Below the pieces are notes generated by a model that made no database searches, was not told the origin of the DNA, and saw only the letters and a program-made list of their open reading frames with translations. DNA of 64,000 nucleotides, taken from positions 1 through 64,000 of the forward strand of contig JAHHIL010000012.1 in the NCBI GenBank assembly GCA_019358975.1, read 5' to 3'. This document shows, one piece after another, positions 1-64,000 of the stretch. This DNA comes from Trichocoleus desertorum ATA4-8-CV12 (GTDB taxonomy: Bacteria > Cyanobacteriota > Cyanobacteriia > FACHB-46). Position 1 is the first letter of the stretch. Each line of letters starts with the position of its first letter. The translations under genes were made by a program, and so were the position numbers.

Positions 1-131
1 TACGATCCAGCGGTACATTGAAGATCCTCATCATCACTAGCCAGTAGGCGGCTAAAGCCGCTTGAGTCGCTTTTCCACCTCGCTCTAAAGAGACGAGGCT
101 ACCAAGCCTCCCATGCTAATCATGTGTTTCT
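1..131. repeat. cluster of short stem-loops at the window edge
   Basis: Three short inverted repeats follow each other: GGCGGCT/AGCCGC around 48-62, CCTCG..CGAGG around 78-104, and GAGGCT/AGCCTC around 102-119. Read on the minus strand, the last hairpin (GCGGCTTTAGCCGC) resembles the right-end hairpins of cyanobacterial IS200/IS605-type elements. No transposase or conserved end is visible, so the assignment is a guess. It sits directly downstream of the truncated coding remnant at 129-241. Confidence 0.3.
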
Positions 132-241
132 CACGATCGCTTCTTGAACCCCATCACCGTTGATATCAACCGTAGTAATCAGGTCATAGGCAGGTCGAGC
201 GGCGATCGCGCTATAGGGCGTTACCTGAGGCTCCTGACTTA
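129..241 (-). pseudogene. FG-GAP/VCBS-like C-terminal fragment (remnant)
   Basis: On the minus strand, downstream of the glycosyltransferase stop, an open frame of about 37 codons has no start. It carries the peptide TTVDINGDGVQEAIV. The DxNGDGxxE pattern is typical of FG-GAP/VCBS calcium-binding repeats of secreted proteins. An in-frame stop lies just upstream, inside the neighbouring gene, and the frame ends at 129-131, next to the hairpin cluster. I read it as the end of a gene lost by deletion or insertion. The motif is short, so coincidence is possible. Confidence 0.3.
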
Positions 242-1435
242 CAGCTCAAATCCCATCTCCTTCAACCCCTGACGCAATCTTTGCGCTTCGAGAGGATTGT
301 TGTTTTGCTGATGCAGGGCGATCGCTTGCCGAAAGGCGGTTAAACTTTCCTGCACCTGACCCAATTTCCATAGGGCTACGCCTAAGTTTTGGTGAGCGTC
401 GGCGTAGTTGGGTTGCAGAAACAGTGCCTCTCGATAGGCGGCGATCGCGTGCGGCAGATCTCCTAGGGCTTTGAAAGTCATGCCCAAGTTGTAATAACCC
501 GGTGCAAACGTAGAGTCAATTTTGAGAGTTGTCTCATAGACTCCTTTTGCTCCCACCAGATCTCCTTTTGCTTTGAGGAGATTGCCCAAGTTGTTGTAGG
601 CACCGAGTTTCAGCTTCGGCATAATCGATTGCTGCAAAGCCAGTTGGTAGTGTTGCTCGGCTTTTGCCCATTGTTGCAGGCGACTGTAAGCAATGCCTAA
701 GTGATAGTGCAACTCGTACAACACAGAAGCATCGGCAGCGGTTGATTTAAGACCTCGCTTTAGCAACTCAATGCCTTGAGACACTTCCTGCATTTGCACA
801 TACAGTGCCCCTAATTTGCTGCACACATAAGGATCACTAGGATGATGTTTGAGAAAACTCTCCATTGCCGTCCTGGCTTTGGTGAATTTGTCTCGACTTG
901 CGATCGCTCCTGCTTGGTATCCTTCGTGCAGAATTGCCACCTCTGGCAAATAGCCCACTTGCCAGTGCGGTTCCATACTCTGAATTAGGGATACGCTCTC
1001 ATCTACCATTGCATGGTAGGGCCGCACAAAACTAATGTCAGGATGGTTGCGAAAGAGACGAGAAACCAGCGAATAAGGAGATTGTTCCGCACCAATTTCT
1101 TGGCGTACCAAGCTGATCAACAAATAAGGTTGCTCACTCCCAATGGTTTGACGCAGAGCGGGCACAATACCGGGCGCTAAACGCTCATCAGCATCTAACA
1201 CCAAAATCCAATCGCCTTGGACATACTTCAGGGACTCATTCCGAGCTGCCGAAAAGTCGTTGCTCCACTCAAAAAAATGGACTTTGGCACCGAAGCTTTT
1301 GGCGATTTCTGGGGTGCGATCGCTGGAGCCTGTATCTAGCACAATCATTTCATCAACGACACCTTGCACACTCTTTAAGCAGCTCGGCAAAGTTGCTTCC
1401 TCATTTTTCACGATCATGCAGAGGCTCAGCATCAT
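239..1435 (-). CDS. family 2 glycosyltransferase with C-terminal TPR repeats
   Basis: About 398 residues. The N-terminal 110 residues are a GT-A fold family 2 glycosyltransferase of the SunS/'IVKNEE' type: LCMIVKNEEATLPSCL at the start, LDTGSSDRT for nucleotide binding, and a DAD metal-binding motif near residue 81. From about residue 185 to the end there are tandem TPR motifs (for example GYYNLGMTFKALGD and AHQNLGVALWKLGQ), which usually mediate protein contacts. No signal peptide or membrane segment is visible, so it is cytoplasmic. The acceptor cannot be told; this architecture is common in cyanobacteria for glycan or protein glycosylation. The start is uncertain: I use the ATG-ATG pair next to the conserved motif; a GTG eight codons upstream is possible. 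Neither has a clear Shine-Dalgarno site. Confidence 0.85.
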   Translation of the reverse strand: MMLSLCMIVKNEEATLPSCLKSVQGVVDEMIVLDTGSSDRTPEIAKSFGAKVHFFEWSNDFSAARNESLKYVQGDWILVLDADERLAPGIVPALRQTIGSEQPYLLISLVRQEIGAEQSPYSLVSRLFRNHPDISFVRPYHAMVDESVSLIQSMEPHWQVGYLPEVAILHEGYQAGAIASRDKFTKARTAMESFLKHHPSDPYVCSKLGALYVQMQEVSQGIELLKRGLKSTAADASVLYELHYHLGIAYSRLQQWAKAEQHYQLALQQSIMPKLKLGAYNNLGNLLKAKGDLVGAKGVYETTLKIDSTFAPGYYNLGMTFKALGDLPHAIAAYREALFLQPNYADAHQNLGVALWKLGQVQESLTAFRQAIALHQQNNNPLEAQRLRQGLKEMGFEL

Positions 1436-1647
1436 AGATTGAGGGGAAGGGTTAGGCACCGTTTTATTCTAAGGCTTCTGCTCGATCCTACAATCTGCTC
1501 AAACTTCGTCTGCTTAAATACTGCCCACTAAAAAACCTGTCCAGAGTAGCCTGAACAGGGTGAATAATCTTAAGCCCAGAAGCCAATGCCAGAAGCCAAT
1601 GAATGAGCTGATTGACCTGCTTAAAGTGAGATCCCATTAAGCATGGG

Positions 1648-2307
1648 TTATAGGGTCGGGGGCAGAATGACTGTATCCACCACGTGAATAAAGCCGTTGC
1701 TGGCCTGGATATCTGGCTGAACCACAGTGGCCTTGTTGACCATAACTCCTCCGCCATCCACATTAACTGTCACAGGGCTGCCTTCCACAGTTGCAACCTC
1801 GCCAGATTTGAGTTGGCTTGAAGTCACTTCACCAGGGACAACGTGATAGGTCAAGATTTTCACTAAAGTCTCTTTATTTTCTGGCTTCAGCAACGCTTCC
1901 AAGGCACCAGCAGGCAATTTTGCAAAGGCAGCATCTGTTGGAGCAAAAACGGTGAATGGCCCCTCACCAGAGAGCGTGCCCGTTAAACCTGCGGCTTGCA
2001 GAGCAGCGGTGAGAATTTTGAAAGAATCGTTAGAGGCGGCAACTGCGGTAATGGTAGTGCCAGAAGCGGCTTCAGTGGGGGCAGCCGGAGGAGCTTCTGA
2101 AGTAGCAGGAGCGATAGGTGCCGCAGGGGTAGAAGTCGATGGAGAGGCTTGAGCACCACGAGCGCGGTTGTAAGGAGGCTCGTTAAAAATGCTGGGGTTA
2201 GGATTCACTTGAGCCAAGGCTGGCAAACCAATCAGAGTGCTAGCAGTCGCAAGTCCAATGAAGCTAGCAAGTTTCTTGAATGAGTTAATGGAATTTAATC
2301 GGTTCAT
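1648..2307 (-). CDS. secreted fasciclin (FAS1) domain protein
   Basis: 219 residues. The start at 2307 is chosen because AAGGAG lies 8 bases upstream and it gives a clean signal peptide (about residues 1-31, cleavage after ALA). Then comes a Pro/Ala/Thr-rich linker (about 40-80) and one FAS1 domain (about 83-215) with the family motifs [15 protein letters not shown] and [11 protein letters not shown]1 domains mediate adhesion or matrix association in periplasmic and surface proteins. Ordinary single-domain fasciclin proteins of this size are frequent in cyanobacteria. The open frame in another phase at 1488-1763 is not a gene. Confidence 0.9.
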
Positions 2308-2522
2308 CCGTAACTCCTTAATATCTCGCAGAGAAACTGCAAAGTTATATGTCACAGTATGACGTTTCTATAAGGAGCTAGCCCATTTTTTTAAATCAGT
2401 TTGCCGTAAAACCAGCAATCTATATCCTAGGGAATAAGCGATCGCCTCAAAGCAAATTTTCTCTTGTACTATGACTATCCAAAGATAGAAATACGATTTG
2501 ATTGAGCAGCAAAAATGACGAT

Positions 2523-3377
2523 TCAGCGTAACCAATGACGAGTGCCAAAACCTGTGCAAGACTGGGCTGCAACTGTTGCCGCTGCTACTAACGCTTCTCT
2601 AAAACTGGCTTGCAAAATAAAGTAACAGAACGCACCGTGAAAGATGTCACCTGCTCCTAACGTATCTACGACCTCCACTTGAGGAGCCGCGATCGCCCCC
2701 ATTTCACCATCGTCATAGAACTGAATGGGCTGGTCGCCTTGGGTAATCGCAATATGTTGAATTCCTAAGTTTATGAGAGCGGTAAAAACGGCGGCTGAGT
2801 TAGGGCAATCGGGAGGATGAAAGTTGGCCGAGCAGATCGCGTAGTCGGTCAGCGCTAGCACCTGCTCAAATCCTGACTTCCAACTGCCACCATCTACCAC
2901 GACTGGAATATTTTGTACTTTAGCTTGTTGGGCGATCGCCACTCCCACTGCCATCTGATGCCCATCAATCAGCACCACCTCCACATCTTGCAAAATATCC
3001 CTGGGAATTCGATCGGGGGACATCTGGATTTTGCTGGCATTGATTGACACTACGGCTCGTTCTCCGGTCGATTCTGTAGTGATGATTGAGGAAACAGGAG
3101 GGGGTTCGGTACGATGGGGAGCAAGGTCAGCGATCGCGACTCCACAACTATCCAAATCAGCTCGAATTAAATGGGTGATCGGGTGACTACCAACCACACC
3201 AAGAACGGTAGCTTGATTGCCTAAAGCGCTAAAAGCCACGGCAGCGTTGGTTGCTGGCCCCCCAGCTGATACTGTGTAGTCTGATGCCACCAATTTTTGA
3301 TTGTTGGTTGGTGGTGCCGCAGCCAGATACACCATATCCAAAGTCACCATGCCCACAAACAATCCCCGCTTAGCCAT
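2523..3377 (-). CDS. PfkB-family carbohydrate kinase
   Basis: 284 residues. The start at 3377 has AGGAGAAGG immediately upstream. This is a ribokinase-like sugar kinase: the N-terminal glycine motif GGPATNAAVAFSALG (about residue 38) and the C-terminal signature DTLGAGDIFHGAF (about residue 240), in which the Asp is the catalytic base. It transfers phosphate from ATP to a sugar or sugar-like alcohol in the cytoplasm. The sugar cannot be named from sequence alone; ribokinase, fructokinase and sulfofructose-kinase relatives all look like this. It stands alone, divergent from the dioxygenase remnant. Confidence 0.85.
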   Translation of the reverse strand: MAKRGLFVGMVTLDMVYLAAAPPTNNQKLVASDYTVSAGGPATNAAVAFSALGNQATVLGVVGSHPITHLIRADLDSCGVAIADLAPHRTEPPPVSSIITTESTGERAVVSINASKIQMSPDRIPRDILQDVEVVLIDGHQMAVGVAIAQQAKVQNIPVVVDGGSWKSGFEQVLALTDYAICSANFHPPDCPNSAAVFTALINLGIQHIAITQGDQPIQFYDDGEMGAIAAPQVEVVDTLGAGDIFHGAFCYFILQASFREALVAAATVAAQSCTGFGTRHWLR

Positions 3378-3472
3378 ACCTTCTCCTGTTTCATCTTTCC
3401 TGCTTCCCTCGCAACAGAGGCACAGAGGCAGGATACTCACTTCCCCAAAATAGCCAAGGCGCTAGGAGACAG

Positions 3473-3691
3473 TTGATCAAATCCCAGCTTTATTTCGATG
3501 ATGTGATCACAGACCAAGTTTATGCCCAACCTCCCTATGCGTCTCAGGGAGAGCGCTTTACGAGGAACGAACGCGACGGTATCTTTGGCGATGGAGGGGA
3601 GCAACTGATGCTCCAACTCAGCAAAGCGGCACTAGCAAAAGAGGCGCAAGGATATGTAGGTCGATTCGAACTGGGGCTTCAAGTGGCTTAA
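3473..3691 (+). pseudogene. C-terminal remnant of an intradiol ring-cleavage dioxygenase
   Basis: A 72-codon open frame beginning at a TTG with AGGAG eight bases upstream. Its peptide (LYFDDVITDQVYAQPPY, then TRNERDGIF, then GYVGRFELGLQV) looks like the last third of protocatechuate-3,4-dioxygenase-like intradiol dioxygenases, where 'TSQLYFDD..TD.V....PY...G.RDTRN..DGIF' is characteristic. The N-terminal part with the Tyr/His iron ligands is missing, and an in-frame stop lies just upstream. The kinase gene begins only 96 bases away on the other strand. I read it as a truncated gene. It is probably not functional as an enzyme, though the fragment itself may still be translated. Confidence 0.55.
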
Positions 3692-3723
3692 AACAGGACT
3701 GATTTAAAGGCTAGTATGACCAC

Positions 3724-4584
3724 ATGGAAATTAAAGCTGGAACCCTGTATATCGTTGGCACCCCGATTGGCAATCTGGAAGACATGACCTTCCGAGCGAT
3801 TCAGGTGTTGAAAGAAGTGAGCGCGATCGCGGCTGAAGACACGCGCCACACCGGAAAGTTGCTCCAGCACTTTCAAATCAAAACGCCACAAATTAGTTAT
3901 CACGATCACAATCGCCTCAGCCGTCTCCCAGAGATGATCAGCCGGTTGCAGCAAGGCCAAGCGATCGCCCTGGTCACGGATGCAGGGATGCCCGGAATTT
4001 CTGACCCTGGTTATGAATTGGTCAAAGCTTGCGCGGAGGAGGGGTTGCCAGTGGTGCCGATTCCTGGCCCCAGTGCTGCAATTACCGCGTTGAGCGCTTC
4101 TGGCCTACCCAGCGATCGCTTTGTGTTTGAAGGTTTTTTACCCGCCAAAGGCTCAGACCGTCGGGCCCGATTAGAAGCCTTAAAGCCAGAATCTCGCACC
4201 CTGATTTTCTACGAAGCACCTCATCGCTTGCAACAAACCCTCCAGGATTTTGCAGATACCTTTGGCGGCGATCGCGAGATTGCTTTAGGTCGAGAATTAA
4301 CCAAGCTCCACGAAGAAATCTGGCGCGGCACCATGACCGAAGCGATCGCTTACTACAGCAACCGCGAAGCTCACGGAGAATTTACGCTAGTGGTCATGGG
4401 TGCAGAACCGACAGAACTCGTACTGACCGAAGACGCCTTGAAAGCAGAGCTACAAGTGCTAATGGGGCAGGGGATTTCGCGATCGCAAGCTAGTCGCCAA
4501 CTCGCTCAACAAACTGCCTTACCTCGCCGCCAACTGTACCAACTAGCGCTCACCATTTCAGAGCCGACGGAGTCACTAGGTTAG
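3724..4584 (+). CDS. rsmI: 16S rRNA (cytidine-1402-2'-O)-methyltransferase RsmI
   Basis: 286 residues, the usual family length. RsmI methylates the 2'-OH of C1402 in the decoding centre of 16S rRNA, using S-adenosylmethionine; it belongs to the tetrapyrrole methylase (class III) fold. Visible signatures are GTLYIVGTPIGNLEDMT at the start, AAEDTRHTGKLL, the SAM-site run TDAGMPGISDPGYELV (about residue 85), and PGPSAAITALSASGLP. The ATG is at 3724. The end overlaps the convergent potassium-channel gene by 4 bases. Confidence 0.97.
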   Translation: MEIKAGTLYIVGTPIGNLEDMTFRAIQVLKEVSAIAAEDTRHTGKLLQHFQIKTPQISYHDHNRLSRLPEMISRLQQGQAIALVTDAGMPGISDPGYELVKACAEEGLPVVPIPGPSAAITALSASGLPSDRFVFEGFLPAKGSDRRARLEALKPESRTLIFYEAPHRLQQTLQDFADTFGGDREIALGRELTKLHEEIWRGTMTEAIAYYSNREAHGEFTLVVMGAEPTELVLTEDALKAELQVLMGQGISRSQASRQLAQQTALPRRQLYQLALTISEPTESLG

Positions 4585-5360
4585 GTTTTCTTGAGGCTGG
4601 TGCCACAGATTTTGCAAAACTGAGCATCGGGGTCATGCAGGGCTAAACCACAGCCAGGACATTGGGTTTCTACTTGAGTGGAAGTTTTTACTAGTCGCCT
4701 AATTAAGTCGCCAATTTGCCAGGGAATTAAAGCAATTCCAGTCAAAATCATCAACACCGTGAGCAAGCGGCCCATTTCGGAGATCGGCGTTACATCCCCA
4801 AACCCCACTGTGGTCATGGTGACGACAGAAAAATAAAACGCATCCAAGAAAGTTCTAAATCCTGCCGAGTTGATTGGATGCTCTACTTGATAGATCAAGC
4901 CTGAATAGATAAAGATAATGGCAAATAAGGTGAATAAGATGCGAGTAAAAATGGCGCTATCTTCACCACTCACTCGACCAAATAAAGCTGTACCTTCCAC
5001 AAAACGGACTAGCCGTAAAATCCGAAACCAGCGCAATAATCGAATAAAGCTAACATCTGTAACGCCTAAAAAGAAGGGCAAGATCGCAACTAAATCTATG
5101 GCCGAATAGAGACTAAAAAAGTATTTAGCTTTTTGCTCAGCGCACCAAAAGCGCAAGACATATTCCACTGCAAAAATGACTAAAATAATAGAATCAACTA
5201 GATTGAGTTGTTCTCGAACGGTATCAGGGATTGCATAAGTGTCTGCGACAAAAATGCCTGAAGAGAGTAAGACTAAACTGGCGATCGCCAAATTAATCAA
5301 GATACCGATCGGCGTTTCAATATCTTCTAAATAGAAAGAAACTTTTTGACGCAAAAGCAT
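4581..5360 (-). CDS. Kv-type potassium channel with C-terminal zinc ribbon
   Basis: 259 residues. Six transmembrane segments fit the voltage-gated ion-channel layout: S1-S3 in residues 17-100, an S4-like segment FIRLLRWFRILRLVRFVEG with regularly spaced arginines, then S5, a pore loop with the K+ selectivity filter TTVGFGDV (about residue 186), and S6. The C-terminus carries a zinc ribbon, CPGC..16 residues..CKICG. Expected role: voltage- or redox-modulated K+ flux across the inner membrane. The zinc ribbon in place of the usual cytoplasmic RCK domain is seen in several cyanobacterial channels; its ligand is unknown. Convergent with rsmI. Confidence 0.9.
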   Translation of the reverse strand: MLLRQKVSFYLEDIETPIGILINLAIASLVLLSSGIFVADTYAIPDTVREQLNLVDSIILVIFAVEYVLRFWCAEQKAKYFFSLYSAIDLVAILPFFLGVTDVSFIRLLRWFRILRLVRFVEGTALFGRVSGEDSAIFTRILFTLFAIIFIYSGLIYQVEHPINSAGFRTFLDAFYFSVVTMTTVGFGDVTPISEMGRLLTVLMILTGIALIPWQIGDLIRRLVKTSTQVETQCPGCGLALHDPDAQFCKICGTSLKKT

Positions 5361-5384
5361 TGAGAATCATCACCAATTGACAAG

Positions 5385-7733
5385 TCAAAGATCAGGCGGA
5401 GAGAATTGGGTAGGTAGCGAAACTGTAAATGTGGTTTGCTCGATGCTACTTGCAACTCGAATTCCTCCTCCCAAATGCTCCACCAATTTCTTGACTAGAG
5501 CTAAGCCTAAACCAGTCCCGCCTTGTTTCCAGCGATCGTTGCGAGGAATCCGGTAAAACTTTTCAAAGATGCGGGTTAGCTCCACTTCAGGAATCTCTGA
5601 GCCAGAATTACTCACACTTAATTCTATATAGGGAGACTCAAAGCGAGCGATCGCACTAATTTCGCCACCCGGAGGTGTATATTTGCAAGCATTATTCAGC
5701 AACTCCGCCAGCACTCTTTCCAAGCTCGGTTGATCCGAAACCAACAGTGGCAGTTCTGAGAGGATTTGCACTTGAATGGTTTGTTGACGATTGCTAGCCC
5801 GTTCTTCAAATGGCTCCACAAGTCGAGGAAGCCAATCATTGAGATCGATTGTTTCTGGATTAAAGGGCTTGGCTGCGGCTTCTAGACGTTGTAAGTCTAA
5901 TAAGTCATTAATTAAACTAATTTCGCGATCGCATTCCGCTTGCAGAATTCTGAAATAATGATCTTCTTGCTCCTGAGTTTTGGCAATTTTGAGCATATAA
6001 ATAGCCATTTTCATATTTGCCATTGGGCTACGTAGCTCATGAGAAACGGTACTTAAGAAATCATCCTTAAGCAGACTCATGCGCTGCAATTCTTCCATTT
6101 GGTGGCTCAAGTTTTCTTCGATTTGCTTCCTCGCAGTGATGTCTTCTAGGATTAGCAATAAACCACCCAAAGGAGCAGCCTGTCTCTCAATAGCTGTCTC
6201 GGCGGCTGTCTCGGCGCTATTGTACAGCAATGGTTCTAGCTTCAGTTCAAACCAGGTGCCGTCTTGGAGCAGTTCTCTGGGAGCCACGGGCTGCTGTTGT
6301 CTTAAAAGCTGTAGGTCTAACTGCCACTGCTCTTGGCTCAGCCACTGGGGAATGAGTTGAGCATGAAGGCGATCGCCCACTTGAATCCCTAGCCATTTAG
6401 CAGCCCCTGGATTGCAAAACCACACTAAGCCATCTAGATCAGCGGCCAAGAGACCAATCGAAAGACTCCGAGCGATCGCTGCTTGCGCTGACTGCGATCG
6501 GCCAAATTGCTCTGCCAGTAAAGCTAACTGAGCCACGTGTTGCATCGAAGCGGGCTGATGGAGCGGTTGCCAGTGCGATCGCTTAGCTTCGGTAGGGCTA
6601 GCAGTACGAGCCACAACATCTTGCACGAGGTCTTGATGATGAGCTTGCCAAAGCTGCTGTACTTCATGTTGGAGCAAAGCATTTTCGCGCAATCGTTCCT
6701 CAATCAAGACAGTGCCAGCCGTGGCGCTAAAAAGAATAATGGGCAACACCACAGGTATTAAATAACCCAGGTGCAGCAGCAGCAGCCCAGCCATCCCCCA
6801 AGCGCAACAGAGCCCAAGCCACAAGCCAATTTGTCGCTCCGTAGACCAATGACTCATCACATAGCTCAAGCCAGGTCCGCCCAGCAAAAACAGCCAGATT
6901 AGCCAAGATCGTGGCAATAGCCGTAGAGAGTTGTGCTGGAGCAAATTGCTAATGACAGCAGCATGTAGATGGGTGCCACTAGCTGGGGGATTGCGATCGA
7001 AGGGAGTGGGCAGTGAATCAAGCCCTGCTGCCGTCATCCCCACCACCACAATTTTGTCCTTAAAAGCCTGGGTGGGGACTTGCTGCTGCACCACATCTAC
7101 AAAAGAGTAATGCTGGAGTTGACGCACAGGCCCAGGCCAGTTGACCCAAAAAGGTTGCTGCAAATTGGGCAGCTCTACCGATGCTTGGACCAAGCTATAT
7201 CCCTGAACAGCGGCTAAACCAAAGGCAGGTACTCCCTGCACCTGTAAGTCAATCTTTCGAGTTAGCCCGTCAGAATCTTGTCTCTTGTAAACTTGACCGA
7301 CAGCAAACGCCACTCTGCGGAGGGGCAGGCTGGGTAGCAGTGGCTCTCCGGTACTGTTCCAAGCTTGAGCCAAAATCACTCGCCCCTGCCGCTGTACTGC
7401 TGCCGCCAGTTGGGTGTCTTGTGGCCCTTGATCGGTCAAAACTACATTTAAAGCAATGACGTTAGGCTCAGCTTCAGATAAAACGCTGAGCAGTTGAACA
7501 TATTGCTGCCGAGGCCAAGGAAACGGCCCTAATTCTCGTAGACTCTGGTCATCAATCCCTACAACGACCACCCTGGAGTCCCAAGCGATCGCGCCCCGTA
7601 GTTGGAACAGCGTATTGTAGGCAATCTGTTCTAATGGCTGCCAAGCCTCTAAAGCAGTCAAGCTGGCGACCACTAATGCTGTGATTCCCCCTGGAAGCAG
7701 TCGCCATCCTAACTCCCGGAACTGCCGCTTCAT
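5385..7733 (-). CDS. CHASE2-domain sensor histidine kinase
   Basis: 782 residues. Order: an N-terminal membrane segment (about 13-30); an extracytoplasmic CHASE2 sensor (about 40-280, with DSRVVVVGIDDQSLRELGPFPWPR and KDKIVVVGMTAAGLDS); three membrane helices (about 285-350); a PAS domain (about 420-535); HisKA with phospho-acceptor His in STVSHELRSPMANMK (about 575); and HATPase_c with N and G boxes (LNNACKYTPPGGE, GGTGLGLALVKKL). CHASE2 kinases sense unknown extracellular ligands. No response regulator gene is adjacent, so the partner is elsewhere. The ATG at 7733 has GGAGG about 18 bases upstream, farther than usual. Confidence 0.93.
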   Translation of the reverse strand: MKRQFRELGWRLLPGGITALVVASLTALEAWQPLEQIAYNTLFQLRGAIAWDSRVVVVGIDDQSLRELGPFPWPRQQYVQLLSVLSEAEPNVIALNVVLTDQGPQDTQLAAAVQRQGRVILAQAWNSTGEPLLPSLPLRRVAFAVGQVYKRQDSDGLTRKIDLQVQGVPAFGLAAVQGYSLVQASVELPNLQQPFWVNWPGPVRQLQHYSFVDVVQQQVPTQAFKDKIVVVGMTAAGLDSLPTPFDRNPPASGTHLHAAVISNLLQHNSLRLLPRSWLIWLFLLGGPGLSYVMSHWSTERQIGLWLGLCCAWGMAGLLLLHLGYLIPVVLPIILFSATAGTVLIEERLRENALLQHEVQQLWQAHHQDLVQDVVARTASPTEAKRSHWQPLHQPASMQHVAQLALLAEQFGRSQSAQAAIARSLSIGLLAADLDGLVWFCNPGAAKWLGIQVGDRLHAQLIPQWLSQEQWQLDLQLLRQQQPVAPRELLQDGTWFELKLEPLLYNSAETAAETAIERQAAPLGGLLLILEDITARKQIEENLSHQMEELQRMSLLKDDFLSTVSHELRSPMANMKMAIYMLKIAKTQEQEDHYFRILQAECDREISLINDLLDLQRLEAAAKPFNPETIDLNDWLPRLVEPFEERASNRQQTIQVQILSELPLLVSDQPSLERVLAELLNNACKYTPPGGEISAIARFESPYIELSVSNSGSEIPEVELTRIFEKFYRIPRNDRWKQGGTGLGLALVKKLVEHLGGGIRVASSIEQTTFTVSLPTQFSPPDL

Positions 7734-7809
7734 ACGTTTGCTGCCTGGTTTCCTCCAGGGATGGGATTAAGAATTGCCGCGCTTGAAACAGAGGTTGCAA
7801 CGAATTTTT

Positions 7810-8865
7810 CTATTGTCGTTCATGGGTCAAAAAAGGCACAGGGACGACCTCCCCTTGGGCCGTACCCACTTGAACTTGCAACCCCGCACCCCCCGCTTTG
7901 GTTCTAATGTAGCCAAGCCCAACCGCTGCTTGAGCAATGGTGGTAGAACTGGTGAGAACGCCCACTTTGTCGTCCCCTAAGGTAATGATGCTCCCCGCCG
8001 CCACAGGCTCACTGAGACGAAGGCCCCAAAGTTTTTGTTTAACTCCTTTGTATGTATCCAGACGCGCGATCGTTTCTTGACCGATATAACAGCCTTTATT
8101 AAAGGAGATGGTGGGCCACAAACCTGCTTCTAAAGGGTTGTAGTCTTCTGTGAGTTCGTGGTCTGGTACGGGACGGCCTTGCTGAATTCGTAGTTGCTCC
8201 CAAACGCGATCGCCCAAAGGCACCGCTCCCAAGCTGACTAACTGCTGCCAGAAGCCTGCCGCAGCCTCAGCCGCGACAAACAAGGTGTAACCAGGCGTTG
8301 CTAAACCACTACCCACCGCAACTCGAACTTCACTGTCTCCTAGGGACAACAGAGCATGATTGCCGTAGGGTTGACCGATCAGCTCACCTGCTCCCAGTTT
8401 ATCCAGTAAGGCATCGCTCTGAGGGCCAAGTACACTAAAGGTTGCAGTGGCTGTGGTCAGATTGGTCAGCTTGACGCGATCGGCAAAAAAGATGTAGCGA
8501 TCGAGAAAATCCAGCAAGCTCTGGCAACGCTGAGGCGAGACCAATAAAAGAATCGTCTCTTCTGTGACATAAACACTCGCGAGATCCAGGGTGCGGGCCG
8601 TTGAAGTGACAAACACAGTGTCACAGCCTTGACCGGGTTGCAAACGCTTGATGTCGTTGGTGCTTTGGTTGTGGAGGAAATTCTGCCGATCGGCATCGGA
8701 AATCTGAATGCGGCCCCAGTGGGAGCGATCGCACAGTGCTACTCCCGTCTGAGCAGCCTCAAGGGCGACAGGGTCATTGCCAAAACTCACGGGAACGGTG
8801 GCTTGACCAATCTCTTCAAACGTAGCCCCAGCAGCCACTTGAAGTTGATGCAAATCTTGAGTCAT
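7810..8865 (-). CDS. ygfZ: YgfZ/GcvT-family folate-binding protein
   Basis: 351 residues. A member of the GcvT-like tetrahydrofolate-binding family that supports repair and assembly of certain Fe-S enzymes; it has no aminomethyltransferase activity of its own. The family-defining motif KGCYIGQETIARL with its conserved Cys is present about two-thirds along, and the C-terminal beta-barrel follows. It is transcribed in the same direction as the small gene at 8891-9397, 25 bases downstream of it, so the two may be co-transcribed. Confidence 0.9.
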   Translation of the reverse strand: MTQDLHQLQVAAGATFEEIGQATVPVSFGNDPVALEAAQTGVALCDRSHWGRIQISDADRQNFLHNQSTNDIKRLQPGQGCDTVFVTSTARTLDLASVYVTEETILLLVSPQRCQSLLDFLDRYIFFADRVKLTNLTTATATFSVLGPQSDALLDKLGAGELIGQPYGNHALLSLGDSEVRVAVGSGLATPGYTLFVAAEAAAGFWQQLVSLGAVPLGDRVWEQLRIQQGRPVPDHELTEDYNPLEAGLWPTISFNKGCYIGQETIARLDTYKGVKQKLWGLRLSEPVAAGSIITLGDDKVGVLTSSTTIAQAAVGLGYIRTKAGGAGLQVQVGTAQGEVVPVPFLTHERQ

Positions 8866-8890
8866 GCGGTTTCAACAGGGTCTCTAGAAC

Positions 8891-9397
8891 TTAGCGTGTG
8901 GGTAGGTCTGCAAACACTTGCTCAATGATTTGTCGAGCCTTTTCATCTAAGCGGTTCCAATCGACCTCCCCCATCTCATCATCAATCAAGCTGGTGTCAA
9001 TCTCAACTGGTTGTTGGTTAGAGCTATCTTGCAACACCTGGTAGTTACGGAAACAAACTTGGTAGCACAGCTCCCACAGATCAACTTGCACTTGCTGGCC
9101 TTGTTTTTCTAAGCACAAGAGGTAACCGGGAAAGGGAGTCGGTAGCTGAGCCAAAGTTTGTTCAATCTTAGAAGTTTGTTCTGGTGAAGCCGTGGCTAGC
9201 TCAGCTTGCAGTTGCGTTACCTCAGCTTTAAGCGGCTCTGGTGTGTTTTCAGGCCAAACTTGAACGTCTTGATAGCTGCCTTTCCAATCTGATTGGTCTA
9301 ATTGCTTGCGGATATTATCCAACAAGCGAATAAAAGCAGGCTGCATCAGCAATTCGGCTTGCGCCCAAGCAACTTGATCTTGAAAATGCGGCTTCAT
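8891..9397 (-). CDS. conserved cyanobacterial protein of unknown function
   Basis: 168 residues if it starts at the ATG at 9397. The longer open frame reaching 9571 begins in sequence of different character, without a family-like N-terminus. The protein is acidic and mostly helical by eye, with Trp-rich stretches (WKGSYQDVQVWPE, VDLWELCYQVCFRN) and an acidic C-terminus (LIDDEMGEVDWNRLDE). No signal peptide, membrane segment or catalytic motif is seen. I recall proteins of this type as cyanobacterial hypotheticals. No function can be assigned; the position before ygfZ suggests co-expression only. Confidence 0.7.
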   Translation of the reverse strand: MKPHFQDQVAWAQAELLMQPAFIRLLDNIRKQLDQSDWKGSYQDVQVWPENTPEPLKAEVTQLQAELATASPEQTSKIEQTLAQLPTPFPGYLLCLEKQGQQVQVDLWELCYQVCFRNYQVLQDSSNQQPVEIDTSLIDDEMGEVDWNRLDEKARQIIEQVFADLPTR

Positions 9398-9904
9398 AAA
9401 AAATAAAAATCTTAAATTTTGAGGTTGTAAAGCAGCGATCGCTCCAATGCTCTTTATCACCACAGTAATCCAAACTATCCCCTGACCGCGATCGCAAAGG
9501 GTAAACCTATCTAGCGATCGCTTGCATCCGACTTGCCCCAGAGCAGGCAATTTTGATTTAGATTTGATCAAGTTAGGAGTGCATTGAGTTCAGAAATAGA
9601 CTGTGCCGAATCACTCACCGTTCAGCACAATCCAGGTTTTTCTGCCGTACGAATCCAACTAACCCCCAAGACTGTTGTTTTAGATTTAGCATCTACCTTT
9701 TGGCAGAAGTCAGGTATCATCCCTTACACCAGATAATAGGCGAAAGCTATTCTACTTTCGATTCAATTCAGCTAAGCGCTCAGTTTGTTAGCTCTGCTCT
9801 TTCTGCTTGACTGCCGCAGCCGCAGATCTGACCTAGTACAGATTTGGCTGGCAGTAATAAATCCCTAACAATTCGTATCCTCATTGTTCTCAAAGGATCA
9901 GGTT
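9398..9904. other. intergenic region upstream of the poly-HAMP kinase
   Basis: About 500 bases with no credible gene. Three HIP1-like sites cluster in 9436-9520. The start of the kinase is set at the ATG at 9905, preceded by AAGGATCAGG; a TTG seven codons upstream is the alternative. I see no strong promoter, terminator or RNA element. Confidence 0.5.
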
Positions 9905-12900
9905 ATGCCCGCTGAACCAGCCGCGAAAGATACCGAAGACTTGGATCTTAGACAGTTACTAAAAATACTAGGTGCCGTTAAAAAAGGTAACTTTTCAATC
10001 CGCGTGCCTGATGAGTACACCGGAATGGCGGGGAAGGTTGCCGATGCTATCAACGATGTCATCGAGCTGAACGAGCGGATGACGAAGGAGCTGGAGCGGA
10101 TTGGCAAAGTTGTCGGCAAAGAAGGCAAAATTACTCAGCGAGCATCCCTTGGCAACGCGGGCGGCTCTTGGGGGGCGTGTCTGGAGTCGATCAACAGCTT
10201 AATTAGTGACTTAGTGCAGCCGACCGTAGAAACGTCGCGTGTAATCCGGGCTGTAGCGCATGGCGACTTGTCTCAAACGATTCCGACTGAAATTGAAGGC
10301 CGCCAGCTCAAGGGCGAGTTTTTACAGACGGCTCAAGTCGTCAACACGATGGTGGAGCAGCTCAGCTCCTTCGCCTCTGAGGTCACTCGCGTAGCACGGG
10401 AGGTGGGCACCGAGGGTAAGTTGGGAGTGCAGGCCGAAGTCAAAGGCGTAGCGGGTACCTGGAAAGACTTGACCGATAACGTCAACTTGATGGCAGGCAA
10501 CCTGACCGGACAAGTGCGGAATATTGCTGAAGTTGCGACCGCGATCGCGAATGGCGACCTCTCTAAGAAGATTACCGTAGACGTTAAAGGCGAAATTCTG
10601 GAGCTGAAGAACACCGTCAACACAATGGTGGACCAGCTCAACTCCTTCGCTTCTGAGGTGACCAGAGTCGCCCGTGAGGTGGGCACCGAAGGAAAACTGG
10701 GGGTACAAGCCGAAGTCAAAGGCGTAGCAGGCACCTGGAAAGACCTGACCGACTCTGTGAACTTGATGGCAGGCAACCTCACCGCGCAGGTACGAAACAT
10801 CGCGGAAGTGACGACGGCGGTGGCGAATGGCGACTTGTCCAAGAAAATCACCGTAGATGTCAAAGGCGAAATTCTAGAGCTGAAGAACACGGTCAACATC
10901 ATGGTGGACCAGCTCAACTCCTTCGCTTCTGAGGTAACCCGTGTAGCGAGAGAAGTAGGTGCGGAAGGAAAACTCGGTGGTCAAGCGGAAGTGCGCGGGG
11001 TGGCAGGCACCTGGAAAGACCTGACCGACTCGGTAAACTTCATGGCAGGCTCCTTGACCGCCCAGGTGCGGAACATTGCGGAAGTGACGACCGCAGTGGC
11101 GAACGGTGACTTGTCCAAGAAGATCACGGTAGACGTCAAAGGCGAAATTCTAGAGCTGAAGAACACGATCAACACGATGGTGGACCAGCTCAACTCCTTC
11201 GCCTCTGAAGTAACCAGAGTTGCTCGGGAGGTGGGTACGGAAGGAAAACTCGGTGTGCAAGCTGAAGTACGGGGTGTGGCAGGTACCTGGAAAGACCTGA
11301 CCGACTCCGTGAACTCGATGGCAGGCAACCTGACCGCGCAAGTCCGAAATATTGCCGAAGTGACGACGGCGGTGGCGAATGGCGACCTCTCCAAGAAAAT
11401 TACCGTAGACGTTAAAGGTGAAATCCTCGACCTGAAGAACACAATCAACACGATGGTGGATCAGCTCAACTCCTTCGCTTCTGAGGTAACTAGAGTGGCG
11501 CGGGAGGTAGGCTCGGAAGGGAAGCTCGGTGGTCAAGCCGATGTCCGAGGGGTTGCAGGGACCTGGAAAGACCTGACCGACTCCGTAAACTTCATGGCGG
11601 GTTCGTTGACCGCCCAAGTGCGGAACATCGCGGAAGTGACGACGGCGGTAGCGAACGGCGACCTCTCCAAGAAAATCACCGTAGACGTTAAAGGCGAGAT
11701 TCTGGAGCTGAAAAATACCATCAACATCATGGTGGACCAGCTCAACTCCTTCGCGTCTGAGGTAACTAGAGTCGCTCGGGAGGTAGGAACCGAAGGAAAA
11801 CTCGGTGTGCAAGCGGAAGTACGAGGGGTTGCAGGGACCTGGAAAGACCTGACCGACTCCGTAAACTCGATGGCAGGCAACCTCACCGCTCAGGTACGGA
11901 ACATCGCGGAAGTGACGACGGCGGTAGCGAACGGTGACCTCTCTAAGAAGATTACGGTAGACGTAAAAGGCGAGATTCTGGAGCTGAAGAACACGATCAA
12001 CACGATGGTAGACCAGCTCAGCTCCTTTGCTTCTGAGGTGACCAGAGTCGCACGCGAGGTAGGTACCGAAGGAAAACTGGGGGTACAGGCCGAAGTAAGA
12101 GGCGTGGCGGGGGTTTGGAAAGACCTGACCGACAACGTGAACTCGATGGCAGGCAACCTGACAGCCCAGGTGCGGAACATTGCGGAGGTTGCGACGGCGA
12201 TCGCCAACGGTGACCTCTCCAAGAAAATCACGGTGCAGGTGAAGGGTGAGATCTTAGAGCTGAAAAATACCATCAACATCATGGTGGACCAGCTCAGCTC
12301 CTTCGCTTCTGAGGTAACCAGAGTGGCGCGGGAGGTGGGTTCCGAAGGAAAACTGGGTGTGCAAGCCGATGTCCGAGGGGTCGCAGGCACCTGGAAAGAC
12401 CTCACCGACTCGGTAAACTTCATGGCAGGTTCGCTGACTGCCCAGGTACGAAACATTGCCGCAGTGACGACGGCGGTGGCGAATGGCGACCTCTCCAAGA
12501 AGATTACGGTAGACGTAAAAGGCGAGATTCTAGAGCTGAAGAACACGGTCAATACGATGGTGGACCAGCTCAACTCCTTTGCCTCTGAAGTAACGCGGGT
12601 GGCGCGGGAGGTGGGTTCCGAAGGGAAACTCGGTGTGCAAGCAGTCGTGCCAGGGGTCGCGGGCACCTGGAAAGATTTGACCGACTCAGTAAACTTCATG
12701 GCAGGCTCCCTAACGGCCCAGGTGCGGAACATCGCGGAAGTGACGACGGCGGTGGCGAATGGTGACCTCTCCAAGAAGATTACGGTAGACGTAAAAGGCG
12801 AGATTCTGGAGCTGAAGAATACGATCAACACGATGGTGGACCAGCTCAACTCCTTCGCCTCTGAGGTAACCAGAGTGGCGCGAGAGGTGGGTACCGAAGG

Positions 12901-15900
12901 AAAACTGGGGGTACAAGCCTACGTCCGAGGCGTTGCGGGGACCTGGAAAGACCTGACCGACAACGTAAACTTGATGGCAGGCAACCTCACCGCCCAGGTA
13001 CGGAACATTGCGGAGGTGGCAACGGCGATCGCGAACGGCGACCTCTCGAAGAAAATCACCGTGGATGTGAAAGGTGAGATTCTCGACCTAAAGAACACGA
13101 TCAATACGATGGTGGACCAGCTCAGCTCCTTTGCCTCTGAGGTAACCAGGGTAGCCCGTGAAGTAGGCACCGAAGGAAAACTGGGCGGTCAAGCGCAAGT
13201 CACCGGGGTGGCAGGCACCTGGAAAGACCTGACCGACAACGTGAACTCGATGGCAGGGAACCTCACTGCACAGGTGCGGGGGATTGCGCGAGTAGTAACG
13301 GCGGTGGCAAACGGTGACCTGAAACGCAAGCTGATGCTGGATGCCAAGGGTGAAATCGAAACCCTAGCCGACACGATCAACGAGATGATCGACACGCTAG
13401 CCACCTTCGCGGATCAGGTGACGACAGTGGCCCGTGAGGTGGGTATCGAAGGAAAACTGGGCGGTCAAGCGAAAGTACCGGGTGCCTCGGGAACCTGGCG
13501 CGCCTTGACCGACAACGTCAACGAACTCGCGGCCACTCTCACCACTCAGCTGCGGGCGATCGCGGAGGTGGCAACTGCGGTAACCAAGGGCGACCTAACT
13601 CGATCGATTTCTGTGGCGGCGCAAGGGGAGGTGGCAGTCCTAAAGGACAACATCAACCAGATGATCGCCAACCTGCGCGAAACGACGCAAAAGAACACGG
13701 AGCAAGACTGGCTCAAGACCAACTTGGCCAAGTTCACCCGCATGCTGCAAGGTCAGCGCGATTTGGAAACGGTTTCCAAGCTCATCTTGTCAGAACTGGC
13801 TCCACTGGTCTCGGCCCAGCATGGCGTCTTCTACCTAATGGAACCGGGCGAAATGCACATTCCTTTCCTGAAGCTGCTTAGCACTTATGCCTATCGCGAG
13901 CGCAAGCATTTGGCAAACCGCTTTGGTATCGGCGAAGGGTTAGTGGGTCAATGTGCCTTAGAGAAGGAACGGATTCTGCTCACCGAAGTCCCAGACGACT
14001 ACATCAAAATTAGTTCTGGGCTTGGGGAAGCCACACCCCGCAATGTGGTGGTGTTGCCTGTCCTATTTGAAGGCCAAGTAACTGCGGTGATTGAGCTGGC
14101 CTCCTTCCGGCAGTTCAGTGATATTCACCTTACCTTCTTCGACCAACTGACTGAAAGTATCGCCATCGTCTTAAACACGATCGCGGCCAGTATGCGGACG
14201 GAGGAACTGCTGAAACAGTCTCAATCCTTGGCCGAAGAACTGCAAGTCCAGCAGAAGGAACTCACCGACACCAACAAGCGGCTAGAGCAACAAGCCCAAT
14301 CGCTGAAGGCTTCGGAAGAGTTGCTGAAGAACCAGCAAGAACAATTGCAGCAAACCAACGAAGAACTGGAAGAAAAAGCCGAGTTGCTGTCACTGCAAAA
14401 CAAAGAAGTGGAGCGCAAGAATCGCGAAATCGAACAAGCACGGCGATCGCTGGAGGAAAAAGCCGAACAATTGGCCCTCAGCTCCAAGTACAAGTCCGAG
14501 TTCTTGGCGAATATGTCCCACGAACTCCGCACGCCGCTGAATAGCTTGCTGATTCTGGCGCGGCTCTTGACCGACAACCCGGATGGCAACTTGAGCCAAA
14601 AGCAAGTCGAGTACATCCAGACCATCCACTCCGCCGGAACAGACCTGCTGGAACTGATCAACGACATCTTGGACTTAGCCAAGATCGAATCGGGCACCAT
14701 GTCGGTCGATATTGATCAGATGTTGTTCACGGATCTGCGCGGTTACATCGACCGCACCTTTAGCCAAGTCGCTCAGGATAAGGGCTTACAGTTCAACATT
14801 GAGCTGGATGATCGCCTACCTCGCGCCATCTATACCGATTCCAAGCGTTTGCAACAAGTCTTGAAGAATCTGCTGGCCAACGCCTTTAAGTTCACCGATC
14901 GCGGCTCTGTGACCTTGACGATGACAGCGGCGGCTCAAGGTTGGAACCCGGAAAAAGAAAGCTTGAGCCGTGCCAACACAGTGATTGCCTTCTCCGTCAC
15001 TGATACGGGCATTGGTATCCCAGCCGATAAGCAGAAAATCATCTTTGAGGCCTTCCAGCAGGCAGATGGCACGACGAGCCGGAAGTACGGCGGCACTGGA
15101 TTGGGCCTCTCGATTAGTCGGGAAATTGCCCGTCTCTTAGGCGGTGAAATTAGACTGACCAGCGCTCCGGGGCAAGGAAGCACCTTTACTCTGTATCTAC
15201 CTCAGGCTTACCAAGCACCACCCCAAGCTCCAACTCCAGCCCCTCAATCCCCCATCCGGGTAGAACTGGGACGGCGGGATGTCGCCAATGGTCTAGATGG
15301 TTCTGGCACTGCGTTCTCTGCCACAAGCCTAGCTGCCAACATTGCAGCTCTGAATCTGTCTGAGTCAGCCCTTGATTCGCCGATGGTGCCGTTGCCCGAA
15401 CTCAGCGATGACCGTACCAATATTGAACCCAGCGATCGCGTCTTGCTGATTATTGAAGACGACATTAACTTCAACCGCGTCTTGATCGACATGGCGCGTA
15501 GTGCAGGCTTCAAAGTGTTGGTGGCTTTGCGGGGCAACATGGGTCTCTCAATGGCCCGTGATTTCAATCCCGATGCCGTGATGCTGGATATTCGCCTACC
15601 CGATATGGATGGCTGGACCGTATTGGATCGCTTAAAGCACAACCCCGATACCCGCCATATTCCAGTTCACATTCTGACGGTGGAAGAAGGGCGACAACGC
15701 GGCTTGCAACTAGGAGCGATCGCCTATATGCAAAAGCCGATCTCCAGCGAAAACTTGACCAACGCCTTGACTCAAATCAAAGAATTTGTCGAGCGTCGAG
15801 TCAAGAACCTTTTAGTGGTAGAAGACGATCAAATCCAACGCCAAAGCATTGTCGAACTGATCGGCAATGGCGATGTCGAAACCACAGCCGTTGGGTCTGG

Positions 15901-16606
15901 AGCCGAGGCTCTCGAAGCTTTGAAAGACAACCACTTTGACTGTATCGTGCTCGATCTGGGCCTGCCTGACATGACAGGGTTAGAGCTGATTGAAGCCTTA
16001 AAACAGGAAGTGGGACTAGCGAAATTGCCGATTATTGTTTACACAGGCAAGGAGCTGAGCCAGCAAGAAGAAACTGAGCTGAAACGGATGGCCGAAACTA
16101 TCATCATTAAGGATGTGCGATCGCCCGAACGCCTCTTGGATGAAACGGCCCTGTTCTTACATCGAGTGCAGTCAAACTTGCCTCAACCAAAGCGTCAGAT
16201 GTTAGAGCAACTGCGCCAAAACGACCCTGTTCTGGCGGATAAGAAGGTGCTGATTGTGGATGATGATGTCCGCAACATCTTTGCCCTGACCAGCCTTCTA
16301 GAGCGGTATCAAATGCAGGTACTATATGCCGAAAATGGCCGCGATGGCATTGCCGTGTTGCAAAACAACCCAGATGTAGACATTGTGCTCGTAGATGTGA
16401 TGATGCCAGAAATGGATGGTTACGAAACCATGCAAACCATCCGACAGCTGAGTGTTTTTGATGCCCTACCAATGGTGGCGCTCACCGCTAAGGCCATGCA
16501 AGGCGATCGCGAGAAGTGCATTGAGGCAGGAGCTTCCGATTACATCACCAAGCCAGTTGATACAGAGCAGTTATTATCTCTCCTACGTGTCTGGTTGTAC
16601 CAATAG
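9905..16606 (+). CDS. giant poly-HAMP hybrid histidine kinase (HAMP repeats-GAF-HisKA-HATPase-3xREC)
   Basis: 2233 residues, with no membrane segment, so a soluble signalling kinase. The N-terminal 150 residues are diverged HAMP-like helices. From about residue 155 to 1167 there are eleven near-identical 92-residue units (core [13 protein letters not shown], then [11 protein letters not shown], then [16 protein letters not shown]), followed by a twelfth, diverged unit. Next come GAF (about 1290-1430), a Glu/Gln-rich coiled coil (1435-1525), HisKA with the acceptor His near 1539 ([11 protein letters not shown]), HATPase_c (about 1580-1770), a low-complexity linker, and three receiver domains (about 1848-1965, 1967-2080, 2111-2230), each with a phospho-acceptor Asp. 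The repeat unit closely matches fungal group III Nik1/Os-1 kinases as I recall them. It lies 72 bases before cheR, suggesting one signalling locus. The ligand is unknown. Confidence 0.95.
10367..13678 (+). repeat. 276-bp tandem repeat array within the kinase gene
   Basis: The conserved string TCCTTCGC recurs at 10367, 10643, 10919 and onward with an exact 276-base period (92 codons) through about 13125, with a diverged last unit to about 13678. Units differ mainly at synonymous positions and at a few residue classes (NLMAGNL / NFMAGSL / NSMAGNL; LGVQA / LGGQA). This pattern suggests amplification and gene conversion. Long open frames on the minus strand here are by-products of the repeat. Confidence 0.95.
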
Positions 16607-16618
16607 GTAGAGGGCAAA

Positions 16619-16664
16619 ATTAAAAGTGTAAGAACGGATTGCTCCTGCTTTTTACACTTTTAAT
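16619..16664 (+). terminator. stem-loop between the poly-HAMP kinase and cheR
   Basis: AAAAGTGTAA and TTACACTTTT form a stem of about 10 pairs, with a loop of some 20 bases, in the 72-base gap. It is AT-rich and followed by AATAAC rather than a long U-run. It could be a weak terminator or attenuator, or an RNA-stability element, between two genes that otherwise look co-transcribed. Confidence 0.4.
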
Positions 16665-16678
16665 AACTTCTATATCAA

Positions 16679-17497
16679 ATGAACAACCTTGAGGAACTAG
16701 AGATTCAGTTGCTACTGGAAGGAGTATTCCGTCACTACGGATTCGATTTTCGTAACTACGCCTTAGCCTCTATCAAAAGGAGGATTTGGAATGCGGTTCG
16801 GGCCGAAAACTTGAGAACCATCTCTGGTCTTCAAGAAAGGCTACTGCATGACCCTGTGTGCTTAGAACGATTTCTACTCGGTCTTTCGGTGAATGTCACC
16901 TCTATGTTCCGAGACCCCACCTTCTACCTAGCTTTTCGGCAAAAGGTGGTGCCGCTGTTACGCACCTATCCGTTTATTCGAATTTGGCATGCGGGCTGCT
17001 CCACAGGGGAGGAAGTTTATTCTATGGCTATCTTGTTGCACGAGGAAGGGCTATATCACCGCTGCCGTATTTATGCCACAGATATGAATGAATCGGTTCT
17101 ACGCCAAGCAAAGGCTGGTATCTTTTCCATCCACCTGATGCAGGAGTACACGCAGCTCTATCTCAAGGCAGGGGGGAAGTACTCGTTCTCTGAGTACTAT
17201 ACGGCAGCTTACGACAACGCGATTTTTCGCTCAACTCTCAAAGAAAATTTGATCTTCTCTCAGCACAACCTAGCCACTGATAGTTCGTTCAACGAATTCA
17301 ATGTGATTTTATGTCGTAACGTCTTAATTTATTTCAACAACACCTTGCAGGATCGGGTACACAAGCTTTTATATGAGAGTCTAGGGACATTTGGCATCTT
17401 AGGATTAGGTCAGCAAGAGACTCTAAGCCTGACAAAATACGAAGATCGTTATGAGGAGTTGGAAAGGCGTGAAAAGCTTTACCGACGGATTCAGTAG
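16679..17497 (+). CDS. cheR: CheR-type protein-glutamate methyltransferase
   Basis: 272 residues, full CheR length. An N-terminal helical domain (about 1-70, with YALASIKRRIWNAVR) precedes the SAM-binding Rossmann domain: IWHAGCSTGEEVYSMAILL (motif I, about residue 101), RIYATDMNESVLRQAKAG, and the late motif FNVILCRNVLIYFNN. CheR methylates glutamates of chemoreceptor-like proteins. No methyl-accepting protein is encoded nearby; the adjacent poly-HAMP kinase is the only coiled-coil, receptor-like partner in sight. The 3' end overlaps cheB by 47 bases or fewer. Confidence 0.93.
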   Translation: MNNLEELEIQLLLEGVFRHYGFDFRNYALASIKRRIWNAVRAENLRTISGLQERLLHDPVCLERFLLGLSVNVTSMFRDPTFYLAFRQKVVPLLRTYPFIRIWHAGCSTGEEVYSMAILLHEEGLYHRCRIYATDMNESVLRQAKAGIFSIHLMQEYTQLYLKAGGKYSFSEYYTAAYDNAIFRSTLKENLIFSQHNLATDSSFNEFNVILCRNVLIYFNNTLQDRVHKLLYESLGTFGILGLGQQETLSLTKYEDRYEELERREKLYRRIQ

Positions 17498-18092
17498 TAA
17501 GCAAGCTCCACGGCAACCACACTTTGAGTTAGTCGTCGTGGGAACTTCTTTGGGTGGCCTCTCTGCCCTCGAAACCCTGCTGAATGGATTGCCCAGCAAC
17601 TTTCCAGCGGCAGTCGCGATCGTGCAACATCGGCATAAAGAATCCAATACAGGTCTCAGTGAGTTTTTGCAATCTTGCAGTCTGCTGCCGCTGCAAGATG
17701 CCGCCGATAAAGCAGCCATTGTGCCTGGCCACGTATACTTAGCTCCCGCTGACTATCATTTATTAGTAGAGTCAGTGGGTTGGTTTGCGCTCTCTACAGA
17801 TATGCCTGTGTCTTATGCTCGGCCCTCGATTGATGTGCTGTTTGAGTCAGCCGCCGATGCCTATGGTCATCACACCATTGGTATTATCTTAACCGGGTCG
17901 GGTGGAGATGGAGCCCAGGGTTTGGCTAGAATCAAAGCTTGTGGTGGCTTGGCTATTGTCCAAGATCCCCAAACTGCTGAGAGTCAGATGATGCCAAAAG
18001 CAGCGATCGCAACAACTGCCGTAGACTGGATTTTACCCCTGGCAGATATTGCCCCTCGCTTGATCCATCTTTGTCAGCCTGTCATAAGGTGA
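17451..18092 (+). CDS. cheB: stand-alone CheB methylesterase domain protein
   Basis: 213 residues comprising only the CheB catalytic domain, without the usual N-terminal receiver. The Ser-His-Asp triad motifs are visible: GTSLGGLSALETLL (Ser), IVQHRHKES (His) and ILTGSGGDGAQGLARI (Asp). It demethylates or deamidates receptor glutamates, opposing CheR. Its start lies inside the cheR frame; a GTG at 17469 is an equally plausible start. Lacking a receiver domain, its activity may be set by partner binding or by the neighbouring hybrid kinase. The stop overlaps the ribosome-binding site of the next gene, indicating translational coupling. Confidence 0.93.
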   Translation: MRSWKGVKSFTDGFSSKQAPRQPHFELVVVGTSLGGLSALETLLNGLPSNFPAAVAIVQHRHKESNTGLSEFLQSCSLLPLQDAADKAAIVPGHVYLAPADYHLLVESVGWFALSTDMPVSYARPSIDVLFESAADAYGHHTIGIILTGSGGDGAQGLARIKACGGLAIVQDPQTAESQMMPKAAIATTAVDWILPLADIAPRLIHLCQPVIR

Positions 18093-18096
18093 GCCC

Positions 18097-20166
18097 ATGT
18101 CGTCGTCTGAACCCAAAGTTAATATTCTCCTGGTTGACGATTATCCGGAAAACCTACTGGCTTTAGAGGCAATTCTGGAAAAATTAGGCCAAAACTTGGT
18201 CAGGGCGAGCTCCGGCGAAGAAGCCCTGCGCTGCCTGCTCGACCAAGATTTTGCGGTAATCTTGCTAGACGTACAGATGCCAGGGATTGACGGCTTTGAA
18301 ACAGCTACCTTGATTCGGGAACGGACGCGATCGCAGCATACCCCGATCATTTTCATGACCGCCTTTAGTAGTAGCGATTCTCTGGTTTTTAAAGGCTACT
18401 CTTTAGGCGCAGTCGATTACTTGTTCAAACCCGTTAAGGCAGAAATTCTGACCTCTAAAGTTGCCGTTTTTGTCGATCTCTTCAAGAAAACCGAAGAGGT
18501 GAAACAGCAAGCGGCTCAGCTAGCAGCGATGAATGCAGACCTGAAGCAAAGTGAAGAACGCTTTCGCTCCCTCAGCGCCTGTTCACCTGTGGGCATTTTT
18601 CTGACCGATATAGCGGGTAGCTGCATTTACACGAACCCCCGCTACCAAGTCATCTGCGGTTTAGATGAAGCCGCGAGCTTAGGAGAAGGTTGGCTGCAAT
18701 CGGTTTACCAAGAGGATCGAAGCCGCGCGATCCAAGAGTGGTCAATTTACACCCAGAAAGGCCAAGAATATTCTGATGAATTTCGCTTTCAAAGCCCCGA
18801 TGGCAGCATTCGCTGGACTCATGTGCGATCGTCTCCAATGGTTTCGGATCATGGCAAGCTCTTGGGGCATGTCGGCACGATTGAAGACGTAACGGAGCGC
18901 AAACAGGCAGAAGCAGCCAGATCACAGTTCATGCGCGAGCAGATTGCCAGACAGGAGGCAGAAGCAGCCAATCGGATTAAAGATGAATTCCTCGCCATCC
19001 TCTCTCACGAGCTGCGTACCCCGCTCAATGCCATGCTGGGCTGGGCTCGGCTGCTGCGAACTCGTAAATTTGACGAAGCAACCACGAGCAAAGCGCTAGA
19101 AACGATTGAACGTAATGCCAAAGTCCAGGCCCAACTGATTGAAGATATTCTGGATGTGTCTCGCATTATTCGTGGCAAACTACGGCTGATGATCCGTCCG
19201 GTCAACCCAGTAGGGGTGATTGAAGCCGCGATCGATGCCCTGCAACCAATGGCGGATGGCAAGTCGATTCAGCTCGAAACTAAGTTTGATCCAGGCGGAG
19301 AGCTGGTTCTGGGAGACCCAGATCGTCTCCAGCAGATAGTTTGGAACTTGCTATCGAATGCAATTAAGTTCACGCCTGAGGAAGGCAAAGTGGAGGTGGG
19401 TTTATCCTTTGGTCAAGAGGATACTTCTAGCGACGATGGACAAGCCCCACCACAACGCTATGCTCGAATTCAAGTTACAGATACGGGAATAGGTATCAGT
19501 CCTGAGTTTCTACCCTACGTGTTCGATCGCTTCCGACAAGCCGATAGCACCACGACTAGACCTTACGGCGGCTTGGGTTTGGGTCTGGCGATCGTGCGGC
19601 ATTTGGTCGAGTTGCATGGCGGTACGGTGGAAGCAAGCAGCAATCCAGACGGCCCAGGGGCACGATTTATTGTGCAATTGCCACAAGCAGGCACTCTGAT
19701 TGACCCTCAAGGTGCAGAAGAAGGCTATCCGATGACACATCTGGGGACAGTGAATGCAGAGGTACCTTCGCTGGCTAGCTTGCGGGTGCTTGTAGTCGAT
19801 GATGATCCAGATACTAGAGAGTTTTTGTCAACGGCTTTAGCGCAATACGGAGCTGAAGTGACCATCGTGGCATCTGCGGCGGATGCGGTGACAGCACTGG
19901 GTGACTTTAAGCCCAATGTGCTAGTAAGCGATATTGGCATGCCACAAGCAGATGGCTACCAATTAATTCGTAAAATTCGGAGTCTAGAGGCCGAGCAAGG
20001 GGGCAATATTCCCGCGATCGCTCTCACTGCCTATACCCGGGTAGAGGAACGCAAACGCGCGATCGAAGCGGGGTTCCAAATGCACTTAGCGAAACCTATA
20101 GAGCCAGGAGAGTTAGTCGCAGCGGTCGCCAAGTTAGTGGCACCAGCCTCTCAGCTCCAAGCTTAG
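18097..20166 (+). CDS. hybrid histidine kinase REC-PAS-HisKA-HATPase-REC
   Basis: 689 residues, cytoplasmic. Order: receiver 1 (about 8-122, phospho-Asp in VILLDVQMPGIDGFE), a short coiled coil (about 125-150), PAS plus PAC (about 152-275), HisKA with the His in [15 protein letters not shown] (about 308), HATPase_c (about 410-530; LLSNAIKFTPEEGKV, GGLGLGLAIVRHL), and receiver 2 (about 562-680, Asp in VLVSDIGMPQADGYQ). The ATG at 18097 follows AAGGTGAG, four bases after cheB ends. It is probably co-transcribed with cheR and cheB and closes this phosphorelay locus. Confidence 0.95.
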   Translation: MSSSEPKVNILLVDDYPENLLALEAILEKLGQNLVRASSGEEALRCLLDQDFAVILLDVQMPGIDGFETATLIRERTRSQHTPIIFMTAFSSSDSLVFKGYSLGAVDYLFKPVKAEILTSKVAVFVDLFKKTEEVKQQAAQLAAMNADLKQSEERFRSLSACSPVGIFLTDIAGSCIYTNPRYQVICGLDEAASLGEGWLQSVYQEDRSRAIQEWSIYTQKGQEYSDEFRFQSPDGSIRWTHVRSSPMVSDHGKLLGHVGTIEDVTERKQAEAARSQFMREQIARQEAEAANRIKDEFLAILSHELRTPLNAMLGWARLLRTRKFDEATTSKALETIERNAKVQAQLIEDILDVSRIIRGKLRLMIRPVNPVGVIEAAIDALQPMADGKSIQLETKFDPGGELVLGDPDRLQQIVWNLLSNAIKFTPEEGKVEVGLSFGQEDTSSDDGQAPPQRYARIQVTDTGIGISPEFLPYVFDRFRQADSTTTRPYGGLGLGLAIVRHLVELHGGTVEASSNPDGPGARFIVQLPQAGTLIDPQGAEEGYPMTHLGTVNAEVPSLASLRVLVVDDDPDTREFLSTALAQYGAEVTIVASAADAVTALGDFKPNVLVSDIGMPQADGYQLIRKIRSLEAEQGGNIPAIALTAYTRVEERKRAIEAGFQMHLAKPIEPGELVAAVAKLVAPASQLQA

Positions 20167-20226
20167 ATCAGAGCTGAGATCTTTGGGCTTGAGCTTCTAA
20201 GCTTAAAATTCTGAATTTGGATTGGC

Positions 20227-20742
20227 TTACAGGCACAAAGCTATAGCCCAATCTTGCTGACCCCGTTGCGGTTGGCACTTAAACTGTTGTCCGACCCAGG
20301 TAACTTGCCATTGGCTCCCGATGTCGCTGGGTTGAGGTTGTAGTTCCACGCGGTATCTCACCCCATTAACCGAATCATCTTGTCGTCCCGTTTGGGCCAG
20401 TAGGGCGATCGCTTCCCCAGATTCAGCATAACGGATCTCCATTTGCTCCAGTCCCAAAGGTGACAAACCCTCCGTTGCCCCAAATAACTGAGCCACGATC
20501 GCACTGGGCCGCTGCCCCGTGAGACTTCTACCGCTTTGAGTGAACTGGTCAAGGGATACAGGGCTGTAAGCCGCTCGTGTGTCTTTGTCTTTGCTCCCTG
20601 CTGGCTCAACCTGAGTGACCGCTTGGCTAACCAGCGCCGAGGACAACTCAGTACGGCTAAAGTGAGCCGCAACCCCCGTTGTCAGTCCTACAAGCAGTCC
20701 TGTGAATAAAGCAAAATGCGTAAATCTCAGGGAGGTGAACAT
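20227..20742 (-). CDS. small secreted protein, unknown function
   Basis: 171 residues. An N-terminal hydrophobic segment (FALFTGLLVGLTTGVAAHF, about 9-27) looks like a signal peptide or anchor. The mature part contains PSAIVAQLFGATEGLSPLG, and two C-terminal cysteines (CQPQRGQQDWAIALCL) that could form a disulphide. It resembles cyanobacterial exported hypotheticals; no enzyme motif is seen. Its upstream region faces sigF. Confidence 0.75.
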   Translation of the reverse strand: MFTSLRFTHFALFTGLLVGLTTGVAAHFSRTELSSALVSQAVTQVEPAGSKDKDTRAAYSPVSLDQFTQSGRSLTGQRPSAIVAQLFGATEGLSPLGLEQMEIRYAESGEAIALLAQTGRQDDSVNGVRYRVELQPQPSDIGSQWQVTWVGQQFKCQPQRGQQDWAIALCL

Positions 20743-21209
20743 AAATGACCTGGCATAGAGCTGAGCAGTTTGAAAGGCTGTAGTTTTAATGACTACAATT
20801 TTTCTGGTTTGAGTTCCGGATAATTTTGCCCCAGCCTCGCTTCAGAAAACTTCCTGATCATTCTTTATAAAGGAAAAGGGCAGTCCACCCCTTGTAACTC
20901 TGTGTAACGTTTCATCAGGAAAGCAAAACAGCCTTAACCAAGCTCTCAGCAGGTCAACGCCGCTCAGTAAAACCCGCCTCAGATCAGCACTTTCGGAGAT
21001 TTACTGAGCAGGCGATCGCCAAACTTAATCTGTTTAGTGGTAGAAAAAGCATCTCCCCAAAGGCTTAATCCCAAGCTGAAGAGAAACGATAGATCCGTGT
21101 TTCCCCTGACCGTATCTACAGAGGCGATGAATATTCCCGTGAATCAACGCTCCTTTTTATAGGGTGCGATCGCGAGAATGAGTTCAACTCTGATGCAAGG
21201 TTCTGTGTG
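20743..21209. other. intergenic region between the secreted protein and sigF
   Basis: About 465 bases without a credible gene; it must contain promoters for both divergent neighbours. Nothing that matches a known riboswitch or small RNA family is recognised. An inverted repeat (CTCAGTAAA...TTTACTGAG, about 20963-21008) is present. Confidence 0.4.
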
Positions 21210-21992
21210 ATGGCTACTCAATCTTCTCCCCGCTCTCAAGTCATGGAACTCCTGGTCGCTTACCACCAGAATCCCTCCGTCTCTCGGCGCAACCAACTCG
21301 TCCGTCTCAATGCTGGACTCGTGCGGAAGATTGCTCACCAAGTCAGCCATCAGTGTGCAGAACCTTACGAAGACCTGGAGCAAATCGGTCATCTCGGTCT
21401 CATCCGCGCCATTGAGCGCTTCGATCCTTCCCAAGGTTGTGCCTTCAGCTCTTTCGCCGTTCCCTACATTCGCGGTGAGATGCTCCACTTCCTCCGCGAT
21501 CGCGGCAACACGGTAAAGATTCCTCGGCGCTGGCAAGACTTGCAGAAGGAAGGGCAGAAGGTGCGCGAAGCGTTGATGAAAGATTTAGGACGGCAGCCTC
21601 AGGACGCAGAAGTCGCCAGTGAGCTAGGCGTCTCGGTCAATGAGTGGCGCGACATCAAACTCGCAGGGAAGAATCGCTCCTTGCTGAGCTTGGATGCTAC
21701 GGTTTCGCAACAAGTAGACTCCACAGTGACTCTCGGCGACATGATACCCGATGCTCACTACCAGACCTTGCAGTTGCTCGAAGAAGATCGCCAGCAGTTG
21801 CAGCGAGCGCTGAGCCAGCTAGAAGACAAGACCAGAGCGGCGATCGAGCTAGTGTACTTCAGTGACTTGTCACGCAAAGAAGTGGCAGAGCGGATTGAGG
21901 TCAGCCCCATGACGGTGACCCGACGCATCCAGAGAGGCATTCAGCAGATGGTGGCTTATCTCCAGCCTCAAGAATTGCAAACTGACCCCTAG
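21210..21992 (+). CDS. sigF: group 3 RNA polymerase sigma factor SigF
   Basis: 260 residues. Closely resembles cyanobacterial SigF: region 2 with CAEPYEDLEQIGHLGLIRAI and FAVPYIRGEMLHFLRDRG, region 3 with GRQPQDAEVASELGVS, and region 4 helix-turn-helix LSRKEVAERIEVSPMTVTRR. SigF is a SigB/FliA-like alternative sigma controlling type IV pili, motility and envelope stress genes in cyanobacteria. The ATG at 21210 has AAGG nine bases upstream; the GTG one codon earlier is less likely. A strong terminator follows. No anti-sigma gene is adjacent; the STAS protein at 33998 is a conceivable but unlinked partner. Confidence 0.93.
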   Translation: MATQSSPRSQVMELLVAYHQNPSVSRRNQLVRLNAGLVRKIAHQVSHQCAEPYEDLEQIGHLGLIRAIERFDPSQGCAFSSFAVPYIRGEMLHFLRDRGNTVKIPRRWQDLQKEGQKVREALMKDLGRQPQDAEVASELGVSVNEWRDIKLAGKNRSLLSLDATVSQQVDSTVTLGDMIPDAHYQTLQLLEEDRQQLQRALSQLEDKTRAAIELVYFSDLSRKEVAERIEVSPMTVTRRIQRGIQQMVAYLQPQELQTDP

Positions 21993-22062
21993 AATTTAGC
22001 TAGCGCCATGATTAGCAACCCAAGTTAGCCATAGATTTTCCTACATCAGATCCTCCTGCATC

Positions 22063-22102
22063 TGCCAGATTGAACTCAATCAATCTGGCATTTTTGTTTT
22101 TC
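22063..22102 (+). terminator. Rho-independent terminator after sigF
   Basis: TGCCAGATTGA and TCAATCTGGCA form an 11-bp stem with a six-base loop, followed by TTTTTGTTTTT. It ends just before the convergent chlD gene. Confidence 0.9.
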
Positions 22103-22103
22103 C

Positions 22104-24167
22104 TTAGCGGGTTCTGACATCGGCGATCGCATTTCTGGCCATAGAGGCAATGGCGCGATCGGTGGCTTTGGGCAGATGGTAGTATTTACCACCCGCATGC
22201 TTGGCTAGCTCTTTAGCAAACCCTGTCGAGATGAACTTGCTTTCGGTGTCGATCACCAGCAGTTGAATTCGCAGGCCGCGAATCTTCCCAGCGATCTCTA
22301 GCAGTTCTCCTTTAATGTCGGGCTTTTCGCCTTCTTGGATCGGTTCACCCAGCGATCGCGCCAGCGATACATTGCCGCGACCATCGGTAATCGCCACAAT
22401 CACCACTTGTCCTATGTCGCCGGACTGCTGGGCGTTCATGCCTACCCTCACTGCTTGGGTTAAACCATGTGCCAAGGGAGAACCACCCCCACAAGGCATG
22501 CGATCGAGCCGTTTTCTAGCAGCGGCGATCGAGCGTGTGGGCGGCAGGAGGACTTCCGCTTGTTCGCCTCGGAAGGGAATCAAGGCGATTTGGTCACGGT
22601 TTTGGTAGGCTTCGGTCAGCAATTGCAAGACAGCACCTTTAGCCGACTGCATCCGGTTCAGCGCCATGGAGCCCGAAGCATCGACTACGAACACAACTAA
22701 GGCTCCGGCTTTGCGCGCCAACCGCTTGGCCCGAATGTCCGATTGTTCCACAATCACCCGACGGTCGGGTTGACGTTGACGGCGGGCTTTTTGATAAGGG
22801 GCAGCAGCTCTGAGGGTAGCATCTACGGCAATCCGGCGGACTTTACCTCTAGGCAACATCGGCTTGATATAGCGGCCCCGATCTTCCGAGAAGATAATTG
22901 TGCGAGCACCCGACTTACCCTGCCGATTAGCAGCCATCTGGGCAAAGTACAGCACAGACGGGTCGAGAATCACGCCTTCGGGGTCAAAGATGAACTCCTC
23001 CGGCACGTTGGGCGGTTCTTGCTCTTGCTCTGGGTCGTCTTGCTCGTCTTTTTCTTCTTCTTGCTCGTCTTGGTCTTGCTCAGATTCGTCTTGAGGTTCG
23101 TCTTGATTTTGCTGGGGCGGAGGCGGTGGGGGCGCTGGTGGTTCTTCGGGTGGGGTTTGAACGACTGTAGATCGGGGCACAATTACCAGTTCTACGGCAC
23201 GGCGCAGATCCTCGGCGTTGACACTGGCTCGACCTTCTAACGCTGCATGAGCTTTGGCGACTCGCACCGCAAATAGTTCTGCTCGGTGACCTTGTACGCC
23301 GCCCCGTAGCGCTTCATTAACCAGATAGGCAACTTGCTCTGACTGAATCTGCACATCTTTCAGCCACTCGCGAGCTAAGACGATTTGAGTTTTGAGGCCA
23401 TCCAAATCTTCATCGTACTGATCTAAGAAAGCTTGAGGGGAGTTGGCGTATTGAGTGGCTTGGTCTACCGCTTGCACCCGTTCATCAATACCCAAAACCG
23501 CATCGGCAGAAAGTGCGATCGCAATGCGGTCGAGCAAGTGCTCTCGTAGCGAACCTTCTTCTGGGTTGTAGGTGGCAATCAACAACGGCTTGCAAGGATG
23601 CTGGAAACTAATGCCTTCTCGCTCTACTTGGTTGCGGCCTTCTGTCAGGGTGCCGAGCAAGAGATTGGCAATCTGGTCGTCGAGGAGGTTAATTTCATCG
23701 ACATACATCACGCCTCGGTGGGCTTCAGCCAGTAATCCGGGTTGAAAAACGCTTTCTCCGCGCTTGATGGACTGACTGACATCAACCGAACCGAGCAAGC
23801 GGTCTTCCGTAGCTCCCAACGGAATTTGGATGAAGGGCGAGGGAATAACTTCGGTGAAGGGGAGGGGTTGACCGCCAATTACAGGCATCTGACCACTAGC
23901 AGCCTCGGCCAGTAGCTGGTCATCCCACTCGCGGGGATTGTTGGGGTCGCAATTGCAAGCGGAGCCTTTGACAATTTCAATCGGGGGCAATAGGGCGTGA
24001 ATTGCCCGTGCCATGACTGACTTGGCAGTCCCTCGCCGACCCGCAATCACTACCCCACCCAAACCAGGATCGACAGCAGCTAGTAGCAGGGCCATCTTAA
24101 TGGCTTCTTGACCCACAACAGCGGCGAGAGGAAAAGCAGTAATCGACGGGTTAGTCAGCGCAGGCAT
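22104..24167 (-). CDS. chlD: magnesium chelatase subunit D
   Basis: 687 residues. ChlD forms, with ChlI and ChlH, the ATP-dependent chelatase that inserts Mg2+ into protoporphyrin IX, the first committed step of chlorophyll synthesis. An N-terminal AAA+ module (about 10-330; [29 protein letters not shown]) is followed by a Pro-then-Asp/Glu/Gln-rich linker (about 345-405) and a C-terminal von Willebrand A domain with the MIDAS motif [14 protein letters not shown]. Length and order are standard. I choose the ATG at 24167 over a TTG eight codons upstream. Monocistronic by its surroundings. Confidence 0.97.
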
Positions 24168-24191
24168 GGTTTCGATCAATAGCGAGTCCAA

Positions 24192-24570
24192 TATTTCAGC
24201 ATAACAAGGAACCGGAGCCAGAAACTCACGCGATCGCGGCTGATCCTAATTCAAAGAGCAAAAAACTTTATAGACTACCCAAAGTTACTACCGTTAAAAC
24301 GTATGAAAAAATCATGAAAATAAAATTAAAGAATCATCTTTTTCAAAAAATAATCATTTTTGATTTGAGAAAAGCCGATCCAAATATTCAGTTAAATAAA
24401 ACTCTTGCAACTGTTTAATCTATCTCTCAGATTCTTTGATTTTGTTAACTCAGTAACATTTTTTTGCTTCTATCTCCAGAATGATTGCCGATCGCAATAA
24501 ACTAGTGCTAGACTGCTGAGAATTCAATCTAGTAAGTTAGCCTAATTCAGTTTTTAGCAAGTGCGATCGC
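24192..24570. other. AT-rich divergent promoter region
   Basis: About 380 bases without a gene between chlD and the riboswitch. The part nearest chlD (24260-24480) is very AT-rich. It must hold the chlD promoter and the promoter of the riboswitch-controlled operon. I see no convincing NtcA site (GTA-N8-TAC). Confidence 0.5.
24485..24514 (+). promoter_or_regulatory. candidate promoter for the riboswitch/ABC operon
   Basis: TTGCCG (24485-24490) and TAGACT (24509-24514) are separated by 18 bases, an acceptable sigma-70-type arrangement that would start transcription about 50 bases before the aptamer. Assigned by eye only. Confidence 0.35.
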
Positions 24571-24725
24571 ACTCCTTAAAGCCAAATGCTTTTGAGGTAA
24601 GAACTGAAGCGGAGGAACCACATTTTGGGGCTTATTCTGAGCGAGCTTTGTTTCTAAAAGCAGCCAGGAGGGACATCTCTCAGTCCTAGCCCGTCAGCTA
24701 ACTCCGTCGGCATTGGGAGGAGACT
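24570..24725 (+). promoter_or_regulatory. c-di-AMP riboswitch (ydaO/yuaA class)
   Basis: The conserved blocks of the ydaO-yuaA aptamer appear in order and with normal spacing: GCCAAAT (24581), GCGGAGGAACCACATTTTGG (24609), GGGACATC..CAGTCCTAGCCC, then CGTCAGCTAACTCCGTCGGC (24692) and GGGAGGAG (24715). The last block closely matches the Thermoanaerobacter ydaO aptamer as I remember it (GACAGCTAACTCCGGAGGC). The closing stem can form between GCC at 24581 and GGC at 24709, with CTCCT at 24572 against AGGAG at 24718. The class binds cyclic di-AMP and usually switches genes off by termination. It lies about 95 bases before the permease start. Confidence 0.93.
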
Positions 24726-24760
24726 GAAGATCAGCATTTTTTATTCTGATCTTTTCAGTG
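24722..24760 (+). terminator. expression-platform hairpin of the riboswitch
   Basis: ACTGAAGATCAG and CTGATC(TTTT)CAGT can form a stem of about 12 pairs with a T-rich loop, starting within the 3' strand of the aptamer's closing region. This makes it mutually exclusive with, or stacked on, the aptamer. The U-run is short, so it may be a weak terminator or an anti-terminator partner rather than a classic terminator. Confidence 0.5.
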
Positions 24761-24817
24761 TCCTTGGTTGGTATAGCGACGACTTACTGGTACCTACCTC
24801 GACTCTGAGATAAATCA

Positions 24818-25669
24818 ATGCTTCAACTCAATCTTGCTGCAATTGCGGTTGCAGGACAGGTGGCTTGGCGACGAGCTAAACCACTTTTAATTCGAGATAC
24901 AGTTCTACTCCCCGCGCTTGGGTTTTTGAGCATTATCTTGCTGTGGTGGTTGGTAGCCATCTTTAATCCTGACTTAATGCCGACCCCGCCAGAAGCTTTA
25001 GTCGCTAATTTGGATTATATTCTGCATCCATTTTATCGGCGCGGCCCAGGTGACTTAGGCATTGGTTGGCTGCTGCTGGCTAGCCTACGTCGAGTGATTT
25101 TAGGGTTTTTCTTGGCGGCGATCGTAGCGATTCCAATTGGTTTTTTGGTGGGCATGTCGAAGCCAGCCATGATGGCGCTTAATCCAGTCATTCAAATCTT
25201 TAAACCTGTCTCACCGCTTGCTTGGTTGCCGATCGCCTTAGCTATCTTTAACTTGGCTGATCCTTCCGCTATTTTCGTAATTTTCATTACTTCTTTATGG
25301 CCAACAATTATTAACACCGCGCTAGGTGTTTCTAGCGTATCTCAAGACTATATTGATGTGGCAAGAGTCCTAGAAATGTCTCGTTGGCGGCGCATTACTA
25401 AAATTATTTGGCCCGCGAGTTTACCCTATATTTTTACTGGCCTACGGATCAGTTTGGGTATCGCTTGGTTGGTAATTGTGGCTGTAGAAATGCTCACGGG
25501 TGGCCTTGGGATTGGCTTTTTTGTCTGGGATGAGTGGAACCGTTTGAACTTGAACTCGGTATTCCTGGCGATTGTAGTCATTGGTGTCACAGGATTGCTG
25601 CTCGACTACGCCGTTAGCAAAGTGGAACAACTGGTCACACATCGCACAGCTCAGCGAACTAATTTCTAG
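24818..25669 (+). CDS. NrtB/CmpB-type ABC transporter permease
   Basis: 283 residues with about six membrane helices. The binding-protein-dependent inner-membrane component signature is present in ISQDY-like context, SQDYIDVARVLEMSRWRRITKIIWPASLPYIFTGLRIS, shown here in part: the EAA loop (DVARVLEMSRWRRI..WPASLP) contacts the ATPase. The family (NrtB, CmpB, CynB, SsuC, TauC) imports nitrate/nitrite, bicarbonate, cyanate or sulfonates. It is the first gene after the c-di-AMP riboswitch, with order permease, binding protein, ATPase rather than the classical nrtA-B-C-D. The substrate cannot be fixed by eye. Confidence 0.9.
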   Translation: MLQLNLAAIAVAGQVAWRRAKPLLIRDTVLLPALGFLSIILLWWLVAIFNPDLMPTPPEALVANLDYILHPFYRRGPGDLGIGWLLLASLRRVILGFFLAAIVAIPIGFLVGMSKPAMMALNPVIQIFKPVSPLAWLPIALAIFNLADPSAIFVIFITSLWPTIINTALGVSSVSQDYIDVARVLEMSRWRRITKIIWPASLPYIFTGLRISLGIAWLVIVAVEMLTGGLGIGFFVWDEWNRLNLNSVFLAIVVIGVTGLLLDYAVSKVEQLVTHRTAQRTNF

Positions 25670-25705
25670 GCTCTCGCCAATTCCCCAAGCACTTAACCAT
25701 TTCCC

Positions 25706-25890
25706 CCAGAATTGGCAGGGCTGTTTCATACAACGAAAGCGTTCCGAACTAGGCCCCCCCAGCCCCCCAAATTTGGGGGGAACAACACTCAAAGTCCCCC
25801 AGAATTGGGGGATTTAGGGGGCAGTGCAGGGAGTTGAACCACATTTCAATTTTTCCTCTTGTAACATGAAACAGCCCTGCCCAGAATTGG
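25706..25890. mobile_element. MITE-like element with a GC-rich palindromic repeat inside
   Basis: A 15-bp terminal inverted repeat, GCAGGGCTGTTTCAT, bounds 25716-25880 (165 bp, non-coding). Both flanks carry the direct repeat CCAGAATTGG (25706-25715 and 25881-25890), consistent with a 10-bp target duplication. Inside, 25752-25822 is a G/C-run palindromic repeat of a kind widespread in cyanobacterial genomes. The target was itself part of such a repeat (runs of C before, runs of G after). A 9-10 bp duplication points to an IS4-like mobilising transposase, as inference. It separates the permease from the binding-protein gene. Confidence 0.65.
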
Positions 25891-25968
25891 GGGGCTAGGG
25901 GGCGATTTGAGTAATGAAAAGCAGTCGTCAAATAGCCTCTGACCTAATCGCTAAAAATTTTTCCAACT

Positions 25969-27393
25969 ATGAGCGATACATTTGAGCATCAATGGACCCG
26001 ACGAGATTTTCTTAAGGGGATGGGATCTGCTGCGGTAGGCACGACTCTTGCCTCCTGTGGCATTAGTGGCGATCGCAGTGCTAAAGGTTTAACCGAAGAA
26101 GCTTTGGCAATCAAGCAGGTAGTCCAACCGGGAGACTTGGAGAAACCGGATCTCACGGTGGGTTATGTGCCTGTGAATGACTGCGCTCCTTTTGCGATCG
26201 CCTGGAAAAAAGGCTTTTTCCATAAATACGGCCTCAACGTGCGGCTCAATCGAGAAGCGAGCTGGGCAACTTCTCGTGATGGCATCATCTTTGGCCGTAC
26301 CGATGCAGCGCCAGTCGTGTCAGGTGCCGTGACCAACGCCCGGATTGGAGCCGAGGGAGCGAGACATGCACCGCTTTGTGCCGCAATGACGATTCATCGC
26401 CACGGAAACGCCATGACCATGAATCGCAAAATGTGGGATGCAGGCATTCGGCCTTGGCGAGACTACAACGGTGATCTAGAAGCTTTTGGCCGTGACTTCA
26501 GAAACTATTTTGAGAATCAATCCTCCGAGCAGCGAGTTTGGGCAGTGGTGCTCAGTTCTGCCATTTATGAATACTTTGTCCGCTACCTGGCCGCAGCAGC
26601 AGGAATAGACCCGCTAAAGGAATTTCGCGTCATCATCATTCCACCGCCGCAGATGGTTAGTAACGTCCGGATTGGAGCCATGCAAGCCTACATGGTGGCC
26701 GAACCCTGGAACAGCCGCGCTATCAGCCCGCTGGGTAAAGGGAAGGAAGGCGTTGGGTTTACTTTTGCCCAAGGGAAAGAGATTTGGCTGGGGCACCCCG
26801 ATCGCTTGTTGGGCGTGATGGAATCGTTCATCAACGAAAATCCCAAAACCTACAGATCTTTAGTCAAAGCCATGATTGAGGCTTGCCAGTATTGCAGCAA
26901 ACCGGAGAATCGGGCCGAAGTCGCCCAGCTCATTTCCGAGCGATCGTTTACGGGAGCCAAGCCCAAATTCACCCGTCCTGCGATCGCTGGGGAATATAAC
27001 TACGGTGGCTTTGATGGCAAAGAGCGGATTGATCGCTCGCTCGACACAACCATGTTTTTCGATCTCCCTGATAACATCCCTAAGCAACCAGGTGAGCACT
27101 CTACCTTTTTGTGGCGATCGCACAGTATTTGGCTGATGACACAGGCGGCTCGTTGGGGACAAATTAAGGAATTTCCCAAGAACGCCGAAGAACTTGCGCG
27201 TAGAGCTTGGCAAGCTGATTTGTACCGTGCGATCGCTGCCGAAATGGGTATCGCCTCTCCGCAAGAGGATTTCAAAGTCGAGTTACCAGAAGTATTTATT
27301 GACCAGAAGGGATTTGATCCCAGCGATCCCGTAGGCTACCTCAACAGTTTTGCCATTCGTGCTAACGCACCGCAACGATTTTTTCTCTCTTAA
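25969..27393 (+). CDS. CmpA/NrtA-type substrate-binding lipoprotein
   Basis: 474 residues. The N-terminus has a twin-arginine motif (RRDFLKGMG, residues 11-19) followed by a lipobox with Cys30 (TLASC), so it is probably exported folded and anchored as a lipoprotein. The rest matches the NrtA/CmpA family: LTVGYVPVNDCAPFAIAWKKGFF (shown in part), GRTDAAPVVSGAVTNARIG, MQAYMVAEPWNSRA. These proteins capture nitrate/nitrite or bicarbonate in the periplasm. At 474 residues it has the length of NrtA/CmpA rather than the shorter SsuA. Part of the riboswitch operon unless the MITE upstream interrupts transcription. Confidence 0.9.
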   Translation: MSDTFEHQWTRRDFLKGMGSAAVGTTLASCGISGDRSAKGLTEEALAIKQVVQPGDLEKPDLTVGYVPVNDCAPFAIAWKKGFFHKYGLNVRLNREASWATSRDGIIFGRTDAAPVVSGAVTNARIGAEGARHAPLCAAMTIHRHGNAMTMNRKMWDAGIRPWRDYNGDLEAFGRDFRNYFENQSSEQRVWAVVLSSAIYEYFVRYLAAAAGIDPLKEFRVIIIPPPQMVSNVRIGAMQAYMVAEPWNSRAISPLGKGKEGVGFTFAQGKEIWLGHPDRLLGVMESFINENPKTYRSLVKAMIEACQYCSKPENRAEVAQLISERSFTGAKPKFTRPAIAGEYNYGGFDGKERIDRSLDTTMFFDLPDNIPKQPGEHSTFLWRSHSIWLMTQAARWGQIKEFPKNAEELARRAWQADLYRAIAAEMGIASPQEDFKVELPEVFIDQKGFDPSDPVGYLNSFAIRANAPQRFFLS

Positions 27394-27432
27394 ACTTTTT
27401 GTCCTACCGTTACAGCCGCTTCGGAGTTAATC

Positions 27433-28272
27433 ATGGTCAAATCAACTAGCCAGTTCGCTGAGTCTGATAGTCGGACTTCAACCTATACAGGTGAGTTTGT
27501 CGTAATTGAGAACCTGGTCAAAACCTATTCCACAGCGGGTGGGGGTGAGTCTGTCGTTTTAGATGGCATCAACTTGACCATTAGTGAAAACGAATTCATC
27601 TCTGTTATTGGTCACTCTGGTTGCGGGAAGTCAACCTTGTTGAAGATTCTTGCGGGTTTAGAAACGGCCAGTGCTGGCTCTGTTAGGCTAGAGGGCAGAG
27701 AGATCCGCAAGCCAGGAGCCGAGCGGATGATGGTATTCCAGCACTACTCATTGTTGCCGTGGCTGACGGTACGGGAAAACATTCGCTTAGCAGTAGATGA
27801 GGTGCTAAAGCGCGTTCCTGCCCGCGAGAAACAGCAAATTGTTAATGAACATTTGGCGATGGTGAATCTCACTGCTGCCGCCGACAAATATCCAGACGAA
27901 ATTTCGGGTGGCATGAAGCAACGAGTTGGGATTGCGCGGGCCTTAGCCATTCGGCCTAAGATGCTGCTGATGGATGAACCGTTTGGGGCGCTGGATGCCT
28001 TGACGCGCGGCAAATTGCAACGGCAAGTGCTGGATATTTGGGAAAACCAGCGCCAAGCCGTAATGATGATTACTCACGATGTCGATGAGGCGCTTTATAT
28101 GTCCGATCGCATCGTCATGATGACCAATGGCCCTGCGGCCAAGATTGGTGAGATTCTAGAGGTTCCTTTCCCTCATCCCCGCGATCGCGCAGCAATGCGT
28201 AACTCACGGGAGTATTTTGAACTCCGGAATTACGTGTTGAACTTCCTCGATCACTACTTCACTCAAGACTAG
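27433..28272 (+). CDS. NrtD/CmpD-type ABC transporter ATPase
   Basis: 279 residues. Walker A GHSGCGKST (60-68), the Q-loop in VFQHYSLLPWLTVREN, the signature SGGMKQRVGIARALA, Walker B MLLMDEPFGALDA, and switch His in MMITHDVDEALYM. It energises import by the preceding permease and binding protein. Only one ATPase gene is present; the classical nitrate and bicarbonate systems have two (C and D), the C subunit carrying a fused binding domain, and no such gene follows here. It lies 39 bases after the binding protein. Confidence 0.93.
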   Translation: MVKSTSQFAESDSRTSTYTGEFVVIENLVKTYSTAGGGESVVLDGINLTISENEFISVIGHSGCGKSTLLKILAGLETASAGSVRLEGREIRKPGAERMMVFQHYSLLPWLTVRENIRLAVDEVLKRVPAREKQQIVNEHLAMVNLTAAADKYPDEISGGMKQRVGIARALAIRPKMLLMDEPFGALDALTRGKLQRQVLDIWENQRQAVMMITHDVDEALYMSDRIVMMTNGPAAKIGEILEVPFPHPRDRAAMRNSREYFELRNYVLNFLDHYFTQD

Positions 28273-28287
28273 AGCAGGAGTTTAATT

Positions 28288-28530
28288 ATGTTTACGATTG
28301 GCGATTCCGTACAACATCAAACAACTGGACGGTTGGGCAAACTAGTGGGCTACGGTCATCAAATCTCAGAGCAAGGGGCTTATCTGCCTACCCTGCAAGT
28401 ACTAATAACCGATGAACTAACGCTAACCCATCATCATAAAGTCCTCGAAGATCTCACCTCTGCCTGGATCGTGCAGCCATCTACTCGTGGAGAGACAATT
28501 CCTGGTGTAGCATCACTTCAGCAGGTTTAG
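28288..28530 (+). CDS. small conserved protein after the ABC operon
   Basis: 80 residues with AGGAG 8 bases before the ATG, 15 bases after the ATPase gene, so probably the last gene of the operon. The N-terminus FTIGDSVQHQTTGRLGKLVGYGHQ resembles short beta-barrel (KOW/SH3-like) proteins. No catalytic residue stands out. I do not recognise the function; position suggests a transporter-associated accessory role. Confidence 0.7.
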   Translation: MFTIGDSVQHQTTGRLGKLVGYGHQISEQGAYLPTLQVLITDELTLTHHHKVLEDLTSAWIVQPSTRGETIPGVASLQQV

Positions 28531-28534
28531 CTAG

Positions 28535-29068
28535 CGACGGAAGCCCCGCGCTGTACTTGAAAAGTCAGCGTCGGGATAGGGAGTCCGGCGGTGAGGAGTC
28601 TCACCCCGAACGATGCCACAGGCGGGTGGAGTAGGTGAGCGACGAATCGCCAACCTGTCGAGCAAATAAAAGGCTTGAAGTCTATTCATGGTAAGGGTTT
28701 CAAAGTATAATTTAGATGGTTTAATAACCCACCTGACCGCATCGAACAGACAGGCAAACTTCAAAGTAGAGGTTCGACTCTTGCCGCAGGCAGATCGGTA
28801 GTTCAGGGAAGCTGTTTTCTCCAGCTGGTCGCCATGGCGTAAATCCAAGAGAAGCAAAAGCAAAAGTTATCAACCTGCGGAAGGCGGGTTGCTGCCTGGG
28901 TGGTAGGCAACTATCACGGGAGTCAGTGGGATGTGCTGCGAATGCAGACATGACCAAAACCTCCAGAAGCTGCGTCAGACCAATACTTTGCTTGCAAGGT
29001 GGAGGCAGTGGCTGTTGAAACAGGAAGCCCGTGCTGTATTGCTTGCAATCAGCGTCGGGTACTTCACC
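28535..29068 (+). mobile_element. remnants of TnpB-type (IS200/IS605) element right ends with omega-RNA-like hairpins
   Basis: Two related hairpins lie on the plus strand: 28539-28575 (GAAGCCCCGCGCTGTACTT...AGTCAGCGTCGGG) and 29024-29059 (GAAGCCCGTGCTGTATT...AATCAGCGTCGGG). The second is followed by TACTTCAC. From memory, GAAGCCC..GGGTA(G)TTCAC hairpins of this form close the right end of cyanobacterial TnpB elements, where the 3' end of the omega RNA lies and the guide follows. No TnpB frame survives; only about 0.5 kb of non-coding sequence with several hairpins remains. The second right end abuts a kinase-gene fragment. The exact family (TnpB or IscB) and the left end are not determined. 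Confidence 0.5.
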
Positions 29069-29146
29069 CTCTAAGGGCAACGTCACCGTGAAGGTAGAGC
29101 CAACGCCAACTTGAGAAGCCAGCTTGATCTCACCTTGCAAAGGAAT
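29068..29146 (-). pseudogene. C-terminal fragment of a second histidine kinase
   Basis: In one minus-strand frame, directly after the stop of the next gene, the peptide LQGEIKLASQVGVGSTFTV, followed by TLPLEG, is a HATPase_c C-terminal end. It parallels the end of the complete kinase upstream (LLQGQIQLVSELHVGSTFTVVF). The upstream part of this copy is missing, and the fragment stops at the TnpB-type right end. It looks like a paralogue removed by deletion and insertion. Confidence 0.55.
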
Positions 29147-29147
29147 T

Positions 29148-30398
29148 CTACTGCCTATGATGGTTAAACGCTTCTACCGCCAAGCTGGGAACACTAACAG
29201 TTTGACTGGAGTCCGCAACATGCTGAGGAAACACTACTGTAAAGGTAGAGCCTACATGCAACTCCGACACCAGTTGAATTTGTCCCTGCAATAACTGCAC
29301 CAGCCGCGCCACGATCGCTAAGCCTAGGCCAGTGCTTTCAGGCAACGCGGAAGGGGAATGCTCATTGACCCGAAAGTAAGGATCAAAGACTCGCGCTTGG
29401 TCTTCCGGGCTAATGCCAAGACCTGTATCGGCGATCGCGATCGACCAATGTTGATCGGGCAAGCGATGGCACTGGACGTGAATTGTGCCTATGTTGGTAT
29501 AGCGAATTGCATTGCTCACCAAGTTAGTAATCACCTGCTGCAACCGGAGAGGATCGGTTGTGATCGTTACAGGAGCCGCGTCGTAATCAATGTCTAGAGT
29601 CAGTCCTTTAGCCAGAGCTAGGGGTTCTAGCATTTCCATCACGCTATTGATCACCAAGCGCACATCAACTGTCGTGAGATGAAGCTGCATGTTGCCTGCT
29701 TCGTAACGCGATAGCTCTAAAACATTATTGATCAAGCGCAATAAGTCGCGGCCATGTCGTAGCACCCGCTCAATATTCTCAATACTCGGAACATTATCTT
29801 TTGCTTCCAGTTGCTGCTGCTGGCGCAAAAAGAGTTCTGAGTAGCCAATGATGGAATTCAGCGGCGTTTTGAGTTCGTGAGCTAATAAAGAAAGATTTTC
29901 CTGGCTGGTGCGAACTAAGCGAGTTAGCTCTTGATTGGTGAGTGCGAGTTGGCTTTGCAGTTGCTCAAATTCTCGAAGCCGTTCTTCTACATAGCTTTTG
30001 AAGCATTGAGCGATCGCCTCATCCACCACCACATCAATCAGCCGAAACGATCGAATGATGACGGCGGGCTGTGCCTGTAGTAGATCAGGTTGTAGGGCAG
30101 TAAAAATTTCTGAGCGTAATAAGCGATATTCCCGCGCAATTTCTCTCGAGTCAAATCCCTGCTCCGCTCGCAAAACACCATGATTGAGGCTGGCAGCGAC
30201 TAATTCCGACACATTGCTGTCCTGAGACTCACAGAGCACAGTCGCCATCGCGGCCAAGACATGGGGAATATGGTTGCGAATTGCAGTCGCAGAAAGGTCA
30301 TCTGCACTTTCAATTTGCCGATCTTGGCGCACTGCGTCCACCCACTGCTCAACAATGCCCTCAGTCTTCTCAACTAGGACTTGCCCAAAATCTTTCAT
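29148..30398 (-). CDS. sensor histidine kinase with RsbRD-like N-terminus
   Basis: 416 residues, soluble. The N-terminal helical region (about 1-150; VEKTEGIVEQWVDAVRQDR, EYRLLRSEIFTAL) resembles the RsbRD_N domain of stressosome-related sensors. HisKA follows with the His in LSLLAHELKTPLNSIIGYS (about 174), then HATPase_c (LVSNAIRYTNIGTIH, DTGLGISPEDQARVF, STGLGLAIVARLV). Signal and response regulator are unknown. It ends at a patch of mobile-element and kinase debris, suggesting a former tandem pair. Confidence 0.9.
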   Translation of the reverse strand: MKDFGQVLVEKTEGIVEQWVDAVRQDRQIESADDLSATAIRNHIPHVLAAMATVLCESQDSNVSELVAASLNHGVLRAEQGFDSREIAREYRLLRSEIFTALQPDLLQAQPAVIIRSFRLIDVVVDEAIAQCFKSYVEERLREFEQLQSQLALTNQELTRLVRTSQENLSLLAHELKTPLNSIIGYSELFLRQQQQLEAKDNVPSIENIERVLRHGRDLLRLINNVLELSRYEAGNMQLHLTTVDVRLVINSVMEMLEPLALAKGLTLDIDYDAAPVTITTDPLRLQQVITNLVSNAIRYTNIGTIHVQCHRLPDQHWSIAIADTGLGISPEDQARVFDPYFRVNEHSPSALPESTGLGLAIVARLVQLLQGQIQLVSELHVGSTFTVVFPQHVADSSQTVSVPSLAVEAFNHHRQ

Positions 30399-30548
30399 GG
30401 TACGAGCCGGAAGGAGTGGTAGAAAAATCTTCTCCCTCTGGTATGAAATCAGTCTAACGATTACCTATCTCTTCCGCTAGGGGTAGAAACCGAGATAAGA
30501 ATACGGCATTGCTACATGGCCCAGACACTGTTAATAGAGTTTGTCGCT

Positions 30549-31478
30549 TCAGAGCATCACCTCATCAATGCGATCGAGGTCTGCTAACCAATCTGCCACC
30601 GGAGCGACTTCTGAATCACTGGAGTGCCGCTGACAACGACCCGAAAACTGACAATCGTCACAGTGCTCTAGGGCTACATTCACTTGCGGAAACGGTTCGC
30701 CCTGTTGATATCGTTCGAGCCAGCCAGTGAGTTGCTGTAGCAGTTGCGTTAACTCTTGCCGAGTTTGCTCGTGCCAGGCGGAACTGTAGGGGAAGGTAAG
30801 GCTTTGGGGTAGCGGAGCCTTAGTGGGGTCATCCTGGGCTTGCACGAACCAGTAAGTCAAAGAAATCTGTTCTGGTAAATAGGGACTAGTTTCTGCCAGC
30901 ACAAAGGGATATAGACGAGTTTGCCAATTGTGCGCTAGCCAACTTCGCTGGGGCGGGCGGGGGTAGGTTTTCCAGTCTAGAATCCGGGCTTGCTCCTCTA
31001 GCATGACCAAGTCGTAAATCACCGTGATTGGATAGCCTTGCACACTGCAAGTCCGGCGGTGCTCACTTTGTCGCCAAGTAGAGCCTGAAGAAGTTGCAGC
31101 AGGCCCGACAATTTCTGGAACTGCGGCTAGTAGGGTACTCACGCAGCGCTGCATTTGAGCATCTTCTGCCATCAAGGCATCGATGGGTAGCCCAAGTTCT
31201 TGTTGCTGCATCAGTAAGTGGAAACGGCTCCCCCATGCTTGATGCGCTTGCTGTTCTGGAGTAGAAGGTGAGCCAAGCTGCTCTAGATAAATATGTTGAA
31301 ACTTCCGGGGACAAGTTTCTAGCAGATTCAATTGCCCTTGAGACAGCCGCAACTTAGGCTCTGGGCTGTCAGCGATCGCAACATTACTGGCAACGTTACC
31401 CACAATGTCACTTGCAACGTTACTGGCACCATCAAAGGTAGTATCCCAATGGGTCTGCTGGCTCTGCATGATGGTCAC
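30549..31478 (-). CDS. PD-(D/E)XK nuclease, Cas4/AddB-like, with four-Cys Fe-S pattern
   Basis: 309 residues. Features of the RecB-like nuclease family: the N-terminal RLSQGQLNLLETCPRKFQHI (first Cys), the catalytic RILDWKTYPRPP (Asp and Lys of D...xxK), QTRLYPFVLA (Gln of the QxxxY motif), and C-terminal CDDCQFSGRC. One Cys plus C-x2-C-x5-C is the 4Fe-4S arrangement of Cas4 and AddB. No CRISPR or helicase gene is nearby. Its ATG overlaps the stop of the fibrillin gene (ATGA), so translation is coupled. The first 45 residues are low-complexity (repeated NVAS-type units). A paralogue lies at 43187. Confidence 0.85.
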   Translation of the reverse strand: MTIMQSQQTHWDTTFDGASNVASDIVGNVASNVAIADSPEPKLRLSQGQLNLLETCPRKFQHIYLEQLGSPSTPEQQAHQAWGSRFHLLMQQQELGLPIDALMAEDAQMQRCVSTLLAAVPEIVGPAATSSGSTWRQSEHRRTCSVQGYPITVIYDLVMLEEQARILDWKTYPRPPQRSWLAHNWQTRLYPFVLAETSPYLPEQISLTYWFVQAQDDPTKAPLPQSLTFPYSSAWHEQTRQELTQLLQQLTGWLERYQQGEPFPQVNVALEHCDDCQFSGRCQRHSSDSEVAPVADWLADLDRIDEVML

Positions 31479-32065
31479 TCTCGGACTTTAGTCAGGACAA
31501 AAACACTGCCTTCATTGCCCCGTCCGATGCGTAAGTCGGCATCTAGATAGGTAATATCTAGCCAGCCCTGCTGGTCTCGGCCTGCAATACTAAAGTCGAT
31601 CGCAAGAAATTTTTCTCCGCTCTCCAGTCGCTGCACAAATTGAGACGGCCACTGATAGCCGATCAGCCGTTGTAAACCCAACACAGAGCGCTCAAACTTC
31701 ACCTCAACTCGTCGCTGCGAGACAGCTTGAAAGCGGGCAGCAACACTGACCAACCCCTCTAGGTAGGGCAAGCCATGCACTTCAGCCAAGTTATAAATCT
31801 TGGATTCGGCAGCCCGAATGAACTGGTAAATCTGTCCCAACTTCACCAAAGGAAATTGATCAATATTTAGCAGACCTCGACTGGTGGTGTAGAGCAAGCG
31901 CCAGTTGCCGTCTAAAAGATCACTGGCTTCGGTCGGTCGTGGGGTAGGATTGCGGTCTTCTAATTGAGCGATCGCTGCTAAGATGGCCAGTTGATCGCGC
32001 TCTGTTGCTAGCAAACCTCGATTCTTGCCTGCGATCGCCTCTAATAACTCTGCCTTGCCTAACAT
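31475..32065 (-). CDS. PAP/fibrillin family protein
   Basis: 196 residues. The plastid-lipid-associated (fibrillin) signature is clear: N-terminal LLEAIAGKNRGLLAT, then LLDGNWRLLYTTSRGLLNID, and a C-terminal WLDITYLDADLRIGRGNEGSVFVL. Fibrillins are lipocalin-like proteins at thylakoid membranes or plastoglobules that bind lipids or quinones under light stress. Full length. Upstream of and coupled to the nuclease gene; no functional link is known to me. Confidence 0.93.
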   Translation of the reverse strand: MLGKAELLEAIAGKNRGLLATERDQLAILAAIAQLEDRNPTPRPTEASDLLDGNWRLLYTTSRGLLNIDQFPLVKLGQIYQFIRAAESKIYNLAEVHGLPYLEGLVSVAARFQAVSQRRVEVKFERSVLGLQRLIGYQWPSQFVQRLESGEKFLAIDFSIAGRDQQGWLDITYLDADLRIGRGNEGSVFVLTKVRE

Positions 32066-32285
32066 CGGAGCTGACCTCCACTAGATGGTTAGATGCTCTG
32101 GTCTTGATCGTGTTACAGCAGTTTGATAAGTGTTAGCGCAACTTTACAAATCTTTTGAGGGCTTTCTTGACTTAAACTCAAATATCCGCTAGAGATGTCT
32201 TCACGAAATTCCCCACTCGGTGGTAGACTCTGGGCATCTCCGTTCGTCAGAATAAAAAAGTAGATCCTCTAGGCCGAACCTTAGC

Positions 32286-32522
32286 ATGTACAACCCTTCT
32301 TTGCGGCAGCAATCTCGTAATGAGCGCGCTCCCATCATTCCAATCCAGCAAGAGTCTTCAATTTTAGACTGGCTGGAGGCAAATGGTCGTCTGTTGGCAC
32401 GCGATAGTCAAGATTTTGACTACTCCGATAATGAGGAAGAAATTGCCGAACTCATGGCCGTTGACGACAACACCTATGACGCAGATGACGATGATGACGA
32501 TCTACTCGATCTAGATGAATAG
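32286..32522 (+). CDS. DUF3134-type small acidic protein
   Basis: 78 residues. The sequence IPIQQESSILDWLEANGRL, then EEEIAELMAVDD, then a C-terminus of almost only Asp, fits the cyanobacterial DUF3134 family. Function unknown. The pure acidic tail (DDDDDDLLDLDE) could bind cations or basic partners. Confidence 0.85.
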   Translation: MYNPSLRQQSRNERAPIIPIQQESSILDWLEANGRLLARDSQDFDYSDNEEEIAELMAVDDNTYDADDDDDDLLDLDE

Positions 32523-32642
32523 ATAAAGTTCAGTATCGCTCTAAGTATGACAATCGCCCAAATGGGTAAAATTTTGTCCTGAATCTCCAAAGATCAGCTC
32601 GAAATCTTTGGCATGTGTGGTGTGAAGTGAGATGACAATCCA

Positions 32643-33746
32643 GTGGACGCAAAACTATTTTCTGACCGCTCCCTCAAGCTAACGGGGACAATACTGCTAC
32701 TAGCGCTGTGGACAGGGCTGAGCTTTGCCGCCTCCACGCTAGATGGATTCGCCAGCCGCTCTCTCTGGCAAGGACTTTCCTTAACTTTGCCGTTGTGGAT
32801 TAGTGGTTTAGCGACTGCCGCATTGGGTTACTGGACCGTACCCTTACTCCGGGCGCTAAAAACTGGCCAATTTATTCGAGAAGACGGGCCTCAAGCTCAC
32901 TTAAAGAAAGCAGGCACCCCAACGATGGGGGGCATTTTCTTTGTGCCAGCAGCCGTGGCGATCGCGGTACTTTGGTCTGGGTTTAACTCGAATGTAGTAG
33001 CAGTCTCAGCCCTAACGCTCAGCTACGGCTTCATCGGCTGGCTAGACGACTGGCAAGTTTTACGCCGCAAATCCAACAAAGGCATTTCACCTCGGATGAA
33101 GCTTGCCCTACAGGTCATGTTTGGCGGGCTCTTCTGTCTGTGGCTGATGCTGAGTCAAGGCGAAAGTATTACTACGGTGGCTTTACCCTTTGGGCTAGCA
33201 CTACCGCTGGGACTGCTGTTTTGGCCCTTGGCTTGGTTTGTGTTGGTGTCGGAGAGTAATGCCACCAACCTGACGGATGGTCTAGATGGCTTAGCAGGTG
33301 GCACGGGAGCGATCGCTCTCCTAGGTTTAGGCGCTTTGGTTGCGCCCACCCATCCCGAACTAATGCTGTTTGCGGCTTGTCTCAGTGGCGGCTGTCTAGG
33401 TTTCCTCATGCACAATCGGAACCCCGCTCGCGTCTTCATGGGAGACACGGGTTCTTTGGCGCTTGGGGGAGCCTTAGCCGCGATCGCCCTCATTACCAAC
33501 ACCCTCTGGGCGCTCCTGATTCTCGGTGGTCTGTTCCTGGTAGAAACGTTGTCTGTAATTGCACAAGTCAGTTATTTCAAAGCCACCAAAGGCCCCAATG
33601 GGGTAGGCAAGCGTCTCTTCAAAATGGCTCCTCTACATCACCATTTAGAACTATCTGGTTGGTCAGAAAACCAGATTGTCGCTCGGTTCTACCTGACAGG
33701 AGGACTGCTAGCCTTAGCGTGTCTGCTGTTACAGCTTTTTGTTTAA
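32643..33746 (+). CDS. mraY: phospho-N-acetylmuramoyl-pentapeptide transferase
   Basis: 367 residues, about ten membrane helices. MraY transfers phospho-MurNAc-pentapeptide to undecaprenyl phosphate, making lipid I at the inner face of the membrane. Diagnostic motifs: [18 protein letters not shown] (about 81), the Asp cluster [13 protein letters not shown] and [12 protein letters not shown], and [15 protein letters not shown] near the end. The start is a GTG at 32643 without a strong ribosome-binding site; the N-terminus is somewhat longer than in E. coli, as usual for cyanobacteria. Not next to other mur genes. Confidence 0.96.
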
Positions 33747-33790
33747 GCTTTTTGTTTAAGCGTCTCTAACAAAACTGGATCAAGTTTTAG

Positions 33791-33824
33791 ATTCGAGCTT
33801 CCTACGGGGGTTCGAATTTTTTTT
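33791..33824 (+). terminator. Rho-independent terminator after mraY
   Basis: ATTCGA pairs with TTCGAAT around a 14-base loop, directly followed by a run of eight T. The stem is short but the U-run is strong. Confidence 0.65.
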
Positions 33825-33997
33825 AGGACTGGTTGAAATTTGCCTTCTGCCTAGTAGCAAGTACGAAGAGAAGTTAAACCATTGCGACTAGTAACCTAAA
33901 GATTAAGTAAAACTGCTGGCTTTAGCTAGCCGCCCCCAGGCAGGAGAGTTTATGGTTGGGAACATCTAAGCCATTCCCTCCCTACCTGTAGGGTTTC

Positions 33998-34336
33998 ATG
34001 ATGCAATACGCCCCTTCTCGCCCCCAATTCGAAGTATTTGAAGTTTCCGGTCAGCTCAATGCGGCCAGTGCTACTGAGTTACAGAATCAGTTGAAGCACA
34101 AAGTTGCGTCTAGCCCCGCCCAACACGTCATCGTTGACATGGCTCAAGTAGAGTCCCTGGACAGCTCTGGTCTGATGGTGTTGATAGGAACCCTTAGCTT
34201 GGCTCAACGCTTAGGGCGTGAGTTGATCCTGTGCTCAATTTCACCCTCAGTCCAAATTATTTTTGAGTTAACCCAGCTCGATAAAGTTTTTCCCATCTTT
34301 GAGAATCAAGCGGCTTTTGCTGCCACATTGGGCTGA
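33998..34336 (+). CDS. STAS-domain anti-sigma factor antagonist
   Basis: 112 residues, a single STAS domain of the SpoIIAA/RsbV type. The segment VDMAQVESLDSSGLMVLIG contains the conserved DSSG, with the Ser that partner kinases phosphorylate. Such proteins bind anti-sigma factors or regulate phosphatases. No anti-sigma kinase or PP2C phosphatase is adjacent, so the partner is unknown. Confidence 0.92.
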   Translation: MMQYAPSRPQFEVFEVSGQLNAASATELQNQLKHKVASSPAQHVIVDMAQVESLDSSGLMVLIGTLSLAQRLGRELILCSISPSVQIIFELTQLDKVFPIFENQAAFAATLG

Positions 34337-34370
34337 GCCAGTTTCAGACAATTCACTCTCTTATTTCAGT

Positions 34371-35381
34371 TCAAGCTTGCATCCTTCTCACTTCTTCATT
34401 GGCTTCTAGCTGAAATCTTAAATTTTGGTTGTACTCTTCAACGTGCTTGAGTTCTTCCAGCTTCCGCAGAATCGTTTTGGTAAAGTTCTCAGCATCAGGT
34501 AGTTGGTCGGCAATTTGAGCAGTTTCTACTTCAATGTCGATCATCTTAATCATGCGGGCGTACTCACTCACCAGCCGCTGGTTGTTGGTGGTTTGCTTGC
34601 TCAAAATACCAACAGCACTGGTCGTGCGACGAATTCGATTGGCATAGAGCTTGTCGTCAAACTGCAACATTTTGCGCTTCAGAGATTCAAGCTGACTGAT
34701 TAGCGCTTGGTTGGCAGCAGATTCGTGCTTCAGCTCTCCCACTCGTTGCTCTAGGCCGTATCTCTGGGTTAACAGCTTTTGGTCAGCCATTAGACGCAAT
34801 TCTTCCTGCACGTTCATCTGTAAAGGAGGACTAGAGAGCTGGGCTGTATGGGCGAGTCTGGCGTAGAGCAAAAGACCCGCCGCGCTTAGCGTTGATAACA
34901 AAAAGATATTGGCCCCGGTGAACAGCAGAGATAGAAACACAACGGTGGAGACGGTCCCGCGAGTAGCTACTAAGTAGCCAGGGCTGGGTACGGGAGCAGG
35001 TAGAAGATAGTCACTACCCGTCGTGTGGTTAGTAATCGCAATTAGCTTTTTTAGAACGTAGCCCTGGGTGGTATAGAGCAGCGAGACCATATCGCCCCGA
35101 CGGACGGGAATCCCATCTTCTGCCCCCGGAACTGAAAACTTCAGGACTTGCAGGCTCCTAGCAGGCGTAATAATGCGAAATTCATAATGCCGTTTATAAA
35201 ATCTCGGCAGCTTACTAGTGAGGTAAAGCAATACCTCTCGCATAGAATTTCGCTGAGAGAGCTTACCATAAACAACACCATATTTGCGTTGGCAGGAGGT
35301 GCACCTCAACTGGGGAATGCTGTCATAGTTGAGGGTACCCAGGGGTGTCAGACACGATGGGCAGTGAATTGACCGTTTCAT
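34371..35381 (-). CDS. membrane protein with N-terminal zinc ribbon and coiled coil
   Basis: 336 residues if started at the ATG at 35381, just before the zinc ribbon (CPSC..CTSC, residues 5-32). A positively charged cytoplasmic region follows, then two hydrophobic segments (about 142-160 and 163-182), and a C-terminal coiled coil of about 140 residues (KLLTQRYGLEQRVGELKHE, IRRTTSAVGILSKQTTNNQR). An upstream ATG would add 20 residues of unconvincing sequence. No enzyme motif. It looks like a membrane-anchored scaffold; I do not recognise a family. Confidence 0.75.
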   Translation of the reverse strand: MKRSIHCPSCLTPLGTLNYDSIPQLRCTSCQRKYGVVYGKLSQRNSMREVLLYLTSKLPRFYKRHYEFRIITPARSLQVLKFSVPGAEDGIPVRRGDMVSLLYTTQGYVLKKLIAITNHTTGSDYLLPAPVPSPGYLVATRGTVSTVVFLSLLFTGANIFLLSTLSAAGLLLYARLAHTAQLSSPPLQMNVQEELRLMADQKLLTQRYGLEQRVGELKHESAANQALISQLESLKRKMLQFDDKLYANRIRRTTSAVGILSKQTTNNQRLVSEYARMIKMIDIEVETAQIADQLPDAENFTKTILRKLEELKHVEEYNQNLRFQLEANEEVRRMQA

Positions 35382-35758
35382 AAAGAAGGGGCTCAGCCAG
35401 AGCCAATATTCAAGCTTGCCTGAATGAAAACAGTGCCACATGCAAGCAGCACGTCAGTAGATCGATTCTAGTGCTTGGCTTTAAAAGTGGGTGGGAGAAT
35501 TTGCAAGTAGAAGAATTTGTAACAGAGGCCGCGATCGCTCCAGTCAATCTCCACAATTAGATCCCTGGTAATCAACCTCAATCACAGAAAAAGATTTTTG
35601 CAAAGAATTTAGATGCGGAATTACTAAATTTACTGGTGTGGTATTCAGCAACGCTATCCTGACTCCTCAAGCCTTTGTATTTGTATAGGTGTAAGGTCTA
35701 TTGTTGGGCCTTTTAAGCCTTAACTTATGGCCTGGTTCTACCCTCTAGGATGACCTTC
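35382..35758. other. intergenic region, no gene seen
   Basis: About 375 bases between divergent genes. I see no further open frame with coding character. It must contain the two promoters. Confidence 0.4.
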
Positions 35759-36943
35759 ATGACTCTCTCTTTGAACACGAACACAGCCCCCACTGCCGAG
35801 CAACTAGACCAAACGAAGCGAGCGATCGCTGCTTACGTCGCGAGCATTGATGCCAACCCGGATCGCCGCTCGGGTGCATACCCCTATTACCTGTTGCATG
35901 AACCGGGGCAGACTATTCTCGGCACTGTCCTGATGTTTCATGGCTTTAGTGCTAAGCCCCATCAGATGTGGCGACTAGCAGAATATCTCTTCCAGAATGG
36001 CTTTAATGTTTATCAAGCCACCCTAGCAGGCCATGAGTTTGCTCTGCCCAACAAGTATTGGCCTCAAGTTGACCTCAAGCCCGAAATTGCCACGCCTTTA
36101 CGCCAGAAAGTTCAGAGAGATCCCGTTCTTCAAAACTATTTTGCTAATTTAGCTGCCCATCCCAGCGATCGCCGCAACCCCAGCGCCACGCAACGTATCG
36201 CTCTAACCGCAAGATTAATCGCGATCGAGCCTCGATTACTCGATATTATCCAAGCCATTTCTCAGCCAGATGATCCCGACTTTGAGCGCTACTTTATCTC
36301 TTCCCACCTCAACTACCTGAGCGAGGCCAAAGCTCGACTGGCTGAGTTAGAGGCTCTACCTGGCCCAATCTATACAGTTGGCTTATCAGTGGGTGGCGCT
36401 GTAGCCCTAAGCCTTGCCGCCACTCGAAGCGATCGCATTGATCGAGTTGTCGCTTATGCACCTCTGCTGAAAGTTTATGGGGAAGAGCATCGGCAATATG
36501 TAAATCTGGCAGGCCCCCTCGACATCAAAGAACTGGGTTGGGACCCTAGCTTGCAATTTCCTGTCGGAGCACTAACCGCTGCCGATCGCTTTGGTAGCGC
36601 TTTTGTTCTTGACTCTAAACAGACCCGTACCCTGCAAAATGTCCCCACCTTCTTAGTTCTGACCGAAAATGAGGATGCCGCTGATATCAAAACTAACCAA
36701 ACTCTCTTTCAAAAGATTGGTGGCGCTCAACAAGGTCACTACTCCTACCTTTACCCAGCCCAACACCTAGTGCCTCACCCAATGGTGGACCCAACTGAGG
36801 TAAGCCAAGGCATGAGCAATCGCTTCTGGCAAAGTCTGTATCAAGAAACCTTCCGTTTTCTGACCCAGGGCACAGTAAATCTGAAGAACATGACCAACCT
36901 AGAACAGGTGCCCGAGCTACCCTTTGTGCCGCCTGTGCATTAA
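35759..36943 (+). CDS. alpha/beta hydrolase-fold protein
   Basis: 394 residues. The oxyanion region is ILGTVLMFHGFSAKPHQMW, the nucleophile elbow GLSVGGAVALSLA (G-x-S-x-G), and a late His lies in YLYPAQHLVPHPMV. A cap insertion is suggested by about 110 residues between the HG motif and the elbow. No signal peptide, so cytoplasmic. Substrate unknown; lipase or esterase is likely. The start at 35759 fits AGGA eight bases upstream; the ATG three codons earlier is possible. Confidence 0.85.
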   Translation: MTLSLNTNTAPTAEQLDQTKRAIAAYVASIDANPDRRSGAYPYYLLHEPGQTILGTVLMFHGFSAKPHQMWRLAEYLFQNGFNVYQATLAGHEFALPNKYWPQVDLKPEIATPLRQKVQRDPVLQNYFANLAAHPSDRRNPSATQRIALTARLIAIEPRLLDIIQAISQPDDPDFERYFISSHLNYLSEAKARLAELEALPGPIYTVGLSVGGAVALSLAATRSDRIDRVVAYAPLLKVYGEEHRQYVNLAGPLDIKELGWDPSLQFPVGALTAADRFGSAFVLDSKQTRTLQNVPTFLVLTENEDAADIKTNQTLFQKIGGAQQGHYSYLYPAQHLVPHPMVDPTEVSQGMSNRFWQSLYQETFRFLTQGTVNLKNMTNLEQVPELPFVPPVH

Positions 36944-36996
36944 TCGAGTAGAGTGAACTCCTGACCTATGAGTTAACTCGCTTGACTCCTATTCTT

Positions 36997-37152
36997 ATGA
37001 ACTACTTCCTTGGCCCAACTGCCGAGGAAGTTTTGTTGAGAAGCTTCTTTTTCGCGACAGATGTAGACGAGCGATCGAGCCAGTATAAATGGGATCAAGG
37101 TCGATACTCATGGTTTGGGCTAGTCTGGGCGGTTAGAAGCGATCGCTCCTAA
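36997..37152 (+). CDS. possible 51-residue small ORF
   Basis: A short frame, MNYFLGPTAEEVLLRSFFFA... to a TAA at 37150. Its composition is protein-like (many aromatic and charged residues), but it lacks a clear ribosome-binding site and I recognise no relative. It could be the front of a decayed gene. The rest of the gap (36944-37376) shows an AT-rich promoter-like stretch and nothing else. Confidence 0.25.
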   Translation: MNYFLGPTAEEVLLRSFFFATDVDERSSQYKWDQGRYSWFGLVWAVRSDRS

Positions 37153-37376
37153 TGGATGGCAGGCCAAGTTCTTGGGCATTTTGTATTTACGTATACAAAA
37201 TATTTACGCGTATCAATAAAAATAGATAAATGTTAATTTTGTCAACCCTTCTTAGCCTTATTATCCGAGACATAAATTTTTTTGATACCAAAACCAGCCC
37301 AAAAGGCATGACAACTTATGTTTTAATCAACTAAAGTGAAGAAGTGTATCGGCTTGTAGCCTTCCAGGTAACCTTT

Positions 37377-38186
37377 ATGACAGGTGTTGTACCCGCCAGC
37401 TTGCGTCTTTATGAGCTATATCGCAGTCAAACGGGTTTTCCAGTTCCATCTTCATCAGGGCTAACCGTATTTTGTGACTTCGATGGTCCCATCATTGATG
37501 TTTCAGAGCGGTACTACAGTACCTATCAGCTAGGTCTCGCCGATACCCAAGCGACTTACCAAGCTCAAGGAATTACCTTACCACTTCAGTTGCTGAGCAA
37601 AGACCAATTCTGGCAAATGAAGCAAGACCGGGTGCCAGATGTAGAAATTGCTATGCGCTCCGGTTTAAGCCAGCAAGAGCAAATTGATGTGTTTTTGCAG
37701 CGAGTTGGTCAAATCGTCAATCAGCCAACCTTGCTACAGAAGGATCGATTGCAACCTGGAGTGCGTTGGGCCTTAACCCTACTGCATACAAAAGGAATTC
37801 GGCTAGTTTTGGTCACACTACGATGCCAGAACCAAGCAACTCAAATTTTGCAAGAGTATGGTTTGCTGGATTTATTTAGCGGCATTTATGGCACCGACAA
37901 CGACCAAGCCGCCTACCAAAACTATGCTGACTGCAAAACCCAACTGTTGGCTAAAGCTGTAGCTGAACAGGGATTGAGCGGTGAACTAGCCCAGACAGCT
38001 TGGATGATTGGAGATACCGAAGCCGATATTGTGGCAGGGCAAGCCCTAGAAATTCCCACGATCGCCTTGACTTGCGGAATTCGGAGCCGACGCTACGTAG
38101 AGCGCCTGCAACCCACTTGTATTCTAGGCGACCTAGCCTCCGCAGTGCAGCACGTCGTCACTTGCTACCATCTGGTTCAGGCATAA
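37377..38186 (+). CDS. HAD-superfamily phosphatase
   Basis: 269 residues. HAD motifs: I, FCDFDGPIIDVS (about 34, both Asp present); II, VLVTLRCQNQ (Thr); III/IV, AWMIGDTEADIVAG (GDTxxD). This is the phosphoglycolate phosphatase-like subgroup with a helical cap between motifs I and II. Substrate unknown. The ATG at 37377 follows AGGTAACC; a GTG eleven codons upstream is less likely. Confidence 0.88.
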   Translation: MTGVVPASLRLYELYRSQTGFPVPSSSGLTVFCDFDGPIIDVSERYYSTYQLGLADTQATYQAQGITLPLQLLSKDQFWQMKQDRVPDVEIAMRSGLSQQEQIDVFLQRVGQIVNQPTLLQKDRLQPGVRWALTLLHTKGIRLVLVTLRCQNQATQILQEYGLLDLFSGIYGTDNDQAAYQNYADCKTQLLAKAVAEQGLSGELAQTAWMIGDTEADIVAGQALEIPTIALTCGIRSRRYVERLQPTCILGDLASAVQHVVTCYHLVQA

Positions 38187-38211
38187 AGGTTTAATAGCTT
38201 AAAATCCAAGC

Positions 38212-38796
38212 TTAAGGCTGCTCCAACAGGCCCATTCGCTCCCACCAGCGATTTAGAGGGAAGTAAACCACAGGAGCCCACAAACTACTCAAAATTGCCG
38301 AGCTTAGGGCTGTGCGCTGGTGATATGTCCAAATTTCTGCTAGCGTGCGTACTGCTTGCACTGAAGCGCCATCTAGCTTTTGCAAACTAAATTGAATGGC
38401 AATGACGGTTTCTGCTACCACAGCCATGCCAAACACAATCAGCGCCACCGAAATAAAATCTTCTTCAATGTAGCGCTGCTTTTGCAGGCGAGCCGTCAAA
38501 ACACCAACCAAAATCAAACTTAGGACATGGGTAGGATGAGCGGCTGTCATTCCATCTTGCAGAAGTCCTAGAACTAATCCGGCGATCGCACCTTGGAACA
38601 CTGTGCGTTTGACGCTCCAAGCAACGACCCAAATCAATAACCAGTTTGGGCCGATGCCTGCTAACTCTAGGCCCGGAAAGCGTAAAGGCAGAGCCAATAG
38701 ACACAAAATTACAGAGACAATCGTAACAGACCAATTTAGCAGCGAACGGCTATAAGCAGAGCTTTTTAGCAGATTTTTGAAAGGATCATTCCTCAT
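38212..38796 (-). CDS. mreD: rod shape-determining protein MreD
   Basis: 194 residues, about five membrane helices, with the family-typical short basic N-terminus and GLVLGLLQDGMTAAHP in the middle. MreD is the membrane partner of MreC and MreB in the elongation machinery. Its ATG overlaps the mreC stop by 4 bases. Sequence identity in this family is low, so the call rests on position and topology. Confidence 0.92.
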   Translation of the reverse strand: MRNDPFKNLLKSSAYSRSLLNWSVTIVSVILCLLALPLRFPGLELAGIGPNWLLIWVVAWSVKRTVFQGAIAGLVLGLLQDGMTAAHPTHVLSLILVGVLTARLQKQRYIEEDFISVALIVFGMAVVAETVIAIQFSLQKLDGASVQAVRTLAEIWTYHQRTALSSAILSSLWAPVVYFPLNRWWERMGLLEQP

Positions 38797-39578
38797 GGGG
38801 CATCCGACTTGGGAGTAGCAGACGTGGAATCAGGAATTGCTGATTGATGAGGGTAAACAATTACCCACTCCAAATAACTAATGGGAGCAGACAACTCAAT
38901 CACAGCCTCTGGGGCAGGGCTTTTGTTTAGGTTGACTGACTCAACCCGACCCACAGGCATGCCTGATGGGAAGAGCTGGCTAAACGTAGAAGTAGAAATC
39001 ACATCGCCACGTCGCACATCAGGAACTTTATCGAAGAACTCTAGAACGGCTCGGTTAGCCGCTTGCCCACGCATGTATCCGGTATAACGGCTACGGCTCA
39101 CTACAACTCCTACGCGGCTCGTGGGATCGCTGATCAAGAGGACACGGCTCGTACGGGGGGTGACACTCGTAACTCGACCCACCAAGCCTCCTGGCCCTGC
39201 TACCACATATCCCACTTGCAACCCGTCTTTGCTACCCCGTCCTAGAGTCACCTGCTGCCACCAGTGGTCAGCACTGCGCCCAATCACTGGAGCGGCAATT
39301 CCTTTTCGCGGTCTCGTGGAGGCGTAACTCAGTAAGTCTTGAAGTTTTTGGTTTTGGCTTTCTAGCTCGACCAAGCGCTGCTGTAGCTCTAGGACTCGTG
39401 CATTCGCAATCTGCTCTTCTGCGTTAGGGGCACCTTGGAAGGGACGAGTCATACCTTGATACACTTCTAGAATCGCTGCTCCTTGGGTCTCCCGAACCAT
39501 CCAGGCAGTGCCCAGGGTAACACCCACTAGCAACATTTTTATGCCATATCGATCCCACCAGCGACGCAGTGTATACAT
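38793..39578 (-). CDS. mreC: rod shape-determining protein MreC
   Basis: 261 residues. One N-terminal membrane helix (about 13-28), a periplasmic coiled coil (about 55-90; ARVLELQQRLVELESQNQKL) and a beta domain with GRVTSVTPRTSRVLLISDP and VRRGDVISTSTFSQLFPSG. MreC links cytoplasmic MreB to wall synthases. Lies between mreB and mreD in the standard order. Confidence 0.96.
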   Translation of the reverse strand: MYTLRRWWDRYGIKMLLVGVTLGTAWMVRETQGAAILEVYQGMTRPFQGAPNAEEQIANARVLELQQRLVELESQNQKLQDLLSYASTRPRKGIAAPVIGRSADHWWQQVTLGRGSKDGLQVGYVVAGPGGLVGRVTSVTPRTSRVLLISDPTSRVGVVVSRSRYTGYMRGQAANRAVLEFFDKVPDVRRGDVISTSTFSQLFPSGMPVGRVESVNLNKSPAPEAVIELSAPISYLEWVIVYPHQSAIPDSTSATPKSDAP

Positions 39579-39898
39579 GCAATCTAAAATATCTTGATTT
39601 GAGCTTACGGTTTAAGAATCTTTAAGGTTGCTAGAAATTGTCCCCTTTGTTTAAAGCGGGTTAGCGCTAGGTCAAAGGAAGGCTTACAAGAAGCGATCGC
39701 TCAGCTAAGAGCAGGTAGATTCTGCATAAATTCACTCAGTAGGGCAGCATGAGTCGCCTAGAGCGTTCGGCAACAGAATGCAGCAGCACTCAAGTAGAAA
39801 CCAAGCAGTCTGTTACTGCTCTGCAAACCAAGGGAGTGGGCGATCGCCACCCCCTGCACAAGAAACTTGTTAGCACTGCACGAAACCAGCGGATGCAG
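39579..39898. other. gap between mreB and mreC
   Basis: 320 bases without a gene. A GGGGGTGGCGATCGCCCACTCCC-type inverted repeat around 39835-39857, centred on a HIP1 site and just downstream of mreB on the minus strand, could slow or partly terminate transcription between mreB and mreC. The plus-strand frame at 39749-39937 has no coding character. Confidence 0.4.
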
Positions 39899-40942
39899 TT
39901 ACATATGCCGGGAGCGGCCACTAAACACCCGCTCTAGCTGCTTAAAGTTCTCCAGAACCCGACCTGTGCCTAATACAACACAGCTCAGGGGATCGGCAGC
40001 AACGTGAACCACAATTCCAGTTTCGTGGCTAATCAGGGTGTCAATCCCTTTTAACAATGCACCTCCACCAGCCAACATAATGCCGCGATCAATAATGTCC
40101 GCCGCCAGTTCTGGGGGAGTGCGTTCTAAGGTGCGCTTAACAGCCTCAACAATCACCAAGAGAGGCTCGGACATGCTCTCACGAATTTCTGGTCCCTTAA
40201 TGGTGACGGTACGAGGTAACCCAGACAGTAAATGCAAACCCCGGACTTCCATCATGGCTTCATCCACTTCATTGGTGGGGTAAGCAGAACCGATGCGAAT
40301 TTTAATTTCTTCGGCTGTACGTTCCCCAATCACCAAGTTGTGCACTTTCTTCATGTACTGGGTGATTGACTCGCTCAACTCATCACCCGCGACCCGTACC
40401 GACTCACTCAGTACAGTCCCTTGCAAACTCAATACAGCAACTTCGGTAGTACCACCACCAATGTCGATAATCATGTTGCCTGTTGGTTCTGCGACAGGCA
40501 GACCCGCACCGATCGCGGCGGCAACTGGCTCATCAATCAAATAGACTTCACGGGCACCCGCTTGCGAAGCTGCTTCCATGACCGCCCGACGCTCTACACC
40601 CGTAACACCACTGGGAATACCAATGACAATCCGGGGGGAAACCAGCGTGCGACCTTCATGCACCCGCCGAATAAAATGCTTCAACATCAACTCTGCGGTG
40701 TCGAAGTCAGCAATTACGCCATCCCTGAGGGGACGCAGTGCCACTACATTCCCAGGGGTCCGTCCTAGCATTTTTTTGGCATCTTCTCCGACCGCTAAAG
40801 GCACTCGATCATCTTGATCGATCGCAACTACGGAAGGTTCTTGGAGAACAATCCCTTTACCCGATACATAAACTAGTGTGTTGGCGGTACCGAGGTCGAT
40901 ACCCATGTCCCGAGATAAGGAAAAACGACTGAAAAGACCCAC
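39899..40942 (-). CDS. mreB: rod shape-determining protein MreB (bacterial actin)
   Basis: 347 residues, full length. Actin-fold nucleotide motifs: MGIDLGTANTLVYV (phosphate 1), NMIIDIGGGTTEVAVLS (phosphate 2), and GIMLAGGGALLKGIDT (adenosine). An amphipathic N-terminus (GLFSRFSLSRD) can contact the membrane. It polymerises under the inner membrane and directs cell elongation. First gene of the mreBCD cluster. Confidence 0.98.
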   Translation of the reverse strand: MGLFSRFSLSRDMGIDLGTANTLVYVSGKGIVLQEPSVVAIDQDDRVPLAVGEDAKKMLGRTPGNVVALRPLRDGVIADFDTAELMLKHFIRRVHEGRTLVSPRIVIGIPSGVTGVERRAVMEAASQAGAREVYLIDEPVAAAIGAGLPVAEPTGNMIIDIGGGTTEVAVLSLQGTVLSESVRVAGDELSESITQYMKKVHNLVIGERTAEEIKIRIGSAYPTNEVDEAMMEVRGLHLLSGLPRTVTIKGPEIRESMSEPLLVIVEAVKRTLERTPPELAADIIDRGIMLAGGGALLKGIDTLISHETGIVVHVAADPLSCVVLGTGRVLENFKQLERVFSGRSRHM

Positions 40943-41346
40943 TAGTTTCTACGCCCCTAAACGAAATGCTGCCGCGCCTGAATACAATGTAGCCGAGGTG
41001 GATTTTATTACGTTTTTTATCCTGAGTCTAGTTAGCTTCAGGTTAACTGTAAATCCAGCTAATTACGATAACCTTGACGAATCTTTAGTCACATTCCTAC
41101 GATGGCAAGCTGGAATCAGGATAAATTTCGAATTTGTTTGGTCTTGATAACTTTTATCTTAACGACTAATCGCGACAGAACTTAACAATATTTGCATCCT
41201 TAAATTAGTGATAAATTGAACCTTATAACTACTCAGGGTCACAGGTTTTTTAGTGGCATGTTTTAGCGATTTTGAGGGGAGCAGTAGCTCACTACTGACA
41301 ACCCATTAAATTGCAGCCATAGCAGGAAAACTTTCGATATACTATA
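40943..41346. other. divergent promoter region between mreB and ssb
   Basis: About 400 bases, AT-rich from 41000 on. It holds the mreB promoter (minus strand) and leads into the ssb control region. No gene or structured RNA is recognised. Confidence 0.45.
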
Positions 41347-41360
41347 GGTACACTTGTACT
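41347..41360 (+). promoter_or_regulatory. LexA (SOS) box upstream of ssb
   Basis: GGTACACTTGTACT is a perfect match to the cyanobacterial LexA consensus RGTACNNNDGTWCB described in Anabaena, as I recall it. It sits 23 bases before the ssb ATG and directly after a TATACT -10-like element at 41338-41343, where a bound repressor would block transcription. Confidence 0.75.
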
Positions 41361-41382
41361 AAAACTCTGTACTGATAATCCT

Positions 41383-41751
41383 ATGAGTCTTAATGTTGTT
41401 ACTTTAGTCGGTCGAGTCGGGGGAGACCCCGATGTGAAATTTTTCGAGTCGGGTAGCGTGGTGTGCAACTTGACGTTGGCTGTCGATCGCCGCACGCGCA
41501 ACAGCGACCAGCCAGACTGGTTTAATTTGGAGCTATGGGGCAAAACGGCTCAAGTAGCGGCTGACTATGTACGTAAAGGCAGCTTAATTGGCGTTAGTGG
41601 GGCACTCAAGTTTGAGTCTTGGCAGGATCGCAACACAGGAGCAACTCGTACCAAGCCTGTGATTCGAGTCGATCGCTTAGAACTGCTAGGCTCCAAGCGG
41701 GACAATGACGCTGGTTCCATGAACAATTACGGCGGCGACGATGAATTTTAA
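41383..41751 (+). CDS. ssb: single-stranded DNA-binding protein
   Basis: 122 residues. An OB-fold SSB: LNVVTLVGRVGGDPDVKFF, CNLTLAVDRRTRN, WFNLELWGKTAQVAADYV (shown in part), KPVIRVDRLELLG. The C-terminus is short and acidic (NNYGGDDEF), a reduced version of the DDDIPF tail that recruits repair proteins. Shorter than E. coli SSB, as is common in cyanobacteria. A LexA box upstream suggests DNA-damage control. Confidence 0.95.
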   Translation: MSLNVVTLVGRVGGDPDVKFFESGSVVCNLTLAVDRRTRNSDQPDWFNLELWGKTAQVAADYVRKGSLIGVSGALKFESWQDRNTGATRTKPVIRVDRLELLGSKRDNDAGSMNNYGGDDEF

Positions 41752-41791
41752 CGGGAACGCCTAATTTCGATACCTTGTAATTGTGATGGTA

Positions 41792-41820
41792 GGGGCAGGT
41801 CTTGAGCCTGCCCTTTTTAT
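41792..41820 (+). terminator. Rho-independent terminator after ssb
   Basis: GGGCAGGT CTTG AGCCTGCCC forms a stem of about 9 pairs followed by TTTTTAT. It lies just before the convergent SIMPL gene. Confidence 0.9.
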
Positions 41821-41836
41821 ATGGATATATGGTTGG

Positions 41837-42589
41837 TTAATACCGGATTTCTAGGGTGACGCTGGCATCGACTTGTTGTTCGCCACCCTCTACAGGCGTA
41901 TCAGCCATTTCGGCGCGTTGCAATTTAGAGAAGGCCATAACGGGGCGAGGCGGTGGGGCACTGGCTCCATTAACTTGAATACTCACAATTTCTTGAGCGG
42001 TGAAGTTGAGTGCCTCTAAAACAGCGTTGGCTTGCTGTTGGGCATCTTGGGTGGCTTCTCGTAGCGCTTGTTTCTGGGCGGCGGCGATCGCGGGGTCTGG
42101 AGCTACAAAACTCACGCCATTGACTCGCGTCGCTCCTGCTTTCACTGCATCATCAATGATGGTGCCTGCTCGTTGCGTATCGACACGGAAGCTGACGGTG
42201 TTGGTCGCGATGTAGCCCACTAAACGTTGCGTGTTGTTTTCGTAACTATAGTTGGGGTTCAGGGTAATGCCTGTGGTTTGCAGTTTCTCCACATTGCGCG
42301 CCTTGAGCAACTCTACAACTGCCGAAGAACGCTTGGCAGCTTCTTGCTGCACTGCTTCTGCGGTTTTGCCTTGCACCTCCACTCCCAGTTCAACTTGAGT
42401 CAGAGTGGTGGGGATCATTTCTATGCCACGGCCAGTCACAGTGAGGGTTCTCAGCATTCTCTCTTGGGCTCGTTCTTGAGCTAGAACAGGGTTGGCAAAG
42501 GTGAGGCTCAGCAGCCCTAAGGCGAGCGGTAAAGCGGTCCAGCGCTGCCAAGAGCGGGATGGACGGTGGGACAGGTGGGCTGGGTACAT
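41837..42589 (-). CDS. SIMPL (DUF541) domain periplasmic protein
   Basis: 250 residues from the ATG at 42589, with GGAGGAG upstream. Signal peptide about 1-37 (LPLALGLLSLTFANPVLAQ). The DUF541/SIMPL domain shows LTVTGRGIEMIPTTLTQVEL, NPNYSYENNTQRLVGYIATN and a C-terminal VDASVTLEIRY. Periplasmic; the molecular role of the family is not settled (stress or oligomeric scaffold). Confidence 0.92.
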   Translation of the reverse strand: MYPAHLSHRPSRSWQRWTALPLALGLLSLTFANPVLAQERAQERMLRTLTVTGRGIEMIPTTLTQVELGVEVQGKTAEAVQQEAAKRSSAVVELLKARNVEKLQTTGITLNPNYSYENNTQRLVGYIATNTVSFRVDTQRAGTIIDDAVKAGATRVNGVSFVAPDPAIAAAQKQALREATQDAQQQANAVLEALNFTAQEIVSIQVNGASAPPPRPVMAFSKLQRAEMADTPVEGGEQQVDASVTLEIRY

Positions 42590-42729
42590 GGGATGGCTCC
42601 TCCTCACAATCGCAAGCATGGCGACTAAATGGCGTTGATGGTTCTAATCTGTCATCTCCAGTGGTACAAAGTCTGATTGGTTACATTTTTAGAAACTTAC
42701 AGACTTGGCTGGTGAGGAGCGCGATCGCG

Positions 42730-43143
42730 ATGGCTTATTGGTTGTTGAAGAGTGAACCGGACGTTTATAGCTATGCAGACTTGGAGCGAGACGGGCAAAC
42801 AATTTGGGATGGGGTGAACAATAATCTAGCGCTGAAGCACATCCGCACCATGCAGCCAGGAGATTTGGCGCTGATCTATCACACAGGGGACGAGCGCCGA
42901 GCTACCGGGATCGCTGAAGTCGTGAGCGAGCCTTATGCCGACCCTGCTTTAGCTGACCCGAAACGAGCTGTGGTCGATGTGCAAGCTGTGCGATCGCTGC
43001 CGCAACCCGTGACTCTGGCTCAGATTAAGCAAGACAGTAGTTTTGAAGGGTTTGATTTGTTGCGGATTAGTCGGCTTTCAGTGGTGCCAGTCTCACCTGA
43101 ACATTGGCAACGAATTCTGCAACTAGCGGGGGAGTCCTCCTAA
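42730..43143 (+). CDS. EVE-domain protein
   Basis: 137 residues. The start MAYWLLKSEPDVYSYADLER and MQPGDLALIYHTGDERRATGIAEV define the EVE (PUA-like) fold. EVE domains bind modified bases in nucleic acids and occur in modification-dependent restriction systems; the stand-alone form is also common in ordinary bacterial chromosomes. The longer frame reaching 42559 has no family-like N-terminus. 43 bases before the nuclease gene. Confidence 0.93.
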   Translation: MAYWLLKSEPDVYSYADLERDGQTIWDGVNNNLALKHIRTMQPGDLALIYHTGDERRATGIAEVVSEPYADPALADPKRAVVDVQAVRSLPQPVTLAQIKQDSSFEGFDLLRISRLSVVPVSPEHWQRILQLAGESS

Positions 43144-43186
43144 AATCGTCTGTAGCGCTCTGTCCTCACTTCCTCCTGGGTCATTC

Positions 43187-43999
43187 ATGGCTTACCACCT
43201 CTCTGCCGCCAAGCTGCAAACCTACCATCGCTGTGCCCAGTCCTACTATTTCCGTTATGAACGTGGGATTAAAACCGCTGCTTTCTTTGGGTCTGCGTCT
43301 CTGGGTACGGCGTTGCACGAAGCTTTAGCGCAGATCTACCGCGATTGGCACTATCAAGAACCGATTCCAGGGCTTGATTGGGTGGAATACTGCTGGAGCC
43401 AGCACACTCAAGGACTCAGCCCTAACCAGGTGACACAAGGGCAAGCAATGTTGCAGCGCTATCACGAGCGCTTTATTGCTAGCCAAACTGCGATCGCACG
43501 CCCGCTAGCAGTCGAAGGCAAAATTCAGGGATCGCTTCAAGTTGAAAATTTAGAATTTACTGTTTCAGGGCGTTACGATCGCCTGGATTATTTATCCGAT
43601 GGCTTGGAGCTGATCGACTATAAATCCAACAAAGACACTAAACTGCTAGACCCAGCAGAACTTAATCTGCAAATTGGGCTGTATTACTTGGCCTTAGAGC
43701 AAACCTACCCACAAACACTACGGCGCTTGAGTTTAATTTATCTTCGTACAGGTGAGAAAATTAGCTTTGAAGTCACACCAGACCATAAGCAGCGAGTTGA
43801 GTCTGCCATTAGTGATTTAGCGCTACGCTTGCGAACGGATGCCGCTTGGGAACCTACGACTGGCGGGCATTGCGATCGCTGCACCTATGCTCGCTATTGC
43901 CCAGGGGTACAAGCGGAGCCAGAACCCTTACCCGCTGATGCCAAACCCCGTCCAGAACTTCAGTTAGCGCTGAGCTTAGCGTTAGATTCGGCAAGCTGA
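43187..43999 (+). CDS. PD-(D/E)XK nuclease, Cas4/AddB-like, with four-Cys Fe-S pattern
   Basis: 270 residues. RecB-like nuclease: HLSAAKLQTYHRCAQSYYF (first Cys, residue about 16), LGTALHEALAQIY (His of the first motif), GLELIDYKSNKDT (Asp and Lys), QIGLYYLAL (QxxxY), and C-terminal CDRCTYARYC. As in Cas4 and AddB, one N-terminal and three C-terminal Cys should hold a 4Fe-4S cluster. It is a stand-alone protein, not part of AddAB or a CRISPR locus. Paralogous in plan to 30549-31478. Confidence 0.88.
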   Translation: MAYHLSAAKLQTYHRCAQSYYFRYERGIKTAAFFGSASLGTALHEALAQIYRDWHYQEPIPGLDWVEYCWSQHTQGLSPNQVTQGQAMLQRYHERFIASQTAIARPLAVEGKIQGSLQVENLEFTVSGRYDRLDYLSDGLELIDYKSNKDTKLLDPAELNLQIGLYYLALEQTYPQTLRRLSLIYLRTGEKISFEVTPDHKQRVESAISDLALRLRTDAAWEPTTGGHCDRCTYARYCPGVQAEPEPLPADAKPRPELQLALSLALDSAS

Positions 44000-44010
44000 A
44001 GACTTCTAGG

Positions 44011-44841
44011 GTGCCAGTGGCATTCAATCGGGCGACAGGTTATGGTCAGAGACAATTGCCAATAGCTTCTGACCTATCTCCTGACTTTATGTCTGATATT
44101 TCTGCGCCCGGTATCTTGGCAAATTGCGTTTCTGCGATCGCCCGCTCTGGAGTAGTCACCTTACCAACTAAAACTCTGCTACGGCTTGGAGGACTCACAA
44201 CCGCTGTATTGTTGGCTGTCACTTCTCCCTTAGTAGCTAGAGCCGAACTGTTTAACGGTCCTCTAGATCGCCTTCCGGTAGCAGAGCGAGTGGCGTTACG
44301 CAGCGGCAAGGTAGTGGTCACAGGAGATCAAGGCCGCTATGTGGCTAAAGTTTTGGTTAAAGCTCCTCCGGATGTGGTTTGGTCAGTGTTGACCGACTAT
44401 GCCAATCTGTCCAAATTTCTCCCTAATGTCGTTTCGAGCCGTGTAATTGAGGCGCAGGGTAATCGCAAAGTGGTGGAGCAGGTGGATGTGCGTCAGGTGT
44501 TGCTGGTTAGCAGGCGATCGCGTTTGCGCACCGAAAACATTGAAACTGCGAAAAAACGGATTGATTTTCGACTGCTGGAAGGCGATGTGAAAACGCTGCA
44601 AGGATATTGGCAAATTAATTCCGTAGCGGCTTATCCAGGGGCTTCTGCAACTCAAGTGCTGCTGACGCAAGATATTACGGCAGAACCCGGTGCAGGCACC
44701 CCCAAAGGGCTGTTCTACAACCTGTTTCGCAGTGGCTTGAATGAATCTCTCACTGCGATTAGCCAAGAAATCGGTCGGCGAACCTTGCAGGCAACAGCCC
44801 ACCATGCTCAACCGCAAACCTCCCCCACCCGTTCCTTCTGA
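44011..44841 (+). CDS. exported SRPBCC/START-like (cyclase/dehydrase) protein
   Basis: 276 residues from a GTG at 44011; the ATG at 44089 (26 residues shorter) is also possible. A hydrophobic segment (LRLGGLTTAVLLAVTSPLVARA) serves as signal peptide. The mature part is a polyketide cyclase/SRPBCC fold: VAKVLVKAPPDVVWSVLTDY, NLSKFLPNVVSSRVIE, LEGDVKTLQGYWQINSV. Such domains bind hydrophobic ligands; target unknown. Its end overlaps the methyltransferase start by 38 bases. Confidence 0.85.
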   Translation: MPVAFNRATGYGQRQLPIASDLSPDFMSDISAPGILANCVSAIARSGVVTLPTKTLLRLGGLTTAVLLAVTSPLVARAELFNGPLDRLPVAERVALRSGKVVVTGDQGRYVAKVLVKAPPDVVWSVLTDYANLSKFLPNVVSSRVIEAQGNRKVVEQVDVRQVLLVSRRSRLRTENIETAKKRIDFRLLEGDVKTLQGYWQINSVAAYPGASATQVLLTQDITAEPGAGTPKGLFYNLFRSGLNESLTAISQEIGRRTLQATAHHAQPQTSPTRSF

Positions 44842-46783
44842 TCCTTCTGCCACAGATGACGCAAGGACACTACAACTGCCCATTGGGGTTTGTTACACAC
44901 CTACGGCAGTTGTGGATTACATGGTGGAAAACACAGTCGGGCGGCTGCTAGTAGATAAAACGCCTCAACAGTTATTGGGCAATCTCCGCATTCTTGACCC
45001 TGCTTGTGGCGAAGGCATTTTCTTGCTCCGAGCCTATGCCTACTTATTGGCTTGGTATCGCGATCGCTACATCAACGCTTACGAAAGCGGAAACAAACTA
45101 ATCACAGAATTGCCGCTGCAACAAGCGAACGATGGGATTTGGGAGTTAGCGATCGCGGAACGGTGGCGGATTCTGTGCGAGCACATTTATGGCGTGGATA
45201 TCGATGCTCAGGCAGTTGAGCAGGCTCGGCGGTGCCTATTGAGAATAGCTGGCCCCCCTAGCCCCCCAACGCTGGGGGAAACAGGAGTTCTAAGGTTTGT
45301 AGACTATCCTCCCTGTGCACATGCTTTAGATCGGCTCCCCCCAGCATATAGCCCTAGCGGGCATACCAGAAAAGCGGGTTGGGGGGGCAAAACCCAGCGC
45401 TACCAATTTGATTTGGAGAACAACCTTAAGTGTGGCAACGCCATTATTGGTGAGGCACTGGGCGATCGCTCCCCTTCGTCCCTGGGCAGCTCTAATCAGG
45501 CTTTTAACTGGCAAGTAGAGTTCCCAGAGGTGATGCAGGGGGGAGGGTTTGATGTGGTGATTGGCAATCCGCCCTATGTGGATTCGGAGTGGATGACCGA
45601 GCACCTTCCTGATTGGCGGCACTACTGTACACAACACTATCAAGTCGCTTCAGGCAATTGGGACTTGTTTTGCGTGTTTATTGAACAAGCGATCGCCCTA
45701 TGCAAGTCCCACGGTTTAACCAGCTTGATTGTTCCGAATAAGCTAGGGTCGGCCAGTTATGCCGCTCAAGCTCGTCAGCTTTTAGCCGTCCAGAATCAAC
45801 TTTTGACAATCCGCGATTACTCCAAGGTGCCAATCTTTCGAGTTGCGGTTTATCCCATCGTTTACGCGGCTCGAAAACAACCGCCAGACTTAACCTCACA
45901 GGTGCAGTACGAACGCATGGAGGTAGCTAGCAACAGTGCGATCGCTCCCGCAACTTGTCAATGGCTAGATTACCAGCGTTATTTCTGGCAGGCAGAGAAA
46001 CCGTGGCGATTGGGTGCTAGCTTGCAGCAGGCAGAGTTGTGCGATCGCTTGCAGTCCCAGTTTCCGCCCTTGTCTGCGGTGGCTGAAGTTTTAGGGGCAG
46101 CAACCGTGGGAGAAGCCTATGCCATGCAACCATTGATTGCAGATGAGGCTTGCCCCCAAACCACTGACCTGAAGCTGATCAATAGTGGCACCATTGACCG
46201 TTATTGTGATCTGTGGGGGCACAAGTGTCTACGCTATTTGGGCCACGCCTATCGCTATCCGATTATTCCAGCAAACCAGCATTCTCACTTACCACCCAAG
46301 CGACAACAGCAAGCTCGCCAACCCAAAATTATTGTGGCTGGCATGACCCAAGTTTTAGAATGTGCCGTGGATGTTGCAGGAGCTTTCTTGGCAGGAAAAT
46401 CGACTGTGATTATTTTCACGTCTCTGAATTTGTATTACCTCTTGGCGCTTTTAAATAGTAAGTTAATCACCTTTTACTACCGCAACTTATATGGAGGAGA
46501 CTGCCTCAAAGGGGGCTATTTACGAATTGGGCCGCCACAATTGCGATCGCTGCCCATTTGTTCCGCTTTCGACTCGTTATGTCCTCAGCCGCAGCAGCAT
46601 TTAGTGGCCCTAGTGGAGCGTTTGTTATCTCTCCAGCAACAGTTACTAATAGCCGAGGCTGGGGAGGAACGCCGAAATCTACAGCAAAAAATTTGTGTCC
46701 TTGAAGGAAAAATTGACCAATTCGTTTACGACCTTTACGGACTCACTGCTGATGAACAACGGCTCATCAATCAAGCTGTATAG
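44804..46783 (+). CDS. N6-adenine DNA methyltransferase with TaqI-like specificity domain
   Basis: 659 residues. SAM motif I is RILDPACGEGIFLLRAYAY (65-71 core), the catalytic motif IV is DVVIGNPPYVDSEW (NPPY at 255-258), and the C-terminal half resembles the TaqI/Eco57I-type target recognition domain (GGDCLKGGYLRIGPPQLRSL). Type IIG enzymes of this plan carry an N-terminal PD-(D/E)XK nuclease; here only about 30 residues precede the methylase core, so it is an orphan methylase or a remnant of one. Residues 150-195 are translated repeat DNA (separate entry). The upstream gene overlaps it. Confidence 0.87.
   Translation: MLNRKPPPPVPSDPSATDDARTLQLPIGVCYTPTAVVDYMVENTVGRLLVDKTPQQLLGNLRILDPACGEGIFLLRAYAYLLAWYRDRYINAYESGNKLITELPLQQANDGIWELAIAERWRILCEHIYGVDIDAQAVEQARRCLLRIAGPPSPPTLGETGVLRFVDYPPCAHALDRLPPAYSPSGHTRKAGWGGKTQRYQFDLENNLKCGNAIIGEALGDRSPSSLGSSNQAFNWQVEFPEVMQGGGFDVVIGNPPYVDSEWMTEHLPDWRHYCTQHYQVASGNWDLFCVFIEQAIALCKSHGLTSLIVPNKLGSASYAAQARQLLAVQNQLLTIRDYSKVPIFRVAVYPIVYAARKQPPDLTSQVQYERMEVASNSAIAPATCQWLDYQRYFWQAEKPWRLGASLQQAELCDRLQSQFPPLSAVAEVLGAATVGEAYAMQPLIADEACPQTTDLKLINSGTIDRYCDLWGHKCLRYLGHAYRYPIIPANQHSHLPPKRQQQARQPKIIVAGMTQVLECAVDVAGAFLAGKSTVIIFTSLNLYYLLALLNSKLITFYYRNLYGGDCLKGGYLRIGPPQLRSLPICSAFDSLCPQPQQHLVALVERLLSLQQQLLIAEAGEERRNLQQKICVLEGKIDQFVYDLYGLTADEQRLINQAV
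45251..45388 (+). repeat. GC-rich palindromic repeat inserted in frame in the methyltransferase gene
   Basis: The segment begins GGCCCCCCTAGCCCCCCAA and ends GGGTTGGGGGGGC, the same boundary style as the repeat at 25752-25822. It is 138 bases, exactly 46 codons, with no stop. It encodes Pro/Gly-rich peptide (GPPSPPTLGETG ... HTRKAGWGGK) between motif I and motif IV. Confidence 0.75.
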
Positions 46784-46839
46784 TTGCTAAAAAGCTAGCA
46801 GCATAATCATCAAAACTAGGCTAATTGTTGGGGCTGGCA

Positions 46840-47529
46840 ATGGTGCGAAATAGGCTAATTTCTGGGTTGGTAATTAGTAGTAGTTTGTGGTTGGCAGCAT
46901 CAGTGGTAGCTGCCCCATCTGCGAGTGAGTATCGTCAATTAGGTCTGACTTATCGAGCCCAAGCCCGTTATGCAGAGGCGATCGCTGCATTTCAGCAAGC
47001 TGTGGAGCTGGAACCCAACAATTTGTCTGGACGCATTACCTTAGGTTGGACTCAACATCTGGCAGGCCAAGAATTAGCGGCAATGGAATCACTGTTTCAG
47101 GGGCTTTACCGCGATCCCAATTCAGTACCAGCGCTCAATGCTTTAGGCATCGTCTATCTGGTCCAGGGAGATCTGAGTTCTGCTGTCATCACTCACAGTT
47201 GGGCTGCTTGGCTAGAACCCAATAACGAAATTCCTTACTACAACCTCAGCTTAGCTGCTCACCGTTTGCGAGAGTATGGTTGGGCTAGCTTAGCTGCACG
47301 TCGGGCTGCGGCTTTGGAACCGAATAATCCGCATCCTTGGGTGGCGCTGGCAATCATTCACTGGGGTGGGGGCGATCGCGAGGCAGCGATTCAAGCTTAC
47401 GAACAAGCCTTAGCCCTAAACGGCAGTTATAGCGATCGCGCTTTTCTCCCAGAGCTAAAAACAGCAGGGTTTAGTGCTGAGCAAATCCAGCAAGTAGAAC
47501 AAATTTTGGCAGCAACAGTCTCACGTTAA
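46840..47529 (+). CDS. secreted TPR-repeat protein
   Basis: 229 residues. A hydrophobic N-terminus (LISGLVISSSLWLAASVVAA) looks like a signal peptide. At least four TPR units follow (YRQLGLTYRAQARYAEAIAA, NALGIVYLVQGDLSSAV, WVALAIIHWGGGDREAAIQA). Likely a periplasmic protein-interaction module; partner unknown. A TTG five codons upstream is an alternative start. Confidence 0.85.
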   Translation: MVRNRLISGLVISSSLWLAASVVAAPSASEYRQLGLTYRAQARYAEAIAAFQQAVELEPNNLSGRITLGWTQHLAGQELAAMESLFQGLYRDPNSVPALNALGIVYLVQGDLSSAVITHSWAAWLEPNNEIPYYNLSLAAHRLREYGWASLAARRAAALEPNNPHPWVALAIIHWGGGDREAAIQAYEQALALNGSYSDRAFLPELKTAGFSAEQIQQVEQILAATVSR

Positions 47530-47576
47530 ATTTGTTCATTAAAATTTTGGAAGTAGAGCCTATTCCCGCCAACATC

Positions 47577-48221
47577 ATGCCCCTCCAGCCCAGCGATCGC
47601 ACCAAGCTAGACCCCACCGAAGATACAGTCTTTTATGGTCTGCCCCGCTTTGTCACTCACGTCGATGAGGGATTCATTCAGCAGCTCACCGATTTGTATC
47701 GCGAACGTCTAAAGCCTCAGACCCGGATTTTGGACTTGATGAGTAGTTGGGTTTCCCATCTGCCTGATGAAGTGGAGTTTGCTCATGTTGAAGGGCATGG
47801 ACTCAACGCCGAAGAGTTAGCCCGTAATCCGCGCCTGCACCACTCCTTTACCCAAGACCTAAACCAGGAGCCGAAACTGCCCTTACCTGATCAATCGTTT
47901 GATGCAGTGCTGAATACGGTTTCTGTGCAGTATTTGCAGTATCCCGAAGCTATCTTCAGCGAAATTCATCGCGTTCTAAAGCCCGGAGGCATCGCAATCG
48001 TTAGCTTTTCTAACCGCATGTTCTACCAAAAGGCAATCCAGGCTTGGCGAGATAGCTCGGAGGAATATCGCGTAGAACTGGTCAAACGCTATTTCGAATC
48101 TGTACCTGGATTTTCTGCCCCTGAAGTAGTTGCGCGGCGGGCACAAGTACCCAGCTTCTTGCAAATGCTTGGCGTGGCAGGGGGCGATCCCTTTTATGCC
48201 GTGATTGTTCAGCGGGTTTAA
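47577..48221 (+). CDS. class I SAM-dependent methyltransferase
   Basis: 214 residues from the ATG at 47577; a TTG at 47532 would add 15. Methyltransferase features: RILDLMSSWVSHLPDEV (motif I region, unusual in lacking the GxGxG run), LPDQSFDAVLNTVSVQYLQY (motif II) and EIHRVLKPGGIAIVSFSNR (motif III). Substrate unknown; the divergent motif I (DLMSSWVSH) is typical of a cyanobacterial and plant-type subgroup. Confidence 0.82.
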   Translation: MPLQPSDRTKLDPTEDTVFYGLPRFVTHVDEGFIQQLTDLYRERLKPQTRILDLMSSWVSHLPDEVEFAHVEGHGLNAEELARNPRLHHSFTQDLNQEPKLPLPDQSFDAVLNTVSVQYLQYPEAIFSEIHRVLKPGGIAIVSFSNRMFYQKAIQAWRDSSEEYRVELVKRYFESVPGFSAPEVVARRAQVPSFLQMLGVAGGDPFYAVIVQRV

Positions 48222-48235
48222 GGCGAAATTGAGAC

Positions 48236-48310
48236 CTCTCCCCAAACCCCTCTCCGAAACCTTTGAATTTGGCTCCCCTTCCCTGTAGGGAAGGGGCCGG
48301 GGGTTAGGTC
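48236..48310. repeat. interspersed repeat copy (CCCCTTCCCTNTAGGGAAGGGG type)
   Basis: CCTCTCC..CCCCTCTCC is followed by CCCCTTCCCTGTAGGGAAGG and GGCCGGGGGTTAGGT (48275-48309). The same core recurs at 53760-53795. The hairpin may also separate the convergent methyltransferase and acs transcripts, though there is no U-run. Confidence 0.75.
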
Positions 48311-48317
48311 ACTCTAG

Positions 48318-50291
48318 TTAACCTTCGTCGCGCAGGGCTTCTAGGACGTTGCGATCTTCTAGGGTAGAAGTATCCCCAGATACGGCATTGCCACTAGCGA
48401 GATCCCGCAGCAACCGTCGCATAATCTTGCCCGATCGCGTCTTGGGTAGGGCATCGGCAAATCGGATATCTCCGGGACGGGCGATCGCGCCAATTTCTTG
48501 GCCGACGTGCTGCTTCAGGTCTGCTTTGAGAGCATCGCTAGCAGTATGACCGCCTTCTAGGGTCACAAAGGCCACAATCTCTTGTCCTTTGAGTTCATCA
48601 GGTTTGCCCACCACCGCAGCTTCAGCCACGGCAGGGTGAGAAACCAAGGCCGACTCAATCTCCATCGTGCCCAAACGGTGCCCAGCCACGTTGATCACGT
48701 CATCCACGCGACCCATGACCCAGTAGTAGCCATCTTCATCGCGTCGTGCGCCGTCGCCCGCAAAGTAGACGTATTTGCCATCTTTGGGGGGAATGTGTTC
48801 CCAGTAGGTTTTGCGGAAGCGATCGGGATCGCCGTAAACTGTCCGCATCATTCCGGGCCAGGGATGCCGCACTGCTAGGTAGCCGCCTTGGTTAGTGCCG
48901 ACCGATTCCCCTTCTAGATTCACCACATCGGCCAAGATGCCAGGGAAGGGGAGAGTTGCTGAGCCTGGTTTGGTGGCGATCGCCCCAGGTAGAGGCGTGA
49001 TCATAATGCCGCCCGTTTCGGTTTGCCACCAAGTATCCACAATCGGGCAGCGCTCACCACCGATTACGCGGTGATACCACATCCAAGCTTCGGGGTTAAT
49101 CGGTTCTCCCACGGTGCCCAACAAGCGCAAAGAGGAGAGATCTCGCGCTTTCGGCAAGTCTTCGCCCATTTTGATAAAGGCGCGAATTGCGGTGGGTGCA
49201 GTATAAAAGACGTTGACCCCATGCTTTTGAATCACATCCCAGAAGCAACCAGGGTTAGAAGCACGCGGTGCCCCTTCGTACATTAGGGTCGTTGCACCGT
49301 TAGACAGCGGGCCGTAGACAATGTAGCTGTGTCCGGTGATCCAGCCCACATCTGCGGTACACCAATACACATCTGTGTCTTGCAGATCAAAGATCCACTT
49401 AGTCGTCATGTGGGTGTAGAGGTTGTAGCCGCCTGTAGTATGCACCACACCCTTCGGTTTGCCTGTGCTGCCTGAAGTGTAGAGAATGAACAACAAATCT
49501 TCGCTATCCATCGGCTCAGCAGGGCAATCAGCCGACATTTGCGGTTGCAACTCATGCCACCAATGATCCCGACCGCCTAGTTGCATGGGGATGTCTTGCC
49601 CAGTCCGTCGCACCACTAGTACATTCTCGACACTGGGAGCCGAGCCGTCAGCTAGAGCTTTATCCACTTGAGGTTTCAGCGGCACGATCGCGTCTTTGCG
49701 CCAACCCCCATCCGCTGTGACCACCACCTTGACCTGCCCATCGACCAAGCGATCGCGCAACGCCTCAGCACTAAAGCCGCCAAACACGACTGTATGCGCT
49801 GCGCCAATCCGGGCACAAGCCAACATCGCGATCGCCGCTTCCGGGATCATCGGCATATAGATGCCCACGCGATCGCCCTTTTCCACACCCAAATGCTTCA
49901 GGGCATTGGCAAACTGACACACTTCCCGATGGAGTTGGGCATAGGTGAGCGTCCGCGAATCTCCCGGTTCTCCTTCCCAAATCAACGCGGCTTTATTGCG
50001 TCGCCAAGTCGTTAAGTGACGATCGAGGCAGTTGTAAGAGATGTTGATTTTGCCACCCACAAACCACTTCGCAAAGGGCGGCTGCCAATCCAGCACTTGG
50101 TCCCACTTTTGAAACCAGTGCAACTCTTGTTCGGCTAGCTCGGCCCAAAACTTTTCTGGGTCAGCCTTGGCGCGATCGTAGAGTTGCTGGTACTCTTCCA
50201 GACTCTTAATCTGAGCTTTTTGGGAGAACTCAGCCGCAGGCTGGAATACGCGCTTTTCTTGAAGAATGGATTCAATCGTGGATTCTGACAT
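48318..50291 (-). CDS. acs: acetyl-CoA synthetase (AMP-forming)
   Basis: 657 residues, standard Acs length. It activates acetate to acetyl-AMP and then acetyl-CoA. Motifs: [19 protein letters not shown] (AMP/P-loop), [11 protein letters not shown], and the C-terminal [14 protein letters not shown], whose Lys is the acetylation-controlled catalytic residue. The ATG at 50291 gives MSESTIES and has a purine-rich GAAAGAG upstream. Monocistronic. Confidence 0.97.
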
Positions 50292-50427
50292 AGCTCTTTC
50301 TATCACCAGGACGGCTCCTCCAAAAACGATACTTCGTTCTTGGGGCAGTTGGGCAGAACTATAGCTTGATTTTGGTTAAGCGATCGCTTCTCAAGCTCTG
50401 ACTAAGCGATCGCTCTTTTTCTCTGAC

Positions 50428-50458
50428 AAAAAAATCCCCCTCACCGAAGTCAGGGGGA
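50428..50458 (-). terminator. Rho-independent terminator after the deoxyhypusine-synthase-like gene
   Basis: On the minus strand TCCCCCTGA CTTCGG TGAGGGGGA, followed by seven T. A strong terminator with a UUCGG-type loop. Confidence 0.92.
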
Positions 50459-50492
50459 GCTAATTTGAGTGAAGACGTGCACTCAATGACGT

Positions 50493-51698
50493 TTATTTAC
50501 GAATCGGAGTGCCGCAAGGATAGGTAGCGACAGGTTCGCGCTTTGCAGTTTCAGTCTTAATGTTCTCAGCTACAGCCACCAGCGATCGCTCAGTGACAGA
50601 TTCGGCTTTAGCTGCCAGATAGTCAGCTTTTAGTTTTGCCAGCATTTCTTCGCGGCGATCGTAGAGCCGTTTCAGAGAACGAGGCGCACATTGGTTGATT
50701 ACATAAGCCGTCATGATCGGCAATGCGATCGTGCTGTCGGTGTAGCAAACAATTGTGCTGGGCAGTTCATCCGGGTCAACTTTGCCCCAGCTCACAGCTT
50801 CGCTAGGTGTAGCACCAGACAGACCCCCGGTATCCGGACGAGCATCGGTGATTTGGATGAAGTAGTCGTGGCCACGTTCCTCTAAACCCAGAACTTCATG
50901 CAGTTGGGGTTGCGTTTGCAAGAGGAAATTCTTGGGACTGCCACCCCCGATGATCACCGCTGCACTCTTGCCTTCTATGCCAGGGATACCGGATTCCCTG
51001 GATGCATAGGCGATCGCTGCCGTTTCATTCACATCCAAGGAAGGATCAATCACCAACTCGGAACCTTCTAGGGCTAGAGCAGCCACGTTCATGCCAATGG
51101 AACTGTCTCCCGGAGAAGAGGTGTAGATGGGAACGCCGCATTCATAGGCTGTTGCTAGCAAGCAAGAATTTTGTACACCGAGTTGCTTCTCCACTTCGCG
51201 AACGTACTTACCTAGCAAATGGTGAAATTCTGCCGTACCCATACGCTTCTGGAACGGTTCGGCCCGCAAAATCTCGCGAATGAAGGCATCGGTTTCCAGC
51301 AGCACATCATAGTGGAACACAATATCGTAGATGCGGATGCGGCCTTCTTGACGCAGTTTCACGTCATCCAAAAAGGGATTGCTGGAATAGAGGCTCAACC
51401 CCAAACCGTAGTGCATGTCATGGTAGAGGTTAGCGCCCGTGCTGATCATCCAGTCAATAAAGCCATTCCGTATTAGGGGAGCGAGAACTGAAACCCCGAA
51501 ACCAGCCGGAGTCATCGCCCCAGACAAACTCACCCCAACGGTTACGCCCTCCTGCATCACTTCTTGACTCAGTAAGTGACAAATCTCGCGCAGGCGAGCC
51601 GAATTATAAGCTGTGAAATAGCCGTCAATTAGATCAACGACGCTGATTTCAGCAGGCATGGGGGCGGGTGCGATTTTGTGGCTGAGCAATTTCGACAT
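50493..51698 (-). CDS. deoxyhypusine synthase-like protein
   Basis: 401 residues, start at 51698 with GGAGCG upstream. Deoxyhypusine synthase fold with the NAD-site [34 protein letters not shown] (the Lys that forms the imine intermediate) and [19 protein letters not shown]. In eukaryotes and archaea the enzyme modifies eIF5A/aIF5A; bacteria lack that substrate, and related bacterial enzymes transfer aminobutyl groups between polyamines (homospermidine synthase activity). Polyamine metabolism is therefore the likelier role here. Function inferred from family only. Confidence 0.9.
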
Positions 51699-52707
51699 TT
51701 GTACGCTCCAAAGAGAACAAAAAGCATAAAGAAGAAGAGAAATGGACACGCAGCTACCTAATGCGATCGCGATTGATCAACGAGCTAGGAGAGCCCAGTT
51801 CAATCAACTCAAACGCCACTAGGTTTTCTTATCTGCAGCCTTGAAATGAAATTTCAAAGCCATGTGATCCGATAGGTCAACGAAATTGGCATGGCTTAGG
51901 CAAGTTAGTACCCAAGCAGCCAAGAGATTTGATTCTGTCGCCCTAGCCAGCAGTGGCAGAACTCCACAGACTCAAAACTTATATTTGCTGTCTCAAATAA
52001 CCCTAGGCACAGAATTCCCTAGGCCAGATGAGAAAGGACATCGTAACAGGTCAATATCCCTTGACTAAAAGCTCTGACAAATGTGAAAAGCATCAGAACT
52101 ATTAGTCCAGCTATTCAATTCAAAAAACCTCCACCTAAGGAGCGCGATCGACCCAGTTCGCCACTATTTCTAGAGATAGGATTGCTTATCCTCTGACTCA
52201 GCAAGAGTATCTACTAGCAATCGCGAACCTTGTAGTTACAGGCCGATCAGCTCATACTGGGTGCTTCACAACGGTCAACCCAAGATAGTGCGGGATCGCA
52301 CTGCCGTTTCCGCTTCAATTTCATTTCCAGGTACCAAAGTGGTTTCCACGGGTACCCGACCAAGGAAAGGAGTTTCAAGGCTTTATACGCGACCTCAAAC
52401 ACCAACTGCTACAGTTTAACACCCACGTTTGAGATCAGTTCAATAAAAATACGGAAATTGCTGGGATACCCCAAGCAGATCTCCCCAAAGTACGGGTTCT
52501 GACGGCTTTCTCTACCGCTTGGGTGAGTATGCCGCTCCTAAGGGCGTTCTTTTACGCTTTTTCGTCCGAGCATTACAATATTTGCTCTATTTTAGTCAAG
52601 CGAATTAGACGAAGAAACAAGATAAACTGGAGACGAAACCATAAAAAACTTGATCAAAAAGCTAATACGGCATACTTAACTGCTCAGCCCGTTTCTGAGG
52701 TCATGCC
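51699..52707. other. 1 kb without a convincing gene
   Basis: Long non-coding stretch upstream of two genes. A minus-strand frame of 51 codons (52247-52402, GTG start) has a protein-like look (WKPLWYLEMKLKRKRQC), but no ribosome-binding site and no known relative. A plus-strand frame at 52523-52801 overlaps the next gene in another phase and is rejected. Few HIP1 sites. Possibly decayed coding sequence; nothing more can be supported. Confidence 0.4.
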
Positions 52708-53013
52708 ATGCCTACACCTCCAGCATTGCCTTCTGCATTGCAGCACGCCACTTCTCATACGCCATCTCGACAGCATTGGTATGGCTTCAGCAACATGCTA
52801 AAGCGGCTACATAACGAGGGCGTTTACCTGCATCCTGATCAATTAGCTGAGTTCTTAGTAGCTCATGGCTTACCTGTAGATTTGCGTTATGTTCCAGGGC
52901 GACTGCAACAGAAAGCAATATCGATTAACGCTCACTACAGCGGCGATATGGCAGCTTTGGAGGAGGACTCAGATGAGCAGCCTTGGGATGGCTACTTGAG
53001 AGATTTTGATTAA
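52708..53013 (+). CDS. small conserved protein of unknown function
   Basis: 101 residues; GAGG eight bases upstream supports the ATG at 52708. An internal ATG would give the better conserved-looking core: NMLKRLHNEGVYLHPDQLAEF and HYSGDMAALEEDSDEQPWDG. The first 28 residues are Pro/Ser/His-rich. No motif or membrane segment. Unknown function. Confidence 0.65.
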   Translation: MPTPPALPSALQHATSHTPSRQHWYGFSNMLKRLHNEGVYLHPDQLAEFLVAHGLPVDLRYVPGRLQQKAISINAHYSGDMAALEEDSDEQPWDGYLRDFD

Positions 53014-53093
53014 GTTGGTTGAATTAGCCGCCGTTCCCCCACACTTCGACTTAGACTTTAGATCGCTACAGAGCCTTTCGCATAAATAGTTCA

Positions 53094-53753
53094 ATGAATT
53101 CAAATCTTGACACCTCAGCAGCTACAGACTCAGCTCCCTCTGAAGCAGCGGGCCTGACAGATGAGCAGTATCGGCAGAAAATGCAGCGACGCAAGGAAGT
53201 ACAGGAACAACGCTTAGCTGAGCGATCGCTAGAAAAAGGCTTGATTGTGGTCAATACGGGCAACGGTAAGGGTAAAACTACTGCCGCTTTGGGAATGGTG
53301 CTGCGATCGCTGGGTCACGGTTACAAGGTGGCGATCGTGCAATTCATTAAGGGCGCTTGGGAACCCGCAGAGAAAGCAGCCTTTAGCCATTGGGGTGAGC
53401 AACTGGAATTTCATGCGATGGGGGAAGGCTTCACCTGGGAAACGCAAGACCGCGATCGCGACATCCAAAAAGCTCAGGAAGCTTGGAATACTGCGTTGGC
53501 CTATATCCGCAATCCAGAATTTCGTTTGGTTCTGCTGGATGAAGTCAACATTGCTCTAAAGCTGGGCTATTTAGCAGTTGAGGATGTGCTGGCAGGTTTG
53601 GAGCAGAAACCAGAAGATTCTCACGTGATTTTGACAGGACGGGGAGCACCTGCGGCCTTAATTGAGCGAGCAGACCTCGTGACTGAAATGACCTTAGTGA
53701 AGCATCCCTTCCGAGAACAGGGGATCAAGGCTCAGCCTGGAATCGAATTTTAG
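53094..53753 (+). CDS. cobO: cob(I)yrinic acid a,c-diamide adenosyltransferase
   Basis: 219 residues, CobO/BtuR type. It transfers the adenosyl group from ATP to reduced cobalt in cobamide synthesis or salvage. Walker A NTGNGKGKTTAALGM (about 54), then AIVQFIKGAW, and the Walker B-like LVLLDEVNIALKLGYL. The N-terminal 45 residues are polar. Downstream comes a repeat and then sbcC. Confidence 0.95.
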   Translation: MNSNLDTSAATDSAPSEAAGLTDEQYRQKMQRRKEVQEQRLAERSLEKGLIVVNTGNGKGKTTAALGMVLRSLGHGYKVAIVQFIKGAWEPAEKAAFSHWGEQLEFHAMGEGFTWETQDRDRDIQKAQEAWNTALAYIRNPEFRLVLLDEVNIALKLGYLAVEDVLAGLEQKPEDSHVILTGRGAPAALIERADLVTEMTLVKHPFREQGIKAQPGIEF

Positions 53754-53759
53754 CTTTGT

Positions 53760-53795
53760 CCCCTTCCCTAATAGGGAAGGGGCTAGGGGTTAGGT
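53760..53795. repeat. interspersed repeat, second copy
   Basis: CCCCTTCCCTAATAGGGAAG, then GGGCTAGGGGTTAGGT, nearly identical to 48275-48309. Located between cobO and sbcC. Confidence 0.75.
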
Positions 53796-53853
53796 TTCGA
53801 TGGATTTCCCATAAGCAGATCCAAGCCGAAATTCAAACTTTAGAATTGAGGTT

Positions 53854-56610
53854 ATGGAAATTCTTTCGATTAGTCTCAAAAACTTTAAGGCCCACAGCGA
53901 TCGCTACTTTGAGTTTCAGCCCGGAACCAACGCGATTTGTGGGGAAAATGGGGCGGGCAAAAGCAGCATTTTAGAGGCGATCGCTTGGACGCTGTTTAAT
54001 TACTCCAGCTATACCAAAGAAGAATTAATTCGGCGGGGGGCAGCGAGTGCTCAAGTGAGTGTCACCTTTACTTCCAGAGGCGACGGGCGCACCTACCGAG
54101 TGCAGCGTTGCACCAGCAAAGGCTATGAAATTTTTGACCCGCAAATTCGCCAACGGCTAGACCTGAAGAATGTCAGTGATGTCTTGCCTTGGCTGAAAGA
54201 ACATTTGGGTGTTGCCAAAGAAACCGACTTGCCGAAGTTGTTTGCTGACACGATTGGCATTCCTCAAGGCACCTTCACCGAAGACTTTAAGAAAGCGGCA
54301 GATGAGCGGCGCAAAGTCTTCGATCGCATCCTGCGCGTGGATGAGTACAAACAAGCTTTTGAGAAGTCGAGAGATTTAGAAAGATATGCTCAGCAGCAAG
54401 TCCAAGAACTAGAGCGGGCGATCGCGTACTATACCGAGAACCTGCGCGATTGGGATCTGCTGCACACTCAACGGGCTGATTTGCAGCAAGAAGTAACCAA
54501 GGATAAGACTGCTTTACAGCAGTTGCAGACCCAACTGGAGCAACTCCAGCACCAAAAAGATCGCCTCACCGCTCAATCACACCAAATCCAACAACTCGAA
54601 GTTCAGTTCTCGACTTTGCAAGCGCAACTGACTGGACAACGCCAAACCAACGTTTTGCTAGAGCAGTCCCTCCAACGGGCGAAGCAAGCAGTAGCCACCT
54701 GCGAAGCCAATCGAGCGGGTTATCAAACCTTTGTGCAAGCAGAATCCGCCTTGCAAGCTCTGGATCGCCAAAGCAAACAACAGCAAGCTCTGCTGAAACA
54801 GCGCCAAGGCTATCAAATTACCTGGGAAAACTCGCAAGCCAAGCTGACTAAACTGACTCTGCAACTCGAAAACCTGACCGCAGCCCAGCAAGAAATTGAG
54901 CAACTGCAACCCTTAATTCAGCAGCAAACTGAGCTAGAGCAAGCTCAAGAAGCGATCGCCCAACAACTCCAACAATTGTTTAGCGCTGAGTTAGAGCGGC
55001 AGAACGTTACCAAGCAATTAGTGAAGTTACAAGGTGAACTGGAACATCTGAGTGCAGAAATTCAGCGGATTCGTAGCTTCGAGACGGTGATGGCACAAAT
55101 TCCCAGTTGGGAGCAACAACGCGATCGCCTACAAGCGCAACTCAGTCGGATTGCCGCTGCCAAACAGTTTGAAGCTGACCTCAGCCAGATCGTCTCCCAC
55201 GGCCAAACTCAACGCGATCTCTACTTAACTGATGCCGAAACTGCGATCGCAGGTTTGCAGGAACTTCAGCGATCGGTGCCATTGCTGGCTGCTTCAGTAG
55301 ACTCGGCTTTGAACACGCTTCAGGCGGGAGTAGACCTGAACAATGAAATTCTCGAAAACTTGCAGCAAATCCTAGCCGATTTATCGGAGCAGGTTTCTGC
55401 CAGCAAGCTAGAACAACAGCTAGCGGAAGTAAAGCGCCAACTGGAAACAGCCTATCAACAGCGGACTCACTTCGCTGGGCTAGAATCTTTGCTCAATAAG
55501 CAAACTGCCTTGCAACAAGACATAGCCGAACTGCAAGCCAAGCTCCAATACCTCCAAACTCAACTTGCTAGCCAAGGAACGCTGCAACAACAAAAGACGC
55601 AGATTGCCGCTGAGATAGCTGCTCTAGGTAATCCTAAAGGTCGGAGCCAACTGCGCCAGCAGGAGTTACAGCAGCAAGCGCAATTGCAGATGCAATACAA
55701 CCAAGCCCAGCAAGCCCAGATGGAAGTTGCTCAAGCAGTGACTCATCTAGAAGCTCAACTGGCAGAATTTGCGGATTTACCTGACCAGATAGAAGCACAA
55801 AAAACTCAGAAAGCAAGGCACCAAACCGCACGGGATCTGTACCTGCAAAACCAAAAAGATGCAGAGCAATTGCCGACTCTAGAAGCAAATTTCGAGGCCG
55901 CGATCGCCCAACTCAGCACCTTAACCACTAACCAAGCAATCGTGCAGGCGCAATTAGCGCAACTGGCAGAAACCTACGACCCGCGACATCTACAAGAAAC
56001 TGAAGCCACTTACAACAACCTTCGCAGCCAAAAAGACCAAATTGAGGGTGGTTTGCCCCAAAAGCAGAAATTTCTCTATCAGATTGAGCATCAATTGGCA
56101 GAGCTAAAAGCGATCGCCGATCAACGAACGCAAGCCCAAGTTAACTTGTTAGAACGGCAACGAGTGCAGCAGTTTATCAGCGATGCCCGCCAAGTCTACA
56201 ACCAAGCAGGCCCGCGCATTACCAAGTTCTACATTGAGGAGATTTCTCGCGAAGCTGACAAACTCTTCCGCGAACTAATTAACCGTCAGAATGTGGCCTT
56301 GGAGTGGACAGGTGATTACGAAATCCGCATTCAAGAAGGTGGGTACTGGCGCACGTTCAGGAGCTTGTCAGGGGGAGAGCAAATGTGCGCAGCCCTGGCG
56401 GTGCGTCTCGCCTTACTAAAAGTTTTGGCAGATATTGATGTCGCCTTCTTTGACGAACCCACGACCAATATGGATCGGGCACGCCGAGCACAATTAGCCG
56501 AGGCGATCGCCAACATCAAATCCTTCCGCCAACTCTTCATCATCAGCCACGACGACACCTTCGAGAACGTCACCGAAAACTTAATCCGCGTAGAAAGAGA
56601 AGTGCTATAA
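53854..56610 (+). CDS. sbcC: SbcC/Rad50-type ATPase without a zinc hook
   Basis: 918 residues. The N-terminal half-ATPase has NAICGENGAGKSSILEAIAW (Walker A, about 30-37); the C-terminal half has LSGGEQMCAALAVRLALLKV and DVAFFDEPTTNMD (signature and Walker B). Between them lie about 650 residues of Gln/Leu-rich coiled coil. With SbcD it forms an ATP-controlled nuclease that opens hairpins and blocked ends. Only four Cys are present in the whole protein and none forms the CxxC of the Rad50 zinc hook; the mid-region apex instead reads ASVDSALNTLQAGVDLNNE. The ATG follows GAGG. sbcD lies beyond the CHAT gene, on the opposite strand. Confidence 0.9.
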   Translation: MEILSISLKNFKAHSDRYFEFQPGTNAICGENGAGKSSILEAIAWTLFNYSSYTKEELIRRGAASAQVSVTFTSRGDGRTYRVQRCTSKGYEIFDPQIRQRLDLKNVSDVLPWLKEHLGVAKETDLPKLFADTIGIPQGTFTEDFKKAADERRKVFDRILRVDEYKQAFEKSRDLERYAQQQVQELERAIAYYTENLRDWDLLHTQRADLQQEVTKDKTALQQLQTQLEQLQHQKDRLTAQSHQIQQLEVQFSTLQAQLTGQRQTNVLLEQSLQRAKQAVATCEANRAGYQTFVQAESALQALDRQSKQQQALLKQRQGYQITWENSQAKLTKLTLQLENLTAAQQEIEQLQPLIQQQTELEQAQEAIAQQLQQLFSAELERQNVTKQLVKLQGELEHLSAEIQRIRSFETVMAQIPSWEQQRDRLQAQLSRIAAAKQFEADLSQIVSHGQTQRDLYLTDAETAIAGLQELQRSVPLLAASVDSALNTLQAGVDLNNEILENLQQILADLSEQVSASKLEQQLAEVKRQLETAYQQRTHFAGLESLLNKQTALQQDIAELQAKLQYLQTQLASQGTLQQQKTQIAAEIAALGNPKGRSQLRQQELQQQAQLQMQYNQAQQAQMEVAQAVTHLEAQLAEFADLPDQIEAQKTQKARHQTARDLYLQNQKDAEQLPTLEANFEAAIAQLSTLTTNQAIVQAQLAQLAETYDPRHLQETEATYNNLRSQKDQIEGGLPQKQKFLYQIEHQLAELKAIADQRTQAQVNLLERQRVQQFISDARQVYNQAGPRITKFYIEEISREADKLFRELINRQNVALEWTGDYEIRIQEGGYWRTFRSLSGGEQMCAALAVRLALLKVLADIDVAFFDEPTTNMDRARRAQLAEAIANIKSFRQLFIISHDDTFENVTENLIRVEREVL

Positions 56611-56881
56611 ATCAGCTTTTCAGATACTTATTCCTAGTAGCCTGCCGAGAATTTCTATTGCTATTAAAATTGGAAACAACTTAGCTAATGCCCCTTCAGG
56701 TAGCCACCTCTAGCTAGTTCAGTGCAATCGATAATTGAGATGTTTAAGGTCTTGCTGAGAGTATAGGGCAGCAAGTTATCTATTGCTATTCAGCGTCATG
56801 ATAAATAAAAATTCTATCCTAGACAAAAACTGTGGCATGAGCTAGAACATAAATACTAATCAAGCCTTTTCTGGTTAATTT
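56611..56881. other. gap before the CHAT gene
   Basis: 270 AT-rich bases with no gene and no HIP1 site, presumably carrying the promoter of the CHAT gene. No clear terminator for sbcC is seen. Confidence 0.4.
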
Positions 56882-57955
56882 ATGTCTCTAGATCTGTACC
56901 GTTCAAGAATCTCTCAGCTAATGAAGGAGAAAGCCAAGCTAGAAAAAGACCTTGCAGACGAGCGAAAGAAAACTTCGCACATTCAAACTGAGATTACTTC
57001 AATTAGGGGAAGTATTACAAGAAATACTAGCTCTACTCTGCAACAATCCAAACAGCGACAAATTGATTCTAAGTTAAAAGATTTGGCTCACTGTCAAAAG
57101 AAATTGGCAGATTTAGAGGCTAAAATTTCCGAAAAGCTATCTGCTTTAACTCAGAACCTGCGAATTCTAGAGCAAGCTGAGAAGCAGGAACAGAAAAAGC
57201 AAGATGCTGATGATAAACGTCGTCGAGCGGAGGAACTGCGTCATGCACAATCAGTAACATATGAAGCACGAAAACAAGTACAACTTCAAAAGGAGCTTAG
57301 AGATAGCCGCTTAGTAATTGATTTAGCTCGCTTACCTGAAACAATTAAAGTTTTCTTCGTAGCATCAAATCCTCTTGATCAAAGCCAGCTACGACTAGAT
57401 GAGGAAATACGTGAAATTGCAGAACAGATTCGAGCATCGGAGTATAGAGACTCAGTTCAGCTCATATCCAGATGGGCAGCACGACCCCGTGACCTACTCC
57501 AAGCGTTAAACGAACTTAAGCCTCATATCGTGCATTTTAGTGGGCATGGTTCAAGTAGCAACGATCTTGTTTTTCAATCTGACGATGGCAGTACAAAATT
57601 AGTTAGTAAGGAAGCTATAGTAACGACGATGAGCACCGTTACTGATAACATTCGTCTGGTGGTGTTCAATGCTTGTTTCTCCTGCGATCAGGCAGAGGCA
57701 GTTACACAACACGTTGAGGCAGCTATCGGTATGAACGATGCTATTGGGGATGATGCTGCTAGAGTATTTGCAGCTCAGCTCTATAGTGCAATTGGCTTCG
57801 GACGCTCTCTTGAACAAGCTTTCGGCCAAGGGATAGCTGCTTTGCTTTTGGACGGAATTCCGGAGGAGAAAACGCCAGCACTCTTTACCCAAGTCGGTGT
57901 TGATGCAACAAATATTGTTTTAGTTTGTCCGCCCAGTCTGGTTACTGGCGATTAG
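56882..57955 (+). CDS. coiled-coil CHAT-domain protein (caspase-like), candidate defence effector
   Basis: 357 residues. The N-terminal 140 residues are a basic coiled coil with a conserved-looking patch SITRNTSSTLQQSKQRQID; I recall similar N-termini on TIR- and CHAT-domain proteins of bacterial conflict systems. The C-terminal CHAT domain starts at KVFFVASNPLDQSQLRLDEE and has the catalytic dyad His222 (HIVHFSGHGS) and Cys265 (VVFNACFSCDQAEAV), then GMNDAIGDDAARVFA. CHAT proteases cleave protein targets, for example gasdermins or Csx30 in known systems. No signal peptide. It lies between sbcC and sbcD, overlaps sbcD by 4 bases (convergent), and has lower GC and no HIP1 site. Confidence 0.88.
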   Translation: MSLDLYRSRISQLMKEKAKLEKDLADERKKTSHIQTEITSIRGSITRNTSSTLQQSKQRQIDSKLKDLAHCQKKLADLEAKISEKLSALTQNLRILEQAEKQEQKKQDADDKRRRAEELRHAQSVTYEARKQVQLQKELRDSRLVIDLARLPETIKVFFVASNPLDQSQLRLDEEIREIAEQIRASEYRDSVQLISRWAARPRDLLQALNELKPHIVHFSGHGSSSNDLVFQSDDGSTKLVSKEAIVTTMSTVTDNIRLVVFNACFSCDQAEAVTQHVEAAIGMNDAIGDDAARVFAAQLYSAIGFGRSLEQAFGQGIAALLLDGIPEEKTPALFTQVGVDATNIVLVCPPSLVTGD

Positions 57956-59226
57956 CTTTCAGAAGTTAGAAGTTGTTGGGCGAGTTCGTAGAGTTCAGCT
58001 TCGGGGCGGCTGTCGAGCACTAAGTCTTTCAGTTCCACTAAACCTTTAGCGATCGCACCTGCCTGATCTTGATAAGCATTATTGGCAGCTAATAAATCCG
58101 TATAGGCTTGTAGCTCAATCGCGGTGCGGTGGGGTGGTTCCTCGCCGTTGCCAATCATCGGCGTTTCGTATTCAGTACCGATCGCGTCGTATTTCAGCAG
58201 AAAGATTAATGCTTCGCTGAGTTGATGCAGCTTGTCTCGCAAATCGCGCACATTGACATCCAAGCGGTTGAAGCCGACCTGCCCGTGAATTCGCAGTTCC
58301 ACGATCGCTTCTTGGGTTTTGCCAGATTTTGCTGCCGCTTGGATGTAGGCGATCGCTGCTTGCTCTAGTTCAGCTTGCGTTTGCTGCTTGTTTGCTTCTA
58401 AGCTGAGGCGAATCATGCGGCGTTGATAATAATCTTGTTTCAGCTCAGCTCGAATTCCAGTCTCACCGATCTCCACAAGATAGACACCACGGGCATTCTG
58501 TTGGAGATTCTCAGCAATACTATTAGCCTCAACGGAGCCAGGATTAAAAATCCAGCCTTCTAGCTCATAGTTTTTGTGGATGTGCCCTAGAGCTAAATAT
58601 TCCACCCCTGCTTGCCGCAACGGATTCACGGCCTCTAGCCTTAAGGCCCCTGTGTAACGAGCAATCTGACCATCCATACCATGATGAAACATCATGACGG
58701 TGTGGAGTGGCCCTGGTGGTAGTTGACGAATGCTATTGGCCAGTTTCTCAATCATTTGGGGAGCTGAGGCACCATACCAACGAGAGCCTAATACTCGCAC
58801 TCCGCAAGGTAAATCGATATAGCCCCCTGCTTTGGCTTCGGGAGTCCAGGGATCAAAGAGGTTCTCGCCATCCTCCGCGTCCTCCTTGGGTTCTAGCAAA
58901 ATCACATACTCCCAGTCAGCCATGTAGCGCAGCCAACTGGTTTTGGTGGCGTAGGGTCGGTTGTCGTGGTTGCCCTCGATCGCCAAGACTGGAATGCCAG
59001 CTTCTCGCAACATCTCAAAGCAAATTTGGGCTTGGTTTAGAATTGCAGGCAACACCTGCCGATGCTCAAACAAGTCTCCAGCAATTAGGACAAAATCAAC
59101 TTGCTCATCAATGGCGTAACGCTCCAACACATCGCGAAAAGCTAAGAAGAAATCCTTGGTGCGCTGGGGAGTGTCGTAGCGATCGAGCCCTAAATGCACA
59201 TCAGCAACGTGGAGAAAACGGGGCAT
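57952..59226 (-). CDS. sbcD: SbcD/Mre11-type nuclease
   Basis: 424 residues. All five metallophosphoesterase motifs are present: HVADVHLGLDRY, VLIAGDLFEHR, AIEGNHDNRP, MMFHHGMDG, and ALGHIHKNYE. It is the Mn-dependent nuclease partner of SbcC/Rad50, acting on hairpins and double-strand ends. The capping and Rad50-binding C-terminal region (about 280-424) follows. sbcC is on the other strand 1.3 kb away, so the two are not one operon here. Confidence 0.95.
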   Translation of the reverse strand: MPRFLHVADVHLGLDRYDTPQRTKDFFLAFRDVLERYAIDEQVDFVLIAGDLFEHRQVLPAILNQAQICFEMLREAGIPVLAIEGNHDNRPYATKTSWLRYMADWEYVILLEPKEDAEDGENLFDPWTPEAKAGGYIDLPCGVRVLGSRWYGASAPQMIEKLANSIRQLPPGPLHTVMMFHHGMDGQIARYTGALRLEAVNPLRQAGVEYLALGHIHKNYELEGWIFNPGSVEANSIAENLQQNARGVYLVEIGETGIRAELKQDYYQRRMIRLSLEANKQQTQAELEQAAIAYIQAAAKSGKTQEAIVELRIHGQVGFNRLDVNVRDLRDKLHQLSEALIFLLKYDAIGTEYETPMIGNGEEPPHRTAIELQAYTDLLAANNAYQDQAGAIAKGLVELKDLVLDSRPEAELYELAQQLLTSES

Positions 59227-59291
59227 AACCAGATCTATAGCGTGGCTTTCCCCAGTCTACCGAGCCTAGGCTGAGCTAGCGAGCAAATGTT

Positions 59292-59846
59292 CTATTTAGC
59301 TTGATTTTTTTGGAAGTTAGTCTGACACATACTCAAGATGCGCTGGTCATTGGCACTGACCTTTGCTAAGCGCTGGAAGCCTTGTAAGCCGATCTCGCTT
59401 ACTGTGGGTTGAGTGCTATTAGACGCTACGGTGCTGTTCTGCTCAAGAGCGATCGCGTAGGGATGCGTAGCTTGCTCATAGGTATCAATCACGTTCAGGG
59501 CTAATTTACCTGGCTCGAATCGGCCAGAGAAACAGTCAAAAGACGAGCGTGGCATGTAAAATGCCCCTACCACATTGCCCTGAGTGACTTGAAAGACCAT
59601 GTAAGCGCTGCCAATCTGCTCTGCTTTTGGCGACTCACCATACAGATAGGTACCGTCTGCGAGAGAACTAGTCTTGCTGTCAACCGAGCTTTTAGCAGGA
59701 CTTTTGCTAGACGCGACTGGCTGGGCGATCGCAGCTTGCAGCCCTCCAGCAGAGAGGCTCGTTAGTAGCAAAATGCCCAAACCTGTCTGGGTCATACGTT
59801 GCAGAGTACGCCACGGCGAGAGAGAACGGATGTATGGATTGGTCAC
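59292..59846 (-). CDS. exported protein of unknown function
   Basis: 184 residues from the GTG at 59846, which has GGAGG at good spacing; an ATG five codons upstream overlaps that site. Signal peptide about 20-42 (GLGILLLTSLSAGGLQAAIAQ). The mature part has LADGTYLYGESPKAEQIGSA, GAFYMPRSSFDCFSGRFEPG and a C-terminal Cys (SMCQTNF). Resembles exported cyanobacterial hypotheticals; function unknown. Confidence 0.75.
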   Translation of the reverse strand: MTNPYIRSLSPWRTLQRMTQTGLGILLLTSLSAGGLQAAIAQPVASSKSPAKSSVDSKTSSLADGTYLYGESPKAEQIGSAYMVFQVTQGNVVGAFYMPRSSFDCFSGRFEPGKLALNVIDTYEQATHPYAIALEQNSTVASNSTQPTVSEIGLQGFQRLAKVSANDQRILSMCQTNFQKNQAK

Positions 59847-60082
59847 CGTAGTTTCCTCCATCAATACTTAACGACAAACCTCAATATTCACACCGTAACC
59901 CAGAATACCTGTGCAACTGTTCAATCAAATGGGAGAACTAATTGCTACCTAGAGGTAGGTATCTGGACGGTATGAGGAAACACTCAAAAGGGTGTTGCTA
60001 AAGGTACTGTTCAGTTCTACAAAGGTTTAGTTCCCGATTCCCGATCGCAGAACTAATATCTTCTTGGAAACTTTAAATACAT

Positions 60083-60113
60083 AAAAAAATAGAGACGCGA
60101 TCGCTCGCGTCCC
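60083..60113 (-). terminator. Rho-independent terminator after the group 2 sigma factor
   Basis: On the minus strand GGGACGCG AGCGAT CGCGTCTC, an 8-bp stem containing a HIP1 site, followed by TATTTTTTT. Confidence 0.9.
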
Positions 60114-60125
60114 TAGGAGTGATGA

Positions 60126-61115
60126 TTAGCTAGCCAAATACTCACGTACGGTCTCCTGACGACGACGCAAGTGATTGAGGGCTTGGTGCTCTAGTTGGCG
60201 GACGCGCTCACGACTAATGTTGAGGCGTTCACCGACTTTGGCGAGAGACAACTCTTTGCCATCATTCAGGCCGAAGCGGAGGGTTAAGACTTCCCGCTGT
60301 TGGGGAGTGAGTTCTGCCAACAAATCATGCAAATCTTGGCGCAGCAATTCCTGAGTCATATTGTGCTCAGGCGAAGGCCCTTCGTCTTCCAAGAGATCTT
60401 GCAGTTCGGTGTCTTGATTGTCACCGACCCGTAGATCTAAAGAAACAGGCTGACGCGCCATTGTCAGGTACTCCCGAATCTGAGCGGGTTCTAGCTCTAG
60501 AGCTTCGCCAATTTCGGCAGGGCTAGCAGCCCGACCTAACTTTTGGGCTAGCTCACGCTGTACCTTCTTGATCTTGTTGAGCTTCTCGGTGATGTGGATG
60601 GGCAGGCGTATAGTCCGAGCTTGCTGAGCGATCGCGCGAGTAATGGCTTGGCGAATCCACCAGTACGCATAGGTTGAGAACTTATAACCACGAGTGGGGT
60701 CAAACTTCTCTACGCCACGCTCTAGACCTAGGGTGCCTTCTTGGATCAAATCCAGGAACTCCAGGTTACGCTTCTGGTATTTCTTCGCGATCGCCACGAC
60801 TAAGCGCAGGTTCGCCTCAATCATCTTTTGCTTAGCTCGTCGGCCCTGAGTCAAGGTTTTGGTCAACTCTTCTTCGCTGAGCTTCGCTTGGGCTGCCCAC
60901 TCAGCTTGAGTTGGGTCCTGACGCAACTTCTTCGCCAGCTTTTCCTTGGTTTCTATCAGAGCCATCATTTGCTGGACTTGCTTCCCAAACACAATTTCTT
61001 GCTCGTGGGTTAGCAGGGGCACCCGGCCAATCTCGTGTAGGTAGGTGCGTACCATGTCAACAGTGAACATGGGGCTAGCAGCTTTTGTTTTTGTTTTAGA
61101 ATCAGCAGTAGGCAT
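60126..61115 (-). CDS. group 2 (RpoD-like, SigB/SigD type) sigma factor
   Basis: 329 residues. Region 1.2 [19 protein letters not shown], region 2 [17 protein letters not shown] and [19 protein letters not shown], region 3 [20 protein letters not shown], region 4 [20 protein letters not shown]. It lacks the long region 1.1 of the primary sigma. Group 2 sigmas in cyanobacteria adjust transcription to light, heat or nitrogen; which paralogue this is cannot be decided reliably by eye. Confidence 0.93.
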
Positions 61116-61703
61116 GGATCTGTGATGAACTCAGTAAAAGTAGAGATTGCAGAATTTTAGAAACAGACTGGGGGCGAAAGAGAAGGTAAATGAAAGCTTG
61201 AAGTAGAAGCGGGCAGCCAACCAGACACAATGACCAAGCTCTTCCCTGACAAAATCCACCTCGTTCAAGTCAGAGAAGTAAAAATTCAGAGGATGAGGCT
61301 AACCTCTGTCTACAGGTGATGAATTAGCTTGAAACTTCGTGCCCGTAACTTTTAGAATGCAGGTGGACCCGATTCCATAATATTTAACCAGTAGTGGCAA
61401 CAAACTCCTGAAAATTCGTACTCAGTATGAGTTTGCTTTACTCGATTGTGCTATAAGTTTAGACTCCAGAGAAGCAAAAAAGATTCATCCTAGAGTATGA
61501 TCCCGTCAGGCAAAATCTGAGAATTTACTGGAAAATTTTCTATTTTAGCTCTAACTTTAGCGAAGTGACATTTCTGGAGAGGTGCTCTAAGAAGTTCTTC
61601 TACTATAATGGCGCAGTTTCCCCTAGCCGGAGAGCACCTTGGTAGGGTGAAAACCGAACTTATACAGAGGCTATGTGTGGAGAAAGCCTCACTACCTACT
61701 TCA
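61116..61703. other. 590-bp intergenic region with a possible small RNA
   Basis: Between the sigma-factor start and the HerA-like gene's stop. A -10-like TATAAT lies at 61604-61609 on the plus strand, followed by a structured stretch: GGTAG..GTGA can pair with TCACTACC, enclosing the hairpin GAGGCT ATGTGTGGAGAA AGCCTC (about 61655-61690). No -35 or terminator is clear and no RNA family is recognised. The rest presumably holds the sigma-factor promoter. Confidence 0.3.
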
Positions 61704-63479
61704 CTAAAATCCTAAGTCTGCTTTAGCTGATTCTGCGGCTTTGAAGACGGCTGCGGTGGGCATTTCTTCCCAAGGTACATCTCCAATTTCTGCGTAGAAG
61801 GTTTCGTCGTAAGGACGAGTCCGAATGACAACAGGCATGGGTACTGCATGCCCCAGGATCAAAGCCTGCTGTTTTGAGTCTAGCTTAGATAATACCGAAC
61901 GGAGACTTTGCGCCCCAGAAACTCCGGTGAAGATGGCATCAATATCTTTCTCGTCGTTCAGGAGTGCAGTAATGCGAGTGCCAATCTGAGACATGACTTC
62001 GTTATCAATGCCTGAGGGTCGCTGATCTACTACCAGTAAGGTAACAAAGTACTTCCGCATCTCGCGGGCGATCGTGCCGAAGATGGTTTGGCTGACAGTA
62101 CTGGGGTCTAGAAAACGGTGGGCTTCTTCGATCGTGATGACTAGTTGCTGGGGGCGATCGCTAGGATTCTTACTCTGCAAAAACTTCTCAGCTTTTCGCA
62201 CATAAGCCGCGTGAATCCGCCGCGCAATCACATTCGTCGCCAACATGTAGGAGAGCATATTCGACTGAGAGCCAAACTCAATCACGACATGCTTGCCAGC
62301 ATCGATCGAGTCGAGAATCTGACTCACATAGTTGTGGGGGCAGGTGTTGCGAATGTATTTCAGTTCTTCTAGACGGTTGAGTTTGCGCTGTAGAGCCATG
62401 ATGGAGGACTTACTGCCCATCTTGGTTTCGCAAAACTCCTGAATTTCCATGTTGTTCATGGAGAGCAAGCGCGTGATCCAAGCTTTACCAAACTCATTTC
62501 GGAGAATAATCGCGTTCTCCAAGCTAGCTTCGGAGAGGTTGAGTTCTCCACGTACCAGCATTAAGTCTTCCACATCAATCTGGTCAAAGCTGATAAACAG
62601 ATCTTGAGCGTCCCGTACCCCCCGCCGCTTGGTGGATTCGGGATCGAGGCTATAAATCTGCACCTGACCAGGAAATAGTTGCCGCAGTCCTTTGACTGTA
62701 CTAAATTGCTTACCTTCCCGAACGGCTTCCCAGCCATACTCCGAGTGCATATCAAAAATCAGGTTAACTCCCGCTTGTTTGCGGATAATGCCCGACAGCA
62801 ACAATCGAGTTAGAAAAGATTTTCCGGTTCCCGACTTACCAAAGACACCATTGCTGCGCTCGACAAAGCGATCCAAATCCAGGCAGATGGGCACATCCAT
62901 ATCAATCGGTTGTCCGATCGCAAAGTTGCGTCGATGGGGGTCATCTTCCCAACCAAATACAGCTCGAAAGTCGCGATCGCTGGCTTCATGCACTTGGCTG
63001 AAGTGGCTCGGAATCGTTTTGACGGGCATGAGTTCGATGTTGCTGCTGCTTTGAGGCGTTAGAGAAGCGAGCAGCGGCAAACTGGCGGTGGAGTCGCTTT
63101 TGTCCTCAGCGGCACGAGCAGCTTTGCTACCTTTGCTTTTCTTGGACTTGCCATTGGCAGAGTAACTGATGGGTTCTTCTGGTTCTGGCGTGAACATCAA
63201 CATCGGGGTTAAGTCGATGGTGCCGAAGGTGCCTGTTCCGGCTAGGACTTCTTGGAGAAAGGTATTGCCTGGGTCAGGCGGATTGGCGAAGATGCGGGTA
63301 CTGGCGGTTCCTAGGGTGACATCAGTCAACATGCAGAAGAACCGCGATCGCGCTCCTTGAACGACCAAAAACTTGCCCACCCGCATGTCTTCTACAGACA
63401 CATCTGGATTTAATCGGACTTCGAGCCCTTGGCTAAGGGAGCCTTGAATGACTGTACCTAGGGGTTTATCTAAATCCAT
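61704..63479 (-). CDS. HerA-like hexameric ATPase (DUF87)
   Basis: 591 residues. An N-terminal HAS-barrel-like region (GTVIQGSLSQGLEVRLNPDV, then VGKFLVVQG), a charged linker (about 125-150), then the HerA/FtsK-like core: VFGKSGTGKSFLTRLLLSGI (Walker A), MHSEYGW, LVITIEEAHRFLDP (Walker B), and QRPSGIDNEVMSQIGTRI (sensor, Arg finger region). In archaea HerA works with NurA and Mre11-Rad50 in end resection. No NurA gene is visible; SbcC and SbcD lie 5-8 kb away. Translocase on DNA is the likely role. Confidence 0.9.
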   Translation of the reverse strand: MDLDKPLGTVIQGSLSQGLEVRLNPDVSVEDMRVGKFLVVQGARSRFFCMLTDVTLGTASTRIFANPPDPGNTFLQEVLAGTGTFGTIDLTPMLMFTPEPEEPISYSANGKSKKSKGSKAARAAEDKSDSTASLPLLASLTPQSSSNIELMPVKTIPSHFSQVHEASDRDFRAVFGWEDDPHRRNFAIGQPIDMDVPICLDLDRFVERSNGVFGKSGTGKSFLTRLLLSGIIRKQAGVNLIFDMHSEYGWEAVREGKQFSTVKGLRQLFPGQVQIYSLDPESTKRRGVRDAQDLFISFDQIDVEDLMLVRGELNLSEASLENAIILRNEFGKAWITRLLSMNNMEIQEFCETKMGSKSSIMALQRKLNRLEELKYIRNTCPHNYVSQILDSIDAGKHVVIEFGSQSNMLSYMLATNVIARRIHAAYVRKAEKFLQSKNPSDRPQQLVITIEEAHRFLDPSTVSQTIFGTIAREMRKYFVTLLVVDQRPSGIDNEVMSQIGTRITALLNDEKDIDAIFTGVSGAQSLRSVLSKLDSKQQALILGHAVPMPVVIRTRPYDETFYAEIGDVPWEEMPTAAVFKAAESAKADLGF

Positions 63480-63894
63480 CTATAAACTCGCTAGTCTCCG
63501 CTGCTTACACCTGGATGGGTTGCCTGTATGTGTGGATGAAGGCAAATAATTTTGGACTAATAATTCCTCAACCCTTTGAACTATCTTAGGTCTAATTTAT
63601 TTAAGTACTACTAAATTCTAGTGATTTTAGGGTTTAAAAGTTATGAGGAAGCCATTCGGGTTCTAATCTTCAAGTGTTTGGTGGCGGAGATTTATTGAGG
63701 GTGCGATCGCTACGATTAGTGCCAACCTAATTTTTGGAAATTTCTTTTGAAAAATACTTTAATTTGAAAGAGTTTCATCCATAAAAAAAGTGAAGAGTCT
63801 CCTGTGAGATTCTTCACTAGTGGTGTTGAGTGATTTTTGATGTGAACGTGTTTACCTGCGATTTACAGGATTTGAGGACTAGCGACTAGTTCAC
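63480..63894. other. intergenic region upstream of the HerA-like gene
   Basis: About 400 AT-rich bases with no gene. It contains the terminator at 63783-63817 and one HIP1 site; otherwise nothing recognised. Confidence 0.45.
63783..63817 (-). terminator. Rho-independent terminator of the gene at the window end
   Basis: On the minus strand GTGAAGAATCTC ACAG GAGACTCTTCAC (one mismatch) followed by TTTTTTTAT. About 80 bases beyond the stop codon at 63895. Confidence 0.9.
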
Positions 63895-64000
63895 CTACGG
63901 CTGGGCAGGTGCAGTTTCGCTTGTAGAACCTGTAGAAGTTGCATCTCCTATAGGTGCGGTATCTCCAGTGGAAGCAGCGTTGTCAGCAGGCGCAGTTTCC
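63895..64000 (-). CDS. partial CDS: Ala/Thr/Pro-rich C-terminus
   Basis: The window ends inside this gene. The last 34 codons read ETAPADNAASTGDTAPIGDA, then TSTGSTSETAPAQP and a TAG. The low-complexity tail with repeated ETAP/TGDTAP units is typical of secreted or surface proteins, but the rest is outside the window. The strong terminator downstream supports a real gene. Confidence 0.6.
   Translation of the reverse strand, partial: ETAPADNAASTGDTAPIGDATSTGSTSETAPAQP

Follow-up and report, generated by a model that had tools for sequence, protein, structure and literature searches.

The methyltransferase gene and its palindromic insert

The analysed window, a stretch of 64,000 nucleotides from the genome of Trichocoleus desertorum ATA4-8-CV12 (hereafter the own genome), carries on its + strand a gene whose product is predicted to be an Eco57I-type adenine methyltransferase with a TaqI-like specificity domain. 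The match to PF07669 scores 118.3 bits against a curated cut-off of 25.3, and the reading frame is free of stop codons with both DPACGEG and NPPY intact. We take the former to be motif I and the GVDID sequence to be motif II of such enzymes. The longest ORF begins at 44741, and its 5' stretch (44741-44841) overlaps an upstream ORF at 44011-44841. As a result of this overlap, and because one of the two congeners used for comparison (G001; the other is G002) has a stop codon between the two candidate starts, just after 44741, the ATG at 44804 is the likelier start.

Within this gene lies a stretch of 138 bases, translated as GPPSPPTLGETGVLRFVDYPPCAHALDRLPPAYSPSGHTRKAGWGG, that is open throughout the ORF and is built from the following elements, given together with a related intergenic copy:

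44741-46783, + strand: longest methyltransferase ORF, 680 codons
44804-46783, + strand: predicted adenine-specific DNA methyltransferase (Eco57I-type, TaqI_C specificity domain; PF07669, E 4.8e-34; PF12950, E 3e-9)
45251-45388, + strand: composite palindromic insert, 46 codons, in frame; a dispersed repeat, absent in homologues outside the genus
45251-45278, + strand: left palindrome, type A, GG-CCCCCC-TAG-CCCCCC-loop-GGGGG; 43 copies in the genome, and at the methyltransferase site of G002 and G001 too
45279-45332, + strand: spacer separating the palindromes; 21 of 53 sites differ from G002, a strong divergence
45333-45388, + strand: right palindrome, a partly decayed reversed type A that contains a nested hairpin unit; top genomic matches at E 1.6e-15
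45347-45372, + strand: nested short repeat TATAGCCCTAGCGGGCATACCAGAAA, a 24-nt unit (ends accurate to about 2 nt either way) with the hairpin GCCC-TAGC-GGGC; 14 copies in the own genome, 4 in G002 and 2 in G001
25714-25881, no strand assigned: intergenic copy with the same core in a longer MITE-like unit, inverted ends GGCAGGGCTGTTTCAT at 25714-25729 and 25866-25881

The insert thus reads as palindrome A, a spacer and then A reversed, the latter holding the nested unit, and its RNA is predicted to form a single long hairpin (-66.4 kcal/mol, z -3.5 relative to shuffled sequences). A sequence-only reading of the window had reported a stop-free, in-frame repeat of 46 codons here. Its coordinates proved exact and the frame open, its residue numbers 150-195 are correct when counted from the ATG at 44804, and its placement between motif I and NPPY can be narrowed to the interval that follows GVDID and precedes the NLKCGN motif. 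A single-sequence structure prediction of the methyltransferase reached a pLDDT of 36 and was set aside, and comparison with solved structures yielded weak partial matches only, on which the insert could not be placed. Neither a protein search of genome contigs nor an alignment search of viral contigs returned relatives of the enzyme.

A modular repeat family

Searching the own genome with the 138-base insert gave 29 matches at E values up to 0.001, in which the matches of the right part (bases 83-138) fall at other places than those of the left part (bases 1-45), with E values, self excluded, down to 1.6e-15 and 4.0e-7, respectively. Pattern searches agree with this: the left core GGCCCCCCTAGCCCCCCAA occurs 43 times in the own genome with up to two mismatches, compared with no occurrence of a backwards control, which together with the matches bears out the repetitive nature claimed for the insert. 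A shorter A core with up to one mismatch was found 52 times in the own genome, 26 times in G002 and seven times in G001 (the control twice, both in G002), and the copy numbers of the nested unit listed above were obtained with up to three mismatches. When copies are compared side by side, palindrome A has the consensus GG-CCCCCC-TAG-CCCCCC-loop-GGGGGG-AAC. It is often followed, within about 70-100 bases, by another palindrome that runs the opposite way, either B, ending in GGGGGATTTAGGGGGC, or A reversed, and in some copies the nested 24-nt unit, near AAAGCCCTATCGGGCATCCCAGAA, is found within either palindrome. Judged from these sequences, the family can be described as a modular element.

The intergenic MITE-like unit at 25714-25881 is intact and flanked by two + strand ORFs; an additional A core is located nearby, at 25889. 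The insert in the methyltransferase had been assigned to the same type as the repeat at 25752-25822, which holds for the left palindrome that both share, whereas the spacer is diverged and the right palindrome of the methyltransferase copy carries the additional 24-nt unit. By sequence comparison, the copy in the gene is therefore a variant of the intergenic repeat and not an identical copy. The outer ends GGCAGGGCTGTTTCAT, which were sought and not found at the methyltransferase copy, have 18 matches in the own genome versus none in the congeners, a difference suggesting that the outer unit is probably recent in the own genome and the core older. The same palindromic core was also observed inside several differing outer inverted-repeat units (e.g., at loci L095, L122 and L123), as if the core were common to, or inserted in, different MITE families. 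The own genome further carries HIP1-like GCGATCGC sites.

Presence and absence at the methyltransferase site

Fourteen homologues from other genera (L012-L025) were collected, 12 of which could be scored, as L016 stops before the region and L023 gave no ORF. All 12 lack the insert residues in the alignment; in their place, the GVDID helix is followed by a short variable loop and an N.K.GN-like motif. An insert common to distant genera, which would have refuted the sequence-only reading, was thus seen in none of them. Within the genus, G002 carries the complete insert plus 36 extra in-frame nucleotides upstream of it, while G001 has the left palindrome only, with two thirds of the insert missing, and the frame is intact in both. 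The G001 enzyme also has a changed motif I (DLACGEG). Neither a target-site duplication nor an exact empty site could be read at this position in the three species, because all of them carry at least part of the element.

In-frame copies in other genes of the genus

All places returned by the pattern searches in the three genomes were fetched and merged into loci. A locus was counted as internal when the element was spanned by an ORF (measured from stop to stop, 150 codons or more) that extended at least 25 codons beyond it in both directions. By this measure, the own genome has 49 loci (16 internal and in frame, two terminal, 31 outside ORFs), G002 has 29 (eight, three and 18) and G001 has eight (five, none and three). 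The outside loci fall between ORFs in a simple ORF layout made without homology, which makes no claim that frame-breaking insertions are absent. The length of the A-B core modulo 3 does not separate coding from non-coding copies (the coding copies in L089 and L091 having been counted as non-coding) and is not used as evidence here.

The insert in the methyltransferase is therefore not a lone case, as the own genome holds 15 other in-gene, in-frame loci. Pfam domains were matched in all 16 of its internal ORFs. Six of the sites lie on contig C40, outside the window, five of them NRPS-type sites within adenylation domains or next to them and one in a PKS reductase region; the remaining hosts are CoaX, a two-domain glycosyltransferase, MenE, CobN, an MmeI-like protein, an epimerase, RluA, a TPR/glycosyltransferase protein, a hydantoinase fusion and the methyltransferase itself. 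In the NRPS/PKS cluster of contig C40 (L089-L091), the six in-frame copies are distributed over six ORFs and occur in both orientations. Many in-gene elements are located between domain matches, and those of the methyltransferase, MenE, CobN and two adenylation domains lie inside one. CoaX and MenE exceed their NCBIfam equivalog cut-offs despite the insert.

Comparison of orthologues shows how such copies differ between species. In CoaX, a type III pantothenate kinase, the element occupies one site in all three species (L096 in the own genome, L163 in G001, L177 in G002), where it has decayed differently in each and is in frame in all. CobN of the own genome contains a full MITE-like copy with outer inverted ends, in contrast to the genes of G002 and G001, which are without it. 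For the glycosyltransferase (GT4) genes of the own genome and G002, as for the PKS genes of the own genome and G001, the difference at the nested unit amounts to exactly 24 nt, and the PKS pair shows one further difference of 18 nt; MenE orthologues differ by 3 nt.

Distribution beyond the genus

Of 291 genomes in the class, 67, with the own genus among them, contain palindrome A at up to two mismatches. In a sample of 10 copies from each of four other genomes of the class, 10 of the 40 copies were internal (two, three, none and five per genome) and two terminal. Three of the 10 internal ORFs are only 152-160 codons long and may be due to chance; six of the remaining seven have Pfam matches, including MenC and a UvrD helicase. 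These two hosts (L200 in genome G117 and L235 in G179) contain the palindrome within the gene, and MenE is a host in the own genus. The nested unit was detected in eight stretches of genome contigs, five of which belong to Leptolyngbyaceae, Oculatellaceae or Synechococcales records and one to Acaryochloris, where the same kind of palindrome surrounds it; the two stretches in other phyla look like chance matches.

Evolution of the insert and competing explanations

Between the own genome and G002, the 46 codons of the insert show a dN of 0.286 and a dS of 0.176 (dN/dS 1.62), with 13, 11 and 6 changes at the three codon positions, compared with a dN of 0.065 and a dS of 0.449 (dN/dS 0.15) for the remaining 634 codons. 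Outside the insert, each of the three species pairs gives a dN/dS of 0.12-0.15 (604-634 codons). The ratio of non-synonymous to synonymous changes differs between the insert and the rest with a p value of 2e-6 to 2e-5, depending on rounding. This significant contrast points to an enzyme that is maintained by purifying selection outside the insert and to an added peptide that is not constrained as protein and looks like filler, its dN/dS not being significantly above 1. At the DNA level, nine of the 85 sites in the palindrome arms differ, compared with 21 of 53 in the spacer (p 1e-4), and the nested unit is identical over its 26 sites. The conservation of the arms as DNA counts against simple neutral decay, which does not predict it. 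The arms may possibly be kept alike by homogenization at the DNA level, by reinsertion or by a role of the DNA or RNA.

We consider it very probable that a repeat inserted in frame into the gene of a maintained methyltransferase, whose product now carries about 46 additional, tolerated residues. The conversion of a repeat into peptide proposed by the sequence-only reading is supported by the absence of the insert in all 12 scorable homologues outside the genus, the frame kept in three species and the dN/dS of 0.15 in the rest of the gene; calling the enzyme "functional," as that reading did, goes as far as its motifs and the signature of selection. Recruitment of the peptide for the function of the enzyme, for example DNA binding by a Pro/Gly/Arg-rich arm, with preservation by selection on the protein, would account for the retention of the insert in both the own genome and G002 over a dS of 0.45 and for the near identity of the right arm, LPP.YSPSGHTRK, in the two. 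However, the dN/dS of the whole insert exceeds 1, G001 does without two thirds of it, the homologues of other genera do without all of it, and the conserved arms are the repeat's own DNA, common to intergenic copies, which makes recruitment improbable.

Two further explanations are each more improbable still. The open frame could be accidental and the methyltransferase a decaying pseudogene, a scenario to which the large hairpin, the absence of the right half in G001 and the altered motif I of that species would lend themselves; it conflicts, however, with the low dN/dS in the three species pairs, with the intact motifs and absence of stops in the own gene and with length changes in multiples of three that preserve the frame in all three species. 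Skipping or removal of the insert, by translational bypass or an intron-like process, would leave no peptide in the protein and might be favored by the strong RNA hairpin. A skipped insert would not need a frame, though, and the frame is kept at all 29 in-gene loci of the three genomes, which counts against this possibility.

Relation to known repeat families

That conversion of a repeat into peptide is "rarely documented," as the sequence-only reading put it, needs qualification, since it is on record for Rickettsia palindromic elements (RPEs), intragenic REPs and enterobacterial RU elements. RPEs of about 100-150 bp are described as lying in frame within many conserved protein genes and also between genes, and one host enzyme is reported as demonstrated to remain active (PMC2229807). 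The family described here resembles them in its many dispersed palindromic copies, both between genes and in frame within genes (49 loci in the own genome), and by this analogy the repeat would work like RPEs. The likeness is one of description: the element here belongs to another phylum, has C6/G6 palindromes with TAG between the C-runs, is modular with a nested 24-nt unit and includes NRPS/PKS modules among its hosts.

Intragenic REPs of the GTAG/CGTC families are short palindromes, single or oppositely paired, within and between genes (PMC3733652). Their hosts include UvrD-type helicases and pseudouridine synthases, and section 15 of that paper names no cyanobacterium among the species with intragenic REPs (PMC3733652). 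Short palindromes in and between genes, as well as UvrD helicase and pseudouridine synthase-type hosts, are shared with the present family, whereas the consensus drawn by eye, GGCCCCCCTAGCCCCCCAAATTTGGGGGGAAC, has no GTAG/CGTC tag at the base of its stem. A RAYT-mobilized REP was not adopted as an explanation, the tag being absent from the consensus.

The cyanobacterial SDRs of Elhai et al. 2008 are reportedly hairpin-forming sequences of 21-27 nt that are nested inside larger mini-elements. The nested unit agrees with this definition in its length of 24 nt, its hairpin GCCC-nnnn-GGGC and its location inside A or B palindromes; it differs in residing within translated genes, where it is present or absent as eight codons, and is set beside SDRs by description. 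SDR work on cyanobacteria is cited in PMC4390886. MITEs such as RU/ERIC and Correia elements are small, have terminal inverted repeats and in some cases form in-frame fusions (PMC2759123, PMC2229807), as is stated for some enterobacterial RU elements (PMC2759123). The present element is likewise small and has inverted ends on its longer copies (25714-25881, CobN), but the methyltransferase copy is without outer inverted ends and the core is common to copies with different outer sequences. Among the titles and opening lines of abstracts of open-licence papers, none described in-gene repeats of such kind in cyanobacteria, which is weak evidence of absence.

A model for insertion and its implications

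The most likely scenario is that of a small, non-autonomous element that inserts at many places, presumably moved by transposition in trans. Genes for Y1 transposases, the type that includes RAYTs, are present, with 12 matches to PF01797 in the own genome, five in G002 and three in G001. On average, about two of the six frames of the A-B core are open (23 cores scored as non-coding, two of which are actually coding), and it can therefore be estimated that about one in nine random hits in genes would keep the frame. The methyltransferase insert would have been retained because, by chance, its frame had no stop and its length was divisible by three. The left palindrome may have been the first arrival, or else the part kept in G001; the own genome and G002 also carry the right palindrome, its loop holding the nested 24-nt hairpin unit. 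The enzyme would tolerate the insert because the segment between GVDID and NLKCGN varies in length in the enzyme family, and copies landing in loops and linkers would generally survive and drift. We infer that the methyltransferase is active, the insert translated and the peptide a neutral passenger.

Only tentatively, and with more doubt than confidence, do we suggest a wider reading, in which a palindromic element that invades proteins is widespread among cyanobacteria. Its nested hairpin unit of 24 nt (eight codons) would move inside coding regions, adding short in-frame peptides to core enzymes and NRPS/PKS modules or removing them, with the arms kept alike by DNA-level homogenization or reinsertion while the peptide is free to drift. 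In the sources cited here, the descriptions of repeats inside translated genes concern chiefly Rickettsia, along with scattered REP and MITE cases. Annotation and structure prediction for proteins of these genomes, NRPS among them, should be read with the warning that they include repeat-derived peptide. The repeat would add new peptide to ordinary proteins, and a single genus offers matched orthologues with half or the whole of the element (methyltransferase), with and without it (CobN) and in pairs differing by the presence or absence of 24 nt. Consequently, how new peptide arises and drifts in working enzymes becomes directly testable.
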